A DNA stretch of 64,000 nucleotides from Rhizophlyctis rosea (lineage: Eukaryota > Chytridiomycota > Chytridiomycetes > Rhizophlyctidales > Rhizophlyctidaceae). Where the stretch lies: positions 1 through 64,000 of the forward strand of contig JADGJC010000099.1 in assembly GCA_027596075.1 (NCBI GenBank), in the 5' to 3' direction. The notes below the pieces were generated by a model. It was not told where the DNA came from. It saw only the letters and a list, made by a program, of their open reading frames with translations, and ran no database searches. The position numbers and the translations under genes were made by a program. This document shows, one piece after another, positions 1 to 64,000 of this stretch (the first letter of the stretch is position 1; each line of letters starts with the position of its first letter).

Positions 1-422
1 GGGCGGCGGCCCCGCGCGGGGGGGCGCCGCGCCGCGCGCGGCGCGCTGGGGGGCAATGCCCAAGCGTTGATTACAATCACATTCCGAATCTCTTCCTGAG
101 GTTTGCCGTGCATGCAGAGACGCCGCTTGCCGTTGAACGTCCTCACATCAGGGCTGAAGATGATTTTCGGCAGTCGGGTTGATAGCACTCTTTGCAAAAT
201 TGATTTGTCATCCTTGGATAGTGGGGCGTCTCGTCCTCCGCACGCGGCCGGTTTGATGCAGTCGATGAAGGCGGAGTGGACTTTTGGGATTATTAGCAAG
301 CGCTGGACGAGACGTAGTGCTGCGTTTGCGTAGTCGTGGTTAGGCAGTGCCATGTGATATTCCACGTCGAAGTTGCGGGTTCGGCGTCTGAGTTTGGCTA
401 GGATTATTCTGAGGCTGTCCAT
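1..422 (-). CDS. Unknown protein, 5' part only (runs off the window edge)
   Basis: A frame opens at an ATG at 422 on the minus strand (start MDSLRIILAKLRRRTRNFD) and stays open to base 1, so only the N-terminal ~125 credible residues are present. The protein is basic and contains a stretch reading FSPDVRTFNGKRRLCMHG. I do not recognise a family. The last ~55 bases (1-56) are almost pure G/C and would translate to Ala/Pro/Arg repeats; these may be low-quality sequence rather than coding. The neighbouring histidine kinase gene lies upstream on the same strand, with its 3' end about 490 bp away. Confidence 0.45.
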   Translation of the reverse strand, partial: MDSLRIILAKLRRRTRNFDVEYHMALPNHDYANAALRLVQRLLIIPKVHSAFIDCIKPAACGGRDAPLSKDDKSILQRVLSTRLPKIIFSPDVRTFNGKRRLCMHGKPQEEIRNVIVINAWALPPSAPRAARRPPARGRR

Positions 423-912
423 GACTTAACGGAAAGGTGACGATGAATGACAAAGGGAAAGGGAAGGAGAAGGAGGGCAAGCGGTACTTCACCGACTCCA
501 CAGGAGAATGAACCATCACCACTGATCGCCAAATCAAGTAAACAAAAAAAAAAACGAACAACCGCCCCACTTGGCACCCCTCCCCACAAGATGACCACAC
601 CGCCGCCGAATAGCTAACCTCGAAAAGGTGGTATAAAAATCACGGAAGAGAAAACAAATGTACATATCAAGGGGAATACAGCATGTCAAAGCAAAAAATA
701 TGACACTGGGTTACAAGTAAATCTACAAAAAGCTAACAAATCTACCTAAGGAAATAGGTATCCAAAGCCCCGATAGATCGATGGGGGAAACCCCAAAACT
801 AGACCCATAAAAGCAAGTCACGAAGACCAGCAAAAAAAGAAATTACATGAAAAACGCCTACTATACAACCCCAACCCCAACCCCCCCCCCCCCTTCTCCT
901 GCCCACCACCCA
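423..912. other. Intergenic, AT-rich 3' flank of the histidine kinase gene
   Basis: No convincing coding frame. The stretch is A-rich on the plus strand (several runs of A near 540-560 and 830-850) and probably carries the 3' UTR and polyadenylation region of the minus-strand kinase gene plus the promoter of the gene at 1-422. A poly-C tract lies at about 880-892. Confidence 0.4.
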
Positions 913-3900
913 TCACCCCTCCCCAACCCTATACCTCCTCAACACCTCCCTCAACCTCTCCATCAAAAACGGCTTCCCAACCGCCTCATCAGCACCAACC
1001 TCCTCCAACGTCCGCTGCGCTTCCGCGTTCCCGGCAACCTGGTTAGCAGTAGTAATCACGATCGGTGTTCGAACACCCAACGACCGAATGCGGCGCGTGG
1101 CGTCGTACCCGTCCATGTTGGGCATTACGATGTCCTGTAGGTGGAAGACGATTTGGTAAGTTGTTGCGATTATGATATGGGGATGACGGGTGGGGAAAGG
1201 GAAGGGGTTGTGCAATTGAAGGTATGGACTTACCATGAAGATTATTTTGTACTCTGTTTCACCGGCGGGAGTTGTGGGAGATGTTGAACGGGGTTTTTGT
1301 AGGCTTTTTGATACGAGGTCGACGGCTTGGAGTCCATCGCCAGCTTGATCGATCCTCCACCCGCCTTCAGGTGGTAAGATTCTCTGTAACATGCGTACGA
1401 GGATACTCCGGTTGATTGTTGAGTCGTCCACGATTAATATTGCGTTCGATCCTGCTGGCAGTGTTTCAGGTTTTCCCACGGAGTCGTTGATGAGGACAGG
1501 AGAAGGGGACGGCTTAAGCGCAACCGGCGCGTGTAGTAGTTGTGTCGTAGACAAAATACGCGAGGGGGATGGAGGTAACGGCGGTGACGGTAAGGCTTCC
1601 GTAAGACGAGGCTGAACAACCAATTCGTCACTCCTCGGAGTTAAAAGCTCCGGCAAGAAGGGTGTAACAGGCGGTGATATGGCCATAGTAGCTAACGTAA
1701 TTTCATTCAGGAGAGGGTGTGTGCTTCCTTCACTTATACTACCTCCCCCGTCCACCGTCGAACTGGCGGCTCGGGATAGAGTGGTACCGGACATGACGAC
1801 GCCCAGTACATTTCCATTTGTCATGACGGCGTTGGATACTTTGGCGTCTACGAGGTGGAGGACGTCGCGGATGCGTTCGGCTACTTGGCTGCCTTCCATA
1901 GGGGTGTTGGCCTTTGGTAGTTGGTCCGCGATGGGGGTTGGATGTAGACTTGGACTATCGTCTTTCCTCCATTCGGAATCTCGTCCTCCACCGCCTCGTT
2001 TCTTCAACCCGCATCCCTCGGCGTTGCTTGCTTCCTCAGATGAGGGTCCGACAATACATAACGGCAATCGAACTGTGAAGACACTCCCTCTTCCGATGGT
2101 TGTGTCGACACGGATGGATCCCCCCATGAGTTTCACAATTTTGTCTGTAATAGCCAGTCCGAGGCCCGAGCCCCCGTATTCGCGCATGGTGGAGACGGCC
2201 GCTTGGGCGTATGGACGGAAAAGTTGTGACACAACTGATGGGTCCATGCCTATTCCCGAATCCGATACCGAAAGTTCCAAATCAACCCACTCCTCCTCCT
2301 CTGTAGATCCAGAACTACTACCTGACCGCGACTCCAATGACGACAGTTTCCTTCTCAAATCCGACTCAGATGCAGATTTGATCCTTCCCAGAAGTCCCTG
2401 ACTCCCCCTCTTCCCCCCAACAAGCCCAACATCCACACTCCTCGGCCGTTTTTGCTCCTCGCCACCCCCCCCCCCACCCCCCCACCCAACAACCCAAACC
2501 TCAACCCCAACACTCCCCCCACCCGGCGTAAACTTATACGCATTCCCCACTAAATTATTAAGCACCTGCTGAACCCTAACCGGATCCGTCCTAACCCACC
2601 TCGGCACCCCCTCCCCAACCTTCCCACTAAACCGCACCTGATGCTTCCGCACCATCTCTCTCGCCAGCTCAAAATGTGTCTTCAACAACACGTGTAAATC
2701 GACAGGCAGTTGTTCAAGTCTTACGCGACCGGCTTCGAAGCGGCCCATGTCGAGGACGTCGTTGACGAGGGCTAGCATGTAGGTTGAGGAGACGCCTATT
2801 GCGTGGGCTTGGGAGAGGGCTGTTGTGTGGGTTGCGGAGGAGGAGAGGGGGAGTTCGAGGGAGGAGATTGAGGTGAAGGTGTGGGATTTTTGGGTTTCGA
2901 GGTGGGTGGGGAGGTGGTTGTGAGTAGTGGACGGGGAAGCGAGGGTGGAGGAAGTTGGAGCGTCGTTGATGAAGGAGTCGGGTGTTTGTTTCGTATCGTC
3001 ATCAACTCCATCGACTTCCACGCCGTCAACCCCATTCTTCCCATCCTTAACCGTATCAAACCCCTTCTCCAACTCCCTCAAATCCTCCAACAAAAATTCA
3101 CTCATGTTGCTGATAGCATGCAAGGGATTCCTCAACTCATGACACAAAAAACTCAAAAAAACCGCTTTGTCCTGACTCGCCGCCTCGGCTCGTTCCCGTT
3201 CCCTCTCCAACCCCCTCAACGCACCCCTCAACTCCTCCGTCCTCACACGGACTTTCTCCTCCACCTCCGCATGTGCCCGGTCCCGATCGGATATGATAAC
3301 AACAAACGATAGAGCGGTGAAAATGAGGACAGACATGAACAGCTGGATCCAGATAAACTGTTCCGCTGCAGTCAAGGTGTGGTCGTTTTCGATTTTCGGC
3401 CAGGTGGATTTGATTAGGGTTGCTGTGGCGGAGGCGAGGGCTACGAGGAAGGTGGAGGAGGAGGCGCCGAAGACTCCGAGGAGGGAGGAAGCGTAGAGGA
3501 CGAGGGGGTAACAAAGGTATAGGCCTGTTATGGCGGAAAGGACGGAGCCCTGGATGTAGAGAGTGGTTAACGTCGGACAGAGGATGATGATCATCATGAG
3601 GATAATGAGTTGTATGAGTTTTCGAGGTTGTGTGCGAATGAATGTGAGAAATGTACGAAGTTCAAAACGACGGAGGGATATGATAAGAGTTGCGGATAGT
3701 GATATGCCAACGAGGTTGCGGCCCAGCCACTGTTGTTCATGGAAAGAAGACAATAGTGGGCAAATCGGTATGAATCAGAGAACAAAACGTGGAAGCTCAA
3801 ACTTACCTTAATGTAAGCACTTTGGAATGACCTCTTCCTGATCATCCCTATCGAAAACCCCGCTCCAGCCAGAGCAGTGACCAGGCATACCAACATTCCC

Positions 3901-4734
3901 ACCCCAAACGCCACCAGATGCGCCTTTTGTCTCAAATCCAAAAGCCGTGGACCGGTCAAGGTGTGCGCCGTCATAATGATTCCCAAGGACACCATCAAAC
4001 TCTCAAAGGTATTTATTATCACAAATCCCCACCGAACAGTGTTTGACCATTGTGCGTAGAGATTCACAAGATAGATAGAGACTATCATGCCCAGTGGGAT
4101 TATTCGCCGCAGACGGGGAGGGGAGACAACCATGGCGCCCACGTATATGCCGTTGGGGGGCCAGAAGGAGGAGTAGTCCTCTACCGTGAAGGGAAGAGAG
4201 CCGATGGCGACAAGGAAATACAGAACGGAGAAGAAGAAGGCCCATGCCAGCTGTGCAGTTTTGGGATAGTGCCCAGATCAGATGGGGGGCACTTCCCGAT
4301 ATATGTTGGGACCTTAATTAAAGACAAAATGGACAACCCACCACTTTCCACCATCCCATCTTCTCTTTTCCAGATCCGGGTTCCGTCAAGCCGACAAGTA
4401 CCATGGGCGGCAATCGATGCTACTCACGAACCATGTCAAGCCCAAATGTAGCTATTGGCACATAACATAAATTACAAAAACCCACCAGCTTAAAGAGGTA
4501 AGACCCATCAGATTTTGAATGATCATTCTCCTCAATCACCACCTTGTGCATCAGCCCTGCCGTCCCGTCTGCTACACCATCCCCACCACCTCCCTGCGCC
4601 TCCAAGTCCAGCAGGGTGTCCGTGGTAGTATTTCGCGGTTGTAAAGGGATGCCATTTTCGTCAACATGCCGAGTGGCAGTACCCAGGATTTTTGGTGGAG
4701 GATATGACCGCTCGTTGGGAACGGAGGGAACCAT
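913..4734 (-). CDS. MASE1-type membrane hybrid histidine kinase
   Basis: Hybrid two-component sensor kinase expected to autophosphorylate on His and pass phosphate to its own receiver. Order: a disordered N-terminal ~100 residues from ATG 4734; a multi-helix membrane region carrying the MASE1 hallmark WPPNGI; a short coiled coil; HisKA with H-box FLCHELRNPLHAIS; HATPase_c with N-box NNLVGNAYKF, G1 DSGIGMD and G2 GSGLGLAI; a Ser/Pro-rich linker; and a C-terminal receiver with acidic VDDS, phospho-acceptor D in MPNMDGYD, and Lys in VGKPF. Introns seen: one of 99 bp at 1135-1233 inside the receiver (in frame, so it hides as coding), one at about 3732-3806 joining SAYIK to WLGRN, and one at about 4255-4430 whose donor is unclear (ATG|GTTCGT fits the frame). 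The start is the first in-frame ATG; a further 5' exon is possible because an AG acceptor lies just upstream. The ligand sensed is unknown. Confidence 0.85.
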
Positions 4735-5447
4735 CCTCCCAATGTTTTTGGTTGGGAAGGCAACTTTCCGGCTAGGACGCTCCCGACTGTTTTTGGTTGT
4801 GGTGGGGTTGGAAGGTCCCGCTAAGTGCCTATACTGCACCTAATACTCATAGGATGCGACACTTGCTTATAAGTTACCGGGTATTCAAAATGTTGTCCAG
4901 ATTTTCCGTTTAAAAATTTAGTAGAAAAAGGCAAAGCAAGGATTGAGGGAAGGAAGCGCAACATCTGTGGATCTGGATAAAAGTATGTGTAACCGTTGTT
5001 TGACGATTTTGTTGTTCGAGCGGACCGGTGGGCCGGTGGGGCTGCACAGATGTTGTCGATCATGGCGTAATAGGTCATTAGGGTCAATAACCCGATTTTG
5101 AGGGTAGGTGGGATTGGGTGGATGGTGAATGCCCCTGGTGGCTCTGTTTGTTTCCCATGCAAACCGAACGACCCACATAAGGGCCGCACCATGAATCGGA
5201 GATGGGCTTTGACTGCCAAGCCCTCACAACGGACTTCCGTTCAGAAGAGAACCATTCTCGGTTCCATTCATGACTCACGACCCTCCAACGTGGCCGAACC
5301 ACCCATCTCACCAATTGAAGGACTCAGCAAAAGAAATCGAGGGGGCAGCAATTTACAAAGCTAAAATAGTTTAAAATTTCGGTAGGTTTACCCCTTGTCA
5401 GAATATGATTGGGCTGGCTAGGCTATCAATTATCACTTCGGTGCAAA
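4735..5447. other. Upstream region of the histidine kinase, no clear gene
   Basis: Several overlapping short frames on both strands, none with a recognisable family or clean exon set. This is expected to hold the kinase promoter and 5' UTR, and possibly a small 5' exon. The plus-strand frame at 5098-5364 and the minus-strand frames at 4821-5314 mostly begin at non-ATG codons. Confidence 0.3.
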
Positions 5448-6002
5448 TTAGAAATGTCGCGTCAAAAGATTGCTGCGTGCCAAGTATGCTACTTTTGATG
5501 AGAGCAACAGCCTTGGAAATTTCTGGTCTAAGCAGCGGCGGTGCGAACAGCGCGAGTTCGGGTCGGTTAACATGCTTTTGGTGGGTGTGCGCAATGGCGG
5601 GCACCTTTTACTCCTTTTCATACTAATCTGTTCTGGAAGGAATTGACAAAGCAATCGCATGCATGGCAATCGTCCACATTTGATACTAATGGTACATCGC
5701 TTTGACACGGTGATGGCTAGTCACGAGCGAGCATATCCGGACAGTCAAGGCCTCTCATCCGTAAAGGACGCACCTTACCATTGACACATGCTCTCAAGGT
5801 CCAACAAATCAGCAAGGGAAACTGTCAGGGTTCCAACTTCCCGCCTCAGCGCGGGGTCCTTCTGGTCACAAAATCGAAGGATTTTGTTACACAAGGTCAG
5901 ACGAGCTCCGCGAAAGGAAGCTTCCACCATCTCACCATTTCGGAGGCTGGCTGTTTGGCCCAACTGAGCCCTCTCCTCTTGCGTCTCCTCTTCTTGTAAC
6001 AT
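5448..6002 (-). CDS. Possible unknown protein, two exons
   Basis: From ATG 6002 a 75-codon exon reads as a charged, partly helical protein (start MLQEEETQEERAQLG) and ends at a good donor (CAATG|GTAAGG, about 5775). A second exon entered at a CATTAG acceptor near 5690 would continue in frame to 5448 with a Cys/Arg-rich stretch. Another frame over 5398-5604 is also open, so exon 2 is ambiguous. No family recognised. The ATG lies only 18 bp from the ATG of the divergent NTPase gene, which argues either for a different start or against one of the two models. Confidence 0.28.
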
Positions 6003-6020
6003 CTGCTGCAATTTCAAGAG

Positions 6021-8487
6021 ATGAACTTCAACCGCCGCCTGTTGTTGGCAGGCGGTGCCGTGCACATACGCGCTGGGCAAGTCCCTTGGGCAGCCGTCCT
6101 ACAGTAAGCGCGCTCCTAGCGGGTATGCAAGTTGCCGATGCTCTATGTAACTCACTTCAACATTATCAAGATCGTCAACTCCGTGCCGATGCCTTCACCT
6201 CCCACGTTTCCGGTTTGGCAAGGCTGCCACTCTACTATCGCTGGCCGACGGGGAACGCGGCCGACACCGAATACGACCAGGTGATTTATTTACAAACAAT
6301 GAGGCTTGGGCTGCGAAGTAAACAAACCTTGACTGTTGACATCTTGGGCTGTTGGATACAGGTCGCAACGGCGTCCCACCATATTATTTCAATCCACAAT
6401 TTCAACAGCAGCCACCAGCTGAGTTTGGAGACCGCTTCTTCTTATGGGTGTCGAGGATATCTCAAGTGGTCGTTTTGGGTGGTGTTTTGGGTACGTGTCG
6501 AGGTGCTACAGCTCCTGAGGAGCTCGCCTTTATGAATGGGATTCCACCATGGCTAACCTCCGTCGATCGCCTACACACTCCAGTCCTCGCAATCTGCATC
6601 GCGACTCCCGAAACAGTCGGAAACATGATGCAAGACTACAAGCTCCGCCTTGAACGGCGCAGAAAGGACAAAATCATCGACACAATTTCAGGCGTCAAAC
6701 TGTTCCTAGAAGAACCCAACAGCGAACACCAAAGCGACACCGCTGCTTCCAAAAAGGGAAAAACCAAACACGGTCATGCCCGCGTCGCATTGAAGAATTT
6801 CGTCTTCCCGGAGAAGGATAAGGAGAAGGATAAACCTCAAGTCCTGGATGAGATTTTGCAGGAAGAAGGGAAACCGCCGAAAGAGGATGATCTGTCTATG
6901 CTTGATGTTGATGGTATCTACCATCATCAGATTGCGCACGATATGGAGACAGCGTTGGTCAGGACGCCGATTAGGCGGTATGCGGTGTTGATGGGTGGAC
7001 GAGGTAGTGGGAAGACGCAACTGTTGAAGCGGATTGCGAATGGGAAGCCGTACGTGGCGTATATGACCTTTGATTTGGTGTCGAGTGTTGATAGCATGGT
7101 GGATCTTTTTGCTGAGGAGGTGAGGCAGAATCAGAACTATATGAAGAACCAGGCGTACTTACGCCACATATCACCAGGTCGGCTTTGACTTTGATGACTG
7201 GACGGAACGACTTCTATCCTCATACATCTTCAAAACAGCGGTGAGTTCTCGTATTTGGCATTTCTTACCCGGCTCATAATTGCTCATTGATCTGATATCT
7301 GTCTCCCCAGCTGAGCAAACACATGACTCCACTCGATCGACTTTCTTTCCTGCTTGACGTATGCGCAGCATTCTTTCCCGGGATGAATGATACACCTAGG
7401 CTAAGCCATCTTGTACAGGAAATCGAAGAAGCCTGCCTAAACCTCAAATTCGACCCACAAAACCGAGAATCAAAACACCGACCGCTGTTCATTTTTGAGG
7501 ATGTGAATAAGTTTGATGTGTCGGATGTTACATCCAGGAAGGCTGTGCAGATGCTTTTCAATGCGGTATGTGCTTGTGAGATTGGAAGATCGATTCAATA
7601 ATGCGGATATTGAAGATAACATATTAGGCAAGCAAATGGGCTAGCGAGGATACTGCATTGGTCTTGTTTACTGTTAGCAATAAGATGTTTGCGCAGGTGA
7701 GCGGCAATGACACGCCGATATCAATTTGTTGTAGGATCATGCTATTCATCCATTCTCGGATCACACAATCAGGAATATGGAAAATTGATTAAGCGGGATG
7801 TATTGGAACATGCCAAAGTATACAGTATCAACCACCTTGCGCCCAAGGTAAGTTGGAAAACATTTCACAGCATCCTCCCTTCGCAGATGCCTATCTCACC
7901 TCCACATTCTTCCAAACCTGCAGGAAGCAGCCCACTTCCTGACAAATAACATGCACCCAGCACCCTCACCAGAAGAAACATCCAACATCATCTCCCGCCT
8001 CGGAACTCGCATCAACGACCTCCGCCGCCTAGCCGAAGAACGCACCCGCAACCCCAAATCCCCACTCCCAAAACTGATCAACGAAGAAATCTCCGACGCC
8101 GCAGACGAAATCACCCGAGTCCTATCCGCCGTAGAAGTATCCACTCCCTACAACCCCTCCCACCAAGCCTACAACACCGCCACGCCCTGCTGCCCAAACC
8201 ACACCTCATACCCCCCACCCATGACGAGCACCATGAACGGTAAAGAGAAAGTAGCGGCCGCGGTGAAGTTTTTGGACATGATTGAGCGGGACGGGTGTGT
8301 TAGTATGGAGGTTGCGAGGGGGTTGGGGGTTGCGGATGTTATTGGGGTTTTGGTGGAGGAGGATGTGGTTGCTTATAAGGGGTTGGCGGGGGTGGAGTTT
8401 GGGAGTAAGAGGATGGAGGAGGGGTGGAGGAAGTGGAAGATGCATGAGAGGTTTAAGTGGTGGATGGCTTGGGTTGGGTGGCGGTAG
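6021..8487 (+). CDS. Probable mitochondrial P-loop (AAA-type) NTPase
   Basis: A multi-exon gene. Exon 1 (6021-6103) and exon 2 (6171-6280) give an Arg-rich, acid-free N-terminus (MNFNRRLLLAGGAVHIRAG...) typical of a mitochondrial presequence. Exon 3 from 6362 carries a hydrophobic stretch (SRISQVVVLGGVLG), a charged linker and Walker A GGRGSGKT. Later exons join as AEE-VGFDFDDW, FKTA-LSKHM and FNA-SKWASED, giving Walker B-like PLFIFEDVN and a sensor-like VLFTVSNK. The C-terminal part is helical, ending MAWVGWR at 8487. Nucleotide binding is clear; the substrate is unknown. An in-frame-looking block at 8533-8751 (EKLWDLMLGVGCFEEMLL...) could be a further C-terminal exon if the gene splices near 8470 rather than ending there. 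I cannot name an orthologue. Confidence 0.7.
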
Positions 8488-9022
8488 GGAAGGGTTTTGT
8501 GAATGGGGTGGGTGTTGGCACTGTTGGGGCAGGAGAAGTTGTGGGACCTCATGTTGGGCGTTGGGTGTTTTGAGGAGATGTTGCTCCTCGCGACGGAGCA
8601 TTGGCGCTATGGAAGGGCTGATCTTGGGATTCCGACCCCATGGGCCATGCAGCCCGAGGTGAAATGGTTCTACGCTGGCACGGAGTTCAGCGGCAAAAGA
8701 CAGATATTGGTAAAGTTTACAGAGTCTTACAAAATCACATGTACAAAGTAACGTGGCAACAAATAGAACAAACGATATGCATTTTGGCGTTTTGACCTGA
8801 AAATTAGAGGAAATGTTTCATCACCAATAATCAACAGAATCGGCGCTGCAATCTTGAATGGATATTCAAATAGTCAATGTAGTCCAACAAGGGATGCGAT
8901 CGCGAAAAAGCAAATACGATGATCTGACGGTGCAACTTCCCAGCAGTTGCACCCAACCACATCTTTTGCAATGCACAGAGCTATCCTCCAACATTCGGAA
9001 TCATCACAACCAATGTTGTTAT
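8488..9022. other. 3' flank of the NTPase gene, possible extra exon 8533-8751
   Basis: The frame 8503-8751 is open and protein-like (WDLMLGVGCFEEMLLLATEH) and is preceded by a GGGGCAG acceptor at 8532. It may be the true last exon of the upstream NTPase. The remainder (8752-9022) shows no gene and contains the 3' flank of the minus-strand CBM1 gene. Confidence 0.35.
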
Positions 9023-9594
9023 TCAAAGGCACTGACTATAATAGTCACCCAACTTCTTGCACACAGAGCCAGCGTCGCAGCACTACACAGCGAAGCAACA
9101 AACCATCAGTAATTTATCAAACACTCCATTGCAAAATCCTCAATCAAATCACTCACCGTAGCTCCAGTCCACCCAATGCCCCCACACTGCTGATACTTCG
9201 GCGTACAGAATTCCAGCTGCTGAGTGGTAGTAGTAGTCCTAGTCGTCGTCGTAGTCGTAGTGATCCTCGTAGTAGGACCGAAGCAATCAACAATCCCAGT
9301 ACCGCACCTGGCGGTCATAGTACCATAGGCCAGGGTGGTTTGGACGCAGAATTGGTAGGCTGCAGCTCTGTCTGTGGGACAGGCGGGGGGACGGGTGAGG
9401 GTTACGGATGAGGGGCAGTCGCAGAGTCGTGGAGCGTCGGTGGCGGTGATGGTGACGGTGACGGGAGGTGGGGTGATGCTGACGGTTGTTGCTGGGGGTG
9501 TGATGGTGGTCGTGGTGCATGTGTCTTGTGTCAGGACGTTGCTGGTCGCGCCCAGGATGAGGGCAAGGGTTGCGGTTCGCGAAAGGTTCGACAT
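9023..9594 (-). CDS. Secreted protein with C-terminal CBM1 cellulose-binding module
   Basis: Two exons: 9157-9594 and 9023-9082, with a 74-bp intron (ACG|GTGAGT ... TGTGTAG|TGC). The start MSNLSRTATLALILGATSNV looks like a signal peptide. It is followed by a Thr/Pro-rich segment, a small Cys-containing region (four to six Cys), a Thr-only linker (TTTTTTTRTTTTTQQ) and a CBM1 split by the intron: QQCGGIGWTGAT joins CCDAGSVCKKLGDYYSQCL. The conserved aromatic and Cys positions of fungal CBM1 are present. No catalytic domain is seen, so the protein is probably a carbohydrate-binding wall or substrate adhesin, or a small binding effector, rather than an enzyme. At ~165 residues it is complete. Confidence 0.85.
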
Positions 9595-10288
9595 GATGGG
9601 AACGGGCAGTTGTTCAAGCAGCTGTTGCTCAAAATAAACATGAAAGGTAATTCGAGGCTTCTCGCCGGATGTTCAGAAGATGATTTTTTATCCCCGCAAT
9701 TTATATCGAAGAAGCGAACACCCCAATCGTCAAGGAAAACAGTGTGAAAGCTCCACAAAACCCTTGCCCACTGTTCTGCAGAAAGGTAGCCAGCAAGGCG
9801 TGCGGGGTGTTGGTGACACATGACGAACACAGGAACGAACTCGCCAGTCCATGTGCGCATGGGACTCTGAGGGCTTTGGAAACAAGGATAAGTAAGCAGC
9901 CCTGCTAGCTTTCGTTGTGAACGGGAGAAAGGTGGCATATCTGGTGTATCGGCACTGCTCGATAGCATTTATTGCGCGACTATTGGGTGACCCCATGATG
10001 AAATTGCTGATAGATGACTGATTCTCTGCGGGGATTGCGCTCTTCGGAGATGGCAGATGGACCTACTCTGATGCGTTCTGCAATCATGCGGTGGGAAGTC
10101 ACAACTGCAATCTGAACAATGACACTCGTGCTGTAAAGTCTGGTTCGATTCAAGCCATCATTCTTTCTGGAAAATGATTTTCCCAGAATGGCTTAATCTT
10201 ATCGTCCACTATCTACATAACCTATATATAATCAACCATAAGACTACATACATCCCAACTAACATCTACCCACTCCAACCTCCAAACG
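9595..10288. other. Intergenic between the CBM1 gene and COQ8
   Basis: This holds the promoter of the minus-strand CBM1 gene and the 3' end of COQ8. A minus-strand frame at 9531-9968 overlaps the CBM1 start out of frame and has no recognisable domain. 'ctatatataa' at about 10220 is an AT-rich patch of unknown role. Confidence 0.3.
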
Positions 10289-12815
10289 CTAAACACTCCC
10301 CACCCCTCCCCCCTCCCTGACATACCTCTCCCTAACCTCCCCAAACATCTGCTTACACGGCACCCTAGCCTTCAACTTCGCACACAACAAAAACGCCCCG
10401 CTCAATTTCCGATGCAACGAATACGTCTCATCCGGTGGCGGCGTCAACCTCTCTCTTAACATAATCGGAATCTCACTCCTCACTCTTTCTGTAACGTCCT
10501 GGGTGCCGAAATGATACAGATTGGGAGATGTGGTGCGGAAGGGTTCAGCGAGAGTTAGGATGGAGTTTACGTGGGCGTTACGCATTGTCTGGGGTATCCA
10601 AATTTGAATTAGTGACACCTGGTGCTAAAGGCGCGAGGAGCGGTGAATGCGCTTGTTACCTCACTCTCGAGACCGGTCAAAAAGCCAATCTTCTGAGACC
10701 AATAAGCGCACGCCTCGCGGTCTCCAATGGACCCAGCTTGCAAAATGTTCATGTACATGTCAGTGAACTCCCTGCTGAAATCTCGTGCGGCTCCAAAATC
10801 GAGAAGGTGGATCTGATTGGAAATCAATAATCAGGATGAGTTCGAAAGTCAAAATGCGAAGTTCGATCTACCTTATCAGTACGAGGATTATATAAAAAGT
10901 TCGACCAGTTAGGATCAGTCTGCATAAATCGGTACTCGAACAGTTCCTTCAAGCACAATTCCAATATTCTCGATCCGACCTGATCGCCCACTTCAGCTTG
11001 AGCACCACTGGACACGACATCAAACGTCAAACAAACACCCACCGCATCCCTCGTCCGCTGATCCATCTCCGCAACTTTCCCAATCGTCACCCCATCCACC
11101 CACTCCGTAGTCAAAACACTGCCCGAACTCAACTCTTCCACAACAGTTGGAACAGCAAAATGTGTATTACCCCTCAACAACCCCTTAAACCTCTTCATCG
11201 CCTCCGCCTCCCTCTGATAATCACACTCCGCGCCAAGCTCTTTCCGTGCAACTCGGATGGTATTATCTAGATACATTCCCTTTGGCAAAATCGAGGAGAA
11301 CAGAACGAGAGTGCGAAGGTTATTGAGATCTGAATCGATAGAGGATGCGACGCCTGGATATTGGACTTTGACTGCTACTGGGAGGCCTGAATGAAGCGTG
11401 GCGCGATGTACTTGGCCGATGGAGGCTGCGGCAATAGGCTGGAGATCAAAGGTGTCGAACTTTGAGCGCCAGTCGGAACCGAGCTCGTTTGACAGGACCG
11501 TCTGATACGCAGAATGAGATATGAGAACGGATGTTATGCTGCAAGGACATCTTACCTGCAACTGCGAATCGGGCATGTAATTCGCACTGTTTTGCACTCT
11601 TAGAAGAATTGCTTCCAGCTCTGGAGGGACAACAGTATTGTCTGAAAGCGCATGGTTCTTTGAGCACATTGAAGTCTGATATACCGCTACAGTCCGACAG
11701 GATTTGTACCTTGTATGCTAAGCATCTGTCCCAGCTTCAAAGCTGCTCCACGCATTCGTGATAGTTTGCTGACCATCAGATCTATGTTTTTAGGACTCAA
11801 AACGACGCTACCACCTTTATGTAGATCTCCGATCAGGTGATGATCAATTTTCAATTGCACTATCTCGTTTACGGAAACCCACCATCGTTTGAAGATAGAC
11901 CGGTTGCCCGTTTGAAAGACTCTCCTACGGCACCCAATCCCATTCCAGCCGCTAAAGTACCAAAATGATAGAGTCTAGAAAATCGAGATGCCGGGACTCG
12001 CGATTGTTGGGTCGGAAGTTGTCTTGACTAGAACATGATCAGGCAAATTGCCGGGATGCCATAAAATCCCAAGAATCTTACCGTCTCAACAAGCGTGTCA
12101 GGCTGGATTTCATCAACAGTGGGGTTAGTGACTGGTTCTGGTGATTGTTCCGCAATGGGTGATGGGTCGGATGGCTGTGCTGTTGAGTGAACTGGGTTTG
12201 ATTCAAGGGTTGTTGATTTTGGTGTTGATGCTTCGCGTTGTGGTTCCTTGAAGATGAGAGGTTTACATCGCAATCTTCCCGGAGCAGCAGCGTCATCGCT
12301 CACATTATACATTGCGACATTTCCAAGATCAACAAACCTGCGGCGTAACGGGTATGTCCTGTGCTTTACAAATCGGTTCTGCCGGCGATACTATATTTTC
12401 TTGGGGCGTGGTTGTACTACTACTGTCCACCAATGTATGAGTATGGTGGACAGAAGGTTTTGGAGGCGGTGCCGACTGAACATCAGGGGGAGGTGTCTGC
12501 CACTCAGTCGCGGTATAATATGGCGGCTTCGGAGTCTGACCACCTCGAATGTCATTTGAAGTGCCAATAAACAAGAGAGCAGCCGTCAAGGTATCCTTTG
12601 CGCTGTCTCGGACGTCGTTGACAGCCCGAGGGATGCTGGAAGTTCGAGCATAGTGTGCTATTTCTCGTCCATGCGTTTCTGCAAAACTACCAACAACTTG
12701 GCGCAATGCCAGAGCAACCCCTATGGGAAAGTCAATATGTTTGTATTCTGGTGATGTGTGATCCGTTTTGAGCTACAGTACCAAGAAGGTCGGCGGCTCG
12801 TCTATTGGACGACAT
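10289..12815 (-). CDS. COQ8: COQ8/ADCK-type atypical kinase for ubiquinone biosynthesis
   Basis: UbiB/ABC1-family atypical kinase/ATPase of the mitochondrial matrix-side inner membrane, needed for the coenzyme Q synthesis complex. Start [12 protein letters not shown] at 12815; after an intron [13 protein letters not shown] follows. A long Pro/Ser-rich linker leads to [16 protein letters not shown]. Family motifs in order: the KxGQ motif in [12 protein letters not shown] (about 11700), the Ala-rich loop [24 protein letters not shown] with the nucleotide-binding Lys, the ExD-region [23 protein letters not shown] (catalytic Asp/Asn) and [10 protein letters not shown] (DFG-like). The C-terminus ends GGGVGSV at 10289. 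At least eight exons; one 69-bp intron near 11000 reads through in frame (RTRDA-VGSRIL). Assignment to the COQ8 subgroup rests on KxGQ plus AAAS. Confidence 0.93.
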
Positions 12816-13846
12816 GATCTAAAGTAGGCTGATTGACGCTATGGAATAATATAACAAAATTTATGCGATGTTGGGATATTGTATGGCACTAACGTCGGCC
12901 TGGCCCTGTAAATTGAAGATGTCTAAAACTAGATCGCGTTCGGGGTGGGGGAGAAGGAGGAAGGGAAGATGAAGCGGGAAATTGGTCGTGTTCATGAGTC
13001 ATCGCCGTGCGATCGTTGGTCTGATCGCTGATTAATCTAATAGGATGGAAAGGCTTGACATGGAAGGGGCCAGCCGGCACCGGCTTGGAAACTTTGAAAG
13101 CATTCAATAGTCTCAATAACTCCAATAGGCAAAGGGACAAAGTCAATGGTGGCGGTCCAGAAATTCAATGAATACTCGGAAAGTGGCGATACCGGATATG
13201 ATTCTGATTACTTACGACCATAATGCCGCATTGAAACCCTCAACACAAAATTGCCTGAGTCATGGCAACTCTGGAACTCTAGAACTCTGGGGCTATCTGA
13301 CTGAGCTTTGCAGGCGTTCTCGACCTTCTCCTGTATCCCTACGAGTTCGATATGGATCCTGCTTGAACTGGATGTGCCAGGCAGTCAATATATTGTAACT
13401 CGTATGTGGGCTGCTTCAGGGAAAAAGTGGAAAAGGAAAGCTGAGCACCATTATCAAGACCAAGTGTCGATTGCAAGTCCGGAATCGAACCAGGGATGCA
13501 AGTGAGCTAGTAGCTTGTATACAGAGGGGTTGTTATCGTTCGATACACTGCTATGTCCCATTCAGGTTCTTTCCGATGAGATATCAACTGAATGCAGCAC
13601 GGCAAGAATTAACCCCTCTGTATGTTGGGCAATGAAAAGTATGAAATGTTGAGTTCCCCAATCAAAAAATTGGAAAGTCATCAAGCCAGTGACATAGACT
13701 CCCTTCAAACGGATAGTAATGAACAAAAAAATTCGCAGACGGGCAAGAGGAGTGAAAAATCAGTTCGCGTGGTCCAGCCAGATGTGAAAAACTGATAAAA
13801 CTCTAACCGCTGCGTTCAAAAAGAAAAACCTTCGCCGCAAAATAGA
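12816..13846. other. Intergenic: COQ8 promoter side, with a 13-bp inverted repeat
   Basis: No supported gene. The minus frame at 12889-13146 lacks features. A tRNA B-box-like GGTTCGATTCC lies on the minus strand at about 13480-13490, but no complete cloverleaf could be drawn around it. A perfect inverted repeat occupies 13519-13531 and 13611-13623. Confidence 0.35.
13519..13623. repeat. Inverted repeat, 13-bp perfect arms
   Basis: ATACAGAGGGGTT (13519-13531) is the exact reverse complement of AACCCCTCTGTAT (13611-13623), with a 79-bp spacer. It may be a MITE-like remnant or a stem-loop; no target-site duplication was identified. Confidence 0.5.
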
Positions 13847-13918
13847 ACCCAACGCGGGACTCGAACCCGCAATCTTCTCCTTAGGAGGGAGACGCCATAT
13901 CCATTAGGCCAGTCGGGC
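13847..13918 (-). tRNA. tRNA-Arg (anticodon CCT)
   Basis: A full 72-nt cloverleaf reads on the minus strand. Acceptor stem GCCCGAC pairs with GTTGGGT. The anticodon stem TCTCC/GGAGA encloses loop CTCCTAA, giving anticodon CCT, which decodes AGG. The T arm is GCGGG-TTCGAGT-CCCGC. There is no intron. This is the only tRNA in the window that folds convincingly. Confidence 0.93.
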
Positions 13919-14314
13919 TTGAAGTAATCTTTCATAAGTATTATATACATATCCACACTACACTTCGGCGAGAACCCCTTGACTGTGACATTTGCGCAGT
14001 CGGTGACGATCAAGTGGTTGGATGCATATTGCCTATTTGGACTCCAAGGGTCCTCTCCGTATGCCTAATCCCAATCATCACCTCATTTTACCCTGCTCAT
14101 CTATGCATTCTGCCGCAAGTAGAGAACTCATTTTCGAAAGCTCAAGGGTACTCTAGTAAAGGCCACCGTTCGTGACAATGCCGTTTTAACTCAGGTGGCA
14201 CTATGCTCGAAGCTGTGCGACAGTCTACAACAACCCACAAAATTGGTGGAAATCCTCGAAAATCATTTTTCGATTCGAATCACCTCCTCTTCCTGCCATT
14301 TATGAAAATCCCTC
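13919..14314. other. Intergenic between tRNA-Arg and the zinc-motif gene
   Basis: No coding frame of substance. It should hold the upstream promoter of the plus-strand gene starting near 14315 and the 5' flank of the tRNA. Confidence 0.3.
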
Positions 14315-15610
14315 ATGGTAAAGGACAAGCTCTGACGCTCATACTTTGAGAGGACCGACAGCACTGACTGAATCATCCTAACTTTCACTCCTTCAGTCGT
14401 CATTCGATAACGACGGTCGCCATTGCTTGTGTACTGTCCACAGACTCCAAAAATGCGACACTTGTCGTTTTGATTTTCTCAAATTCAACCGGGAAGCTGC
14501 AACTCACTACCGAACCCTTCTGGACATCCAACCGACCCATCAACCCGCTGGACCATTATCATCTGGACTCTTGTGCAGGAGCGTCGCTTTGGGGTGCCCG
14601 ATAATGCTATTCTTTTGGGCGAGATCATTGGCCTAAGTCATGAGCAGAATGGGGGGGCGCCCACGGAGCATAATGTGATCTATTGGGAGGGAGAATCTCA
14701 TTCACAACTGACGACGCATCCCGTCAATCAAGTCCACCTCGATTGGCAGATGGAATTGGACGGCCGGGAGTTTGCACCGCTCCAGGAGGTGCTCGACCTC
14801 TATGTTTATCGATATGAGGAGTGGGCATCCCCCCCAGGAGGTACGTTGACTTGAACCATGACCCCTTCGTCGCGAACAGTGTTCATGAATAGACTTTTGA
14901 CGTGCACCCCCAGCGTTGCTCACTGGAGCGGTTTGGCAGAAACTGGAACTTCCAACTCGCCATCGCCCAGTAACAGAAATCGCATCCATACGAGCCCAAA
15001 TTCAAGCCATCCCTTCCATCCCTTCCCCACCAATGTCAGCACCGTCAAGAACCCATTACCGAATAACCCTGCCTTTCAACGGTTACGGCCCACTCCGATG
15101 CTTTGCGCACAACGACCTTGAATCATGCACAGATTGCGATGTGGATTTCCCAATTCCTAAACAACGGAATCCGTCGACGTTCCTTTTCACAACCCTGCGT
15201 CAATCATAACCGAAAACGCTGCCAACCATGTGCCCCCCCCTGTCCCCGCAAACATGCCTAAACTCGCCCTCGCCCGAGATGGCGAAGCATCCCGCAACGA
15301 CCCAACGGAGGAACCAGAGCCCTTTATTATTCCCGGCTCCCTCCCTCTTGACACCATCGTCCGGCCGCGCATGATCCCCGACATTGACAGGAAGAAGAAC
15401 AGCAACAAACACAACGGTCGCATCGGCGGGTTAGAATATATAGATGGGGTGCATCATTGTGTGATCAAGTATCATAGTTACGATACTTCGAGCCACAGAG
15501 AGGTGGGGATACGTCCTTTTATGGATGTGTATCGCGACTGGGAGGTCAGACAACCCAAGGGTCGACCATTCTGGGTATCTCACCAAGACTTTGTCAACAA
15601 ATACTGTTGA
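14315..15610 (+). CDS. Unknown protein with two Cx2Hx4-5Cx2C motifs, apparent frame breaks
   Basis: The best start is an ATG at 14315-14317 directly followed by an intron (ATG|GTAAAG; CTAAC-type branch sequence; TTCAG at 14396), giving M-SSFDNDGRHCLCTVHRLQKC. The protein carries two similar motifs, CTVHRLQKCDTCRFDF near the start and CFAHNDLESCTDCDVDF about 200 residues later, so a duplicated small zinc-binding unit is likely. Between them is an acidic, aromatic region (LLGEIIGLSHEQNGG, LYVYRYEEWASPPGG) and a good intron at about 14842-14914. Two joins do not work with GT-AG splicing: near 14570 and near 15165 the frame must shift although no donor/acceptor pair exists. The C-terminal ~125 codons (to NKYC at 15610) are uninterrupted. 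It is either a decaying gene or one carrying two sequence errors. The family is probably fungal-specific; function unknown. Confidence 0.5.
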
Positions 15611-16622
15611 GGATTGATGAGTTGGAGGATTGCCCCGTTGTAAGCAGTGACGGGAGCAAACTTCAATGCCGGTGTAGCCTTAGGTACATGGCAATTCATG
15701 GTTAAAAGGGCAGCCAAAACAGTGTGCTGATTGGACCTCCTGGTTTTGTACGGAGTTGCATCGTGCGTAATGTGAGTGCTCACTGGCTCTGTTTGATGGG
15801 ATGTCGTGTTTGTGAATGCTGTTCCGTGTAATGGTGTTGGCCTAGACTGAATAAGTGAATTCGGTCAATGTTCATAATTTCTAACAAGCTCCACCCTTGC
15901 ACTGACTGACTGATGTGGAGGGCGAAGCAAGTGAAGCGATGGTACCGAGCGTCACATGCCCCAACTTGGCGGATATCCTTGTTTTTTGGAGTGCTTGTGG
16001 CGAGGTCCCCGGAACTTTTCAGCCTCTTTCTTATAATGGCTTTCATAGGCACGAATTCAAATCATATCAACATACCTTCAGCAGAGAGGCATCCTAATTG
16101 GCACATGAAATCACACCATGATGGCGAAGAAAGCTCTGGAGTTTCCTGCTGCTTGGGGTGGAAATTTAGACGCATTTCAAAAAAGCGATGGAACTTCTGC
16201 AAAATTGAAAGAGGATTGGAGCCAGCAAGGGTTTCCAGGTTCTTGAATGAGGTATATTCTCGTGTGTTTAGTATTCCCCCTTTGCATCTCAACCCTTGAT
16301 CCTCCTGTCCTCACACCGCCATTGCCTTGCGTCGTGCCGAGATTTGAAGAAGAGGGCTGAAGTTGGCTCTTGATTCCGTCAGAAGCAAGAACAGTAATCG
16401 GCACACATCAAAAACCAACCCTGCGCGTGAACCATGATCTTCTCATGCACCGGGACAAAAAAGATGGATATACGTCTATTCCGTCAAGAAACCAAAATCG
16501 TCTCTACCACAATCAAGAGAATATCTACAAAGCAGCAACAGGAGGTTTGGCCTCTCCCTTCTCCCTTCCGCCCATGCTGCGAAAATGGCATTAGAGATTG
16601 GAATTAGCATTTGATCGCATGA
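15611..16622. other. Intergenic, only short unsupported frames
   Basis: Between the zinc-motif gene and MPC1 (minus). A 128-codon ATG frame at 15913-16299 has no recognisable domain, no intron signals and mixed composition; I regard it as chance. The MPC1 3' UTR should lie just below 16623. Confidence 0.3.
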
Positions 16623-17313
16623 CTACTCAAAAGGATCCGTCATGAGCAGCAGAAGTACGTACTGCCAATACTCAATGAACCGTCCAGCCTGGACCAACTG
16701 GCAGGCCTCGTTTGTTGCGTGGCAGGCAAAGAGAAGGTAGTTACGGGGTTGGACCATCCATGCGAAGCGCATGAAGAGGGCGGAGTAGAGGGTGAGGGCT
16801 GACAACGAGTTTGTGGAGGGGAGCGCTGGTGTCAGTCTATGGCATTGTAACTTTGACGCCTCAAGTGTGCGGTTACCGGTCGTCATCTTTCCACTAATCA
16901 TCTCAGGACTCTTCTTCATGTCCGCCATGGCGGCGAGGGGGAGACCCCAGTTTGCAACTGATGGGTTTAAGGAAATATGAGTTGAAGTTACGGTAAACTT
17001 CTGGGCGGAACAGAGCGTGACAAACAGGTCGACGTACTTGGTCCCCAGAAGTGCTACATTCGGCGTGCGAGGAAAGGGACAGTAAAGTTGAGATTAGCTA
17101 GCGTTCCACGGTTGCCGTTTGGGAAGGTCGGTGGTTCAAGAAAAGGAACTTACAGTGCTAAATAGGTAACGCGGGAGAAACATGGCCGGTCAGCAAAGTA
17201 AACAAAAATAACCGGTCACGAACACCGACATCATACCTCATGAGGTAATTTCTAAACTCCTTGCTGGCCACATAGGTGGCGATACGCGAGGTTATCGGCG
17301 CCTGCGCGGACAT
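16623..17313 (-). CDS. MPC1: Mitochondrial pyruvate carrier subunit 1
   Basis: Inner-membrane subunit of the pyruvate carrier heterodimer that imports pyruvate into the matrix. Five coding exons: 17237-17313, 17154-17157 (4 nt), 17038-17053 (16 nt), 16877-16957 and 16623-16798, totalling 354 nt (117 residues). The splice set gives [20 protein letters not shown], the strongly conserved MPC1 signature, then [37 protein letters not shown] and [18 protein letters not shown]. The 4-nt exon CACT supplies the S-T of LMSTHF; without it the signature and the frame are lost. All four introns have GT..AG ends. The last residues ([11 protein letters not shown]) exceed the family core and could reflect a further splice. 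Confidence 0.92.
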
Positions 17314-19139
17314 GGTTGCGTGGATATGGGTGGTGAAGAGTAAGGAATGTGTGGATGGGAAATGGAGTTGACGAGTTGAAGGAAGGGAAACGGGAACTGG
17401 AGACTGATCCGCGGGATGACGTGGTGTGACATGGAACATCGTCATGGAACAGTTTGGTGGCACGGTATGCTGGTTGCGTAAGCAAAAATTCTATCCCCAT
17501 CCCCTGAAATCACTTTACCAAATAATAATGCGACGAATCATTCAATCGACATATCGACATGGAAGAATGATGTGTGGTGAGTACCATCATATGGGTTGAT
17601 CTACCGCTCGAAATCTGCCCAATACACTTGCGGTGGCGTTGAGCAAGTATTGCACTGGATGTATGGATCCGTATAGAGACGTTTCCATCCAAAAAAGCGA
17701 GAGACAATGTTTATATCCACCAACTGTGCGGTCTTTGGTCATATGAAGGAATGTTTCATCAATCCAGTTCCCGCCCCTTTTTTGCATGCACGTTGACCAA
17801 ACGACTCAGTGTGCATGACATTCCTTGCCCGTACTTGATCAGCATCCTCCTCCCCAGTAACCTTGGTGGCCAATTTACTCAATCACAGGATCTGGATGCT
17901 GAATACTCTGATTGAATGTCTGCCAGCTCCAAGCATCTCGCAAATGAACCCATACGTTTCCTGCCCTTTTCTTTTCCTACAAAATGAGAGATTCATGACT
18001 CTTGTATCAGTACTTGTCTACCACTCGTCAACCTCTGCAAAAAATGACATTTTTCATCGGCCATCGGGAAATGACATGGTCAGGGTGAATCCATGCTGTT
18101 TCCACGAACATGACGAGTCTTCTTATCACCATATTCAACTCTGGCCGTCACATGTTGAATCCCAAAGCTTGGGAGATGAGCGGCTTGTGGAATTGTCAAG
18201 CCGTCCAGAGATCAAGAGAATCGACCGGAACGAAGATGACAATTGTCAAGCCGTCCAGAGATCAAGAGAATCGACCGGAACGAAGATGACAATGGCATTC
18301 CTTCAAGCAACAAGGTATCCCATCATGGGACATACTTCGGTTTCATTTCTTTTTGTGCCCTGTTTGCAAATTTCATTCTGCCATTCCCCAATACCATCAA
18401 TAACCGGCAAAAAAATTGAGAGTCAGGGGCATTCCAATGACCACGAAATGGCAGGTCCTTATACCGACATGATCTCATAATGTATCCATCCGTCTACCAT
18501 TTTCGAATGCAAAAACTGAGCTGGATGAGTCCAACGGAAGTTGTGTTGTCAATAAGCTCATTATGCGGCATCTCCTTGATAATTTGTGTCACGATCGCCG
18601 AAAAATGGAACGGTCTTGATGCCCACCTATGAATCGGCGGTGTACCGGACGGAACATCGCAAACGGGCGATCAGATAATGAAATTAGCTCTTTGGCATCA
18701 GGTTATGAGATAACTCCTCCAAATCAGAACATCGAAAAAATGAATCGTACTCCGCCGAATGTGAGAGCATGATACTGGTGGGGCCGTATCCAACACACCA
18801 TTTTCGTGACCCCCCGTGACCCGCCATTGAGGAACGCGATGCGCATTTGGACCAGGGCCCCTAGATCCACCATTCCCCAGACCAGATCATGCCAAGTGGC
18901 ACATTTCCATCCCGTGACGTATGCCAATGCCCTTCCACATCCGCCCATCAACTGTTCAATTCAACAAAACGATTCCATTCAAAAGTTCAATCAGTTTCCC
19001 ATCCTGATTGGATGGTTCCATCCCCGATCCCTGTCCACAATCAACCAATTCATTTCCACATCCCACACCCAACACATAACAAAAGTCCGCCCACCGATCG
19101 ATATCTATTAGGTAAAATACAGACGCTCTGTCCTATCCC
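17314..19139. other. Long intergenic region with an exact tandem duplication
   Basis: Between MPC1 and ATP7. A 205-codon plus frame at 17863-18480 starts at TTG, has no domain and includes an exact 50-bp tandem duplication, so I do not call it a gene. The rest has short frames only. Confidence 0.35.
18191..18290. repeat. Exact 50-bp tandem duplication
   Basis: Bases 18191-18240 (beginning AATTGTCAAGCCGTCC) are repeated without a mismatch at 18241-18290. Full identity implies a very recent duplication or an assembly artefact. Confidence 0.95.
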
Positions 19140-19983
19140 TTAGAAACCAACGATGAACTCTCCGAACCTGGAAAAAAGAAATTTGTTCATGTCAGCATCC
19201 AAACCCGCCACAATCATGACTTCAAAACAACGCATCTTCACGTACTTCTCGTAGTAACCCGGCACCACCCATTGTCCACGCTTGGCCATCTTTTCGACGG
19301 TCTTGTCGATCTCGTTGTTGGGGAATGCAGCGGCGATTTCGTCAGTCTATATGATTCACGGATTATGTTAAAATTCTCTAATGTATCTGAATTGAAAGAT
19401 CGCAACACTATATTGAAAATTGCTCCGTACCGTGTAGTCGTAGAAGGGACGGGCCTCGTTAATGTTCTTTTGAAGGGTCTTCAACTCGTTCAACTCTCCG
19501 GCAACCTTGGCCCGCGTTGCCTCTGCTGATGCAATCTGTTGACAAATGCGGTGAATGTGAGTGCACGTTTCATATGACTGTGTTGCCGTAGCGTTTGCAG
19601 CCTGTAAGATGACACCCTCTCCACCCTCCTAGTGCAAACGCCACCGTTATTATGAATTATCGACGCAAAAAACTCACAGCCTTCTTCTCCTGCTCTCCGA
19701 TAATCCTAAGCTGCTCAGTCAAGTCGTACGAAGCGGGGGTGAAGCCCTTGAAAGCCCTCTCGGCCTCAGAGACGACCTTAGCGTTCTTCAAGGTGGAGCG
19801 GTAGTGGTCGAAGTTGATGGTGGTGTTTTGCTCCTTCAAGTCAGCGACGGTCTTGACGAGCTCCTGGTGGCGGCGGCGGAACGCGGCGATGGAGGCGGCG
19901 GTCTCTGGCCTGATCTTGGCGGCCAAGCCAGACCAGTCAATGCGTTGAGCGGCAGAGCGGGTTTGTTGGGCGGCGGCGGACAT
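19140..19983 (-). CDS. ATP7: ATP synthase subunit d, mitochondrial (peripheral stalk)
   Basis: Peripheral stalk (stator) subunit of F1Fo-ATP synthase. Exon 1 (19678-19983) reads MSAAAQQTRSAAQRIDWSGL and continues through FRRRHQELVKTVADLKEQN and NFDHYRSTLKNAKVV, the typical d-subunit start. After a GTGAGT intron an exon carries an Ala-rich helix and RARVAGELNELKTLQKNIN followed by ARPFYDYT. The next gives TDEIAAAFPNNEID and GQWVVPGYYEK. A last small exon (GTACGT ... TTTCCAG) gives FGEFIVGF and a stop at 19140. Fit to the family is good over the whole length. The exact 5' edge of exon 2 (near 19629) is less certain because the region is open in frame. Confidence 0.88.
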
Positions 19984-20752
19984 TGTTCCCAGGGGTGGTG
20001 GTGGTATGGAGGGAATGCGATGTGCAGGACTGTCAACAGTTTTGTTGGAAAGGATGGATTTCGTTGGAGGTTGAAGCGAGGGACGGAGTATGAGTCAGGC
20101 GGCGTCATCATCGTACACTGGCAAGCCATTTGGGCCATTCTTGGTTGCCATGTTGCTTTGTGACTCTCGGCTACATCACAAGCCCAGGGCTTACACATGG
20201 TACGACCCAAGTTGTCACCTCATGTGCCTAACAGCGTCACATTTATCGTATTTGTCAGCATGTCTGAATACTGTCATTCATATCCAGTTAGCTCTTGGCT
20301 ATCTATTCGATTGTGTGGACCAATCTGGATCTATGACAGAGTGCCACAGAGTGACACAGAGTGACACGATGCAACAGTGCGCGATTCAGGTCTCCAAATT
20401 ACAAATCGGCATCTCATGAACAAGCCCCCACTTTTGTATCAGCCACTTCTTGTGAGGCGGCTCAATTGGAACCGTCACACACACCTTCCAGGAGGCTCGG
20501 AGCACCGACACCACCCACCGTTCAATTCTCCATCATCCCCACCTTTTCCCTCTCTCTTACATTGCCAAATTCTATTAAGCACAATCCACTACTGGAACTT
20601 TACTATTTCCCACAGAGAATAACACTCACACGAGACGACTGTTAACGCTCAGCAGGATTACCGACAAGTTCGGCGGAGGAGGACAAAACACAGCAAGGGT
20701 CTCGACATAACCCTTGGCTCGCTCATTCGTCAACGAATTCGAGACTCACAAA
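19984..20752. other. Divergent promoter region between ATP7 and the bZIP gene
   Basis: Separates the minus-strand ATP7 from the plus-strand bZIP. It contains a 10-bp tandem repeat, ACAGAGTG(C/A)C x3, at 20336-20365. A plus frame at 20361-20645 runs in the presumed leader. No ATG occurs in the last ~110 bases before the bZIP start, so no nearby upstream ORF is seen. Confidence 0.35.
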
Positions 20753-21736
20753 ATGACCGATAACTACGACTATTTGCAGTTGCTCAACTTGGAGATGCCT
20801 TCTCCTCCCAAGGTCGAGACCGACCCTTCAGATGACCTCGACCTTTGGTTGAACACCGATTTCGTCTTTGATCCTCTCGACACTGCTGCTCTCGCCAACC
20901 ATGCCAGGACAGAAGGTATGCTTGTGAAAACCCGATCACTTGCTCGGAACAAGAGGCCGGAAGTCGTAACACCACTCTTCACTTGCAGCCGTTCAGGAAC
21001 AGACCTCCTCTCCCCTCATGCAGTCCCCCATTTCTCCCGCTCAACCCAACCTTCAAACCTCTCCCCTTGCTCACTATCAAACCGCCCCTCTCGGCAGCGT
21101 AATTCCAGAGTTGAAACCAGCCGGTGACGAGAAGGTCAACAAGGAGGAAGAGTTGGACAAACGTCGGCGCAACACTGCTGCATCAGCTCGGTTCAGGGCT
21201 AAGAAGAAGCAGAGGGAGCAGTTGTTGGAGAAGACGGCAAAGGAGATGACTGAGAAGGCGGAGACTTTGGAGCGGCGGGTGAAGGGTGTGTTTTGTGCTT
21301 GATTTGGTGGTGGGGGAGCTGTGGGAAATCGTGACTTACAGAGGGTCCTAATGACAGAATACGAAATGGAGTTGAAGTGGTTGCGCCAACTGGTTACTGA
21401 CCGTGACGGCAAGAAGCGGTTGCGTGACATTTACGAAGAGGTACGATCTCTAGATTCTTGTCTTCTGGTCTTCGGTTATGCATTTTTCGAAGGACGAAAA
21501 ACCCTAATACTGGTGGTCTGCAGAACGGACTCAAATTCGTAGAAGGCACCTACGCAGCCGGAAGCGGTCCCGAAGCCTACCCCGTCATCCCCGCAGCAAA
21601 CGTCGCCGCCGCCGCCGCCGTTTTCGCCAACGCCCTCGCCCTCGCTCAACAACAACCTCAATTGCAACTTCCCCTCGCCTTGCCCCTCCCTGACGCCAAG
21701 CGGCCTCGTCTCGCTAGCGCTGCTTTGAAGCTTTGA
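20753..21736 (+). CDS. bZIP transcription factor (MET4/CYS3/Zip1-like basic region)
   Basis: Four exons starting MTDNYDYLQLLNLEM. The acidic N-terminus (DPSDDLDLWLNTDFVFDPLD) looks like an activation region. Intron 1 joins RTEA-VQEQTSS. The basic region DKRRRNTAASARFRAKKKQR has the N-x-x-A-A-x-x-x-x-R spacing of bZIP DNA contacts and matches the fungal sulfur/stress class (Cys3, Met4, fission-yeast Zip1). The leucine zipper runs QLLEKTAKEMTEKAETLERR and, after intron 2, EYEMELKWLRQLV. Intron 2 is best joined at GTGAAGG|GTGTGT ... ATGACAG|AATAC. Intron 3 leads to an Ala/Gln-rich C-terminus (VAAAAAVFANALALAQQQPQ) ending ASAALKL. Likely nuclear; target genes not inferable. Which of the listed factors is the orthologue is uncertain. 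Confidence 0.87.
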
Positions 21737-22314
21737 TTTTTCCCCAATAGTTGCATGTGTCGTTATTAGTTAGGGGTTTAGTCGTTGCAGGTTATTTAGA
21801 AGAAAAAGACGAGCGTGATTGGTTGGTGCAAGTTTGTGTGCTGGCTTGAGGGTTAGTTTGTTGGGGTTGTTTAGTGTGTTTTTGCATGTGTTTTTTTATG
21901 TCATGATGTTAGGAGCATTTGTGCAGTAGTACGGAAAATATTGCTTGTTCGAAACATGGGAAGGGTGATTCTCTCTGTTTTGTGAGAAAGCCTTTGATCG
22001 TGGGAAAGCTCAAGAAAGATTTGATGGTGAATTGGGTTCGGGAACTGAGATGGCGCAGCGAATGAAGGTTCATTTGAGCTGTGTGCAGTGACTTCACATC
22101 TTACTTCCACTTCTTCCCTCTCACCATTCAGCTCACTTCTTCTCCGTCCGTCCTGGGAAAGCGCATCAAGAGTGTGGATTTATCTCGAACCTCAAGACTT
22201 TCGTACCAGAACACTAAACTCCGTCTGAGACAATTGCGACGGCCGCCCGGTGTAATTCGGGAACTCATCTTTTCATTATCTCACCACCTTTTGGTCAAGG
22301 CTTTTCAAGGAAAG
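21737..22314. other. Intergenic, 3' UTR of bZIP and leader of the F-box-like gene
   Basis: The first part is T/G-rich, consistent with a 3' UTR. The frame of the downstream gene is open back to 22081, but its first ATG is at 22315. Confidence 0.3.
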
Positions 22315-23094
22315 ATGTCCGTGCCTCCGCCTCCTCTACCCTTTCTCCCCGAAGAATTATGGACAAAAATCATCTCGCTCCTCCCCTCACCACACAATTT
22401 TCTCAAGACCAGCCGCACATTCTGGTACACTCTGGGAAAGGACTCATATATCCGAGCATCCTACCTCCACAAGAGATACGAAAAGCTATCTCTCCACCAC
22501 ACCGTCCTCTCCCCGACCCTACGAAAACTTCTCACACCAGATGTGGTCTCATCCCTGCTCATTATGGGGTCAATCCTTCCAAGAATGACAATCCAACACG
22601 CCATGGGGTTATCAGACACAGAACTCACCTTCGAAGTAAAAGAAGCACTTCTATTGCACGGGACAAAACTCTACAACACACGCCTGTCACCCAGCACCAA
22701 CGACATCACAACCTCCACCTGGGCAGCAAACCAACTAGCTGACCATCCCGTCGATTCCCCGCACCTCCGGTACCTCCATACACTAGTTCATACATTCAAC
22801 TTCATTTTAATACCGGACAAGGCCCTCCTGAAAGCAGTGGCGAACTGTCTGGCGAGACGGAACGATGATATGTGGGTGTTTATTGAGCATATGATTGGGG
22901 CGGGGTTGGAAAGGGATGATGTGATGCGGTGGGTGAATGATTTGGTTGTGGGGGAGGCGAAGAGGTTGGCGGAGTGGGAGGTGGATGAGGTGGGGAAGAG
23001 GGAGTATATGGAGTGGTTTTGGGCGAGGGGTTTCGTAGAGTCTGGACGTGTCAGCACTTGTTCGGACTCTTCTTGGAGTGATGAAGAGCCCTAA
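22315..23094 (+). CDS. F-box-like protein
   Basis: A single uninterrupted frame of 259 codons from the first ATG (MSVPPPPLPFLPEELWTKII). Residues ~10-50 match the F-box pattern (LPFLPEELWTKIISLLPSP, then a second helix), which would bind Skp1 in an SCF ubiquitin ligase. The rest is helical (LTPDVVSSLLIMGSILPRM, DKALLKAVANCLARRNDDMW) with spacing suggestive of degenerate ankyrin- or HEAT-like helices, ending in an acidic SDSSWSDEEP tail. The substrate is unknown. The frame is open upstream of the ATG, but with no recognisable content. Confidence 0.65.
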   Translation: MSVPPPPLPFLPEELWTKIISLLPSPHNFLKTSRTFWYTLGKDSYIRASYLHKRYEKLSLHHTVLSPTLRKLLTPDVVSSLLIMGSILPRMTIQHAMGLSDTELTFEVKEALLLHGTKLYNTRLSPSTNDITTSTWAANQLADHPVDSPHLRYLHTLVHTFNFILIPDKALLKAVANCLARRNDDMWVFIEHMIGAGLERDDVMRWVNDLVVGEAKRLAEWEVDEVGKREYMEWFWARGFVESGRVSTCSDSSWSDEEP

Positions 23095-23388
23095 CGCTGC
23101 ATCCGCTGCCAAACAACTCTCCCCAGCCTTTGACATGTTCCACGTAGGCCAAGCGTGGTTTCAGCTTCACCCAATCAGTCGCAAGCTTTGACGTTGTCGA
23201 TGTGTAACCGCCCGAGCTAGCATGCCGCCATTCAAGGGTTCCAAAGAACAACAATGTATTCATTCCCACAACACAATCAGGACATCGCCAGATGGGGACT
23301 GCAAATGGACATACATTATAGTCTTACATAAGGAACGTGCAGGATATACAAAAACCTCGCAATTCTACAGCTTCACACCTCCTCCCTC
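23095..23388. other. Short intergenic region, convergent 3' ends
   Basis: Lies between the plus-strand F-box-like gene and the minus-strand secreted protein gene. No gene seen. Confidence 0.3.
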
Positions 23389-23732
23389 TTAGCAATCCCC
23401 AAAACAACTCTGCACACAACTACTGTACGCAGCTTCCGCAGCACTCCTACAAGCCCGGCACTGGTTCTGTTGCTGCCTGTCACCAGCGTCGCAGTAGTAG
23501 TTAGGGTCGTTGCAGGGGGTGTTGGGGCTGGGGGAGTTGGGTTTGGTGTGGAGGGGGGGGCTGCGGGTTTTACTGCGGCTGCTGGGGTCGATTGGGGGGT
23601 GTGTTGTGTTAGGTTTTGAGTGATGGGGAATGAGGGGGGGGAGGGGGATAACTTACTTTCTCCGCCTGGGGGACGGGCGAGGGCGATGGTGAGGATGGTG
23701 AGGAGGGTTAGGAGGAAGGCGATGAACTTCAT
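23389..23732 (-). CDS. Small cysteine-rich secreted protein (frame uncertain at poly-C)
   Basis: The start MKFIAFLLTLLTILTIALA is a clear signal peptide. A donor follows (GGCGGAGAAA|GTAAGT) and an acceptor lies near 23590. A Pro-rich spacer precedes a C-terminal Cys motif, CNDPNYYC-x9-QCRACR-x9-CVQSCFGDC, ending at TAA 23389-23391. This motif has seven Cys with regular spacing and is surely coding, but with the visible splice sites exon 1 enters the neighbouring frame instead (which would end at 23373). The two frames cross at an eight-base C run (23552-23559), so a homopolymer length error or an unseen splice site is the likely explanation. Expected to be secreted and disulfide-bonded; function unknown. 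Confidence 0.6.
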
Positions 23733-25536
23733 ATTTGGGTGTGTTGGTGATGGAGAGGGGTGTGGTGAGGAGGGGTCAGTTGCTGTGGTGTCGGGAGTTG
23801 GAGTAATTTGTTGTGTAGGGTGGAGGCTGATGACGAGGATTTTATTGGACGATGTGCAAACAGGGAGGGGTGAGAACAGGCGGGTGATTTATAGGTCTGG
23901 TAGCTGCAGCCAATGTTCTTGAAATTCTACTTGGTGGTCTTAGGCATGTCTGTTGTCAAAGAATGGAAGTGGCATTGGCCAGTTTTGCTTGACGAAAAAG
24001 CACCAGAGCCGCTTCAGCCATGTGAGACATCTTTCGTTTCTGCACATTCCGTTGCACTGAGTTGGAGGTTGATAAGTTTCGTGCCCGATTTTTCGGACGG
24101 CCGTCGGAATGGGATTACCATCATCAGCAGTCGTGCCGTCGAACTTGGTTTAACACTTCACTATGAATGTACGTTCGTCGGACACATGACTAAGACACTC
24201 AGTCTTTCATTTCTGTTAGAGTGCATGGGTAGACGATATCGCATGCAGAAGTCAATCCCCACTGCGCAGTGACCACATGGCGTGGCAGTCCTATAAATCA
24301 GGTTGTTACGAAAGTTTTACAGTTGCCAAATCGGAGCTGGGGGCAGTGCAGTTTTGATCAAAAAAGGAGCGATTCGGAGCTTTCCATGCCGCCAATGCCA
24401 CCGGCACGGGGCCATGCAATATGCCAAAGCCACCAACAGATGTGATTTGGGAAAGCTGATAAGTGTTCTGGGCTTCCTTGCAGTTTTGGCATGTCAATTT
24501 GGATTGATATTCGTTCGACTAGTAGCTGTCAGATTAAAGAACTATATTCCGCATGGACGGCACAGCAGATGAACTCATTTGACTCCATCTGCCAAACTGA
24601 TGGAACATGTCCATATTGATGCTTCAAGCGCACGGCTGCATTCCGGTTCATTGTGCAGCTGACGTTGAGTCCATATGTTGCGTTGACATTTTGGGGCGCT
24701 ATCAAGGGAATTGGGTCACGCATCGATTTCGTTGCTTATACGACGGATCTACCAATGCTCAACGAAGGTTAGTGCAACTAGTCATCCGGTGGTTGGAAAC
24801 AAAGTGCCTACTTCACCATGACGTCGTTCCAAGCTACTCTCAAACTAGCAAAAGCTCCTGGATGTAAATGTACACCTGACCGTTGACCGTGATGCATCAC
24901 GTCAAAACCAAAAAGATTTTGAATCGCCATATGGAGGGCAGCTGGCAAGGTGACAGCCAGTCATGCAAAATTGATTCTAAGCAACTCTTATACCACTGCT
25001 CAAGCGCTACTGAGGGAGTGAAGGTTTGTGAATGGAATTGCGCAGGTCAGTACTTGCCGAGTTGATTTGAGGATTACTTCAGTCGCTTGCCGCATGCGCA
25101 CCACGATAACTGCACCATGTTCTTTTCGTCGACGTGGTTCAAGTTGGATCTTTGACATTGACCATATGGGTGGAAGATCGTATTCCTCCTCATACTCCTC
25201 GTGCTCTTCCTCATCGACGTCTTTATTAGTGGCATATTTCTACAATGGCTCTCGCCCTTCCATCTTCAAGGATGACATTGTAAACTTTTGAACTTTTGTA
25301 AAGGTTGCCACCCACTGATCGCGGGCCTGATTGATTGCATAACCATGCGCCTCATTTGACGAAGATAGGAATCACATGATCTACATATCCCCACCCACTT
25401 GACGCCACACAATGGGCGAATCTCATCTCTGGATTCGAAGGGGTTGCCCTTGAAACGTTTCCTTCCCATTCCAATTCATCGCACTCAGATCGAATCAAAA
25501 ACCTTACGTCCTCCACACAGAGGACTATAAGCGACA
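23733..25536. other. Intergenic 1.8 kb, no supported gene
   Basis: Promoter of the minus-strand secreted protein and upstream region of CCDC47. All frames here are short (under 120 codons), begin mostly at non-ATG codons and show no domain or splice chain I can defend. Confidence 0.3.
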
Positions 25537-27081
25537 ATGGGACCTGTAAGATGGGACGCACTGTCCTGGGAAGACTTCAAGATTGAAATCTCCATCGTTG
25601 GTGGTATTCTTCTTTACGTTCTGCTCGCCGTCACGGCGCGCAACAGAAGTAAGCAGATCGCCTTGAAATGGTGGGTAACAATTTGACTACTTGTTGCGAT
25701 GAACAATGATTCAGAATTGAACGAATTTCTCTTAGGTACAATTACACTGCCGCTATTTGGGAGAAAAACTTCGCTCTTCTCGGTAATAACGGCGCAACGT
25801 TGAGTCGTGACGGTCCCAGAGATTACATCTTCTATGCCTCTGGCCGTGCTCATATTAACGACCTTTACGCTTTCATTCACGTAAGATTGATGTTACTTGT
25901 GTGTGTGGCGCTGACGAGTAGTCATTGATGCGTTTCCACAGACCAAGGGCCAACTTGATCCTATCCAATTGGCTAACGACTATGTTATCTCGAACGATAG
26001 TTTTAACCGTGTGGTAGGTGCCATGGGTGTCTGAGATGTGAAAATCCTTGTCAAATGCTTTTTATCTGTCCAGACTTACTACGCCCGCCTGCGGAAGAAC
26101 GAGTCCGATCCCATTACGTTTGCGATCTTGCCTGTAGAGAAGGTCGCCAATTTCATCAAAGACCGATGGGATTTGGTATGTATTGAATTATGGGGATCAA
26201 AATCAGGTAGTTGCACAATGCTTATACGTGATGCAGACCGAGTTCACGAAGAAGCAGACTCTCCCGGGTTTCCCCCATGAGCACTACACTGTTTTGTCTG
26301 ATGCCCCAGAATTCACCACCATGATCTGGGAGGACCCGGCTGTCAAGCAAGCGATCTTCGCATCCATTGGGTTGAATGAGAAGGGTGAAGGAACCCCTTT
26401 CAACACCCCGCTCATCGACAGCATCGTTATGTCTGATTTGCCTTATGTCAAGCCGGAAAAGTACGTCCATCTATCAATTCCTAAATCGATTTTGCCTAGT
26501 TGCTAACATCACACCATCAGAATGGAAGACTTGGACAACCCCAAGTTGTTGAAGTTCGAATACAGATTGCCTTCCATCTCATCGCCAAACGCACGGGACA
26601 TCATCTCCGGGCAAGCTCAGCTTGTCATTGACCTCATTGATTACGTTGGGCAATTGGGGCGGTTGAGCTTCGAGGTGCGTTGTCATCCCCGTCTATGGAT
26701 GACATTGTGATTGTACGAGGTGCAATGAACTGAGTCAGAACTTAATGTTCAGGGAAGAGAAAGGGCAAAGAAGAGGCGAGCATACGCTGAAGAAATTGTC
26801 ATGAAGACTAAGGAGAAGGAGCGTAAGCAGGTATGGTGGTTTTACATCCGCATCTTCCATTATCCGTCGGTGTCCATTTCGGGACCATCAATCTGACGAA
26901 AACATCGTCGGATCTCTCGTAGGAATTGGCGGACAAGAAGTACAAGGAGAAGAAGGAACGGGCGGAAGCTATCATGAAGTTGAGTCCTGAGGAGCAGCGC
27001 AAGGCTGAGGAGAAGGAGAGGAAGAAGGCTGCCAAGGAGGCTGCAAAGAAGGGGTTGAAGAAGGGTAGGTTGGCTGCGTAA
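25537..27081 (+). CDS. CCDC47: CCDC47/PAT10-like ER membrane protein
   Basis: Homologue of CCDC47, an ER calcium-binding membrane protein that in animals works with Asterix in the PAT complex, chaperoning multi-span membrane proteins at the Sec61 translocon. Start MGPVRWDALSWEDFKIE, then one membrane helix IVGGILLYVLLAVTA, then the conserved luminal/cytosolic domain across several exons: NYTAAIWEKNFALLG, DYIFYASGRAHIND, VTYYARLRKNESDPITFAIL, PGFPHEHYTVLSDAPEFTTM, TPLIDSIVMSDLP and GQAQLVIDLIDYVGQL. The C-terminus is a Lys/Glu-rich coiled coil ending KKGLKKGRLAA. Introns are 60-110 bp with GT..AG ends; the first joins LKW-YNYT. Naming rests on overall domain pattern and C-terminal composition. 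Confidence 0.85.
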
Positions 27082-27576
27082 GCATGGGGCGGAAATGATG
27101 ACTGGGCAGAGTATTTTTGTTGGGCCTCTTATGGGCGGTTTTGAAGAGGTATTATTTTGGTAATTTTATAATAGAGTATGTGGCACTCCAAACGTCGTGG
27201 ACGTGTTTCGTAGCGGGAGTGGAAACATCTCCAGGCAAAACTTTAGGATGGCGTGACTGCCGTGGAATTTGTCCAGAAGTGCGCTGAAGCAAAGGACGAA
27301 GTGTGTGGGAAAAGGAATTATGGTGCCATATTCTTGCGCAGGTCGTGAGATTCATTTGGAGCATCGTGCGTACAACGGTGTGTTGCTGTTCGGAAACAGT
27401 TGGGAAACAGATTGATTTGCGGTGATGTATGGTTCGCACCAGCAATGCCACTCTTCACGTCCGTAGCACCCATCCCGCTTACGTGACCCACATGTGGCAC
27501 AATTGACTGCGCCTTCAGGGTCCAAATTTGTCCAGACTTGAGGCCCGTCAAATGGAGGACATACTGATGCACCCTT
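27082..27576. other. Intergenic between CCDC47 and the large disordered gene
   Basis: Contains the CCDC47 3' UTR and the promoter of the next plus-strand gene. No gene seen. Confidence 0.3.
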
Positions 27577-30500
27577 ATGGTACAAGGCTTCCACCAGCTC
27601 AATGAATCTCAAAACCCCGGGGCTTCTTTAAGTTCGACAGCATGCACTGTAGACGGAGTCGCATACGAGTTTGACCTTCATCGCTCGCGTTCTACCGGGG
27701 ATGTATCCATCTGCGACCAAATGGATTCCAGCTTACCTCGCCCAAGCTCGGTTGTACTATCGACTGCAGCTCCCATCCATGACAGAAGACAGAATGTTGC
27801 GAAACCACGCGGCCGTCCGGTTGTGGTCAAGCCTGTCGCTTCGGCGCCTCGACAAACTGCCGAGTTCCACTACATTCCTTCTGCTCCATTACCTGCCACC
27901 GAAAGTTTGACTCCAGCCTCAATCTCATCTTTACTAACCACTAATGATGGTCCACCATCACCTGAACCAGAACTTCCCAATCCCCACCACCAACCCCACT
28001 ATGGCTCCACACCCACCCTTCCATCCCAAACCGCCGCTCCCTCGCCTCCCGAATCCAAACCTACAAGCCTCTCCCAAGAATCCATAGCCACTTTCAACCG
28101 GTCCGTACGGCGCATGCGCTCTGAGCTTCGCATTGCCGGATTGACATTGGAGGAGTTGGAAGCAGAGAGACGGAGGTTGGATGCCATCCGGCCGAGGTTT
28201 CCTGATTTCGAGGAGGTTAGGAAGGGAGGGTTGAGTATTCGGTATGTTGATGTAGGAAGAGGGGCTGGTGATGAGCCAGAGGGAACAAGCGCAGAGGCTC
28301 TATCCTGTCATGTTGAAGAGCTTAGCACCCCGCGCACTACCAGCAACTCGACCGTAGACATGCTAATTGATGATGACCCACCGGTTGGTCAGGCATCAAC
28401 ATCGGAGGCACAATCAGCCCCATCAACGCAGCGCGAAGCCTCTGAAGGTTCACCACGAACCTCCACACGTCGGTACATCCCCCGACGTCGCACCAACGAA
28501 ACGGACTCTCCGGGCAGTTTCATGCTAACAGACATGGAGACGACATCTCAACCAATACGCGTGCAGAAACTGACGGCAAGTCCACTGGGATCTACCAAAT
28601 CCTTGTCAACGTCTGAGAGGACAACAGAGTACAGCTCAGTGGATTTACTTAGCAGTAGGGGTCAGGGTAGCAGAGGCTCAGCATTACGGAATGACTCAAC
28701 GAATTGGTCCAACGATGGGGATGGTGATTCTCCAGCTGGAGATGATCCGCGCCCTTCCGCACGCAAATCCACGAATAAGAAAGGAAGCTACGTCACTTTG
28801 TCCTCCACAACCGTCTCAGCAGAAGATGTTATCCCACTATCGGGAAGTCACTCCCAAGGAATGATACATGCGAAATCAGCTCCATTTCCCGCTGCAAAGG
28901 AACTTCGATCGGATTATCTTGCCTACTCTTCCTCTGATATCTTTGCGGAGTTTTCATATGAGAGAGGCGGGTTTGCTGGGGGTGGGGACGGAGTCGGGAA
29001 GGAGGGTGGACGGAGATCGAAGACTGCACCTTATAGGTCTGAGCCGCTTTTGGATGCGTCGAGGGAGGATAGGGTCGCGTTTGGTTCTGGGGAGATGGCG
29101 GGAAATTTGTTGAAGGAAGCTGCTGGGGGTGGGATGGTTTCTGCTCAACCGAGAAATGCTCGGAAAATACAGTCGGCTGCGGCAGGTTACAGGTCGACAT
29201 CTTCGTTGCCGCGACCTAGTAGAGGGCGAAGTGCGAAAGTCTCGCATGTGGATACTAAAGTGGGTGCTCTGCGACCACAGACGGCGCGATCTACTCCTTC
29301 GTTGCGTATGGTTGTGCCAAAACGGGCGGTGCAGAGTGCGCGTATTGGGAAGGATAGGATTGGTGCGAGTGGAGTCAAGGGCTTGGATGATGAAGGAAAA
29401 AAGAAAGATCGGCCGTGGAGTGCTCCCAAGCCCTGGAGTGATGAGAAGGAGCAGGTTTCTGAGACGGCTGTTGCAATGATTTGGGGAGACGTGGGCAAGG
29501 ACAAGGAGGGAGAGAACGAGGGCGGAGAACGCATGCACGATGGAAGAGAGAGTGCCGGCATACAAAGTGACGAGAACACTGAACATCAAGAAGATGGAAG
29601 AAAAATCTTAAGAACATCTAAACGACCTCAACATGTACGTTTACAACATCACCATCCACCACCAAGATTACCTTACTACCACATCACTACACCAGAACCA
29701 GTCGTTACACCACCCCTCTTCACAACGCCAATAACCCTCCCGAAGCCCCGCCAAACACATTCACCTCTACCCATTCAGCAACACCTCCAAACAAACTATC
29801 ACCCAATTCCAATACCCCAAACGCGACCTCACACAGCTCCCCTCCCGTCTTCGATCGTAAACATCAATTTACAATACAGTCACCTCAAAACACATCCACA
29901 GAACCACAGACCGTCAACGCCTTGTCGCTGTGTAGCGGAACATGGTGAAGTGCGGGGTGCGTTGGGTGGATTGGTGTGGGTTAGGAACTTAGCACTTGAT
30001 GGTGGGGATGATGTCGCTGTGGAGGATAATAGTATGAGAGATGGAGAAACAGAATGGGAGCTCGTGCCGGTGTTTAGTAAGCTGAAGAGAACAGGTAGCG
30101 GGAAGAAGAGAGAGTTTTTGCGGAGTGGAAGTGGAAGAGGTGGTGGGGCTGGAGTTGTTGGTGGGGGGATTGTTGGAAGGCTTGGGGAGGATGGTGTTCG
30201 GGAGGACGAAGAGCAGTGGCGTGAATGGCAGAGGCAGGATGAGAAGGGGGATTGGATTGAAAATAATGGGGAGGGACATACAGATGATCTGTTGGCACGT
30301 CGTTCACCCATACCACCACCCATCCCGCCCTCTCCGTCACCCACCCCCGCAACCAAGTCCATACCGCCATCAGATCGCAAACCTCCCCAAACACCACCCC
30401 GCACACCTACACCGCATGTCACCAAAAGCCCTTATCGAGCCCTAACTCCCACTGCCGCACCGAAAACATGGGAAATGTCCAACCGCGTCGTCGGCTTCCG

Positions 30501-33017
30501 TGGCGTCTTGAGGGTTGGGGTAAACGGCGAAGTTCGCAACATCGATGTGGCGGCAAAGATGCAAGAAGAGGCGCAGAAGCGAGCAACTGTGGAGCGTAGT
30601 CTGTGGGAGGATAAGGACAAAGTTGCCAAGATGTACGAGGAAGTGTTCCAGGCTTTGAGTGTTGATGACGTGAGTTGGTTTTTTCTCTTCGTGTATCAAG
30701 TAAAGATTGCATATAATACTATTCCTATGCATGTTGAAAATTGAATATATGCTCCTTTCTGTTGAATCACGACCACCCAGACACAAACTTCGCAACCAAC
30801 CACACGAGCTCAGACACCTCGCCAACCTCTCCACCCAACACGTGTAAATGTCACCCAGGACGTGCCTCCACCACTCCGCCCAACAACAGCGCCAGCACAT
30901 CCACAGTACCTCGTCGCAACTTCTTCAGGATGGCATTGCGATGGCGGACCAACACCCGCTGTAGCTCCTGCCGCAGCACATGACGCAGGTCCTGATATTT
31001 TGCAAACACAACCATACCGTGTTGAGAAACTCGATTTAGAGATTGCAAGGAGGGCTTATGAGATTGAAGGGGTGTGTAAAGTCCCCGGACGGGCCATTAG
31101 GTCTGCGCCTGTTGGTGGAGTTTGGGCTGGGAGGGTAAGCTCCGAGGGTGAAGGAGTTGTCGGAGTGAGAGTGAAGATGAGCAAGAAGGGGGAGGTCGTG
31201 GTGGAAGAGAAAAATGCCCAGGGCGGTGTAATGGGTTCGGAAATCGCATGGATCGGCCAGGCTTCCACTCTTACAGCTGCCTCGAAATTCTCGGAAGTCG
31301 AACAGGAAACATTGATCGCAGACCCAGAAGGAGACATGACAGACAGCGGAAACGAACTTAGACCTTCATCCGCTTCCGTTAAAGCATCCGAAGATGACGC
31401 GGGAGTCGATCTGGCACAAAAGGAGGGAGAAGAAGCCTTGTCCACCGCCAAAAGACCTCACAAAAAGCCGCGCCGGAAACGCCGAAAGCGGAAAATAAAG
31501 AAGAAACAACACGAGCAGCAAGATGTTTACCACGAGCAACAAGTTTTCTACAACAACATACTCCCATCCCTCCCAACGTCCTCCCACGTATCCTCCCTCG
31601 CATCCCTTCCCTACATTTCCCGTCGCGCAACACTCAAATCCATGGCATCACTTGGGGAGGACGTTATCCCAGTGGAAGAAGAACTTGAACCCGTTCTAAC
31701 AGAAGAAGAGCTCGCTGCTATTGCGGCCGCCGAGGCGGCGCGAGTTGCAGTAGAGGAGAAGGCTGCGCGGGAGTGGTGGTGTTTCCCAAGACCGGTGGAG
31801 GTGTATGTGGATTTGGTTTTGAAGTGCATGGAGAAGGTTGAGAGGGCTGTTGTCCTTATTCAAACGTAGGTTTTCTGGTTTGATTACATTTATTTCTCAT
31901 ACGAGTGCATGGAAGGATACCGGAAGGGCTACACATTGATGTTCAACAGCTTACACATCACACTCTGTTTCCATTAGGATCATTCGTGATAGACAAGCGA
32001 GGGTACGATATCGGCTTTCAATTGACATGATCTATTTCAGTCAGCGGTAAGTTACATGTGCGTTTTTCTCGTCACCTGTTGGCATACTTATATTTTTGAG
32101 TGAATCAACACAATCTTGCCTTATGTTCATACAGTCTATACCGCGCCCACCGGGTCTTCCTCCAATTCACGCGCGTCCGACAAATCCAAAAATCGAAACG
32201 CAACCCCGTACTTGCGGTGAAACAGCTTGATAAACTTGATGCTGCGGCGGAGGTGGCCGGGAACGGGGAGTACTTGCTTTCTTCGTCAAACCCGGATCCA
32301 GGAGATCGGGATAATATTGATGGGGAAGGTGGGAGTGAGATGAAGCACGGGTATTCCACTGTTTCCACAACATCGTCCGGTAGAGGTAGAGACTTACTGC
32401 TAAGATCTGAAACGGATTTGTTGGAGGAAGAAGAACTGGGACTTAATCCTGTCCTGAAACGAATCAAAACCGTAGCACGTCGACGGCTGACTCCGGCTAA
32501 GAAGCTGCAACTTTCACAAACGCAATCAAAGATGTGGGGGATGTACCATAAGTGGCAAAAGCTATTCCTGGTGTACTATGGTGATTATGTAGAAGAGTTG
32601 AAAAAAGTAGATGGGAGCATATTAGACGGTGAGACGGACACGGATATAGAGGCCGGACGTAACGGAGAAGACCCCTCATCCCTCCCCACACGTAAACCCT
32701 CCCTCCTCCCCTCCTCAACTCGACGTCTCTCCACCCTCGACTCCATCACCCGTCGCACATCAATAGACCCCTCCCGGCGCGGGTCAGTCCAACCTGCTGA
32801 TGCCTCACGGCGCGTATCGCTCGCACCGCGGTTAGGTGGGGACAGAAGGGGTAGCGAGATGATGCGTGCGGGGCAGAAAGTTAAGAGAGGGAGTATGTTG
32901 GCAGTGGTGGAGAAGAAGAACCCGATTGAGGAGGCTGTTGATGGGGTTAGGGACCATGTTTGCGTGAAATCTTTGGTTAGGGTTTTGGAGGTTTTGGAAG
33001 GTGTTAGGGATGGTTGA
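27577..33017 (+). CDS. Large disordered protein with IQ-like helix and RRxS cluster
   Basis: Four exons (27577-30669, 30781-31865, 31978-32046, 32135-33017) total 5130 nt, giving 1709 residues with every splice phase consistent. Start MVQGFHQLNESQNPG. The first ~1000 residues are Ser/Pro/Thr-rich and mostly disordered, with one charged helix (RRMRSELRIAGLTLEELEAE). A conserved-looking block follows near residues 1000-1110 (KRATVERSLWEDKDKVAKMY; RVEKLDLEIARRAYEIEG; KVPGRAIRSAPVGGVW). Exons 2-4 meet in a basic helix, VVLIQTIIRDRQARVRYRL, resembling an IQ/calmodulin-type motif. The C-terminal ~120 residues hold a run of RRxS/KRxS sites. A Lys/Arg block (KPRRKRRKRKIKKK) could be a nuclear localisation signal. 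Family not recognised; a scaffold or regulatory role is possible. Confidence 0.75.
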
Positions 33018-33504
33018 TGAGTTTGTTGGGGTTATCAGGATAAGCAATGCAGGTGGGGCTTTGGACGGTAGTGGGAATGAGTAGAATGTGAACGGTGTGT
33101 AAATAGGTAGAGGAAGAGAAAGCCGTAATTGATGTACATAGTTCTGTGAGATGTAACTTTGCCACTTATCAGTTATTAACAAGGAATGTTTAGTTTTTGG
33201 GAAATTATGTTAGCTTTCCAATCCTTGCCAGAAGACCTGCTTTTCTCTTGCCAAGATGTGAAGTGCATGTTCTGCATCACATCATGCTGCCAAAATGCGA
33301 AGAAGAAAGTTTTGCAGTGGTAGTATTGCTTGTGGACAAGGACACGATTGGAAAAGACTGATCCAAATGTCTCATATCAAACTCAAATTCTGATCAATGG
33401 TTAACTATTCATCTCCCCCTGTCGGACTGTATACAAACTACGTATAAAAAAGACCAAATTGGAAGTACTACATACACTACTCTACATCATACATCACACT
33501 CTCA
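33018..33504. other. Convergent intergenic region
   Basis: 3' ends of the plus-strand large gene and the minus-strand coiled-coil gene face each other here. AT-rich, no gene. Confidence 0.3.
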
Positions 33505-36192
33505 CTAATCACCCATCCTCCTCCGCTTCCCAGCATTCTCCACCTCAAACCCCACCTCTCCACCTTCCCGCTCATCGACGTCAATAACCAGCACTCGTTT
33601 CTGGAAAGTGCGTCCCCGCCTTAGATATACAACATTCCAGCAAACGGCGCATCCGCACAACTTGAAACGACCCTTACCTTTTTCTCCCCTCCTCTACCTA
33701 CACCCCTCACCGACGAAGCGCCGCCTCTCACCGCCGATTCCGACGGCACTGGACTCGAAGTAGGACGGAAAAGATCGTCCACTCCGTCAGGTTCGTCGTC
33801 ATCCGGTGGGTGCGGTATTGAAAGCTCTCTGCACGCTTTTGCTGCAGGGGAAACTATGTTCAACATAGTTGAGGTTTAATACAGAAGCAAGTGTCGCGGC
33901 AATTCGTAGATGGTGTACCTCGCTGTATGTTCAGTTCTCGTAGTGATAATCTTGGGTGGGCTTGCCGAGGGTTTATTCTGGTATGCATAGAAGATATGTC
34001 AGTTCAAAATATCAAACTTATGCATCTTCGCCGGAGTCGAACAACACACCCATGCCGTGATTCTATATCATGTGAACTACCAAGAGCTGCGCGCAGCCTT
34101 CGTGGAGAGGTAGTCTCGTGTCTTTGAGCCTCAGTAGGATCGTCGCAACCCATCTGAAGTTGATCGAAATAATCTGTTTGAAGCTCATCATCTGAGAGGA
34201 AGAAATTCAGTAATTTGGCGTTTGGCCTCCCCAGTTCGGGCCATGACAGTTGCGGAATATAGCGCACCTTCTACTATGATGGGAAGATTATTCGCCATAT
34301 GTGAACTAGTTGGACGGTCACAATCATTTGCACTCTCACGAGACGGCGACCGGGTCGGGAGATGTCTTCTGGCCTGCACGTCTACAGGCTCCTCTTTCAC
34401 AGATATCTTCTCTGCGCAAAGATGTAACGGCACATCAGATGAGCATCTCAAAGAAGCATACCACCAACCGTCCAACTTTGCCATCCTTACCTTCCACGTC
34501 CTCTGCGGAACTCTTCCGCGCTGATGACATATCTATCAAAGTCTTCCCCATATCTAGCCCCACCTGCACAATATTTTCCCGCACTCCATCAATGTCCTTC
34601 TTCAACGTCCCCAACCCCTCGTTCACCATCACAGCCTGTCTCTCATCCTTCCTCCCAATTTGCCGCAGCGCGTCCTCCATTCCATCAACCCTCCCCGACA
34701 GCTCCGCGAGGATCTTCTGAATAGCATTCATAGGTACGCCCATTTCTGTGTTCACCCGTGCAGAAAAAGCGTTTAGGGCAGACGTATGTTTCGACGTATC
34801 ACGTTGGAGAGTTTGTAATGTTGAGGTGATTTTGTTACGCCATGCGTTTGAAGCGCTTTCCGTTTGGTTGGTTTGCTTCAATTGCGAGAGAATGTCTATT
34901 TGCCGGTCGTGTAGTTCGTTGAGTCGCTGCGAGATGAAGCATAGTAAGTCTTTGGTTTAAGCGCTGTTACAACAATGAACGATTGGAAAACTCACCACCT
35001 GTGAAGCGGCTATATTCTCAGAAAGTGATCGCAACTCACATGACACATCATTATGAAAAGTTTGCAAAAACGTTTCCAGCTCGGTCCTCACAGACGTTCG
35101 AACTGCGCCAGCGCATCAGAGATATGAACTTGCACACCTCAAACATGAGATCACAAAACCTACCACATTCTTCCACCAAAACTCTCAAAGCCTCAGGCTT
35201 AAACCCCTCCACAGTCTCCTCCACCTCCTTTTTGACCATTTCCCGAAACTCTCTAACTTCGCCAAAAGCGCTCTTCAACTTCTTCATCGTGTCCTCCAAA
35301 AGGTACTGCACGTCCTTCTTGAGCAGGAATGACCGAGGATCGAACCCATATGGTGACGTTCCGGACTCGAATATGGTTTGGGATAAAGGTTGCGCGCCGG
35401 ATGAGGGGGGAAGAGCGCTCGATTGGGAGAAGCCGAGGGTGGAGGGTGTTCGTCGTTGGGTGGGAGGTCTGGTAGTTGTGGAGTTTGATGTGGGTGCGGA
35501 GGAAGAGAGAAGGGGAGCTTTGGAAAGGTAGTTGGTGATGAAAGCGGGCACCTGCTGAGTTATTGTTTCGGAGCGGTGTGACGATGTGCGGTTGTGGTTA
35601 TTTTGGGGCGACTGAAGAATGAACATCAATAATGTAAACAATGTGGCCTTTCATCATATTACAAGTTCGGGATACCAACCATCCAATTTCGTGATCTTCC
35701 ATGATACTCCTGTGTCTTGTTACCGCTATTCTCTCTGCCGCTATCACCACGTGATTCCATCTGCTCCACGCCAGTCATGTCGTTGGACTTATCACCAGCC
35801 ATCCGCTCCAGTATACTCTCAGACGCACACGTATCGTCCGACCGCTGCGATTCATCAATATCCACCTGACTCGCCATTCCAATCTGACTGGACCCTAACC
35901 CCCGTATGGTTCCGCCCTTGAAGAGCTGCGGAGATTGCTCACTATAAGCCTGACTGTTCAACTCCATCTGACTGACGCCCTGAGCTTGCGTGAAATTCCC
36001 TCTCGTGAAGAGCGGCGAAGATGCATTATTGGTGTCAGATTGGGTGGAACCTAGCGGGCGGGACTGAGACCGGTCAAGTGGGTGTGATTTTGATGCCGTG
36101 GCAGTAAGATATGATGAGGAAAAGGAAGAGGTAGGTAGAAAGTCGGGGTTTCCCACGCGGAGGACTGGCTTGTATTGGGGTATTGAAGTCAT
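33505..36192 (-). CDS. Coiled-coil protein of unknown function with duplicated Ser-rich segment
   Basis: Multi-exon gene from ATG 36192 (MTSIPQYKPVLRVGNPDF) to TAG at 33505. Parts in order: a disordered Ser/Gln-rich N-terminus containing a ~70-residue segment shared with the chimeric gene at 54.9-59.7 kb (both carry RGLGSSQIGMASQVD); a Ser/Pro segment; then long helices, KDVQYLLEDTMKKLKSAFGE, RLNELHDRQIDILSQLKQ and NTEMGVPMNAIQKILAELSG, predicting a parallel coiled coil; an acidic, Arg-containing tail (VKEEPVDVQARRHLP, ELSIPHPPDDDEPDGVDDL); and a final exon, RVLVIDVDEREGGE ... GKRRRMGD, with a terminal basic cluster. The exon 1 donor (ATG|GTTGGT) is weak. The shape (disordered head, central coiled coil, basic tail) resembles chromosome-axis or kinetochore proteins, but no family can be named. 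Confidence 0.68.
35836..36055. repeat. Copy A of a dispersed coding duplication (partner 55556-55786)
   Basis: About 220 bp with strong base-for-base similarity to 55556-55786 in the same orientation, including the shared run CTGACTCGCCATTCCAATCT. It encodes the shared segment of the two minus-strand genes. Confidence 0.85.
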
Positions 36193-37061
36193 ATTGGTGT
36201 ATGGCCTATTTGTTTCACTCCCGCCAACATGCAATGAGGAGGGTGTATAAGAGTAGAAGAGAACTACTGAGCTACTCCTATTGCGTTCTCGTTGATACTA
36301 ACATTGAGTTGCGAAATGCAGGAACGTGATCGTGGGAAACGGGTGGAGGAAGATAGACTGTCATCTTGGTGTCTCACTTCATATGTCCGTGCCACCAGTG
36401 CAGTGGCGCGGTCTTGGAGGCACAGGACCCTGTCAATTCCCTCACTCAAAGTGGTTCAGCGCGCTTCGCTCAGTTCATATTGTCACATATCTCTGATACC
36501 ACTGCCCTCAAATAGGACGTTTTGATTTACTGAACAAAGACTGTACCTCTCCCCATTGGCCAACAACTTCAGGTGCGCATGCTCGACATTCTTTGGTACC
36601 ATAGAAACGGCCTGGGCCGCTTGGTCTTGGGCATGCATTCGTAAACTACGCTGTCGACTTCAATGCATAGCATGCTTAAAAGTAGCTTACAACTCAACAA
36701 CCTCGTCCAGCTAAATTCAAACTGCCAAACAACGCACCACATGCCCTCGTCCGTGCCGCAAATATTACGGAAACTCTTTGCAAAGCAAAGCGGTCCGTCA
36801 CATCTTCCACCTGCTGCGGAACGGAGATCCTTTTGCGTTGATTCGAGCCCCTCTGACACTCGCAGAGAGACTGCAGTTGGATTGGTGCTTGGGGCAAGGA
36901 ATGCCTGAGCTGCAGCTATCTGAATCGGGTGAGGAAGGGTGTACGGAGTCCAGACCTGCTCCAAGCAAATGCACAGCCGCTAACATATGACGAGGACTAT
37001 TATCAACAAAAGGGTCTGTTGCTTCCTGCGACCATACACCCATCAAATTCATGCCCATCAC
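36193..37061. other. Divergent intergenic region, no supported gene
   Basis: Separates the minus-strand coiled-coil gene and the plus-strand small gene. Short frames on both strands (for example 36569-36964 minus) lack domains and splice chains. Confidence 0.3.
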
Positions 37062-37701
37062 ATGAAATTGCCATTCTTCTCATTGACCAAGTGGTTCAGC
37101 AAAATTCAAGACGATAAGATCTTGAGCACCATTCTAGGGACTTCCCTCATCCGTGCCTTAGCCACTTTCATCGTGTCCACCTATGCCTGTGAAGGAACCT
37201 GGAGTCGGGAGGGCCAGGATGAATTGACTTGTGCAGGATGGGTGGAGGGACACCTCTTCGGTGGTGCCGTCATTATCACCCAGCAGGTGCGAGTGGTAAA
37301 TGCTCATTCCCCATTGCATCCCATCAACATATCAATCAGACAGACACCAACAACTCCGCCCACCTTCAGGAAGGTCAAGTCCCGCACTTGCAGATCTTCA
37401 CCTGGAGGGAAAAACGTGTGTTGGAACGAAGACTAGTCAATGCTGCTTACATCGAACACATACTAAGAGGTAAACAAACAAATGAATCGTATATCTCCAT
37501 AACAAGCTGCTCTCTCATTGATGATTTCATGTGCGTTTACCATGGAATACCATCATAGGACAAGTATGTGACGAACTCTGGGCAGCTAAGCTCAACCCAA
37601 AGACCACCACGCCACTCAACACAGCGCAGGATAGCGAGGAAAGTCGCACAGCATGTGTAGGATTGGAATGCGGTAACCAGCTCAGAGCTTACCATCCTTG
37701 A
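37062..37701 (+). CDS. Small unknown protein, three exons
   Basis: Start MKLPFFSLTKWFSKIQDD at 37062, continuing with an aliphatic stretch (IRALATFIVSTYACEG) to VIITQQ. Intron 1 has CAG|GTGCGA ... CTTCAG|GAAGG ends and leads in frame to EGQVPHLQIFTWREKRVLER and LVNAAYIEHILRG. Intron 2 (AGAG|GTAAAC ... CATCATAG) leads in frame to QVCDELWAAKLNPKTTTPL and a stop at 37699-37701. Three exons joining in phase without internal stops is good evidence for a real gene of ~155 residues. No family recognised; C-terminal Cys residues (ACVGLECGNQ) are notable. Confidence 0.5.
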
Positions 37702-38349
37702 CCCCTCACCTGACGTTACCCGTCTTAATGTTGATGGAAATGGGGCTCCAAATATCTTGGAATACGTTGTAAGCAGCCTCATAATCCGAGCATGTCATCG
37801 TGCACAGGCTTGCATGCAGCTCAGACTGGTACGATATGTTCAGCAAAAACGCTGGGGGTTGAAGTCCTGCTATATGTTTCAACATCATCATTGGCACGAG
37901 TCTCAGTGAGGAGCGTTCGAATCGTTCATACAAACCATTGGTGGGGAATAAATGAATGCGTGAGGAGGTATTGGAGAAAACTCCGATTCATGGTCATGTC
38001 CGCTCACAACGGCTATCCTAGCTACCTTGGTAGTCCCTTATTCTCGAGGAAAGGAAATTGCATCACAAGCCTCCTGATGATTGACTGAACTTCAAACCCT
38101 ATCCACGAAACGGCAAAGTCTGCCGGATTATCAGATGGCCATACTACCAACGAAGACGAAGCGGGGCAACGGTTGAAAACAACTCAAAACAAACAAACAT
38201 CGCGTCTCGCTAAAATCTACAAACAAAACAAAGCTATTGCGAAAAAACTAGAACCGAAACAGATACGGTAAAACACCAGATACCTCCGCCACGCAGCACC
38301 CTAGAAACCGTCTTATTCCCTTTTCCCCAGCACCACAACTGCAACCATT
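37702..38349. other. Intergenic, convergent 3' ends of small gene and epsin
   Basis: No gene seen. The last ~150 bases are A-rich on the plus strand and likely include the epsin 3' UTR (minus strand). Confidence 0.3.
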
Positions 38350-41170
38350 CTAGAAGAACGGCCCAGACTGCTGTTGCTGCCCACCAAACTGGTTCCCAAA
38401 TGGCTGCAACTGTTGCTGCTGCTGAGGCTGGCCAAACGGCTGCCCAAAAGGCGTCGCACCGCCAACCCCACCACCCGGCGCACCAAACGGCGTGCTCTGC
38501 CCAAACCCTCCTGCGCCTTGCCCCATCCCTCCAAACCCTCCCGCCTGACCCATCCCTGCTCCCATCCCTCCCATCCCACCACCCACCCCACCGCCGCCAC
38601 CCTGCGCAGCCAATTGCGCAAGCGTTGGCTGGCTCTTCGGTTGCTCCCATTGGAACTTGTTGCTCCCACCCGCACCGCCAGTCTGGAAGGGGTTTTTGTT
38701 CGGTTGCGCGCCGAAACCGCCGTTAGATTGCTGGTTGGTTGCGTTGGTGTTGCTGCTGCCGAGGAGGTCGAGGTTGACGAGGGAGTTGGCGGGCTTGTTT
38801 GCGGTGGAGCCTATGCCCAGGAAGTCGTTCGATGCGTTATTGGTGGCGCCAAAGGGTGTGTTTTGGGCACCGCCGAAGGGACCACCGGTGTTGTGCGTGG
38901 ATATTGACTACAAACGGGGGCCCGGTTTAACAATCACCGTCCCGCACACTTCCCACATCTCTGCATGCTTACCTGCGTGTTTTGCACTCCACCGAATCCG
39001 CCAAAGCTTGCCGGTCCCGTGTTGTGAGTCGAGATGGGCTACGGCACATTGTCAGCAATGGACGACGATCTGGAAGTGTCCTACATGTGTGCGCATACCT
39101 GTGACTGGTTTCCGAACATGCCAAAGCCACCTCCAGTGTTATGTGTGGAAATGGTCTGCACAGGAAACAACATGTCAGCGAATACAGGCGACCATTGCAA
39201 TTGCGTAGGTTTCATACCGGTTGTCGAGTAGCAAGCGCTGCGAAAGGATCATTGTTGGCATTGGATGCTTGGCCAGCTCCTCCTCCGAAAGGATTGAATT
39301 GACCGCCAGAGGAAGATGAGAGACCAGACGGCACAGCGCTTCCAGCACTACACAGTGACGACTATGCTTCAGCAAATATGTTCTGATTGGATTTTGAGCG
39401 GCTCAAATGACTTACCCCAAAGATCGAGTGGCGGCAAGACTCGCGAACGGGTCAATGGTGGCATTACTGTCATACATAATATGAGCGCCAATGCCTACCG
39501 CGCTGAGGTCTAGCATATGCGATCATTTACCTGGATACTAGACGAGACGCGTCCCCCGTAAGTTGCGCACTGACAGGAGCGGCAGCCGCCCCAAACGGGT
39601 TTGGCTGAGCGTTCCCACCAAAGCCTTGTTGCCCCCCAAATGGATTCGCGTTTGCCTGTTGCTGAGCGAATTGCTGCTGTGCCAGCTGCTGCTGCAACAT
39701 CTGTTGTTGTTGCTGTTGCATCATTTGCTGCTGCTGGAGAGCGGCCTGCTGTTGCATAAATAGTTGTTGTTGTTGCTGCTGCTGCTGGGCCGCAAACGGA
39801 TCTTGTCCACCAAATCCGCTGAAGGGGTCAAACCCGCCCTGATTGAATTGTTGCTGCTGCTGAGGTTGCTGCGCGTCCATACCACCGAAAAAGTCCACCA
39901 AATCATTCCCAGACGAACTAAGGAATGAGGAAATGAACAAGCGCCCACGGTTGTCAAAAAGGTAGATAGCATGTACATACGCGTTGTTGGCCTCTTGCGC
40001 CGCCAGGGCGTCTCTCTCACGCATCCTTCGCTCAATTGCTTCCCTCTCACTGATCATCAAAGCTTTTTGAAGTTCAGGATCCCTAGAAAACGGTCAACTG
40101 TTAGCCTATCTTAATGCATCCCAAGATTGTGATGAAGTCCTACATGTCATCATCACGCTTTCGCGCCTCTTGCTGTGCAGTCTTTTTGCTTTCCTCGATG
40201 GCTTTCCGCAGTTCCTGGTCTTCATTGTAATATGGTCCTGAGCTGTTACCCGCTCCAGCTGATGATGTATTCCGGAACCCGTAGTCATCATCGACGGTGC
40301 CCATTCTACCCCGCATATCTACGCGTTTACGGCGTTCTTCCCGTAATCGACCCTCATCGGCAAGAAGTCCGGTGATATCTTTGCATTTTTGACGGACTGT
40401 GGGGGTTTCGATGAGAATCGTAGCGTGAAAAGATCCGAAAGCCGACTCTTACCATTGGCCCCTTGATCTCTCCCTTCATCGTCTATGTATTGAAATTCCT
40501 TCAATGTTTTAATGACATATAGATTTTCGCGAGCGTACGAAATTACAGCCTCCGATCCATCATGCAACAGGTAATCCAATAGGGTCAATGCCTGGATATA
40601 AGTGTCAACTATACGGCGCTCTCGGCTTTCGATTCAAGGAAGAAGAATCTGACATACTTTGAACACGTGCCGCCAGTTCTTGCCATGATCGTTCAATCGC
40701 TTGTCAATCATTTCCATAATCTCAACAAAATCTCTCCTGTACTCCAAGTTAAGGTGAAACTGCAATAACTCATGCATTGAGAAGAGAAGGACACTAACTG
40801 GGTGAAAGTTGCTGCGGAAATCTCGGCCATCAAAGAACCAGACGGGCCCCACTATTGAAAATAGGTAAGAAGGCGGACAATTACACAGACTGTGAAATCA
40901 TTTTTTTCCATACTGGGTCATTTGAAGTCGCTTGTCTAGGTGAGCGATGATGTATAAGTGCCTGCTAGTATTTTTAAAAATGAACCATAAGGACGCGTGT
41001 ACCTGACTTTTATTTGTATATCGGAGTAACCATGCCGGATGTTCTTCCTGTAAAACAGCAGCACTTTAGTCTTCGCCTCAGGATGAAGCACGCGCGCGAC
41101 AACTGCCAAGTGACAATACGCACGCCGTTCGAAGCAAGCTCTTCCCGATATTCTGAGTACCCGAAGACAT
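38350..41170 (-). CDS. Epsin (ENTH domain clathrin adaptor)
   Basis: Endocytic adaptor of the Ent1/Ent2 type. Start at 41170: MSSGTQNIGKSLLRTA, spliced to KNIRHGYSDIQIKVR, then QATSNDP, WGPSGSLMAEISAATFTQL, YRRDFVEIMEMIDKRLNDHG and ALTLLDYLLHDGSEAVISYA: a complete ENTH domain that binds PI(4,5)P2. Two ubiquitin-interacting motifs follow (EDQELRKAIEESKKTAQQEA; DPELQKALMISEREAIE). Then come a polyQ/polyM tract (encoded by CAG/CAA runs at ~39640-39870), DPF motifs for AP-2 (TIDPFASLAATR, NNDPFAALATR), NPF motifs for EH-domain partners, and a Gly/Gln-rich tail ending SGPFF. At least ten exons. Three consecutive C-terminal exons each begin with xISTHNTG, an exon duplication. The 41171-41711 interval separates it from a divergent kinase gene. 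Confidence 0.92.
38973..39155 (-). repeat. Tandemly duplicated exons encoding ISTHNTG in epsin
   Basis: Exon a (39099-39155, TISTHNTGGGFGMFGNQSQ) and exon b (38973-39038, PISTHNTGPASFGGFGG...) are both phase 0 at each end; a third related exon start (SISTHNTGGPFGG) opens at 38907. All three share the xISTHNTG opening. Confidence 0.85.
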
Positions 41171-41711
41171 CGTGGCGATGTGACGTGGGAACGACGCGAC
41201 ACTGAGGGATGTTAGCTGGAATTAGGGTATGAAGAGGTCGGGCGGTTCTCTCTAGGATGAGTGTGAGTGGGTGATAGCCTGACGAGGGCAGTAGCGGCTT
41301 CGTTGATATGGGTAGTAGAGTATGCCACGCGGTGTTGGTATTAGGATGAGATGAGTGTGAAAAGTTGAGGATGGAGGGCTGTTTTCCTCCCGGTCAGTTG
41401 GATCCAATCCAATGCTGTGATGGTCCTTCTCATCCATGGCCATGCATGACATGTGTGGGGCTGATGATGACGCCCAGGGCAAATGGGGCCATGGAAGCAA
41501 GCGAAGGGAACGAAGGGGGCCTGGCCCGTATAAGCCACAGACTGCGTCATGGTCACACAGAAAGGTGCGTGGTTCGAACTTCACACGAGGGTTTCATTTT
41601 TGGGACCCTTGTTTCTTTACCTTCCAACTTGAATTTTCCCACTTGCCTTGGAATTTCAGAATAACGCAACCATACTAAAATCGCACTATTGTATCCACAT
41701 ACCACCAATCC
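41171..41711. promoter_or_regulatory. Shared divergent promoter region, epsin / CK1-like kinase
   Basis: 540 bp between two divergent starts. No gene. A tRNA B-box-like GGTTCGAAC occurs at about 41571 without a matching cloverleaf. No TATA box is obvious. Confidence 0.4.
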
Positions 41712-43239
41712 ATGAACATGCAAAAGGAGCAACAACACACACTTGCAAACGACCCTACCGCCCAACCCTGTAATACAGTCCTCGGGGGGCTCTACCAGCC
41801 GCTTGAGAAAATAGGCGAAGGCCGGCACGGCGAAGTATTTTCAGGAAGAGACGTGCGTGACAACACACGCGTAGCCATCAAGAGAGAAGCAAAATCCAAA
41901 GAGAATCTGGCAAAGGAAGTTGCCATATATGAGAGGTTGGGGGACTCACGTAAGTCATTAATCTGTCAAACGGGCGTTCTGATATCGACTCTTCTTCGTT
42001 TCTTTTCACAGTCTTGATTTATCCAGCAGGATTCCCAAAGCTATTATATCATGGAGAAACGGTGCGTTCCTTGTTTGAGAACATATCTTGCATCATAGTG
42101 CTCAGAACCGCCAAAAGGAATTGTACAAATATATCGTGATGGAACACCTTGGTCCCACTTTGAAGCGGATACGCGGCAATTCGCCCACCGATACATTCTC
42201 CTTGGAAGCCGTCGTTCATATCGGTCAGTATGCATGATTGATTACCATATTCTCGAGCAACGCCTCTGATCTCATCCAATGCAATGTGGTTCCAGGCCTA
42301 CAAATGGTGCGTTGACTTGATCTGGAAGTCTGACAACACGCAACTTGAAACTTGAGATTCACAATCTTGCTTCGACATCCCTTATAGCTTGACCTCCTCC
42401 ACACGCTCCACAGCAAAGGCATTGTCTACTGCGATATCAAAACAGACGTATGCAAAAGCATCTTACTTATCCGCAAATGACAATAACATCACATGCCCAC
42501 ACACAGAACATCCTAGCACAACCAACATACCCAGAAACATCTACCGACGTAATGTCCATGCGCGTCCACCTAGTGGACTTTGCCAGCACGCGTTCTTGGC
42601 CGCCAACGAACAAAAAGAAACGGAACAGAGGCAGCACGAAGAAGATCGGAACTGCAAAGTACGGGAAGAGATTGGGCGTCACATGTGTTGCCGTTCTCTG
42701 ACAGAAAATGATATCGCTTCTTCCCTGCAGGTACGCCAGTCTGGCTCTCCATAAAGGCAAAGGTAAGCACCCGAATTTGTTTCTACACCATCAATCTTAC
42801 CACTACGTCGCACGAACCAACATCAACCCATACAACAGAACCAACACCCCAAACAGACATCGAATCCCTCTCCTACCTCCTCCTCGACCTCCTCCACGGC
42901 TCCCTCCCCTGGTCCGGAGTCCTCCAAAAAAATTGGACAAGAATCGGTGAACTAAAAGATGAGGCAATCCTCCTGGATCTAATCGAAGGTTTGCCTGTGT
43001 CCATCATGCGGTTTGTCGATTGTGCCCGCGCTGGTGGGCGGAAGTCGGTGGAGTATGGAGTTTTGAAAGGGTTGTTGAGGGAGGCGCTGGTGGAGGGAGT
43101 TGAGGTTGTTGGTGGTGAGGGGAGGGAGAAGGGGAGGGAGAGGGGTGGGGGATGGGCTAGGGTGAGGGAGGGGGTTGGTGGGAGTGGGAGTAGCGATGGA
43201 GGGACGGTGAGTGGTAGGAGTTCTGTGGAGAGTGGGTGA
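41712..43239 (+). CDS. CK1-like protein kinase, divergent
   Basis: Start MNMQKEQQHTLANDP. Kinase motifs in order over about six exons: glycine loop GEGRHGEVFSG, VAIK lysine (RVAIKREAKS), a helix-C Glu in LAKEVAIYERL, hinge IVMEHLGPTLKRI, a catalytic loop IVYCDIKTDN in place of HRDxKxxN (Asp, Lys and Asn kept), LVDFAS in place of DFG, GTPVWLSI where CK1 has GTxRYASI, and DIESLSYLLLDLLHGSLPW, the DLESLGY...GSLPW signature of the CK1 group that lacks APE. The C-terminus is Gly/Ser/Arg-rich, ending SGRSSVESG at 43239. Catalytic Lys, Glu and both Asp are kept, so activity is possible despite the DFA change. Some exon borders in the activation segment are uncertain. Confidence 0.8.
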
Positions 43240-43565
43240 CGTGGGGGGGTTTTCATCAATTTTGGGCGGGTCAGATGGGTTTTGGGGCGGCGCGACATAT
43301 GATTGTTCAGAGCCGACTGGGAATCATGAACGGAAGACATATCCGTTTGCAAAAAAGATACGAAAGGGCAACATGTAAATATGACAACAATCTGCCATAC
43401 CACCCTACATTCTTCGCAAAGTCGGACCCCATCCACGTTCCATGTCATAATTTTGCTCTTACTGGCCTGAGGCGTTCAAGCAGGGAGAAGATACAGTGTT
43501 TTATCATCAATCGGGTCAAACGAAATGAAACCACGAATTACATGCCCCAAACAACATAAGACAAC
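43240..43565. other. Convergent intergenic region
   Basis: Between the plus-strand kinase and the minus-strand epimerase. No gene seen. Confidence 0.3.
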
Positions 43566-44979
43566 CTACGCCACAAGCGTCTGACCACCGGACCATTCCT
43601 CCCCAGGCGCCAGCTTGACGAACTCAGCAACCTTGCCGACTTCGACGCAAATCATGTTGTGGTACTGAGATCATCGATGAATCCGTACTTTAGCTGATGG
43701 TCTCCAAGCGGATTCAAGCAATAAGAATGCGAATCAGGACAGCTCACCTCCTCATCGCCAAAATCGGCCATTCCCTTTGCCTTCTCGATCCAAGGGTTCC
43801 ATACGACTGAGCAACACAAAATGACACACCATCATGAGACCAAAAACTCGTTGAAACTGCAAGAAAGGTACTTATGCCACCACATGACTCACCAACATCA
43901 GGGAAGTTCCTCTTCCTCACCACCACATCCTTCCCCAACCCAGTCCCAACAATGTGGACTTCGTCCCTGTCGACACCCTCATATACCCGGTCGACCTCAG
44001 ACCCGATCGTGACAAGGGCGCGCTCTTCTTGGACGCGGGCTCCCTTGGCGACCTTGTCGGTAAAGGTGTAGTTTGTAAGGGATGTTACGCCGACGTTGGC
44101 GACATCCGCGATGCGGAAGTAGGTGTGGAGGAGGGTGGTGAAGTCCCAGGGTTTCGAGTCGGTGTTCTTGATGTCGATTGTGGTGGTGAGGTGGCTGGCG
44201 GAGAGTTTGACGGTGTAGGTGAGGTGGAAGTCTATGATATTTGGTAATTCGCTCAGTTTAGGCTATCCAGTCTGTCAGCATGAGGTGGTATACCATTGGG
44301 CCACAAAGATCGGAGGTTGTCAGGGACTTCCGAGGGCTTCAAGCCTGTAAGGAGATGTGAGTTGAACGAGCCAAATAGTGCACTCAGGGATTCAAACTCA
44401 CTGAATTGAACCACGGTCTCGGAGCCTTGCTCTTCCTGCTGCACCAATTCCCATCTGTAGATATGATTGTCTTCAGGGTTATGTATGCTGACGCGTTGCA
44501 GAAAGGGAGCTGTACCGTGAGTTACGTGCAAACCCGTGCTGAGGAAGCTTAGAAGTCTCGACCGTCCCGAAGTGGGGAAAGACTAAAGGACTGTCATTGA
44601 ACGCATTGTTAAAAAGACGGATTGAAACCATCCCTTTTACTCAAGTACTGCAAGAAAACTCACATGCCACCACGAATGGCCTTGGTGCCGTTCAAGATCG
44701 CGTTCTTGCTAAAAATAGCACGTGAAGGTGAGTTGAGTCGCATGGACCCGGAGTCCAATAAGTTGAGACGTTATACCTCAAGAAAATCCTCTCTTCCCCG
44801 CCGACCTTCCAGCTGGTCAAGGTGGCGCCGAAATAGTAGACCTCGGCGGAGTCGTTGCCAGAGGTCAAGATGACCTTGTCGGGGTTGCTGGTGTCAACTA
44901 TTCAATTGTTACAAGTTTGAGCCGTTCAGTATGAAGAGGTCTCATTGAATCTACGTTGGAACAGTTACTTACTTGGCAT
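43566..44979 (-). CDS. Glucose-6-phosphate 1-epimerase (hexose-6-phosphate mutarotase)
   Basis: Aldose-1-epimerase-like enzyme that interconverts alpha and beta anomers of glucose 6-phosphate, homologous to yeast YMR099C. The first coding exon is only 7 nt, ATGCCAA|GTAAGT (start 44979); it joins MPI-DTSNPDKVILTSGND. Following exons give EVYYFGATLTSWKVGGEER, SKNAILNGTKAIRGGIPLVF, PHFGTVETSKLPQHGFARN, RWELVQQEEQGSETVVQF, FTLTYTVKLSASHLTTTIDI, WDFTTLLHTYFRIADVANV, VWNPWIEKAKGMADFGDEE and MICVEVGKVAEFVKLAPGEE, ending SGGQTLVA. Conserved family features include IRGGIPLVFPxFG, the QHGFAR histidine and the C-terminal CVEVG glutamate. About eight exons. A TATATAA lies about 20 bp upstream of the ATG. 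Confidence 0.93.
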
Positions 44980-45051
44980 TACGGCGGGTTATATATGCGG
45001 CAGATGGGCGTGGGATTTCTAGATTTTGAAGAACGCGATGAGCGAAGAAGA

Positions 45052-45115
45052 GGGCGGCCATTATTTCGGCCATCACGGCCATTTCGGCCATTACGGCCAT
45101 TGCGGCCATTAATGC
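45052..45115. repeat. CGGCCATT short tandem repeat with overlapping GGCC-N5-GGCC sites
   Basis: The 8-9 bp unit CGGCCAT(T/C)N recurs six times between 45055 and 45110. Four overlapping GGCC-N5-GGCC palindromes result. It lies upstream of the epimerase ATG (44979), in its likely promoter. Confidence 0.85.
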
Positions 45116-45391
45116 CCCTTTTGCCACTATTGCCATATTTGGGGCACCGTGCACTGTAGCTGCGTCATTTAGCTGTTTTTAGCTGCAATGGTTCCCACAA
45201 CTCGCACAACGTCGCGCAACGCGTTGATCCTTTGTCTTCACCCACTCTTCACCTTACCTATCTTTTGCCCTTCTCCAGATCAAAATACCAAGACCGCTTA
45301 CAAACCACTGGCAGCAGCACGGATGGACAGCCTCTTTTTACTTCGAAAGAAGACGGGACAGCATCGTTCCCTCCGATACTGACTCCCCGAC

Positions 45392-46714
45392 GTGCCCCTG
45401 GTCCATATCTTCGCTTCATTCCAAATTCCCCCGATCCTCATCTGTGAACGCGTCTGCAAACAATGGTCCACGTTCATCCGCAACACCCAAATCGCTCAAA
45501 TATGGAAGACAGTGCTGGTCAAAGAGTTTCCAGAGGGGTGCTTGCCTGTGCCGTTCGGGCGCGATAATTGGAGGGATGTAGCATTGTTGTGGTTCGCATG
45601 GAGTAGGCCGTGGACGATTTACAGGGTTGGGCCTCATATAATAGCGGAGGAAGTAGGGGTTGGGAGCACAATACCGCAAGCAGATAGAGACGTTGTGAGG
45701 GATCTGACCGCTTTACCGGAATTTGGCGCGCGTATGCGAATCCTGGGTACCCATGTGGATGGGCGGGCAGTGTTACATCCCTTCAGAAGCTTTGGCGAAT
45801 GCTTGGCAACGGTCCCCATCCATGACATCGTCTTCACGGAAGCATACGCGTTCCCACTCGGACGCCATATTGACGACATCGACTATACCATTCCGTTTGC
45901 GCGGACAAACTTCGTAGCTCGTCGTCCTCACGGAGGTTCCACGCGCACGTTTGAGGACTGGCGGACGGGAGAGATAGTGGGCAAAGTGTCGGTCGCTAAA
46001 GGAAATCCTTCAAATAGTGACGAACTGTGTTATGCTGCAATATGCGGAGATGCACAAGTTTCTACCAACGACCACAAGGCACAGCCGACATTAAATTTCA
46101 CCCGGATCACCCCAGCGAACGGAGGCAATCTACGTTCAACTCCGATCGTGCATCGTCCGAACAGGGAGGCGAAAAGCGCGCATAACGAGCGTTTCCTAGT
46201 ATATGCAACACCACCCCAGTACAACGTCTGGCCACCTGTTCCTTTCAAACGCGGACAAATTCACCTCCTCCGCCTCGACGACGGCCACGAACTTGCTCGT
46301 TCCACTTGGGGACAGCATGGGGCCCTCTTCCTGACCAGGTTCAACCTCATCATCGTCACAAAGTCCCCTTTTCATCAATGCATGGTGTTTGATTTGCAAC
46401 AACTCCGGCACCTCTACACAATCGAAGTACCAACAGCGCTCCGGATCCAAGTACTCGCTAACGACCGATTGATCATAATTGACCGGAGAAGGAGACCTGG
46501 CTCTTCGATCCATTTTACCGAGCCTTTCAACGACTTGTTCTGCCAAATCATGTTGATGAGATTGCAAACGGACGTTCTGAGAAGAGTAGACCAGGCGGTT
46601 ACATGTTTTTCACAACAGAGTACGGCGTCCATTCGAACGGTGTGCGGAATGGAGAAAGGGGCCGGTCGGCGTGTTATTGGCGATGGGTACGGTGCTGTTC
46701 GAAGGGAGAGATAG
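45392..46714 (+). CDS. F-box-like protein, first of a tandem pair, start codon missing
   Basis: A 440-codon frame without stops, paralogous to the gene at 47463-48791: both share an F-box-like head (LPDxxLxxIF...CExVxKxW), then EFPEGCLPVPFGRDNWRDV versus GFPEGCAPARYGMENWRDV, and FAWSRPW versus WAWSRPW. The remainder (QIHLLRLDDGHELARSTW, FHQCMVFDLQQLRHLYTIEV) looks like a degenerate beta-propeller, the usual C-terminus of such fungal F-box proteins. An in-frame TGA lies directly before LPD, and no ATG or acceptor AG exists between it and the F-box. The paralogue's start MTSLKT is therefore not matched here. Either a start codon was lost (5'-damaged gene), or the true first exon uses a non-canonical splice. 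The next in-frame ATG falls after the F-box. Confidence 0.6.
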   Translation: MPLVHIFASFQIPPILICERVCKQWSTFIRNTQIAQIWKTVLVKEFPEGCLPVPFGRDNWRDVALLWFAWSRPWTIYRVGPHIIAEEVGVGSTIPQADRDVVRDLTALPEFGARMRILGTHVDGRAVLHPFRSFGECLATVPIHDIVFTEAYAFPLGRHIDDIDYTIPFARTNFVARRPHGGSTRTFEDWRTGEIVGKVSVAKGNPSNSDELCYAAICGDAQVSTNDHKAQPTLNFTRITPANGGNLRSTPIVHRPNREAKSAHNERFLVYATPPQYNVWPPVPFKRGQIHLLRLDDGHELARSTWGQHGALFLTRFNLIIVTKSPFHQCMVFDLQQLRHLYTIEVPTALRIQVLANDRLIIIDRRRRPGSSIHFTEPFNDLFCQIMLMRLQTDVLRRVDQAVTCFSQQSTASIRTVCGMEKGAGRRVIGDGYGAVRRER

Positions 46715-47462
46715 GGAAGAAGTGTGGACGGTGTGATCCTGGTGGGCGGGTGGCTGCTGTAGCTTTAGAGTCTCGATTGGCGGGGAATGATCAAACGGAT
46801 GCCGACGGGAGCGGATGGGAGAAGTAGGATGTATTGGCGAGGATGGCCTGATTTTCAATAGATGTTCAGATCCTGATTGTGTCAACTGTGGAAAATGTGT
46901 TTTGATGGCGGAGTATTCTTCAATCATAAAGACTAGGTGGTTGACGTCATTGAAATCATGTGTCTCAGCATCTGAATATTGGGCAAAGAGAACGAGGGAA
47001 ATTTTGGATAGTTGATGAGCTGCAGTAAAGGTTGTTATCGTTACCATCACTTGATCAGCGGGCAAAATCTCGCTATTCTCCAGTCAAATCTCCAACAGGT
47101 GGCACAGTCAAGCTAAGTTACAGCTGGTGGGTAACGTCGTCGACGTGCGTGTTGTCTTCCAACCTTCCCCACGATTGTCGATTGCTCATCGCGATAACTT
47201 TTGCATTGGGTTAGTTTTGCCCGTGATTTCCGCACGAATTGTTTGAAAAGACAGCCTCCAGCTATTTTTTCGATGTTCGGTTGATTCGGGAGCAAGACCA
47301 ATATTTATTCTGTTGTGAAGGTGTGTTCCTGCTCGCTAATATTTTACATACCTGTTTCCATCTACAAAGAAGCCAAGCTCAATTCCGCAAAAGTTTTCCA
47401 CTGGACAGACAGCATACTGCAACGCTGGCCATCGCCGCCACTACAATACTATCCATCGAACA
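46715..47462. other. Intergenic between the tandem F-box paralogues
   Basis: No supported gene; short frames only. Presumably the 3' UTR of the first and the promoter of the second paralogue. Confidence 0.3.
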
Positions 47463-48791
47463 ATGACATCCCTCAAAACCCTACCAGACATCCTGATCCT
47501 CATCTTCACAAACCCGATTCTCAGCATCCCGGATCTTCTCCGCTGCGAACAAGTCAACAAGCTGTGGTACGGGCTCATCCGCCGTAACAGCGACGTCCGG
47601 GTTTGGAGAGCGAGGCTTGTTGCGGGGTTTCCGGAAGGGTGTGCTCCTGCTCGGTATGGGATGGAGAATTGGAGGGATGTTGCGACGTCGTGGTGGGCTT
47701 GGAGTCGACCGTGGGAACCGGCTGAAGCAAAAAGGCTCAAAGGTGCGAAGGTGGAGGTGCTCGAGGTTGGGGAAACGCTGAGTAGAACTCAGGACGGGGT
47801 TGTGAGTGATTTGGTGTTCGGCGACTCTCAAAGGACAGTCGGCATACAGCCCGATGGTCAAATCGTTGTCAAACGGACCGCTCACAGCGCCTTCGCTTTC
47901 CTCGACACCGTCTTTGCGGACACAATCGTTCGCGCAATCACCGACATAGCGAGTATCCCCCATATCGGTGGGAAAGCTCTGATCCGAAGGTCTCCACCTA
48001 TTTTGGATTCTTTCAGCTACAGGCTAGAAAACTGGGACACCGGCAACATCTTAGCGCGCGACCGTGATTTGAGGGTGCCTACTAGGTTTCTGAAGGGAAT
48101 CTTCTCTTCCCATCTGGAAGGCATCTTCGAAGGGGGTTTGCTGTTGCCGTGGAAGGAACCGTCCGTTCGTTTCGTCCCGATTGACAATTCATCCCAAGTG
48201 ATAATCCATGAGGATAGTCAATTATCTATCAACGCCTTCTCCTCTTTCAACACCTCTTCCGCATCCAACGACTGCGTATTGGTCAGACTCGGGAGGTTGA
48301 GCCACGCCTACGGCACACACGACGGCACGAGATTCCACTACACTTTGTCCGTCATCCGCATCAATGACAAAAGAAGGGTCGGGTACAACAAGATCTCCTG
48401 CTGCACCATAGACAAGATCGCTGTCAGCAAGTTCAATATTTTCCTTTCACGGCGGGATCATCAGCATTGTGTCTTTGACTTCCACGCAAACCATCTTTAC
48501 ACGCTCGCAATCGAACCATTCTGGCATGACGTGTATTGGCGGTTTAACCCCAGTCTTGAGGGAGATAGCTGGATTGTGTTGACACATGAATCGGCGGAAT
48601 ACCTTACGGTGTTGGATCCAAGGGCGCGGACCTATCAGCGGCAGGAGCGACCTAGTGGTCACAGGCGGTCGGAGGAGAGTGGGCGGAAGGAAGGATACTA
48701 CTTTGCTGTAAAGGAATATTCGGTGGATGCGTCCGGGAAAAGGACGGGTGCTGAGGGGAGGAGTCGTTTCTTTTGGAAATGGACGGAATGA
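47463..48791 (+). CDS. F-box-like protein, second of a tandem pair, intact
   Basis: Single-exon gene of 442 codons from ATG (MTSLKTLPDILILIFTNPIL) with F-box helices to about residue 45 (LLRCEQVNKLWYGLIRR), likely the Skp1-binding part of an SCF ubiquitin ligase. It shares FPEGC, NWRDVA and WAWSRPW with the upstream paralogue at 45392-46714. The C-terminal 350 residues alternate short beta-like strands (HYTLSVIRINDKRRVGY, QHCVFDFHANHLYTLAIEPF), consistent with a poorly conserved propeller for substrate binding, ending SRFFWKWTE. Both copies keep the same order but differ strongly outside these motifs, so the duplication is old. Confidence 0.75.
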   Translation: MTSLKTLPDILILIFTNPILSIPDLLRCEQVNKLWYGLIRRNSDVRVWRARLVAGFPEGCAPARYGMENWRDVATSWWAWSRPWEPAEAKRLKGAKVEVLEVGETLSRTQDGVVSDLVFGDSQRTVGIQPDGQIVVKRTAHSAFAFLDTVFADTIVRAITDIASIPHIGGKALIRRSPPILDSFSYRLENWDTGNILARDRDLRVPTRFLKGIFSSHLEGIFEGGLLLPWKEPSVRFVPIDNSSQVIIHEDSQLSINAFSSFNTSSASNDCVLVRLGRLSHAYGTHDGTRFHYTLSVIRINDKRRVGYNKISCCTIDKIAVSKFNIFLSRRDHQHCVFDFHANHLYTLAIEPFWHDVYWRFNPSLEGDSWIVLTHESAEYLTVLDPRARTYQRQERPSGHRRSEESGRKEGYYFAVKEYSVDASGKRTGAEGRSRFFWKWTE

Positions 48792-49126
48792 AGTTGCGAT
48801 TGGAGGAGATGTAGAAAGGCGGAGGGTAGTGTATTTGGACGTAATGGTATGCAGTAGATGAATTGGGAATGACATAGAGGAACGGTCGTAGTAATAGCAG
48901 TTAGGTCATTACACATGTCATTAGCAAAAATATACAATCTACAATCTCCCTATCCACGCATCATCCACCACCCCTCTATCTTGCAAATATATACAACATC
49001 AGCGTCCACGACGAAAACACCGACGAGAAAAGCACTACATAAATACACTAATCTTGGAGACGAGCTATATAAACAGGCAATCATTCTGCACGTTGCACAA
49101 GTGACCACACACTGAAACCCCAACCC
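48792..49126. other. Convergent intergenic region
   Basis: Between the plus-strand F-box gene and the 3' end of RIO1 (minus). AT-rich, no gene. Confidence 0.3.
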
Positions 49127-51620
49127 TTACTTCTTCTTCTTCCCAGATGAAACCTTCTCCTTCCGCTTCTTCACCGCCTTCGGGATCTTGGTTTTCCGTC
49201 TCTCCCTCTTCTCCTCTTTTGCAGCCTGTTTGCGTGCCTGGTTGTTCCATTGCAAAACATTGCATAGCCGTCAATACCTGGTCACTTGAACATGGAAGGA
49301 AGAAGCAAAAAGAATTACCTTCTTAGCATCCTTATCCTCATCTTTCTTCAACTTCGTGCCCCTCTCCTTTTCTTCATCATCCGAATCGTCGTCATCATCA
49401 CTGTCCGACGCGGAGTCGTCTGCTTCGGAGTCATCACTTTCGGCTTCGAGTTTTGGTGTTCGGGATTTGGCGGCGGGTGCTTGCTGTTGTTGTTGTGGTT
49501 GTGCGATAGAGAGACCCGTGACGGATTGGTATACCAACTGCGTGAAGTGAATCGGGTAAGTCAGCATTTTCGCCCATATCGAAGCCGAAACCACTCGGGG
49601 AGAAACTAAGAAATAGAGAACTTACATCTTCAGCGTTCCCCTCCTTAACCTTCTGAATATCCCTCTCAGCATCAACAACCCCAACATCCTCCAACGTCCT
49701 CGGAATATACACATTCTTAAACACCTCCTCCTCAACCTGAACACTGGCACTCTCCAAGTACCCCTGCGGTCGCTCCGCAATCTCCCCATGAACCTTCTCC
49801 AACCACCTCCCCACCAACGCATCCTCCTCCTCCCAAGCTTTCCCATCAATCTTCTCCCCAGCATCCAAAAGACCCTCAACAACGCGCGAAGAGCCTTTCG
49901 TCCATTGTTGACCAAGACCCTTAGCAATGCCGTCGATGTCGGTGACGATAAAATTGAAGAGTTCTTTGACCGTCATGATTTGCTCGGGGAGGCGTTTGCG
50001 GAAGTAGTCGATGACGTTCATGCAGTCTTTGCGGAGGAATTCGAGGGCGTGTGGGTGGTCGTGTTCGACGGATTGTGAGACGTCGATTACGTAGAGCTTT
50101 TTGTTGTGATAACTGCATGGATTTTGTTCTAGTAGTTGATTTACATAGGCGATGTTGATTGCAGTTCGGACGACTTACAGAAGGTTGTATTCTGACAGAT
50201 CGGCATGGACCAAGTGGCAGCGATGGTATAGGATCCACATGACTTTCACCAATTGAGAGTAGAGATTTCGATAGGTCGACTCCTCAGTGATGACAGCGTC
50301 CTTCAATCTCGGTGCAGCCCTATGTATCGCCATCAGCAACTCCAACCCTAAAGACTCCATAGAGCAAGACCAAAACACCTACCACCCCTGCGAATTCCCA
50401 ATGAACGTCATCAACAACACATGCATCCTCAACAAAAGCGGTTCCGGACACGGGATGCCGGCAATCCATAGCCGCTTCAAATTCCTCATCTCCTTCTCCG
50501 CCCATGTTTTGACCATCTTGCGCGGATTGCTCTTGCTATATCCGTGGCGGAAGCGGTATTCACCCGAGACGTATCGGTCGCGATCTTTGAAGGTCAGGAT
50601 AGAGGTTTTGTAGATTTTGATGGCACGGTGGGAGCCATCTTCGGTTGTTGCGTGGTATACATTTGCCTGTGTGGTTCGAAGTTGAGTTTAAAATCAAAAT
50701 TCTCATGCTTGTCGGACGATGCTTTGTTCACGCACCTCTTTTCCAGTACTAATGCAACCATTGATTTCGTAAATGACATTTGCATTGAGCATTTTGAAGA
50801 GAATGATGCGGGTACGTGGATCCAGTACTTGTTCAACCGTTGCACGGTCGGCTTTATCCTTCACTTGGTGCCTACACAATCGCTGAGCAAGCCTGAACTG
50901 ATTTTTCCCAATTGAGTCATGCCGCATACCTATCTCCTTCCGCTTTCCTGCTGCTCAACTTGATGTCACTCGCCACCGACGATGAGAACCGATCCGCGTC
51001 ATAGACTCCCTCTGATATCATATCCAATTACAAGGTCCGTTTATTGTCCCAAAACGGAATGCCAGCATTGAACCATACCCAATCGAATCCTTGCACCGAA
51101 CTTCTGACTGAGCGCATCTGTGGCTGTAGATGCAGCCGCTGCTACTTTTGCTTCTCGGGCAGCTTTGGCAGCTGTCCGTGCAGCAGCTGCAGCCTGCCCT
51201 TTCAACCCAGTCGCCACACGGGTTTTCTCTCCAGAAGGCGCGGCGGAGACGGAGGATGTATTCCCTCCATGAGATATTTGTGCTCGAAGGGTGTTGTATT
51301 GTTTGGTGAAGTCTGTTCAGGAGTGCTGAGACCAATTTCCCACGCTATTAAAAACAATAATTTTCCCACACACCTCCACTGGCGCTAAACCACTGGTCCC
51401 CGTAGTTGAGGTCCAAGTCTTCGTCCTCCAGGTCTTCGTCATAGTCCTCCTCACTGAAGTCCTCGCTGCTGACATGTTCAACCAATTCAGGGGTTTCGGT
51501 CTCCGTTGACTCGAGAAGGGTTTTCTCAGTGGAAGTTTGCAAGCGGCTGGAAGGCAGCTTGAAAAGCTGAGTGTTGTCATCTTCAGCATCAGAAAATTGC
51601 CCCTCGACGTAGTCAGCCAT
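49127..51620 (-). CDS. RIO1: RIO1-type atypical serine kinase (40S ribosome maturation)
   Basis: RIO-family kinase/ATPase acting in late cytoplasmic 40S subunit maturation. Start [20 protein letters not shown]; acidic N-terminus ([20 protein letters not shown]). Then [14 protein letters not shown] and an Ala-rich helix; [20 protein letters not shown]; the RIO flexible-loop start [16 protein letters not shown] with its ATP-site Gly-Lys; [40 protein letters not shown]; catalytic [14 protein letters not shown]; metal-binding [31 protein letters not shown]. The C-terminus is acidic, then Lys-rich, ending SSGKKKK. About nine exons. Its start faces the Med11-like start 297 bp away. Confidence 0.93.
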
Positions 51621-51916
51621 TTTGAAAGAATCGGCGGGTCGTTTTCGATTCGTATTGTGCTATGATAGTGTGGAGATTCACTACTACTCCCGACCAACCT
51701 TCCTGCATGAACAAAGTGGAGGTGGTGAAAAGTAGTGCAAAACACCTTGAACTTGACCAAAAACAGTGAGACCTCAGTGCTGCTGCGGTGAGGCTTGCGT
51801 AAAATACTTCGCCGCCAGCCACCTGCTGCGTGCTCCATTTCACCCTGCCACGTTTGCTCTTTCATTTCCCTATTCCTTCCCAGCCGATCCCCAACCACCA
51901 CCCAAACCGTATCAAA
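51621..51916. promoter_or_regulatory. Divergent promoter between RIO1 and the Med11-like gene
   Basis: 297 bp separate the two ATGs; no coding frame of its own. No clear TATA element. Confidence 0.45.
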
Positions 51917-52567
51917 ATGTCAACGCCAATGAACATCGACTCACCCGACGTCGAAGAAATAGAGGAATTCACCTCGGAGGAGGGGTCTGAGGAAGGCGAT
52001 GACGAACCTGTTCGCGTATCAGATACGAACGCGGAGATGATCTCCTCGCTGAACAAAATTGAGCAGGTATCCTTTCGCCCCTCCCACCAAGCAAACGTAT
52101 TTCGAATATCACTAAACCTTACTCAAACAGCTTGTCACAACTTCTCTTATCGCAGCCAGCAAAGCGATAGACGGTTTGGCTTCTGCAGACGACACCGCAA
52201 AAGCTCAAGAGGACTTTAAAAAACGCTGCAGTATCTTCTTCGCCATCTTAGCGGTACGTCTCGAATCACAAGCGATAACTCACTCCACCTCGTCAACGAA
52301 CAGCTCAGTATTGGTCCGCCGCCACTCACATTCCAGTTCACATAGGACATTCACAAAGTCGTCCGCGGCGTCATCCTCGAAATGCACGCGTCCGGCATTA
52401 TCACCACACGTGGATCAATCCCATACGACGCAAACGTGGCCGGCGAAGAGAAGGATTTTGAAATTGCTGCAAAGAGCGTCTCACTGGTTCTTGCGAATGT
52501 GCGTGCTGCTCTGCGGGATGCTCAATCGTCCGTACCGCAGCTTCATGCGGAACTGCAAACAACATGA
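51917..52567 (+). CDS. MED11: Mediator head subunit 11-like protein
   Basis: Three exons starting MSTPMNIDSPDVEEIEEF with an acidic lead. The core helices are ISSLNKIEQ, spliced (CAG|GTATCC ... AAACAG) to LVTTSLIAASKAIDGLASAD, then CSIFFAILA, spliced (GCG|GTACGT ... CACATAG) to DIHKVVRGVILEMHASGIIT, and VSLVLANVRAALRDAQSS. The pattern (short helix with L..IE..L, Ala-rich helix, then two longer helices ending in a regular L/A heptad) matches Med11, which pairs with Med22 in the Mediator head and contacts TFIIH. Sequence conservation in this family is low, so the name is tentative. About 140 residues, the usual size. Confidence 0.65.
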
Positions 52568-53002
52568 ATGAAGGGTCTTTCCATACCACCCGGATCCCTC
52601 ACTCCGTACGGGCTGCCCATCTTACCAGATTGTACACAAACACATCATTCCTTCTAGGGTCGCTATAGCTTGATCGTCCATGACATATCGTCGAGAGTCG
52701 CTCATGTAGCTGCTGCACACATATTTGGCTGTAGACTAGATTTGGCTGGCAACGGTGTGCCAGGTCAAACGTAGTCATCTTACATATGGGAGCCTACCCT
52801 ACTAGTAGAAATCTGTCGCAGGTGACCCAGCTAGCCTAGCGACACTCCCATTTGTAGTAAACCGCCCAGTTCATTCGTCAAAGCACGACTGCACGCCAGA
52901 GATCCAATACAATAGTACAGAGGTTTAGAAACCCGTCGTATTTACATCATTTACAAGTGCGACAACAAGGCTGCATTCGCCAGGTTTTGGAGGGTTGGAA
53001 GA
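52568..53002. other. Convergent intergenic region
   Basis: Between Med11-like (plus) and FRA10AC1 (minus). No gene. A short imperfect inverted repeat (ATGGGAG near 52785, CTCCCAT near 52846) is visible. Confidence 0.3.
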
Positions 53003-54164
53003 TCACTGGAACAACCCATCAAAGTAATCATCCAATTCTTCTGCATGACTTTTCTCCGGCTCGACTTCAGGTAAGGGTGCGCCCCAAATCCGGGACTCCT
53101 CCCTCTGTCGCCGAGTTTCCTCATCCTCGACCTCCTCATCCTGCTCCTCCTGCCTCTCGTCACTCCCACTTACACTCTCCTCTCGGCTCTTTCTCTTCTC
53201 CTTCTTACTTCTCCGTTCCCTATCCCGTCCCTCTCCCTCCCCATCCTCCTCTTCCTCCCCCCGTCTCCTCTTAATTCGCCTCTCCTTCTCATTCTTCCTC
53301 TTCCTCCGCTTCTCCTTCTCCTCCCTCTCCTCCTGCTCCTTGATCTTCCGCCAATTGAGCTTGACCGAACATTCTGGACACAGTCGCAACTTCACTAACG
53401 CGTTTTTGCGTTCTCCGGCCTCCATATAAGCGAAATTGACTTCCCAGGAACGGAGCGAGTCTTTGTTTGTGCAGTGGATTGAGCCACATGTGAAATGGCC
53501 TTGTGTGATGTGAGCAATTTTCGGAAGGGTTTGTTTGTTTACAAGTGTTTACATACGTAAGGAAACTGACCGTGTGAGTTATTTCTCAAACGCGTTCAAT
53601 CAAACCCGCATACCTTTAGCATCAACAACCTCCTTCTGCGTCCTCCACCTCATCGCCACCTTCCCTTCCTTATACCTCGACAAATCCGCCAAACAATACT
53701 CTTTAAACAGCTTATCATAATACTTCTTCGCAACCCGTGCTTCCCACGAATTATCCGCGTCGTCTTCTTCTGTTCGGAGGAATCTTGCACACAGTGAGCA
53801 CTTCTCTCAAAAATAGTGAGGAGACAGCGGCACGAAAAGTGTATAACTACGGACCGGTGATGTTGCTTCAAAACGTCCAGTTCCGTCATTCCCATTACGT
53901 CGTGTGCAGACCGACGGGCTTGCAAAGCATCGGAGACCTTTTTGCCGCCATAGTGGAGCATGTAGTCCGAAACAAACTTTTGGTGTCTCTGTTGCTGACG
54001 TCAATATCTATGTGATTCATCTGACAACTGGGGAAGTGGGAGGAAAGTACCTGAAAGGCACCGAGGTTCGCGACACTCTTCCGGAACACGTCCTTATGGG
54101 TCGCATCTTCTTGTGTTTTGGCTAGAGGTACAGCAAAGTACGTGCTGGGGCCTCTATTGTCCAT
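53003..54164 (-). CDS. FRA10AC1-family protein
   Basis: Homologue of the nuclear FRA10AC1 protein, associated with the spliceosome in animals. Start MDNRGPSTYFAVPLAKTQED; exons join into HQKFVSDYMLHYGGKKVSDA, HDVMGMTELDVLKQHHR, FLRTEEDDADNSWEARVAKK, YYDKLFKEYCLADLSRYK and MRWRTQKEVVDAK, then the Cys pair region GHF-C-G-x-x-H-C and SLRSWEVNFAYMEAGERKNA followed by LVKLRLCPECSVKLNW: the family signature with its zinc-like CPEC. The C-terminus is a long Arg/Lys/Glu-rich tail ending HAEELDDYFDGLFQ. Five to six exons. The family is patchy among fungi, which fits an early-diverging lineage. Confidence 0.87.
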
Positions 54165-54942
54165 GCGAGCTGCGATGTGTTATGTACGAGTGCTTGTGAT
54201 ATTTGTGCAATTTGGAGATGGATGAGGATGAGAGATGCAATCAAGGTGGAAAAGTGTGGAATCAGGATTCAATTTTACTATTTTAGGAGGCGTCAAAGAA
54301 TCTGCCCTAAATGTGCATCTGGTGGCACAGGTGGCACGTAGATGAGGCTTTTACGGCCCTAACTTTGCAAAGCTATCGAGCGAACTGAGCGAGCTCATCA
54401 ATGCGGAAAACACATAAAGAGTAAAAAGTTATACACAGAAAACAAAAGAAAGAAAAGCCCCAATCCTGATTGCTCTTACATACAATCAAAGACAAATTCA
54501 AAAGACCCGGCTTTTCCCCTCCCCGTCTCTAAAAGCTAAAACGCAAAACATATACTGCAGAAAAAAAAAGGATAAACAAGGACAGGGCAAGGAAAAAAGA
54601 ACCTTCCACAACATCGCCTCTATCCTAAATCCCCCCCACCGAAAAAAACATTTACAACCGTCCAATTGCATAAAATATCGAACAACGAGAAGCAAGAAGA
54701 AGCAACAACCGCCCCCCTCCAGACCACCCCGTAAGCTATGCACCCCCCCGCCATCAATCAGGATATACAGAGCGTCCCTTTCCGTCCCCGCGACGCATAA
54801 AAAAATGAAAAAAAAACTTGCATATATAACGTAAAAAAGGAATAAACAAACAAGAAAGCCCATGATCAAACGCACAAAAAAACCACATCCCATCATACAC
54901 ACTAGCTCCACACCACCCCTCCCCCCGACACTAACACCCACA
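54165..54942. other. Intergenic, A-rich 3' flank of the chimeric gene
   Basis: Many A runs on the plus strand. A minus-strand frame at 54498-55046 is Cys/Phe-rich, overlaps the chimeric gene's C-terminus out of frame and looks like chance. Probably the 3' UTR plus the FRA10AC1 promoter. Confidence 0.35.
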
Positions 54943-57900
54943 TCACAAACCCCTCCCACCCGCCGGCATTTCCCCATCCCCACCTCCCTCCCCCGCCGCT
55001 CCCTCCCCACCTCCACCCTCCCCATCTGCAACAACATCCTTATCAACCTTCCGCCTCTTCGTCTTAACCTGCTGCATCTCCGGCACCCCCCTCGGCAGCC
55101 CCAACTTTATCTTCTTCTCCCCATCCGCCGTCAACGCATCCTCATCCCCGGCATCATCCGACCCCGTCTGGAACGTAGCCTGAGATGAAGGTTGTGTGTG
55201 CGAAGGAGGTGTGGGAGTTTGCGTTTGTTGCGCCGGCGTTTTCGTCCGTTGGGCAAGTCGACAGGCTTGATTTTCCATCGCCTTCGCGGACAGTTTTGGT
55301 TTGAATTTCGGAATGGCGGGGGGTTTACGGAGGCGGTCGTCCAGGTTGGGGATGTCGTTGGTGTGCGGGGTGGGATGTGTTGGTTGGAATGTGGAGGGTC
55401 CTGCTGTCCCGTACGGTGTTGTGGTCGGACCGCGTCCATTCTGATCGCTCATGCCCATACCAAGACCTCCCCCTCCAAACACTCCATCCATCCCACCACC
55501 ACCATGACTACTACCCCCTGCACTCCCCGGCACAACCCCACCCGCACCCGACACGTCCGACCGCTGCAATTCATCAAAATCTACCTGACTCGCCATTCCA
55601 ATCTGACTGGACCCTAATCCTCGCATAGTGCCATCTAGGAATGTCCGCTGTGAAGATTGTTCACCATAATCTTGACTGTTCAACTCCATCCGACTGACGC
55701 CCTGAGCTTGCGGGAAGTTCTCTTTCGTAAAGAACGGCGATGGAGCCCTGTTCGTATCAGATTGAGTGGACTCTAGTGGATGGAATCGAGACGACAAGGT
55801 TGGCGCGGGGCGGATGATGGGTGGTGTTGATGATCCAGGACGACCGAGCTGCCCATGACCGAAAGGACCCGGCGAAGAGAACGATATAGGCGTACCATCA
55901 GACGGCCGCCGGGAGTGATTTTGTACAAGGGGTTTGGGCTTGATTCGTTTATCCCAGTAGCCGCTTATCGTCAGTCCTTCATTCTCAGTTGGTCTTCTGA
56001 TACGCTTACGAGCAATCGACCCTACGGATGAGTCAGACATTCCGTCGGTATCAGGGCCCATACTGTCCGAGCGAGTCGCTGAAGGTGCAAGAGAACCCTC
56101 GCGGAAGAAGCGGAAACGCGGCGTTTCGTCCAAATCCGAATTCGATTGGTACGGTGTTTCGTGTTCGTCATCAGGATATCCACCTTCCCAACCGCCATCA
56201 ACATTCCTTCCATTCACACTCTTCGCCCGACTTCCACTTCTCCCACCCAAACTCTCACTCCGCCTCCCCAATCCCCACCGACCTTCAACATCCTCACCAA
56301 CACCATACCCCCCACCGCTACCCGACAAGTCTCCTATCATCTCAACGCACTTGGATACGATGGACTGCAAATTTGCCTGAGAAAAGAGCGTCTTGCTGGC
56401 ATCCGCATTTGCGCGTTGTAGCCAATAGCTAAAATGTCCCAGGAGTCTCGTCAGCGACGCGGATCGTTCCTCACTGAAAGGGAAAGAAACGAGGAAATGC
56501 TTGTGAGGATGAAGAAGAGATAAACAGGCCGCGATTCGAAGAGGATTTGGAAAGGGGGGGGGTTACTCACTTAGTCATGTACTCCAAAACCGGCTGCAGA
56601 GTCTGCACGAAGATACGTGGCGCAGCGGCATCCTGTTCGTACCCTCGCAAAGCATTCAAAACACGATCAACAACGTCGACCACGCGTCCTCGGAGCTCCG
56701 GCAAAACCGTAGAAAGAACATCGACCGCACGGTGGAACCGCTCGTCTCCATGATATGCCTAAACACATACGGTAAAAAACAAAACGTCCAGGATAAGAAA
56801 GCGATGCCACAACGTCACCAAACTCATGACGAAACCTCCAAAAACTCTATACGCACCGTAGTCAAATTCAAAAACGCATCAACACACTCCTCCCTACTCA
56901 AAACCCCAAACGACTTAACACTATACAGCCTCGACAACGCATCAACAACCCTCTGATCATCCCTCTTCCTCGCCTTCGTAACCGCATTTTCAAACGCCTC
57001 GCACGTAGCCGACGAAACAAGCGCGAGGATGATGTCAACATGCCAACACTCCACCGCCCAAGCAAACGTCTCGGCTGGACCGTACATCCCACATCTCCAT
57101 CTCGCCTCAGATCTAACCACGTCGCTTGACTGTATCACCTTTTGCATCACACTACTTGTGCAACGCAGGGCCCGACAGCATTGCGGGTGAGAGAGTCGAG
57201 AAATGAGCCGAAAGACATCTGGTGGGAGTACGGAATCGGGAACGATGATGATTGGCTGTTGTTGGACGGCGTAGGGAATGTCCATGTCGTTGTTCTTCGC
57301 GCCGCCGGTGACGTCCCATCCGAATAACTCCTCACACTCCACCCCTAACTCAAGATACGCAGCAACCTCCCGCGCATTATCTACAGATACCCAGGTCTCT
57401 GCTAGTGGTCCCGCAGCGACCCTAGGATTATCCGTGCGACATATCCGGTCGACCGTCCCACCGACTTGGAGACTCTCTCGACCACTCGCTTTCACGATTT
57501 GCGAAACATTGACCAGGCTATCGGAGAGGCGTTTCATGATCAGAGTGTTTCGGACACTCTTTTGGACCACGGATATACCGCCATAGGTTGCACGTCGTAC
57601 CGACACGTTCGCGTCACCCTCCCCGCTCCAATTCTTCCACACACCCTTCCTAACACTCTTCGCCTTCTCCTCAGCATCTCTCAAAGCTTTCGCGTTCGTG
57701 CTCTGGTTCGCCGAGGCTTCGTCGATAGTTGCTACAATCTCAATCAGATATCGAGCCCTCAAGAACCATCAACAGTTCGGAAACAACTTACCAAAACCCT
57801 CAAGTAACAACAAAATCGCAACATTCACCCACCCGCACGCAACAGACTTGATGAACAGCGAACCAAAAAATTCACCATTCCCATCTACACCCTCAACCGA

Positions 57901-59676
57901 AAACTCCACATCCCGTTGCATGCACGTCTTAGCAACAAACATAAACGCCTCGGGCCCAAATGGTTCACTCTTTTCTCCGGACCGTCCAACCCACGGCGTC
58001 TGCACCCCACTCAGATTGAGCGTAATGAAACACTTCTCTGATGGAACGTAGACACGGAACCGGGACGCGCTAGCAATAGCCTCAACAACCCCCTGCAACT
58101 TCCCGGCGGCTTGTAGCTGCGGCAAGAACTTCATGGCTCGCTCAGCATTGAATGACGCGTCGCTGATCCTACGTACGGGTGCGTCATCTTGAGAGTGTAT
58201 GTTGATTTGCGCTGCTTTAGCGGTGTTGAACGCGATCAGAAGCTGGTCGTAGTAGGGCGAACGGCTGTCGTCGTCGTCTTCGTATGGAACAAGATCCGCC
58301 AATCCTTCAGATAGGATGAGCTCCGAGATGTTCTTGTCCCCATCCTTGACCGTGACACATTCCCGTTGCTCCCTCTTACTTCCTACCAGCATCACATAAT
58401 CAATCGAAACCCGAACCCTCTTTCCGATGAGGCGACTCCTGAGGAACTCCTTGGCATCCATGTCGTATCCAAACTCCTTTACGGACACTTTCTCGGCACC
58501 CTTCTCGGCAGGCTTCGGTGCGGGACCCTTAGGAGCACGGATGGATGACAAACGTACTCGCTTCTCCTTCCCGGTGCTCAGGACATGTACCGTCATAGTG
58601 TCACCCGATGAAACTCTGACAACAACCGCCTCAACTTCGGGTTCGGCGCCTCGAAATGACGCAAGCTCCAACCGGTTCGGGGTTACGTTTACGTCCAAAA
58701 GAGAGAGCGGTACGACGGTCTCGAAATGGCCGAAAGGAGTGAGCTTCGTCAGCTTAGGGTTTTCAGGTTGCTTAGTCTCAATGGTAGACCACCATGTACC
58801 ATTAGCGGATTGACTTAGGTGCGGGTTATGTCTTTGCAGGATGAAGTTAGTTTGGTAGCGTCGAAACATTTTGCAAGCAACCAATCAGCGTACCGTTGCT
58901 CGGCGAATTTGAAGAGCTTGGCGACCGCTTTGCCGGGTGAGCCCAAGCGAAACAAGTTCGAGCCGTCGCTGGTTTCGGTTGCCAGATTGATGCGAGGGAG
59001 GAGTATAATCAACATCTCATCCCCTTTTTCTGAGATCCCCACTACCTGTCGATCATCATCAGGGCGACATGTCTTTTCTTATTTGGAGAATGGCAATGCA
59101 TACCTGAGCAAGATCGCCTTGGTAATCGCCGTCATTGATTCTAACCCATTGACGCAACTGAATATCATATTCTCGCGTTGTTGGTGTGAGACACCCCTCC
59201 ATTGCTGCGTATGGGATCGAGACGAGATCTTTCTCATACAAATTCGGTGTGCCACGTATCGCGTACTCCACTTCCGACTTTTCCATCGCTTCGAAATACA
59301 CGCAGCCCTTTTCATCATCACGATAAAATGCAGAAAACATCCCCACAGCCTCGCTAGTATTCCGGTTTTCCGCATATTTCTTCAGTGAGGAATGCACAAC
59401 TTCGCGTTCCTTCCCAACCTACAGCCATGGTAGCCCATCAGTATGCGAATATCATCCATCAAAGCAACACTCTGCATATACCTTGCACCGGCACCGCCAA
59501 AAGCGCGTTTGCGAACTGTCGTTGACCGCTGGAAGGAGTTTAGACCGAGGCATCCCATGATATGCGCTGACATGTCTAAACGGTTCCATTGGAGAAATCT
59601 GGTAGAGCACGCGACGTGAAAAGTGGTCAAACGTTAGATTGCAGTTGTGGCACATCAAGCTTGTGAAGCAGCGCAT
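54943..59676 (-). CDS. Chimeric NGN-KOW / SNase / APSES / F-box-like protein
   Basis: From ATG 59676. (1) A short Cys head (LMCHNCNLTFDHF), then an Spt5-like NGN domain across an intron: FWRCRCK-VGKEREVVHSSLK ... GCVYFEAMEKSEVEYAIRGT ... DLVSIPYAAMEGCL. (2) KOW: WVRINDGDYQGDLAQ-VVG. (3) Two staphylococcal-nuclease domains like the last SN pair of Tudor-SN/SND1: EAVVVRVSSGDTMTVHV, KRVRLSSIRAPKGP, AKEFLRSRLIGKRVRVSID; then FRVYVPSEKCFITLNLSGVQ, EPFGPEAFMFVAKTCMQRDV, DAEEKAKSVRKGVW. No Tudor domain follows. (4) APSES/KilA-N DNA-binding domain: ATYGGISVVQKS, IMKRLSDSLVNVSQIVKASG, ETWVSVDNAREVAAYL. (5) F-box-like LPPDVFRLISRLSHPQCC with following helices. (6) After introns, FHRAVDVLSTVLPEL and a disordered tail to 54943, with the segment shared with 33.5-36.2 kb. 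Parts 3-end to 5 share one continuous frame (57762-56824). The KOW-to-SNase join near 58850 is unclear. It may instead be two genes, with a second start near 57283 (MDIPYAVQQQ). Confidence 0.55.
55556..55786. repeat. Copy B of the dispersed coding duplication (partner 35836-36055)
   Basis: Encodes the tail segment of the chimeric gene containing QAQGVSRMELNSQDYGEQS and RGLGSSQIGMASQVDFDE; base-level similarity to copy A is high through the third codon positions in several runs. Confidence 0.85.
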
Positions 59677-61420
59677 TTTGGAAGTAACTTCAAAATTTAG
59701 GATGCGTTGATCATCGACTAGTCAAGCACCACAATGTACATAGCGCACTCAAGTTGTCAACAGCCCGCTTGTGGAGCAGTGACGTTACCTTCTATCGAGA
59801 GTCTTCCGCACAATTTAGTGATGCAGCGAAGTCGGTTGCGTCCCCGTATTTATCTTATGCCAGGTTCCAACGATCTCAGATTTAGTTTCCCGTATGCATT
59901 ATGATATCGGGAGAGCGTTGCCGCCAGCGGCTGCTGGGCTTCTCCGAGTATTGAGTTGACAGCCAGACGATCACTGACGAGGCTCTTTGCGACCAGCGAG
60001 CGACAGCGAGTGAAGAGGGGAATGCAGGGAAGAAAGGTGTTGCTGTTGGGTGAATATTCCCACGCTCACGCTGGCATGCCTGTGGTGCACTCCATGCTCC
60101 CGCCCACCAGCCAGCCCTGAGCCAGCCCATCTGCCGACACCGGTGACCACTCGACTTCGACATGTCTGCACGGTCGGACCACACTGCGCCTGAGTGGCCG
60201 GTGTGGCACGTGATTGAATATGTTTCCAATTGGGGTGTGTTTGCTTTTGAGTGACTCGGATCACAGATGGACCCTGATCACCAGTGCACCCACATCACAG
60301 CTGGCGGCTGACCCGTGTATCACGTGTCTTTTTTGTGTGACTCACTGACTCCGCTGGCTGATCGTCGTGATTGACCTCCCATCCCTATAAAAGACCCATC
60401 ACCCCTCACCACTCACTCACTCGCCGCCGCCTTGCCCGCTCCCACCCACAACCTTCACCCTTCTCGATCTTTCACGTCTACCACACACCACGGACATCCT
60501 TTCTTCTATCGACTACCGAACGACTTCCACCCCTCGCACTACCATCTACCACCAAAACCGACTTGCACCAACGCTTTCAACTACATATTCCGGCGAGGTG
60601 ACAAAGGTCATCGGCAGCAAATTTGACTTTGGAGGGTGTAGAGGGTATTCAGGTAGAGCAGGACTTCAGTGTGCCTATGCTGTATCGCGGGCGATGTTAC
60701 TTGGGCTGGGCACTGTCGGCGAAACTTTTCAAAACCATGTCGCATAAATGTCCCCCCCATATAAGTCTGATCCCCTTCGGGGTGTATCGTTCTTCCTTTG
60801 ACATGTACATGCACATGAGGTTTTGGGGTCCGCTGGCTTTTCCCTACCACAGACGACATGCAGGGCCCGGGTGGGTTGCTGTCCGACCGGTGTCAGGTTT
60901 AGACGTCCATCTTTTTGGTGGAGCGTCTGCGACAGCACAAGGCACCAGCACTTTCTGCTCTAATGACTTTATGCATTGGTTGTTGAACACTTTAATCCAT
61001 CAGTTTTTTATCCACAGCTTGCTACATACTTTACGCACTCTACTATTCGCAAAACACTCCGCTACCGCTCTCACACTCAAGACGCCATACGTACACACAC
61101 GACTCTTCGACCCCACGGTCCGCGGGGGCAGTCTGGGGAAGGCTGTAATGTCGCCATGACTTCGCAGTCATGAGGGTGGCAAGCCCCTGCAAAGACAGAG
61201 CCAACCTTTTCCCCCATCAACACCAATATCAGCGTTGCCAATATAGTTACTGTTTTTTTGTATATGTTATATTTTGATAATACACTGTCAGTATTATACT
61301 CTTTACATATTGTTCTTGTGTGTGCTCTTGTGTGTTGTAATTCGGCTGTCTTACATATGACATCCACAGTACAGGATAATCATACATTCACATATCACCT
61401 CCTCACCCACAACCTCCCGC
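59677..61420. other. Intergenic with a strong TATA-containing promoter at ~60385
   Basis: Upstream of the chimeric gene (minus). On the plus strand a TATA box, CTATAAAAGACCC, at about 60384-60396 is followed by a CT-rich leader (60405-60600) and GT..AG signals, as in highly expressed fungal genes. I find no matching long coding frame downstream, so it may drive a transcript with small exons or a non-coding RNA. Frames here (60371-60601, 60623-61159) lack domains. Confidence 0.35.
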
Positions 61421-62277
61421 ATGTCAGCTCCACTTGCCTGTTTTCCGTCTTCCACCCATCACCCTCATCCCCATACAAACGGTCCCCTTATCCCGCAACA
61501 CAACTCTTTCCAAGTATGCACGTATAGACGACACAGCGTCCGATTCGACAACCTCTCACACGCCATGTGAGTCTCGTCTTTCGAGGTTTCCGATGCTTCC
61601 TCCTTCGCATCTAATGACACCTGACATAGTTTCTCACGCAGCGTGCATCAATTTCAGCCGTTGTCGGGATATCGACTGAATAGTATGTGGTCTCAGAGCG
61701 TCGTCCAGCTTGAGCAGGTAAAGCTCGTCCCTGCATCAATCCCATCCTTTCGAGAGCCTTCGGTAACATTCAGCCTGACTTATCAGCACTCACACACTCC
61801 CCCCGTCGTTTTACCATAATGAGATTACGCAATATATTGTATCCTGCACCGTTGTTTCGACGACGAGAAGCTTTAGTTATACTCAAAGTCCAACTGCACC
61901 CGGGCACCATGACATGTGAGTTTGGCCATAGCGGTGACTGCGAATGGGTCGGTGGGGAGAGGCGAGGGCGAATGCGCGCGAGGGGAGAGCTTGAACCTCC
62001 CGCGTTGGTTCCGTCACCTACACCGTCACCGAGTCTCGTCGTCCAAGCAATCATGCATGGCGAATCTAACTCCGCAGCATGTCCTTCTTCACAGATTGTT
62101 CTTCCCGTACTAGTTGGTACAGCGTATCGTCATGACCATGTATCTTTGACCGTGATGGACGCCGATACCTGCTTCGCCGAAGACTACTCCTCCCGCTGCT
62201 TCCACTATCTCCTAGCAGCATGGTCTTCGCACCGTAATGCTTGTGATATCCGCTCCCAGCACTGTCTTCGTTGGTGA
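61421..62277 (+). CDS. Possible multi-exon unknown protein
   Basis: A tentative chain: ATG 61421 (MSAPLACFPSSTHHPHPHTN), continuing to NLSHA, donor CGCCAT|GTGAGT; acceptor CACGCAG to VHQFQPLSGYRLNSMWSQSV and QLEQ, donor |GTAAAG; acceptor CATTCAG to PDLSALTHSPRRFTIMRLRN, running open to 62277 through CEFGHSGDCEWVGGERRG and MDADTCFAEDYSSRCFHYLL. Phases agree at each join and the last frame is 459 nt without a stop, but nothing is recognisable. Splicing at 62277 (CGTTG|GTGAGT) into frames further right is possible. Confidence 0.28.
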
Positions 62278-64000
62278 GTGAAAGTTCATACCTTGAGCTT
62301 TCACATAGATTCCCAACACTCAGTCTTCAAAACTTTTGGCAGTTCCGATGTTACGTAGCCAGTGTCAATACTTCCAGTAGTTCCGATGTTACCTAACGTT
62401 CTCCTCCGTCCTCTCTCCGCAACCGACCGGATGCATGGACGCGGTTCACCGAGTATCAGTCACATGCGCGCACTGCATACGGCACACACAGGCATATGCT
62501 GGATATTCATCTCCCCTATGGCGCAGCGTCGACATCGCATATACCGATTAACGAAGATTACTTTGAACCCTGGACATGTTCTGCACTTTCGCGGCATTGC
62601 ACATGTACCAGCGGAAGTATTCGTTTCTTTCTCTCGTATGAGCGAGGCCGGAGATGTGGCTCGTCGAGCTCGGCATGCGCGGAGGAGTGCGTGAGGATGT
62701 GGGAGGCAACCTGCCAGGCGCAAGGTCATCGGTGTGTGACAGGAATCACACCGGATGCTGCTGGAGGACGTTCCTGGTTCGGCGGATGCAACTTCGGCTG
62801 TAAGCGTTTCCCGTGGTTGCGGGACCCACCTGACAATCATCTAGCCGCTTTCTTCATCCTCGGCCTCCGCTTGTCCGCATCAGAGTCTTTTGCTTGCCAA
62901 GCTACGCCCAACTCTGCTGAGGTTCCGACTTCGCCGGATCAGTATGGAATCGTGAGATCCACAGCCGACGGATTTCCATGGACGAGTCGTGAAAGCTCGA
63001 TATAAGCTCGCAAAGCCGAGGCTGACGCTGACGCTATATTCCGAAGTGGGCAGGTGCTACGGGTGCTCTACAAGCTTCGGGAGGACTTTGTGAAATGTGC
63101 TGGTTGATAATGTACGGATGCTGGAGGCTACGTGGCAAACCGATTGTGAGGGTGCTGATGTTGGACAATTTTGTATTGTAATGTCGTTTGAGTTTTTGAA
63201 ATAGAGCTGCATGATGGTTTCCGTTCTTGAAAGCAAATGAGGTTTTTGGGGCTCTTACTGTGCATTGTGATTCCACTTTGTTGGACGATCTTGATAATCA
63301 GCGGCCCTTACTCACGAAGGGCGCTGTCGTGGAGGCCCACCTTGCAGCTGCACATGGAGATGAAGAGCATGAACGCATCTCAAAAAGTTCTGATATTGGG
63401 ACACTGCTGGGCAACAAGGTGAAATGCGACCTTCCCAAGATTGATGTCGTTATGCAAAGGTGCAAAACTGCCATTCACAGGTGCCACTACCTGGATTGGG
63501 TTGGACGCAACACAATACTTGCCGATGGGGAAGTCCCCAAATTTCCCACATGGCAGACGGGGAAGTCCTCTACGTCACAAAAACGATCGATGTGGAAGGC
63601 CTCAACAGTCACGATCTGATATGCGGGGAAGTCCCCGAAGCTGGCCAAGTTGGCCACATCCGCTGGGGAAGTCCCGAAGTCATTACATAACCGCAAGTGG
63701 GGGGAAGTCCCCCAAGATCACAGTAACAGCCAGCAGCAGATGGCAAAGTCTCCAGGCATGACGTCGATAACATGGAAGAGGTACCGTCTGGTGGGTGTCT
63801 TTTGAAGATAACAAGTTGCCAATGTGCATAAAGGAGAGGTATCGTCCAACTTTGCTGTCTCCACTTCGGATATCATGTTCTTTGATGCTAACAGAAACGC
63901 AATCGTCCACGGTATTGTGTTTCTTGAAAAGCCTCCCATACGCTTCACCATAGATCTCGAAGGTCTTTATCAACTTTTATCCGTCACACCAAAAGCGTGA
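62278..64000. other. 3' end of the window, open frames but no assigned gene
   Basis: Two overlapping plus frames, 62362-62694 (Arg/His-rich) and 62496-63005 (Cys-rich, CAEECVRMWEATCQAQG), could be exons of the gene to the left; I cannot choose between them. A duplicated AGTTCCGATGTTAC word occurs at 62341 and 62379. 63527-63713 contains five GGGGAAGTCC palindromes. Confidence 0.3.
63527..63713. repeat. Five spaced GGGGAAGTCCCC palindromes
   Basis: Copies at 63527-63538, 63559-63568 (lacks the last CC), 63625-63636, 63665-63675 and 63699-63713 (six G, five C). Each can form a GGGG/CCCC hairpin with an AAGT loop. Spacing is 32, 66, 40 and ~35 bp. Confidence 0.9.

Follow-up and report, generated by a model that had tools for sequence, protein, structure and literature searches.

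The closest described systems for the locus reported here are Spt5, the large subunit of DSIF; Tudor-SN, also called SND1 or p100; the APSES factors of SBF and MBF (Mbp1, Swi4 and PCG2); the F-box-ankyrin proteins of Rhizophlyctis rosea; and chimeric genes made by duplication or mobile-element capture (Pack-MULE, Helitron), which in the partial sources available carry several host-gene pieces, with introns, on one strand. The wing glutamines of the APSES family, Q82 and Q89 in PCG2, recognise CGCG, and KilA-N domains are common to DNA viruses, according to the accessible part of PMC4862756. In a window of 64,000 nucleotides of R. rosea DNA, we found a gene on the minus strand that joins pieces of the first four systems. 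We consider it, with a probability of roughly 0.6 for this reading as a whole, to be a single-copy, lineage-specific composite gene of R. rosea.

The gene was modelled as seven exons between 59676 and 54943, encoding 1431 amino acids. These ends coincide exactly with those of the initial annotation, which had also proposed that NGN-KOW, tandem SN, APSES and F-box-like modules are joined in one gene, and the homology of the modules bears this out. All six introns are of the GT-AG type and measure 58-98 bp, and introns 1-4 carry a CTRAY-like site 16-23 nt 5' of the acceptor. Codon scores, trained on Tudor-SN, Spt5 and six longest frames of F-box loci and hence dependent on families that also make up the chimera, ranked the model frame best in exons 2-6 and in every third of exon 7, although all scores were negative in its middle third; in exon 1 another frame beats the model frame. 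The deposited counterpart, hypothetical protein HDV00_012819, is shorter than the model.

Attachment of exons 6 and 7 to the composite gene is less certain. Introns 5 (56856-56759) and 6 (56570-56474) are longer than introns 1-4 and lack a CTRAY-like site, and if intron 5 is left unspliced a stop is reached at 56824, directly after the F-box-like part. Exon 6 (56571-56758) has no other match in its own genome up to E 10, and exon 7 (54943-56473), an open frame of 539 amino acids with a start segment and then a long low-complexity tail with basic clusters, has no match in Pfam. These observations, together with the departure of the deposited protein from the model at intron 6, would fit two adjacent genes fused by our model, the composite one ending at 56824 and exons 6-7 belonging to another. 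Against this, the deposited model has an identical intron 5, and the codon scores favour the model frame in both exons. A wrongly fused pair of neighbours therefore has to be taken seriously, but we hold it to be rather unlikely. DNA comparison also placed a copy of one tail segment (55543-55792) at 35824-36070 of the same window, 79% identical, with a single 3-base gap and the same frame open in both; four frames scanned in the 34-36 kb region of this copy gave no Pfam family above cut-off.

The first part of the gene resembles Spt5. Exon 1 (59482-59676), as judged from the model, Pfam and the Spt5 alignment, holds the start codon, becomes Spt5-like from about residue 36 and ends in the first NGN residues; it matches the fungus's own Spt5 at C35:241907-241971 (82% at the DNA level, 65 bases). 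Exon 2 (59104-59418) contains most of the NGN domain (residues 66-139, 59418-59197) and the start of KOW1, with 41% identity to the own Spt5 and matches to Spt5 chains in the PDB (best E 1.3e-23). The remainder of KOW1, up to about 58968, and the Spt5 linker follow in exon 3 (58894-59045), and the linker can be aligned to that of the own Spt5 through the first part of exon 4 (58648-58831), to about residue 282. Over NGN, KOW1 and linker, 98 of 240 residues are identical. On residues 1-282 of the model, NGN (PF03439) scored 54.9 bits against a cut-off of 22.4 and KOW1_SPT5 23.1 bits against 22, the latter dropping to 20.5, below cut-off, on the deposited protein; the generic KOW profile gave 16.0 bits, under its cut-off of 22.3. 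In a tree of 37 NGN rows, for which the program warned of long branches, the chimera grouped with two R. rosea Spt5 proteins (support 99/99), and the alternative in which those two pair together with the chimera outside was not rejected (p-AU 0.307). Unlike Spt5, the chimera shows by eye neither an acidic N-terminus nor C-terminal repeats, and Pfam matched neither further KOW domains nor such repeats in its pieces; the R. rosea Spt5 protein P0022 carries many more accessions belonging to Spt5. A contact of the NGN domain with Pol II is plausible from homology, and the genome contains an Spt4 gene.

The rest of exon 4 (57792-58647) encodes SN3 and most of SN4, as recognised by Pfam SNase, the own Tudor-SN and human SND1, and the first part of exon 5 (57598-57731) completes SN4 at its C-terminal end, near residue 612, with 73% identity to C603:40906-41037. 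Identity to the own Tudor-SN is 236/332 over SN3-SN4; the same 332 aligned columns were used for omega, and about the last eight, at or past gaps, are doubtful. The SNase profile (PF00565) scored 87.8 bits in two stretches of the deposited protein, and the human SND1 structure 3bdl matched the SN part at E 1.1e-54. Whereas Pfam finds five SNase stretches and a Tudor domain in the parent Tudor-SN, P0002, the chimera has two SNase stretches, and is without SN1, SN2, Tudor and SN5. That Tudor, the N-terminal SN domains and the rest of Spt5 are missing had already been noted, and Pfam agrees, with no Tudor, third SN or further KOW.

Under the GY94 model the Tudor-SN part gave an omega of 0.24 (dN 0.198, dS 0.83), which is better than an omega of 0.5 by 2dlnL 21.0 and than an omega of 1 by 77.8. 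As judged from codon substitutions, this shows that the part is under protein-level constraint; with half of dS assigned to the chimera branch, the omega of the chimera would be about 0.44 and the constraint moderate. Where a column does not vary among seven other Tudor-SN proteins, the chimera keeps it in 46/55 cases and loses it in 9/55; among the remaining columns 190/276 are kept. SN3 retains an Asp within its SGDT stretch, which on SNase numbering would be the conserved residue that binds Ca2+. The conserved HRRDD stretch is partly lost, and the net charge of the SN3-SN4 core, a stretch of 324 codons ending WKNWSGE, moves from +5 in the parent to -2 in the chimera. Contact with RNA through SN3-SN4 is therefore possible but probably weakened.

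A probable APSES (KilA-N) domain follows at residues 611-706 (57316-57603). Pfam KilA-N gave no match in the chimera, but a profile built from the genome's KilA-N places, five out of seven, with C14 and C192 omitted as being of another type, scored 35.7 bits along the whole domain, the best of 2000 shuffles reaching 6.3. When the chimera was searched against its own genome, the only APSES match was the C45 gene (34% identity), and Mbp1 accounted for three of the four chains found in the PDB at E<=1 (best E 0.023). Of the domains whose profile support the initial annotation had made decisive, NGN is thus backed by Pfam, and APSES by the family-specific profile with Pfam silent. The DNA-binding domain of the SBF/MBF factors can be aligned in full, but in the chimera it lies mid-protein and its wing (57391-57429) has lost two residues; alignment, read with the accessible part of PMC4862756, places alanine at the positions of both DNA-reading glutamines. 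Both glutamines are kept in five of the seven KilA-N places and absent from C14 and C192, so the chimera is not unique in that loss. With these changes, the suggestion that the protein touches DNA through APSES finds no support as far as sequence-specific contact is concerned.

An F-box-like stretch with a first ankyrin-like unit occupies residues 731-835 (56929-57243), still within exon 5 (57731-56857). Pfam found no F-box in the chimera. The part has matches at 39 further places in the genome, by hand count among 51 rows (at least 37), and a profile from nine of them scored 98.1 bits against 12.0 for the best of 2000 shuffles; since these members were found using the chimera itself, the profile is not independent. 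Pfam recognises the family in two related R. rosea proteins, one as F-box-like (29.1 bits, cut-off 24.3) and the second as F-box (21.7 bits, cut-off 20.5), with F-box-like at 22.0, below cut-off. The chimera shares their F-box-like start and first ankyrin-like unit, but not their long ankyrin array. The end of SN4, the APSES domain and the F-box-like part lie, as had been claimed, in one frame, open between stops from 57768 to 56824; most of SN4, however, is in the preceding exon.

The introns bear on how these pieces came together. Introns 1 (59419-59481) and 2 (59046-59103) agree with the own Spt5 in place and phase (0), and intron 3 (58832-58893) agrees in phase (2), and also in place if the alignment of a poorly conserved stretch is followed. 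Intron 4 (57732-57791) has the place and phase (1) of an intron in the own Tudor-SN, and a 76% DNA match to that gene runs through exon, intron and exon. Since introns are shared with both Spt5 (three) and Tudor-SN (one), the pieces were copied as DNA and not from mRNA, which rules out a retrocopy origin. Capture of gene fragments, offered by the initial annotation as the alternative to a genuine multi-module protein, is thus borne out as the origin of the gene and is no alternative to it. The composite is almost certainly real, and its sources, as far as homology identifies them, are the fungus's own Spt5, its Tudor-SN, an APSES gene and the F-box end of the F-box-ankyrin family. In the Spt5 part synonymous sites have reached saturation and the fit gave no usable dS, as against a dS of 0.83 in the Tudor-SN part, suggesting stepwise assembly. 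Intron-bearing DNA copies of Spt5 and Tudor-SN and pieces of APSES and F-box-ankyrin genes would probably have been joined in more than one step. A plasmid search, run on a single segment, found nothing and says little about this.

Rapid change could also mean that the locus is a decaying captured mosaic, its fragments brought together through duplication or a mobile element, its product functionless and its frame merely still unbroken. Over 330 columns of SN3-SN4, 60 changes are found only in the chimera and 5 only in the parent, and the terminal NGN branch measures 2.95 against 0.15 for Spt5. Pointing the same way are the missing wing glutamines, the partial loss of the basic stretch in SN3, the failure of Pfam to see the APSES and F-box parts, the presence of a single copy in the genome with no relative elsewhere among the matches listed, and a dispersed repeat that lies some 0.9 kb upstream. 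However, no MULE domain was found, and the region 53500-61500 has no direct repeat of at least 20 bases and no bounding repeat, only one 25-base inverted pair (76%) inside the gene; a search for Helitron domains found none but was silent in every control genome, and is uninformative on its own. The gene would differ from Pack-MULE and Helitron chimeras, as the partial sources describe them, in that no element was found, its pieces probably differ in age and its frame has long been kept open. The SN core has no gap against the parent along its 324 codons, and coding positions match Tudor-SN at 75.5%, as against 31/60 aligned bases in the intron between them. In neutral simulations of this core, with the parent taken as ancestor, stop-free copies made up 2.8% at a distance of 0.1 and 0.1% at 0.2; at 0.416, half of dS, none of 1000 was stop-free, with a mean of 9.7 stops and 43% identity, whereas the observed piece has no stop and its identity is 236/332. 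We therefore regard a functionless mosaic as unlikely, and the gene as probably still coding, retained under relaxed purifying selection for which the Tudor-SN part provides the support.

It would be very improbable for the APSES part to be viral and not from the fungus's own genes. KilA-N also occurs in DNA viruses (accessible part of PMC4862756) and C14 is one KilA-N match in this genome that differs in type, but the C45 gene is the only APSES match of the chimera in its own genome, and the profile, a comparison confined to that genome's APSES, fits the entire domain. An erroneous join of unrelated contigs in this draft assembly of 634 contigs is ruled out for practical purposes, since the junctions lie inside exons with a continuous frame and the divergence of the pieces from their parents (34-73% protein identity) leaves no room for a collapse of identical reads.

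Among the matches listed in our protein searches no other protein has the architecture of this composite gene. Within the library searched, no title or abstract opening reports the combination of modules, and the main text of the elongation-factor survey PMC13289920, as far as available, nowhere mentions Rhizophlyctis, chytrid, nuclease or fusion.

As a tentative proposal from homology, doubtful as it must be, the product may act as a nuclear adaptor. What NGN-KOW1 retains of Spt5 would suffice for competing over the Spt4/Pol II docking site or sharing it, and the module would hold the SN3-SN4 lobe close to nascent RNA, APSES would serve as a fold or protein contact that no longer reads CGCG sites, and the F-box-like part may contact Skp1. 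A more specific and clearly less probable version would be a Pol II-tethered RNA factor, in which a duplicated NGN-KOW1 module from Spt5 brings SN3-SN4, with its calcium-site Asp, to nascent transcripts, APSES makes a protein contact and the F-box links the complex to protein turnover.

One genome here yields the donors, the intron phases and the relative divergence of the pieces, and so a readable record of the assembly of a multi-part protein, in which constraint kept the frame intact for at least the Tudor-SN piece. Should the gene be expressed, it would unite elongation, RNA-binding and APSES modules in a way that has no like elsewhere among the matches listed, and it offers a testable case of domain reuse once the DNA-reading residues have been lost.

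The chimera, which joins Spt5, Tudor-SN, APSES and F-box-like pieces, lies on the minus strand (59676-54943) of a 124,267-base contig in the 44.1 Mb, 634-contig assembly of Rhizophlyctis rosea, a chytrid of the order Rhizophlyctidales. The ends proposed in the initial annotation, 54943 and 59676, are exactly those of the 1431-codon gene model, which has seven exons and six introns, all GT-AG. Introns 1-4 are 58-63 bases long with a CTRAY-like site 16-23 bases ahead of the acceptor; in introns 5 (98 bases) and 6 (97 bases) such a site was looked for and none was seen. By codon-usage score the model frame ranked top in exons 2-6 and in every third of exon 7, in the middle third merely among negative scores, and it was not top in exon 1. 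Databases already contain this locus as an unnamed gene: a protein search recovered R. rosea hypothetical protein HDV00_012819 (98% identity across 89% of the query), which begins within the NGN domain and differs from our model at the exon 6/7 join.

Profile searches bore out the proposed NGN (54.9 bits) and KOW (KOW1, 23.1 bits) domains. Residues ~36-282 align with the genome's own Spt5, with 98 identities in 240 aligned residues, and the alignment extends past NGN and KOW1 to take in the linker. The two genes have in common three introns, after CK, between DL(GR/AQ) and V, and between E(H/Q)(K/R) and H (phases 0, 0 and 2), the third lying where conservation is weak. In a 37-row tree the chimera clustered with two R. 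rosea Spt5 proteins (support 99/99), on a branch of 2.95 vs 0.15 for Spt5; its placement nearest to the own Spt5 (90/78) is not decisive, the alternative not being rejected (p-AU 0.307). The second of these proteins, from a 17,280-base contig, probably derives from another assembly, since the search of this genome yielded two NGN matches, Spt5 and the chimera, and this protein is neither. Both Spt5 proteins carry the R. rosea label and share only 57% identity over the NGN-KOW1 part searched, which suggests that the name covers distant isolates.

Residues ~283-612 match SN3-SN4 of the genome's own Tudor-SN (236/332 identical), with an intron at the same codon and phase, and a 76% DNA match continues through it. 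Omega between the copies was 0.24 (dN 0.198, dS 0.83). With a Borealophlyctis protein as outgroup, 60 of 330 columns were changed in the chimera only, 5 in the parent only and 59 in Borealophlyctis only, 29 differing in all three; the copy is thus under constraint, though held much less tightly than its parent. At fourfold sites it matches the parent at 65/117 positions, vs 12/48 for the Spt5 piece (exon by exon 5/9, 4/18, 2/10 and 1/11), so the split from the parent was probably earlier for the Spt5 piece, in which exon 1 has changed more slowly; gene conversion could likewise yield this pattern.

The APSES assignment (residues 611-706) held against a profile built from five of the seven KilA-N places in the genome (35.7 bits, no shuffle above 6.3) and failed against Pfam KilA-N, which gave no match. 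The chimera differs from Mbp1-like members in its wing, which reads NPRVAAG--PLAETW vs HEKVQGGYGKYQGTW, and has lost both glutamines described, in passages of an eLife 2016 paper (PMC4862756), as key elements for recognition of the CGCG core. These are kept in five of the seven KilA-N places and missing in two, of another type. The DNA contact foreseen through APSES is not supported: CGCG-type sequence-specific binding is unlikely, as both glutamines are gone.

The F-box-like piece (residues 731-835) matches 39 genome places (39 of the 51 rows listed). In the frames inspected the matched part lies toward the N-terminal side, mostly with ankyrin repeats next, and Pfam found F-box and ankyrin families in the two proteins scanned. 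R. rosea has a large F-box-ankyrin gene family (39 matching rows), a likely source of fragments. Two window frames, 45383-46711 and 47340-48788, score 19.7 and 23.4 bits as F-box-like, below the curated cut-off of 24.3.

For exon 6 and the first part of exon 7 the genome holds no other match. A 250-base tail segment (55543-55792) has a 79% copy 20 kb off at 35824-36070; the same frame is open there, and the alignment has a single in-frame 3-base gap. This coding-like segment is common to two otherwise unlike stretches. A dispersed repeat (60588-61230) lies some 0.9 kb upstream of the gene; it has an 86% copy on contig C431 and matches no Rfam family, and its core, roughly 100 bases long (about 61104-61230), has at least 41 further genome matches. 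Elsewhere in the window, a 953-aa frame (916-3774) carries histidine-kinase, ATPase and response-regulator domains; it also matches MASE1 at 20.2 bits, under the cut-off of 29.8.

The same architecture was sought in other proteins with two queries, residues 1-973 and the APSES/F-box part, 8000 candidates being scored in both searches on shared 5-residue words. None was found among the matches listed for either query; the other 20 listed for residues 1-973 were, by their Pfam domains, Spt5 proteins (5) or Tudor-SN proteins (15, of which one has a transporter domain as well). With scoring limited to 8000 candidates, shared 5-residue words required, and the genome's own F-box-ankyrin relatives not even among the matches listed for the APSES/F-box query, these searches could have overlooked a diverged relative.

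Like Tudor-SN, the chimera retains in SN3 the Asp of the SGDT stretch, which, by SNase numbering, we take to be the matching Ca2+-binding position; it differs in having lost part of the HRRDD stretch and in the net charge of SN3-SN4, which goes from +5 in the parent to -2. Passages of a study in RNA (2018, PMC5900569) describe most catalytic residues of SN domains as degenerate, one Ca2+-binding Asp of SN3 as strictly conserved and, in the worm protein, as important together with one in SN1, and the basic concave surface of SN3-SN4 as likely to have a role in RNA binding. The main rival to any functional reading is a mosaic without function whose frame is still open. If the protein does act, the loss of the wing glutamines and the features of SN3-SN4 lead us, with modest confidence, to rank an adaptor docked on RNA polymerase II over a DNA-binding factor.
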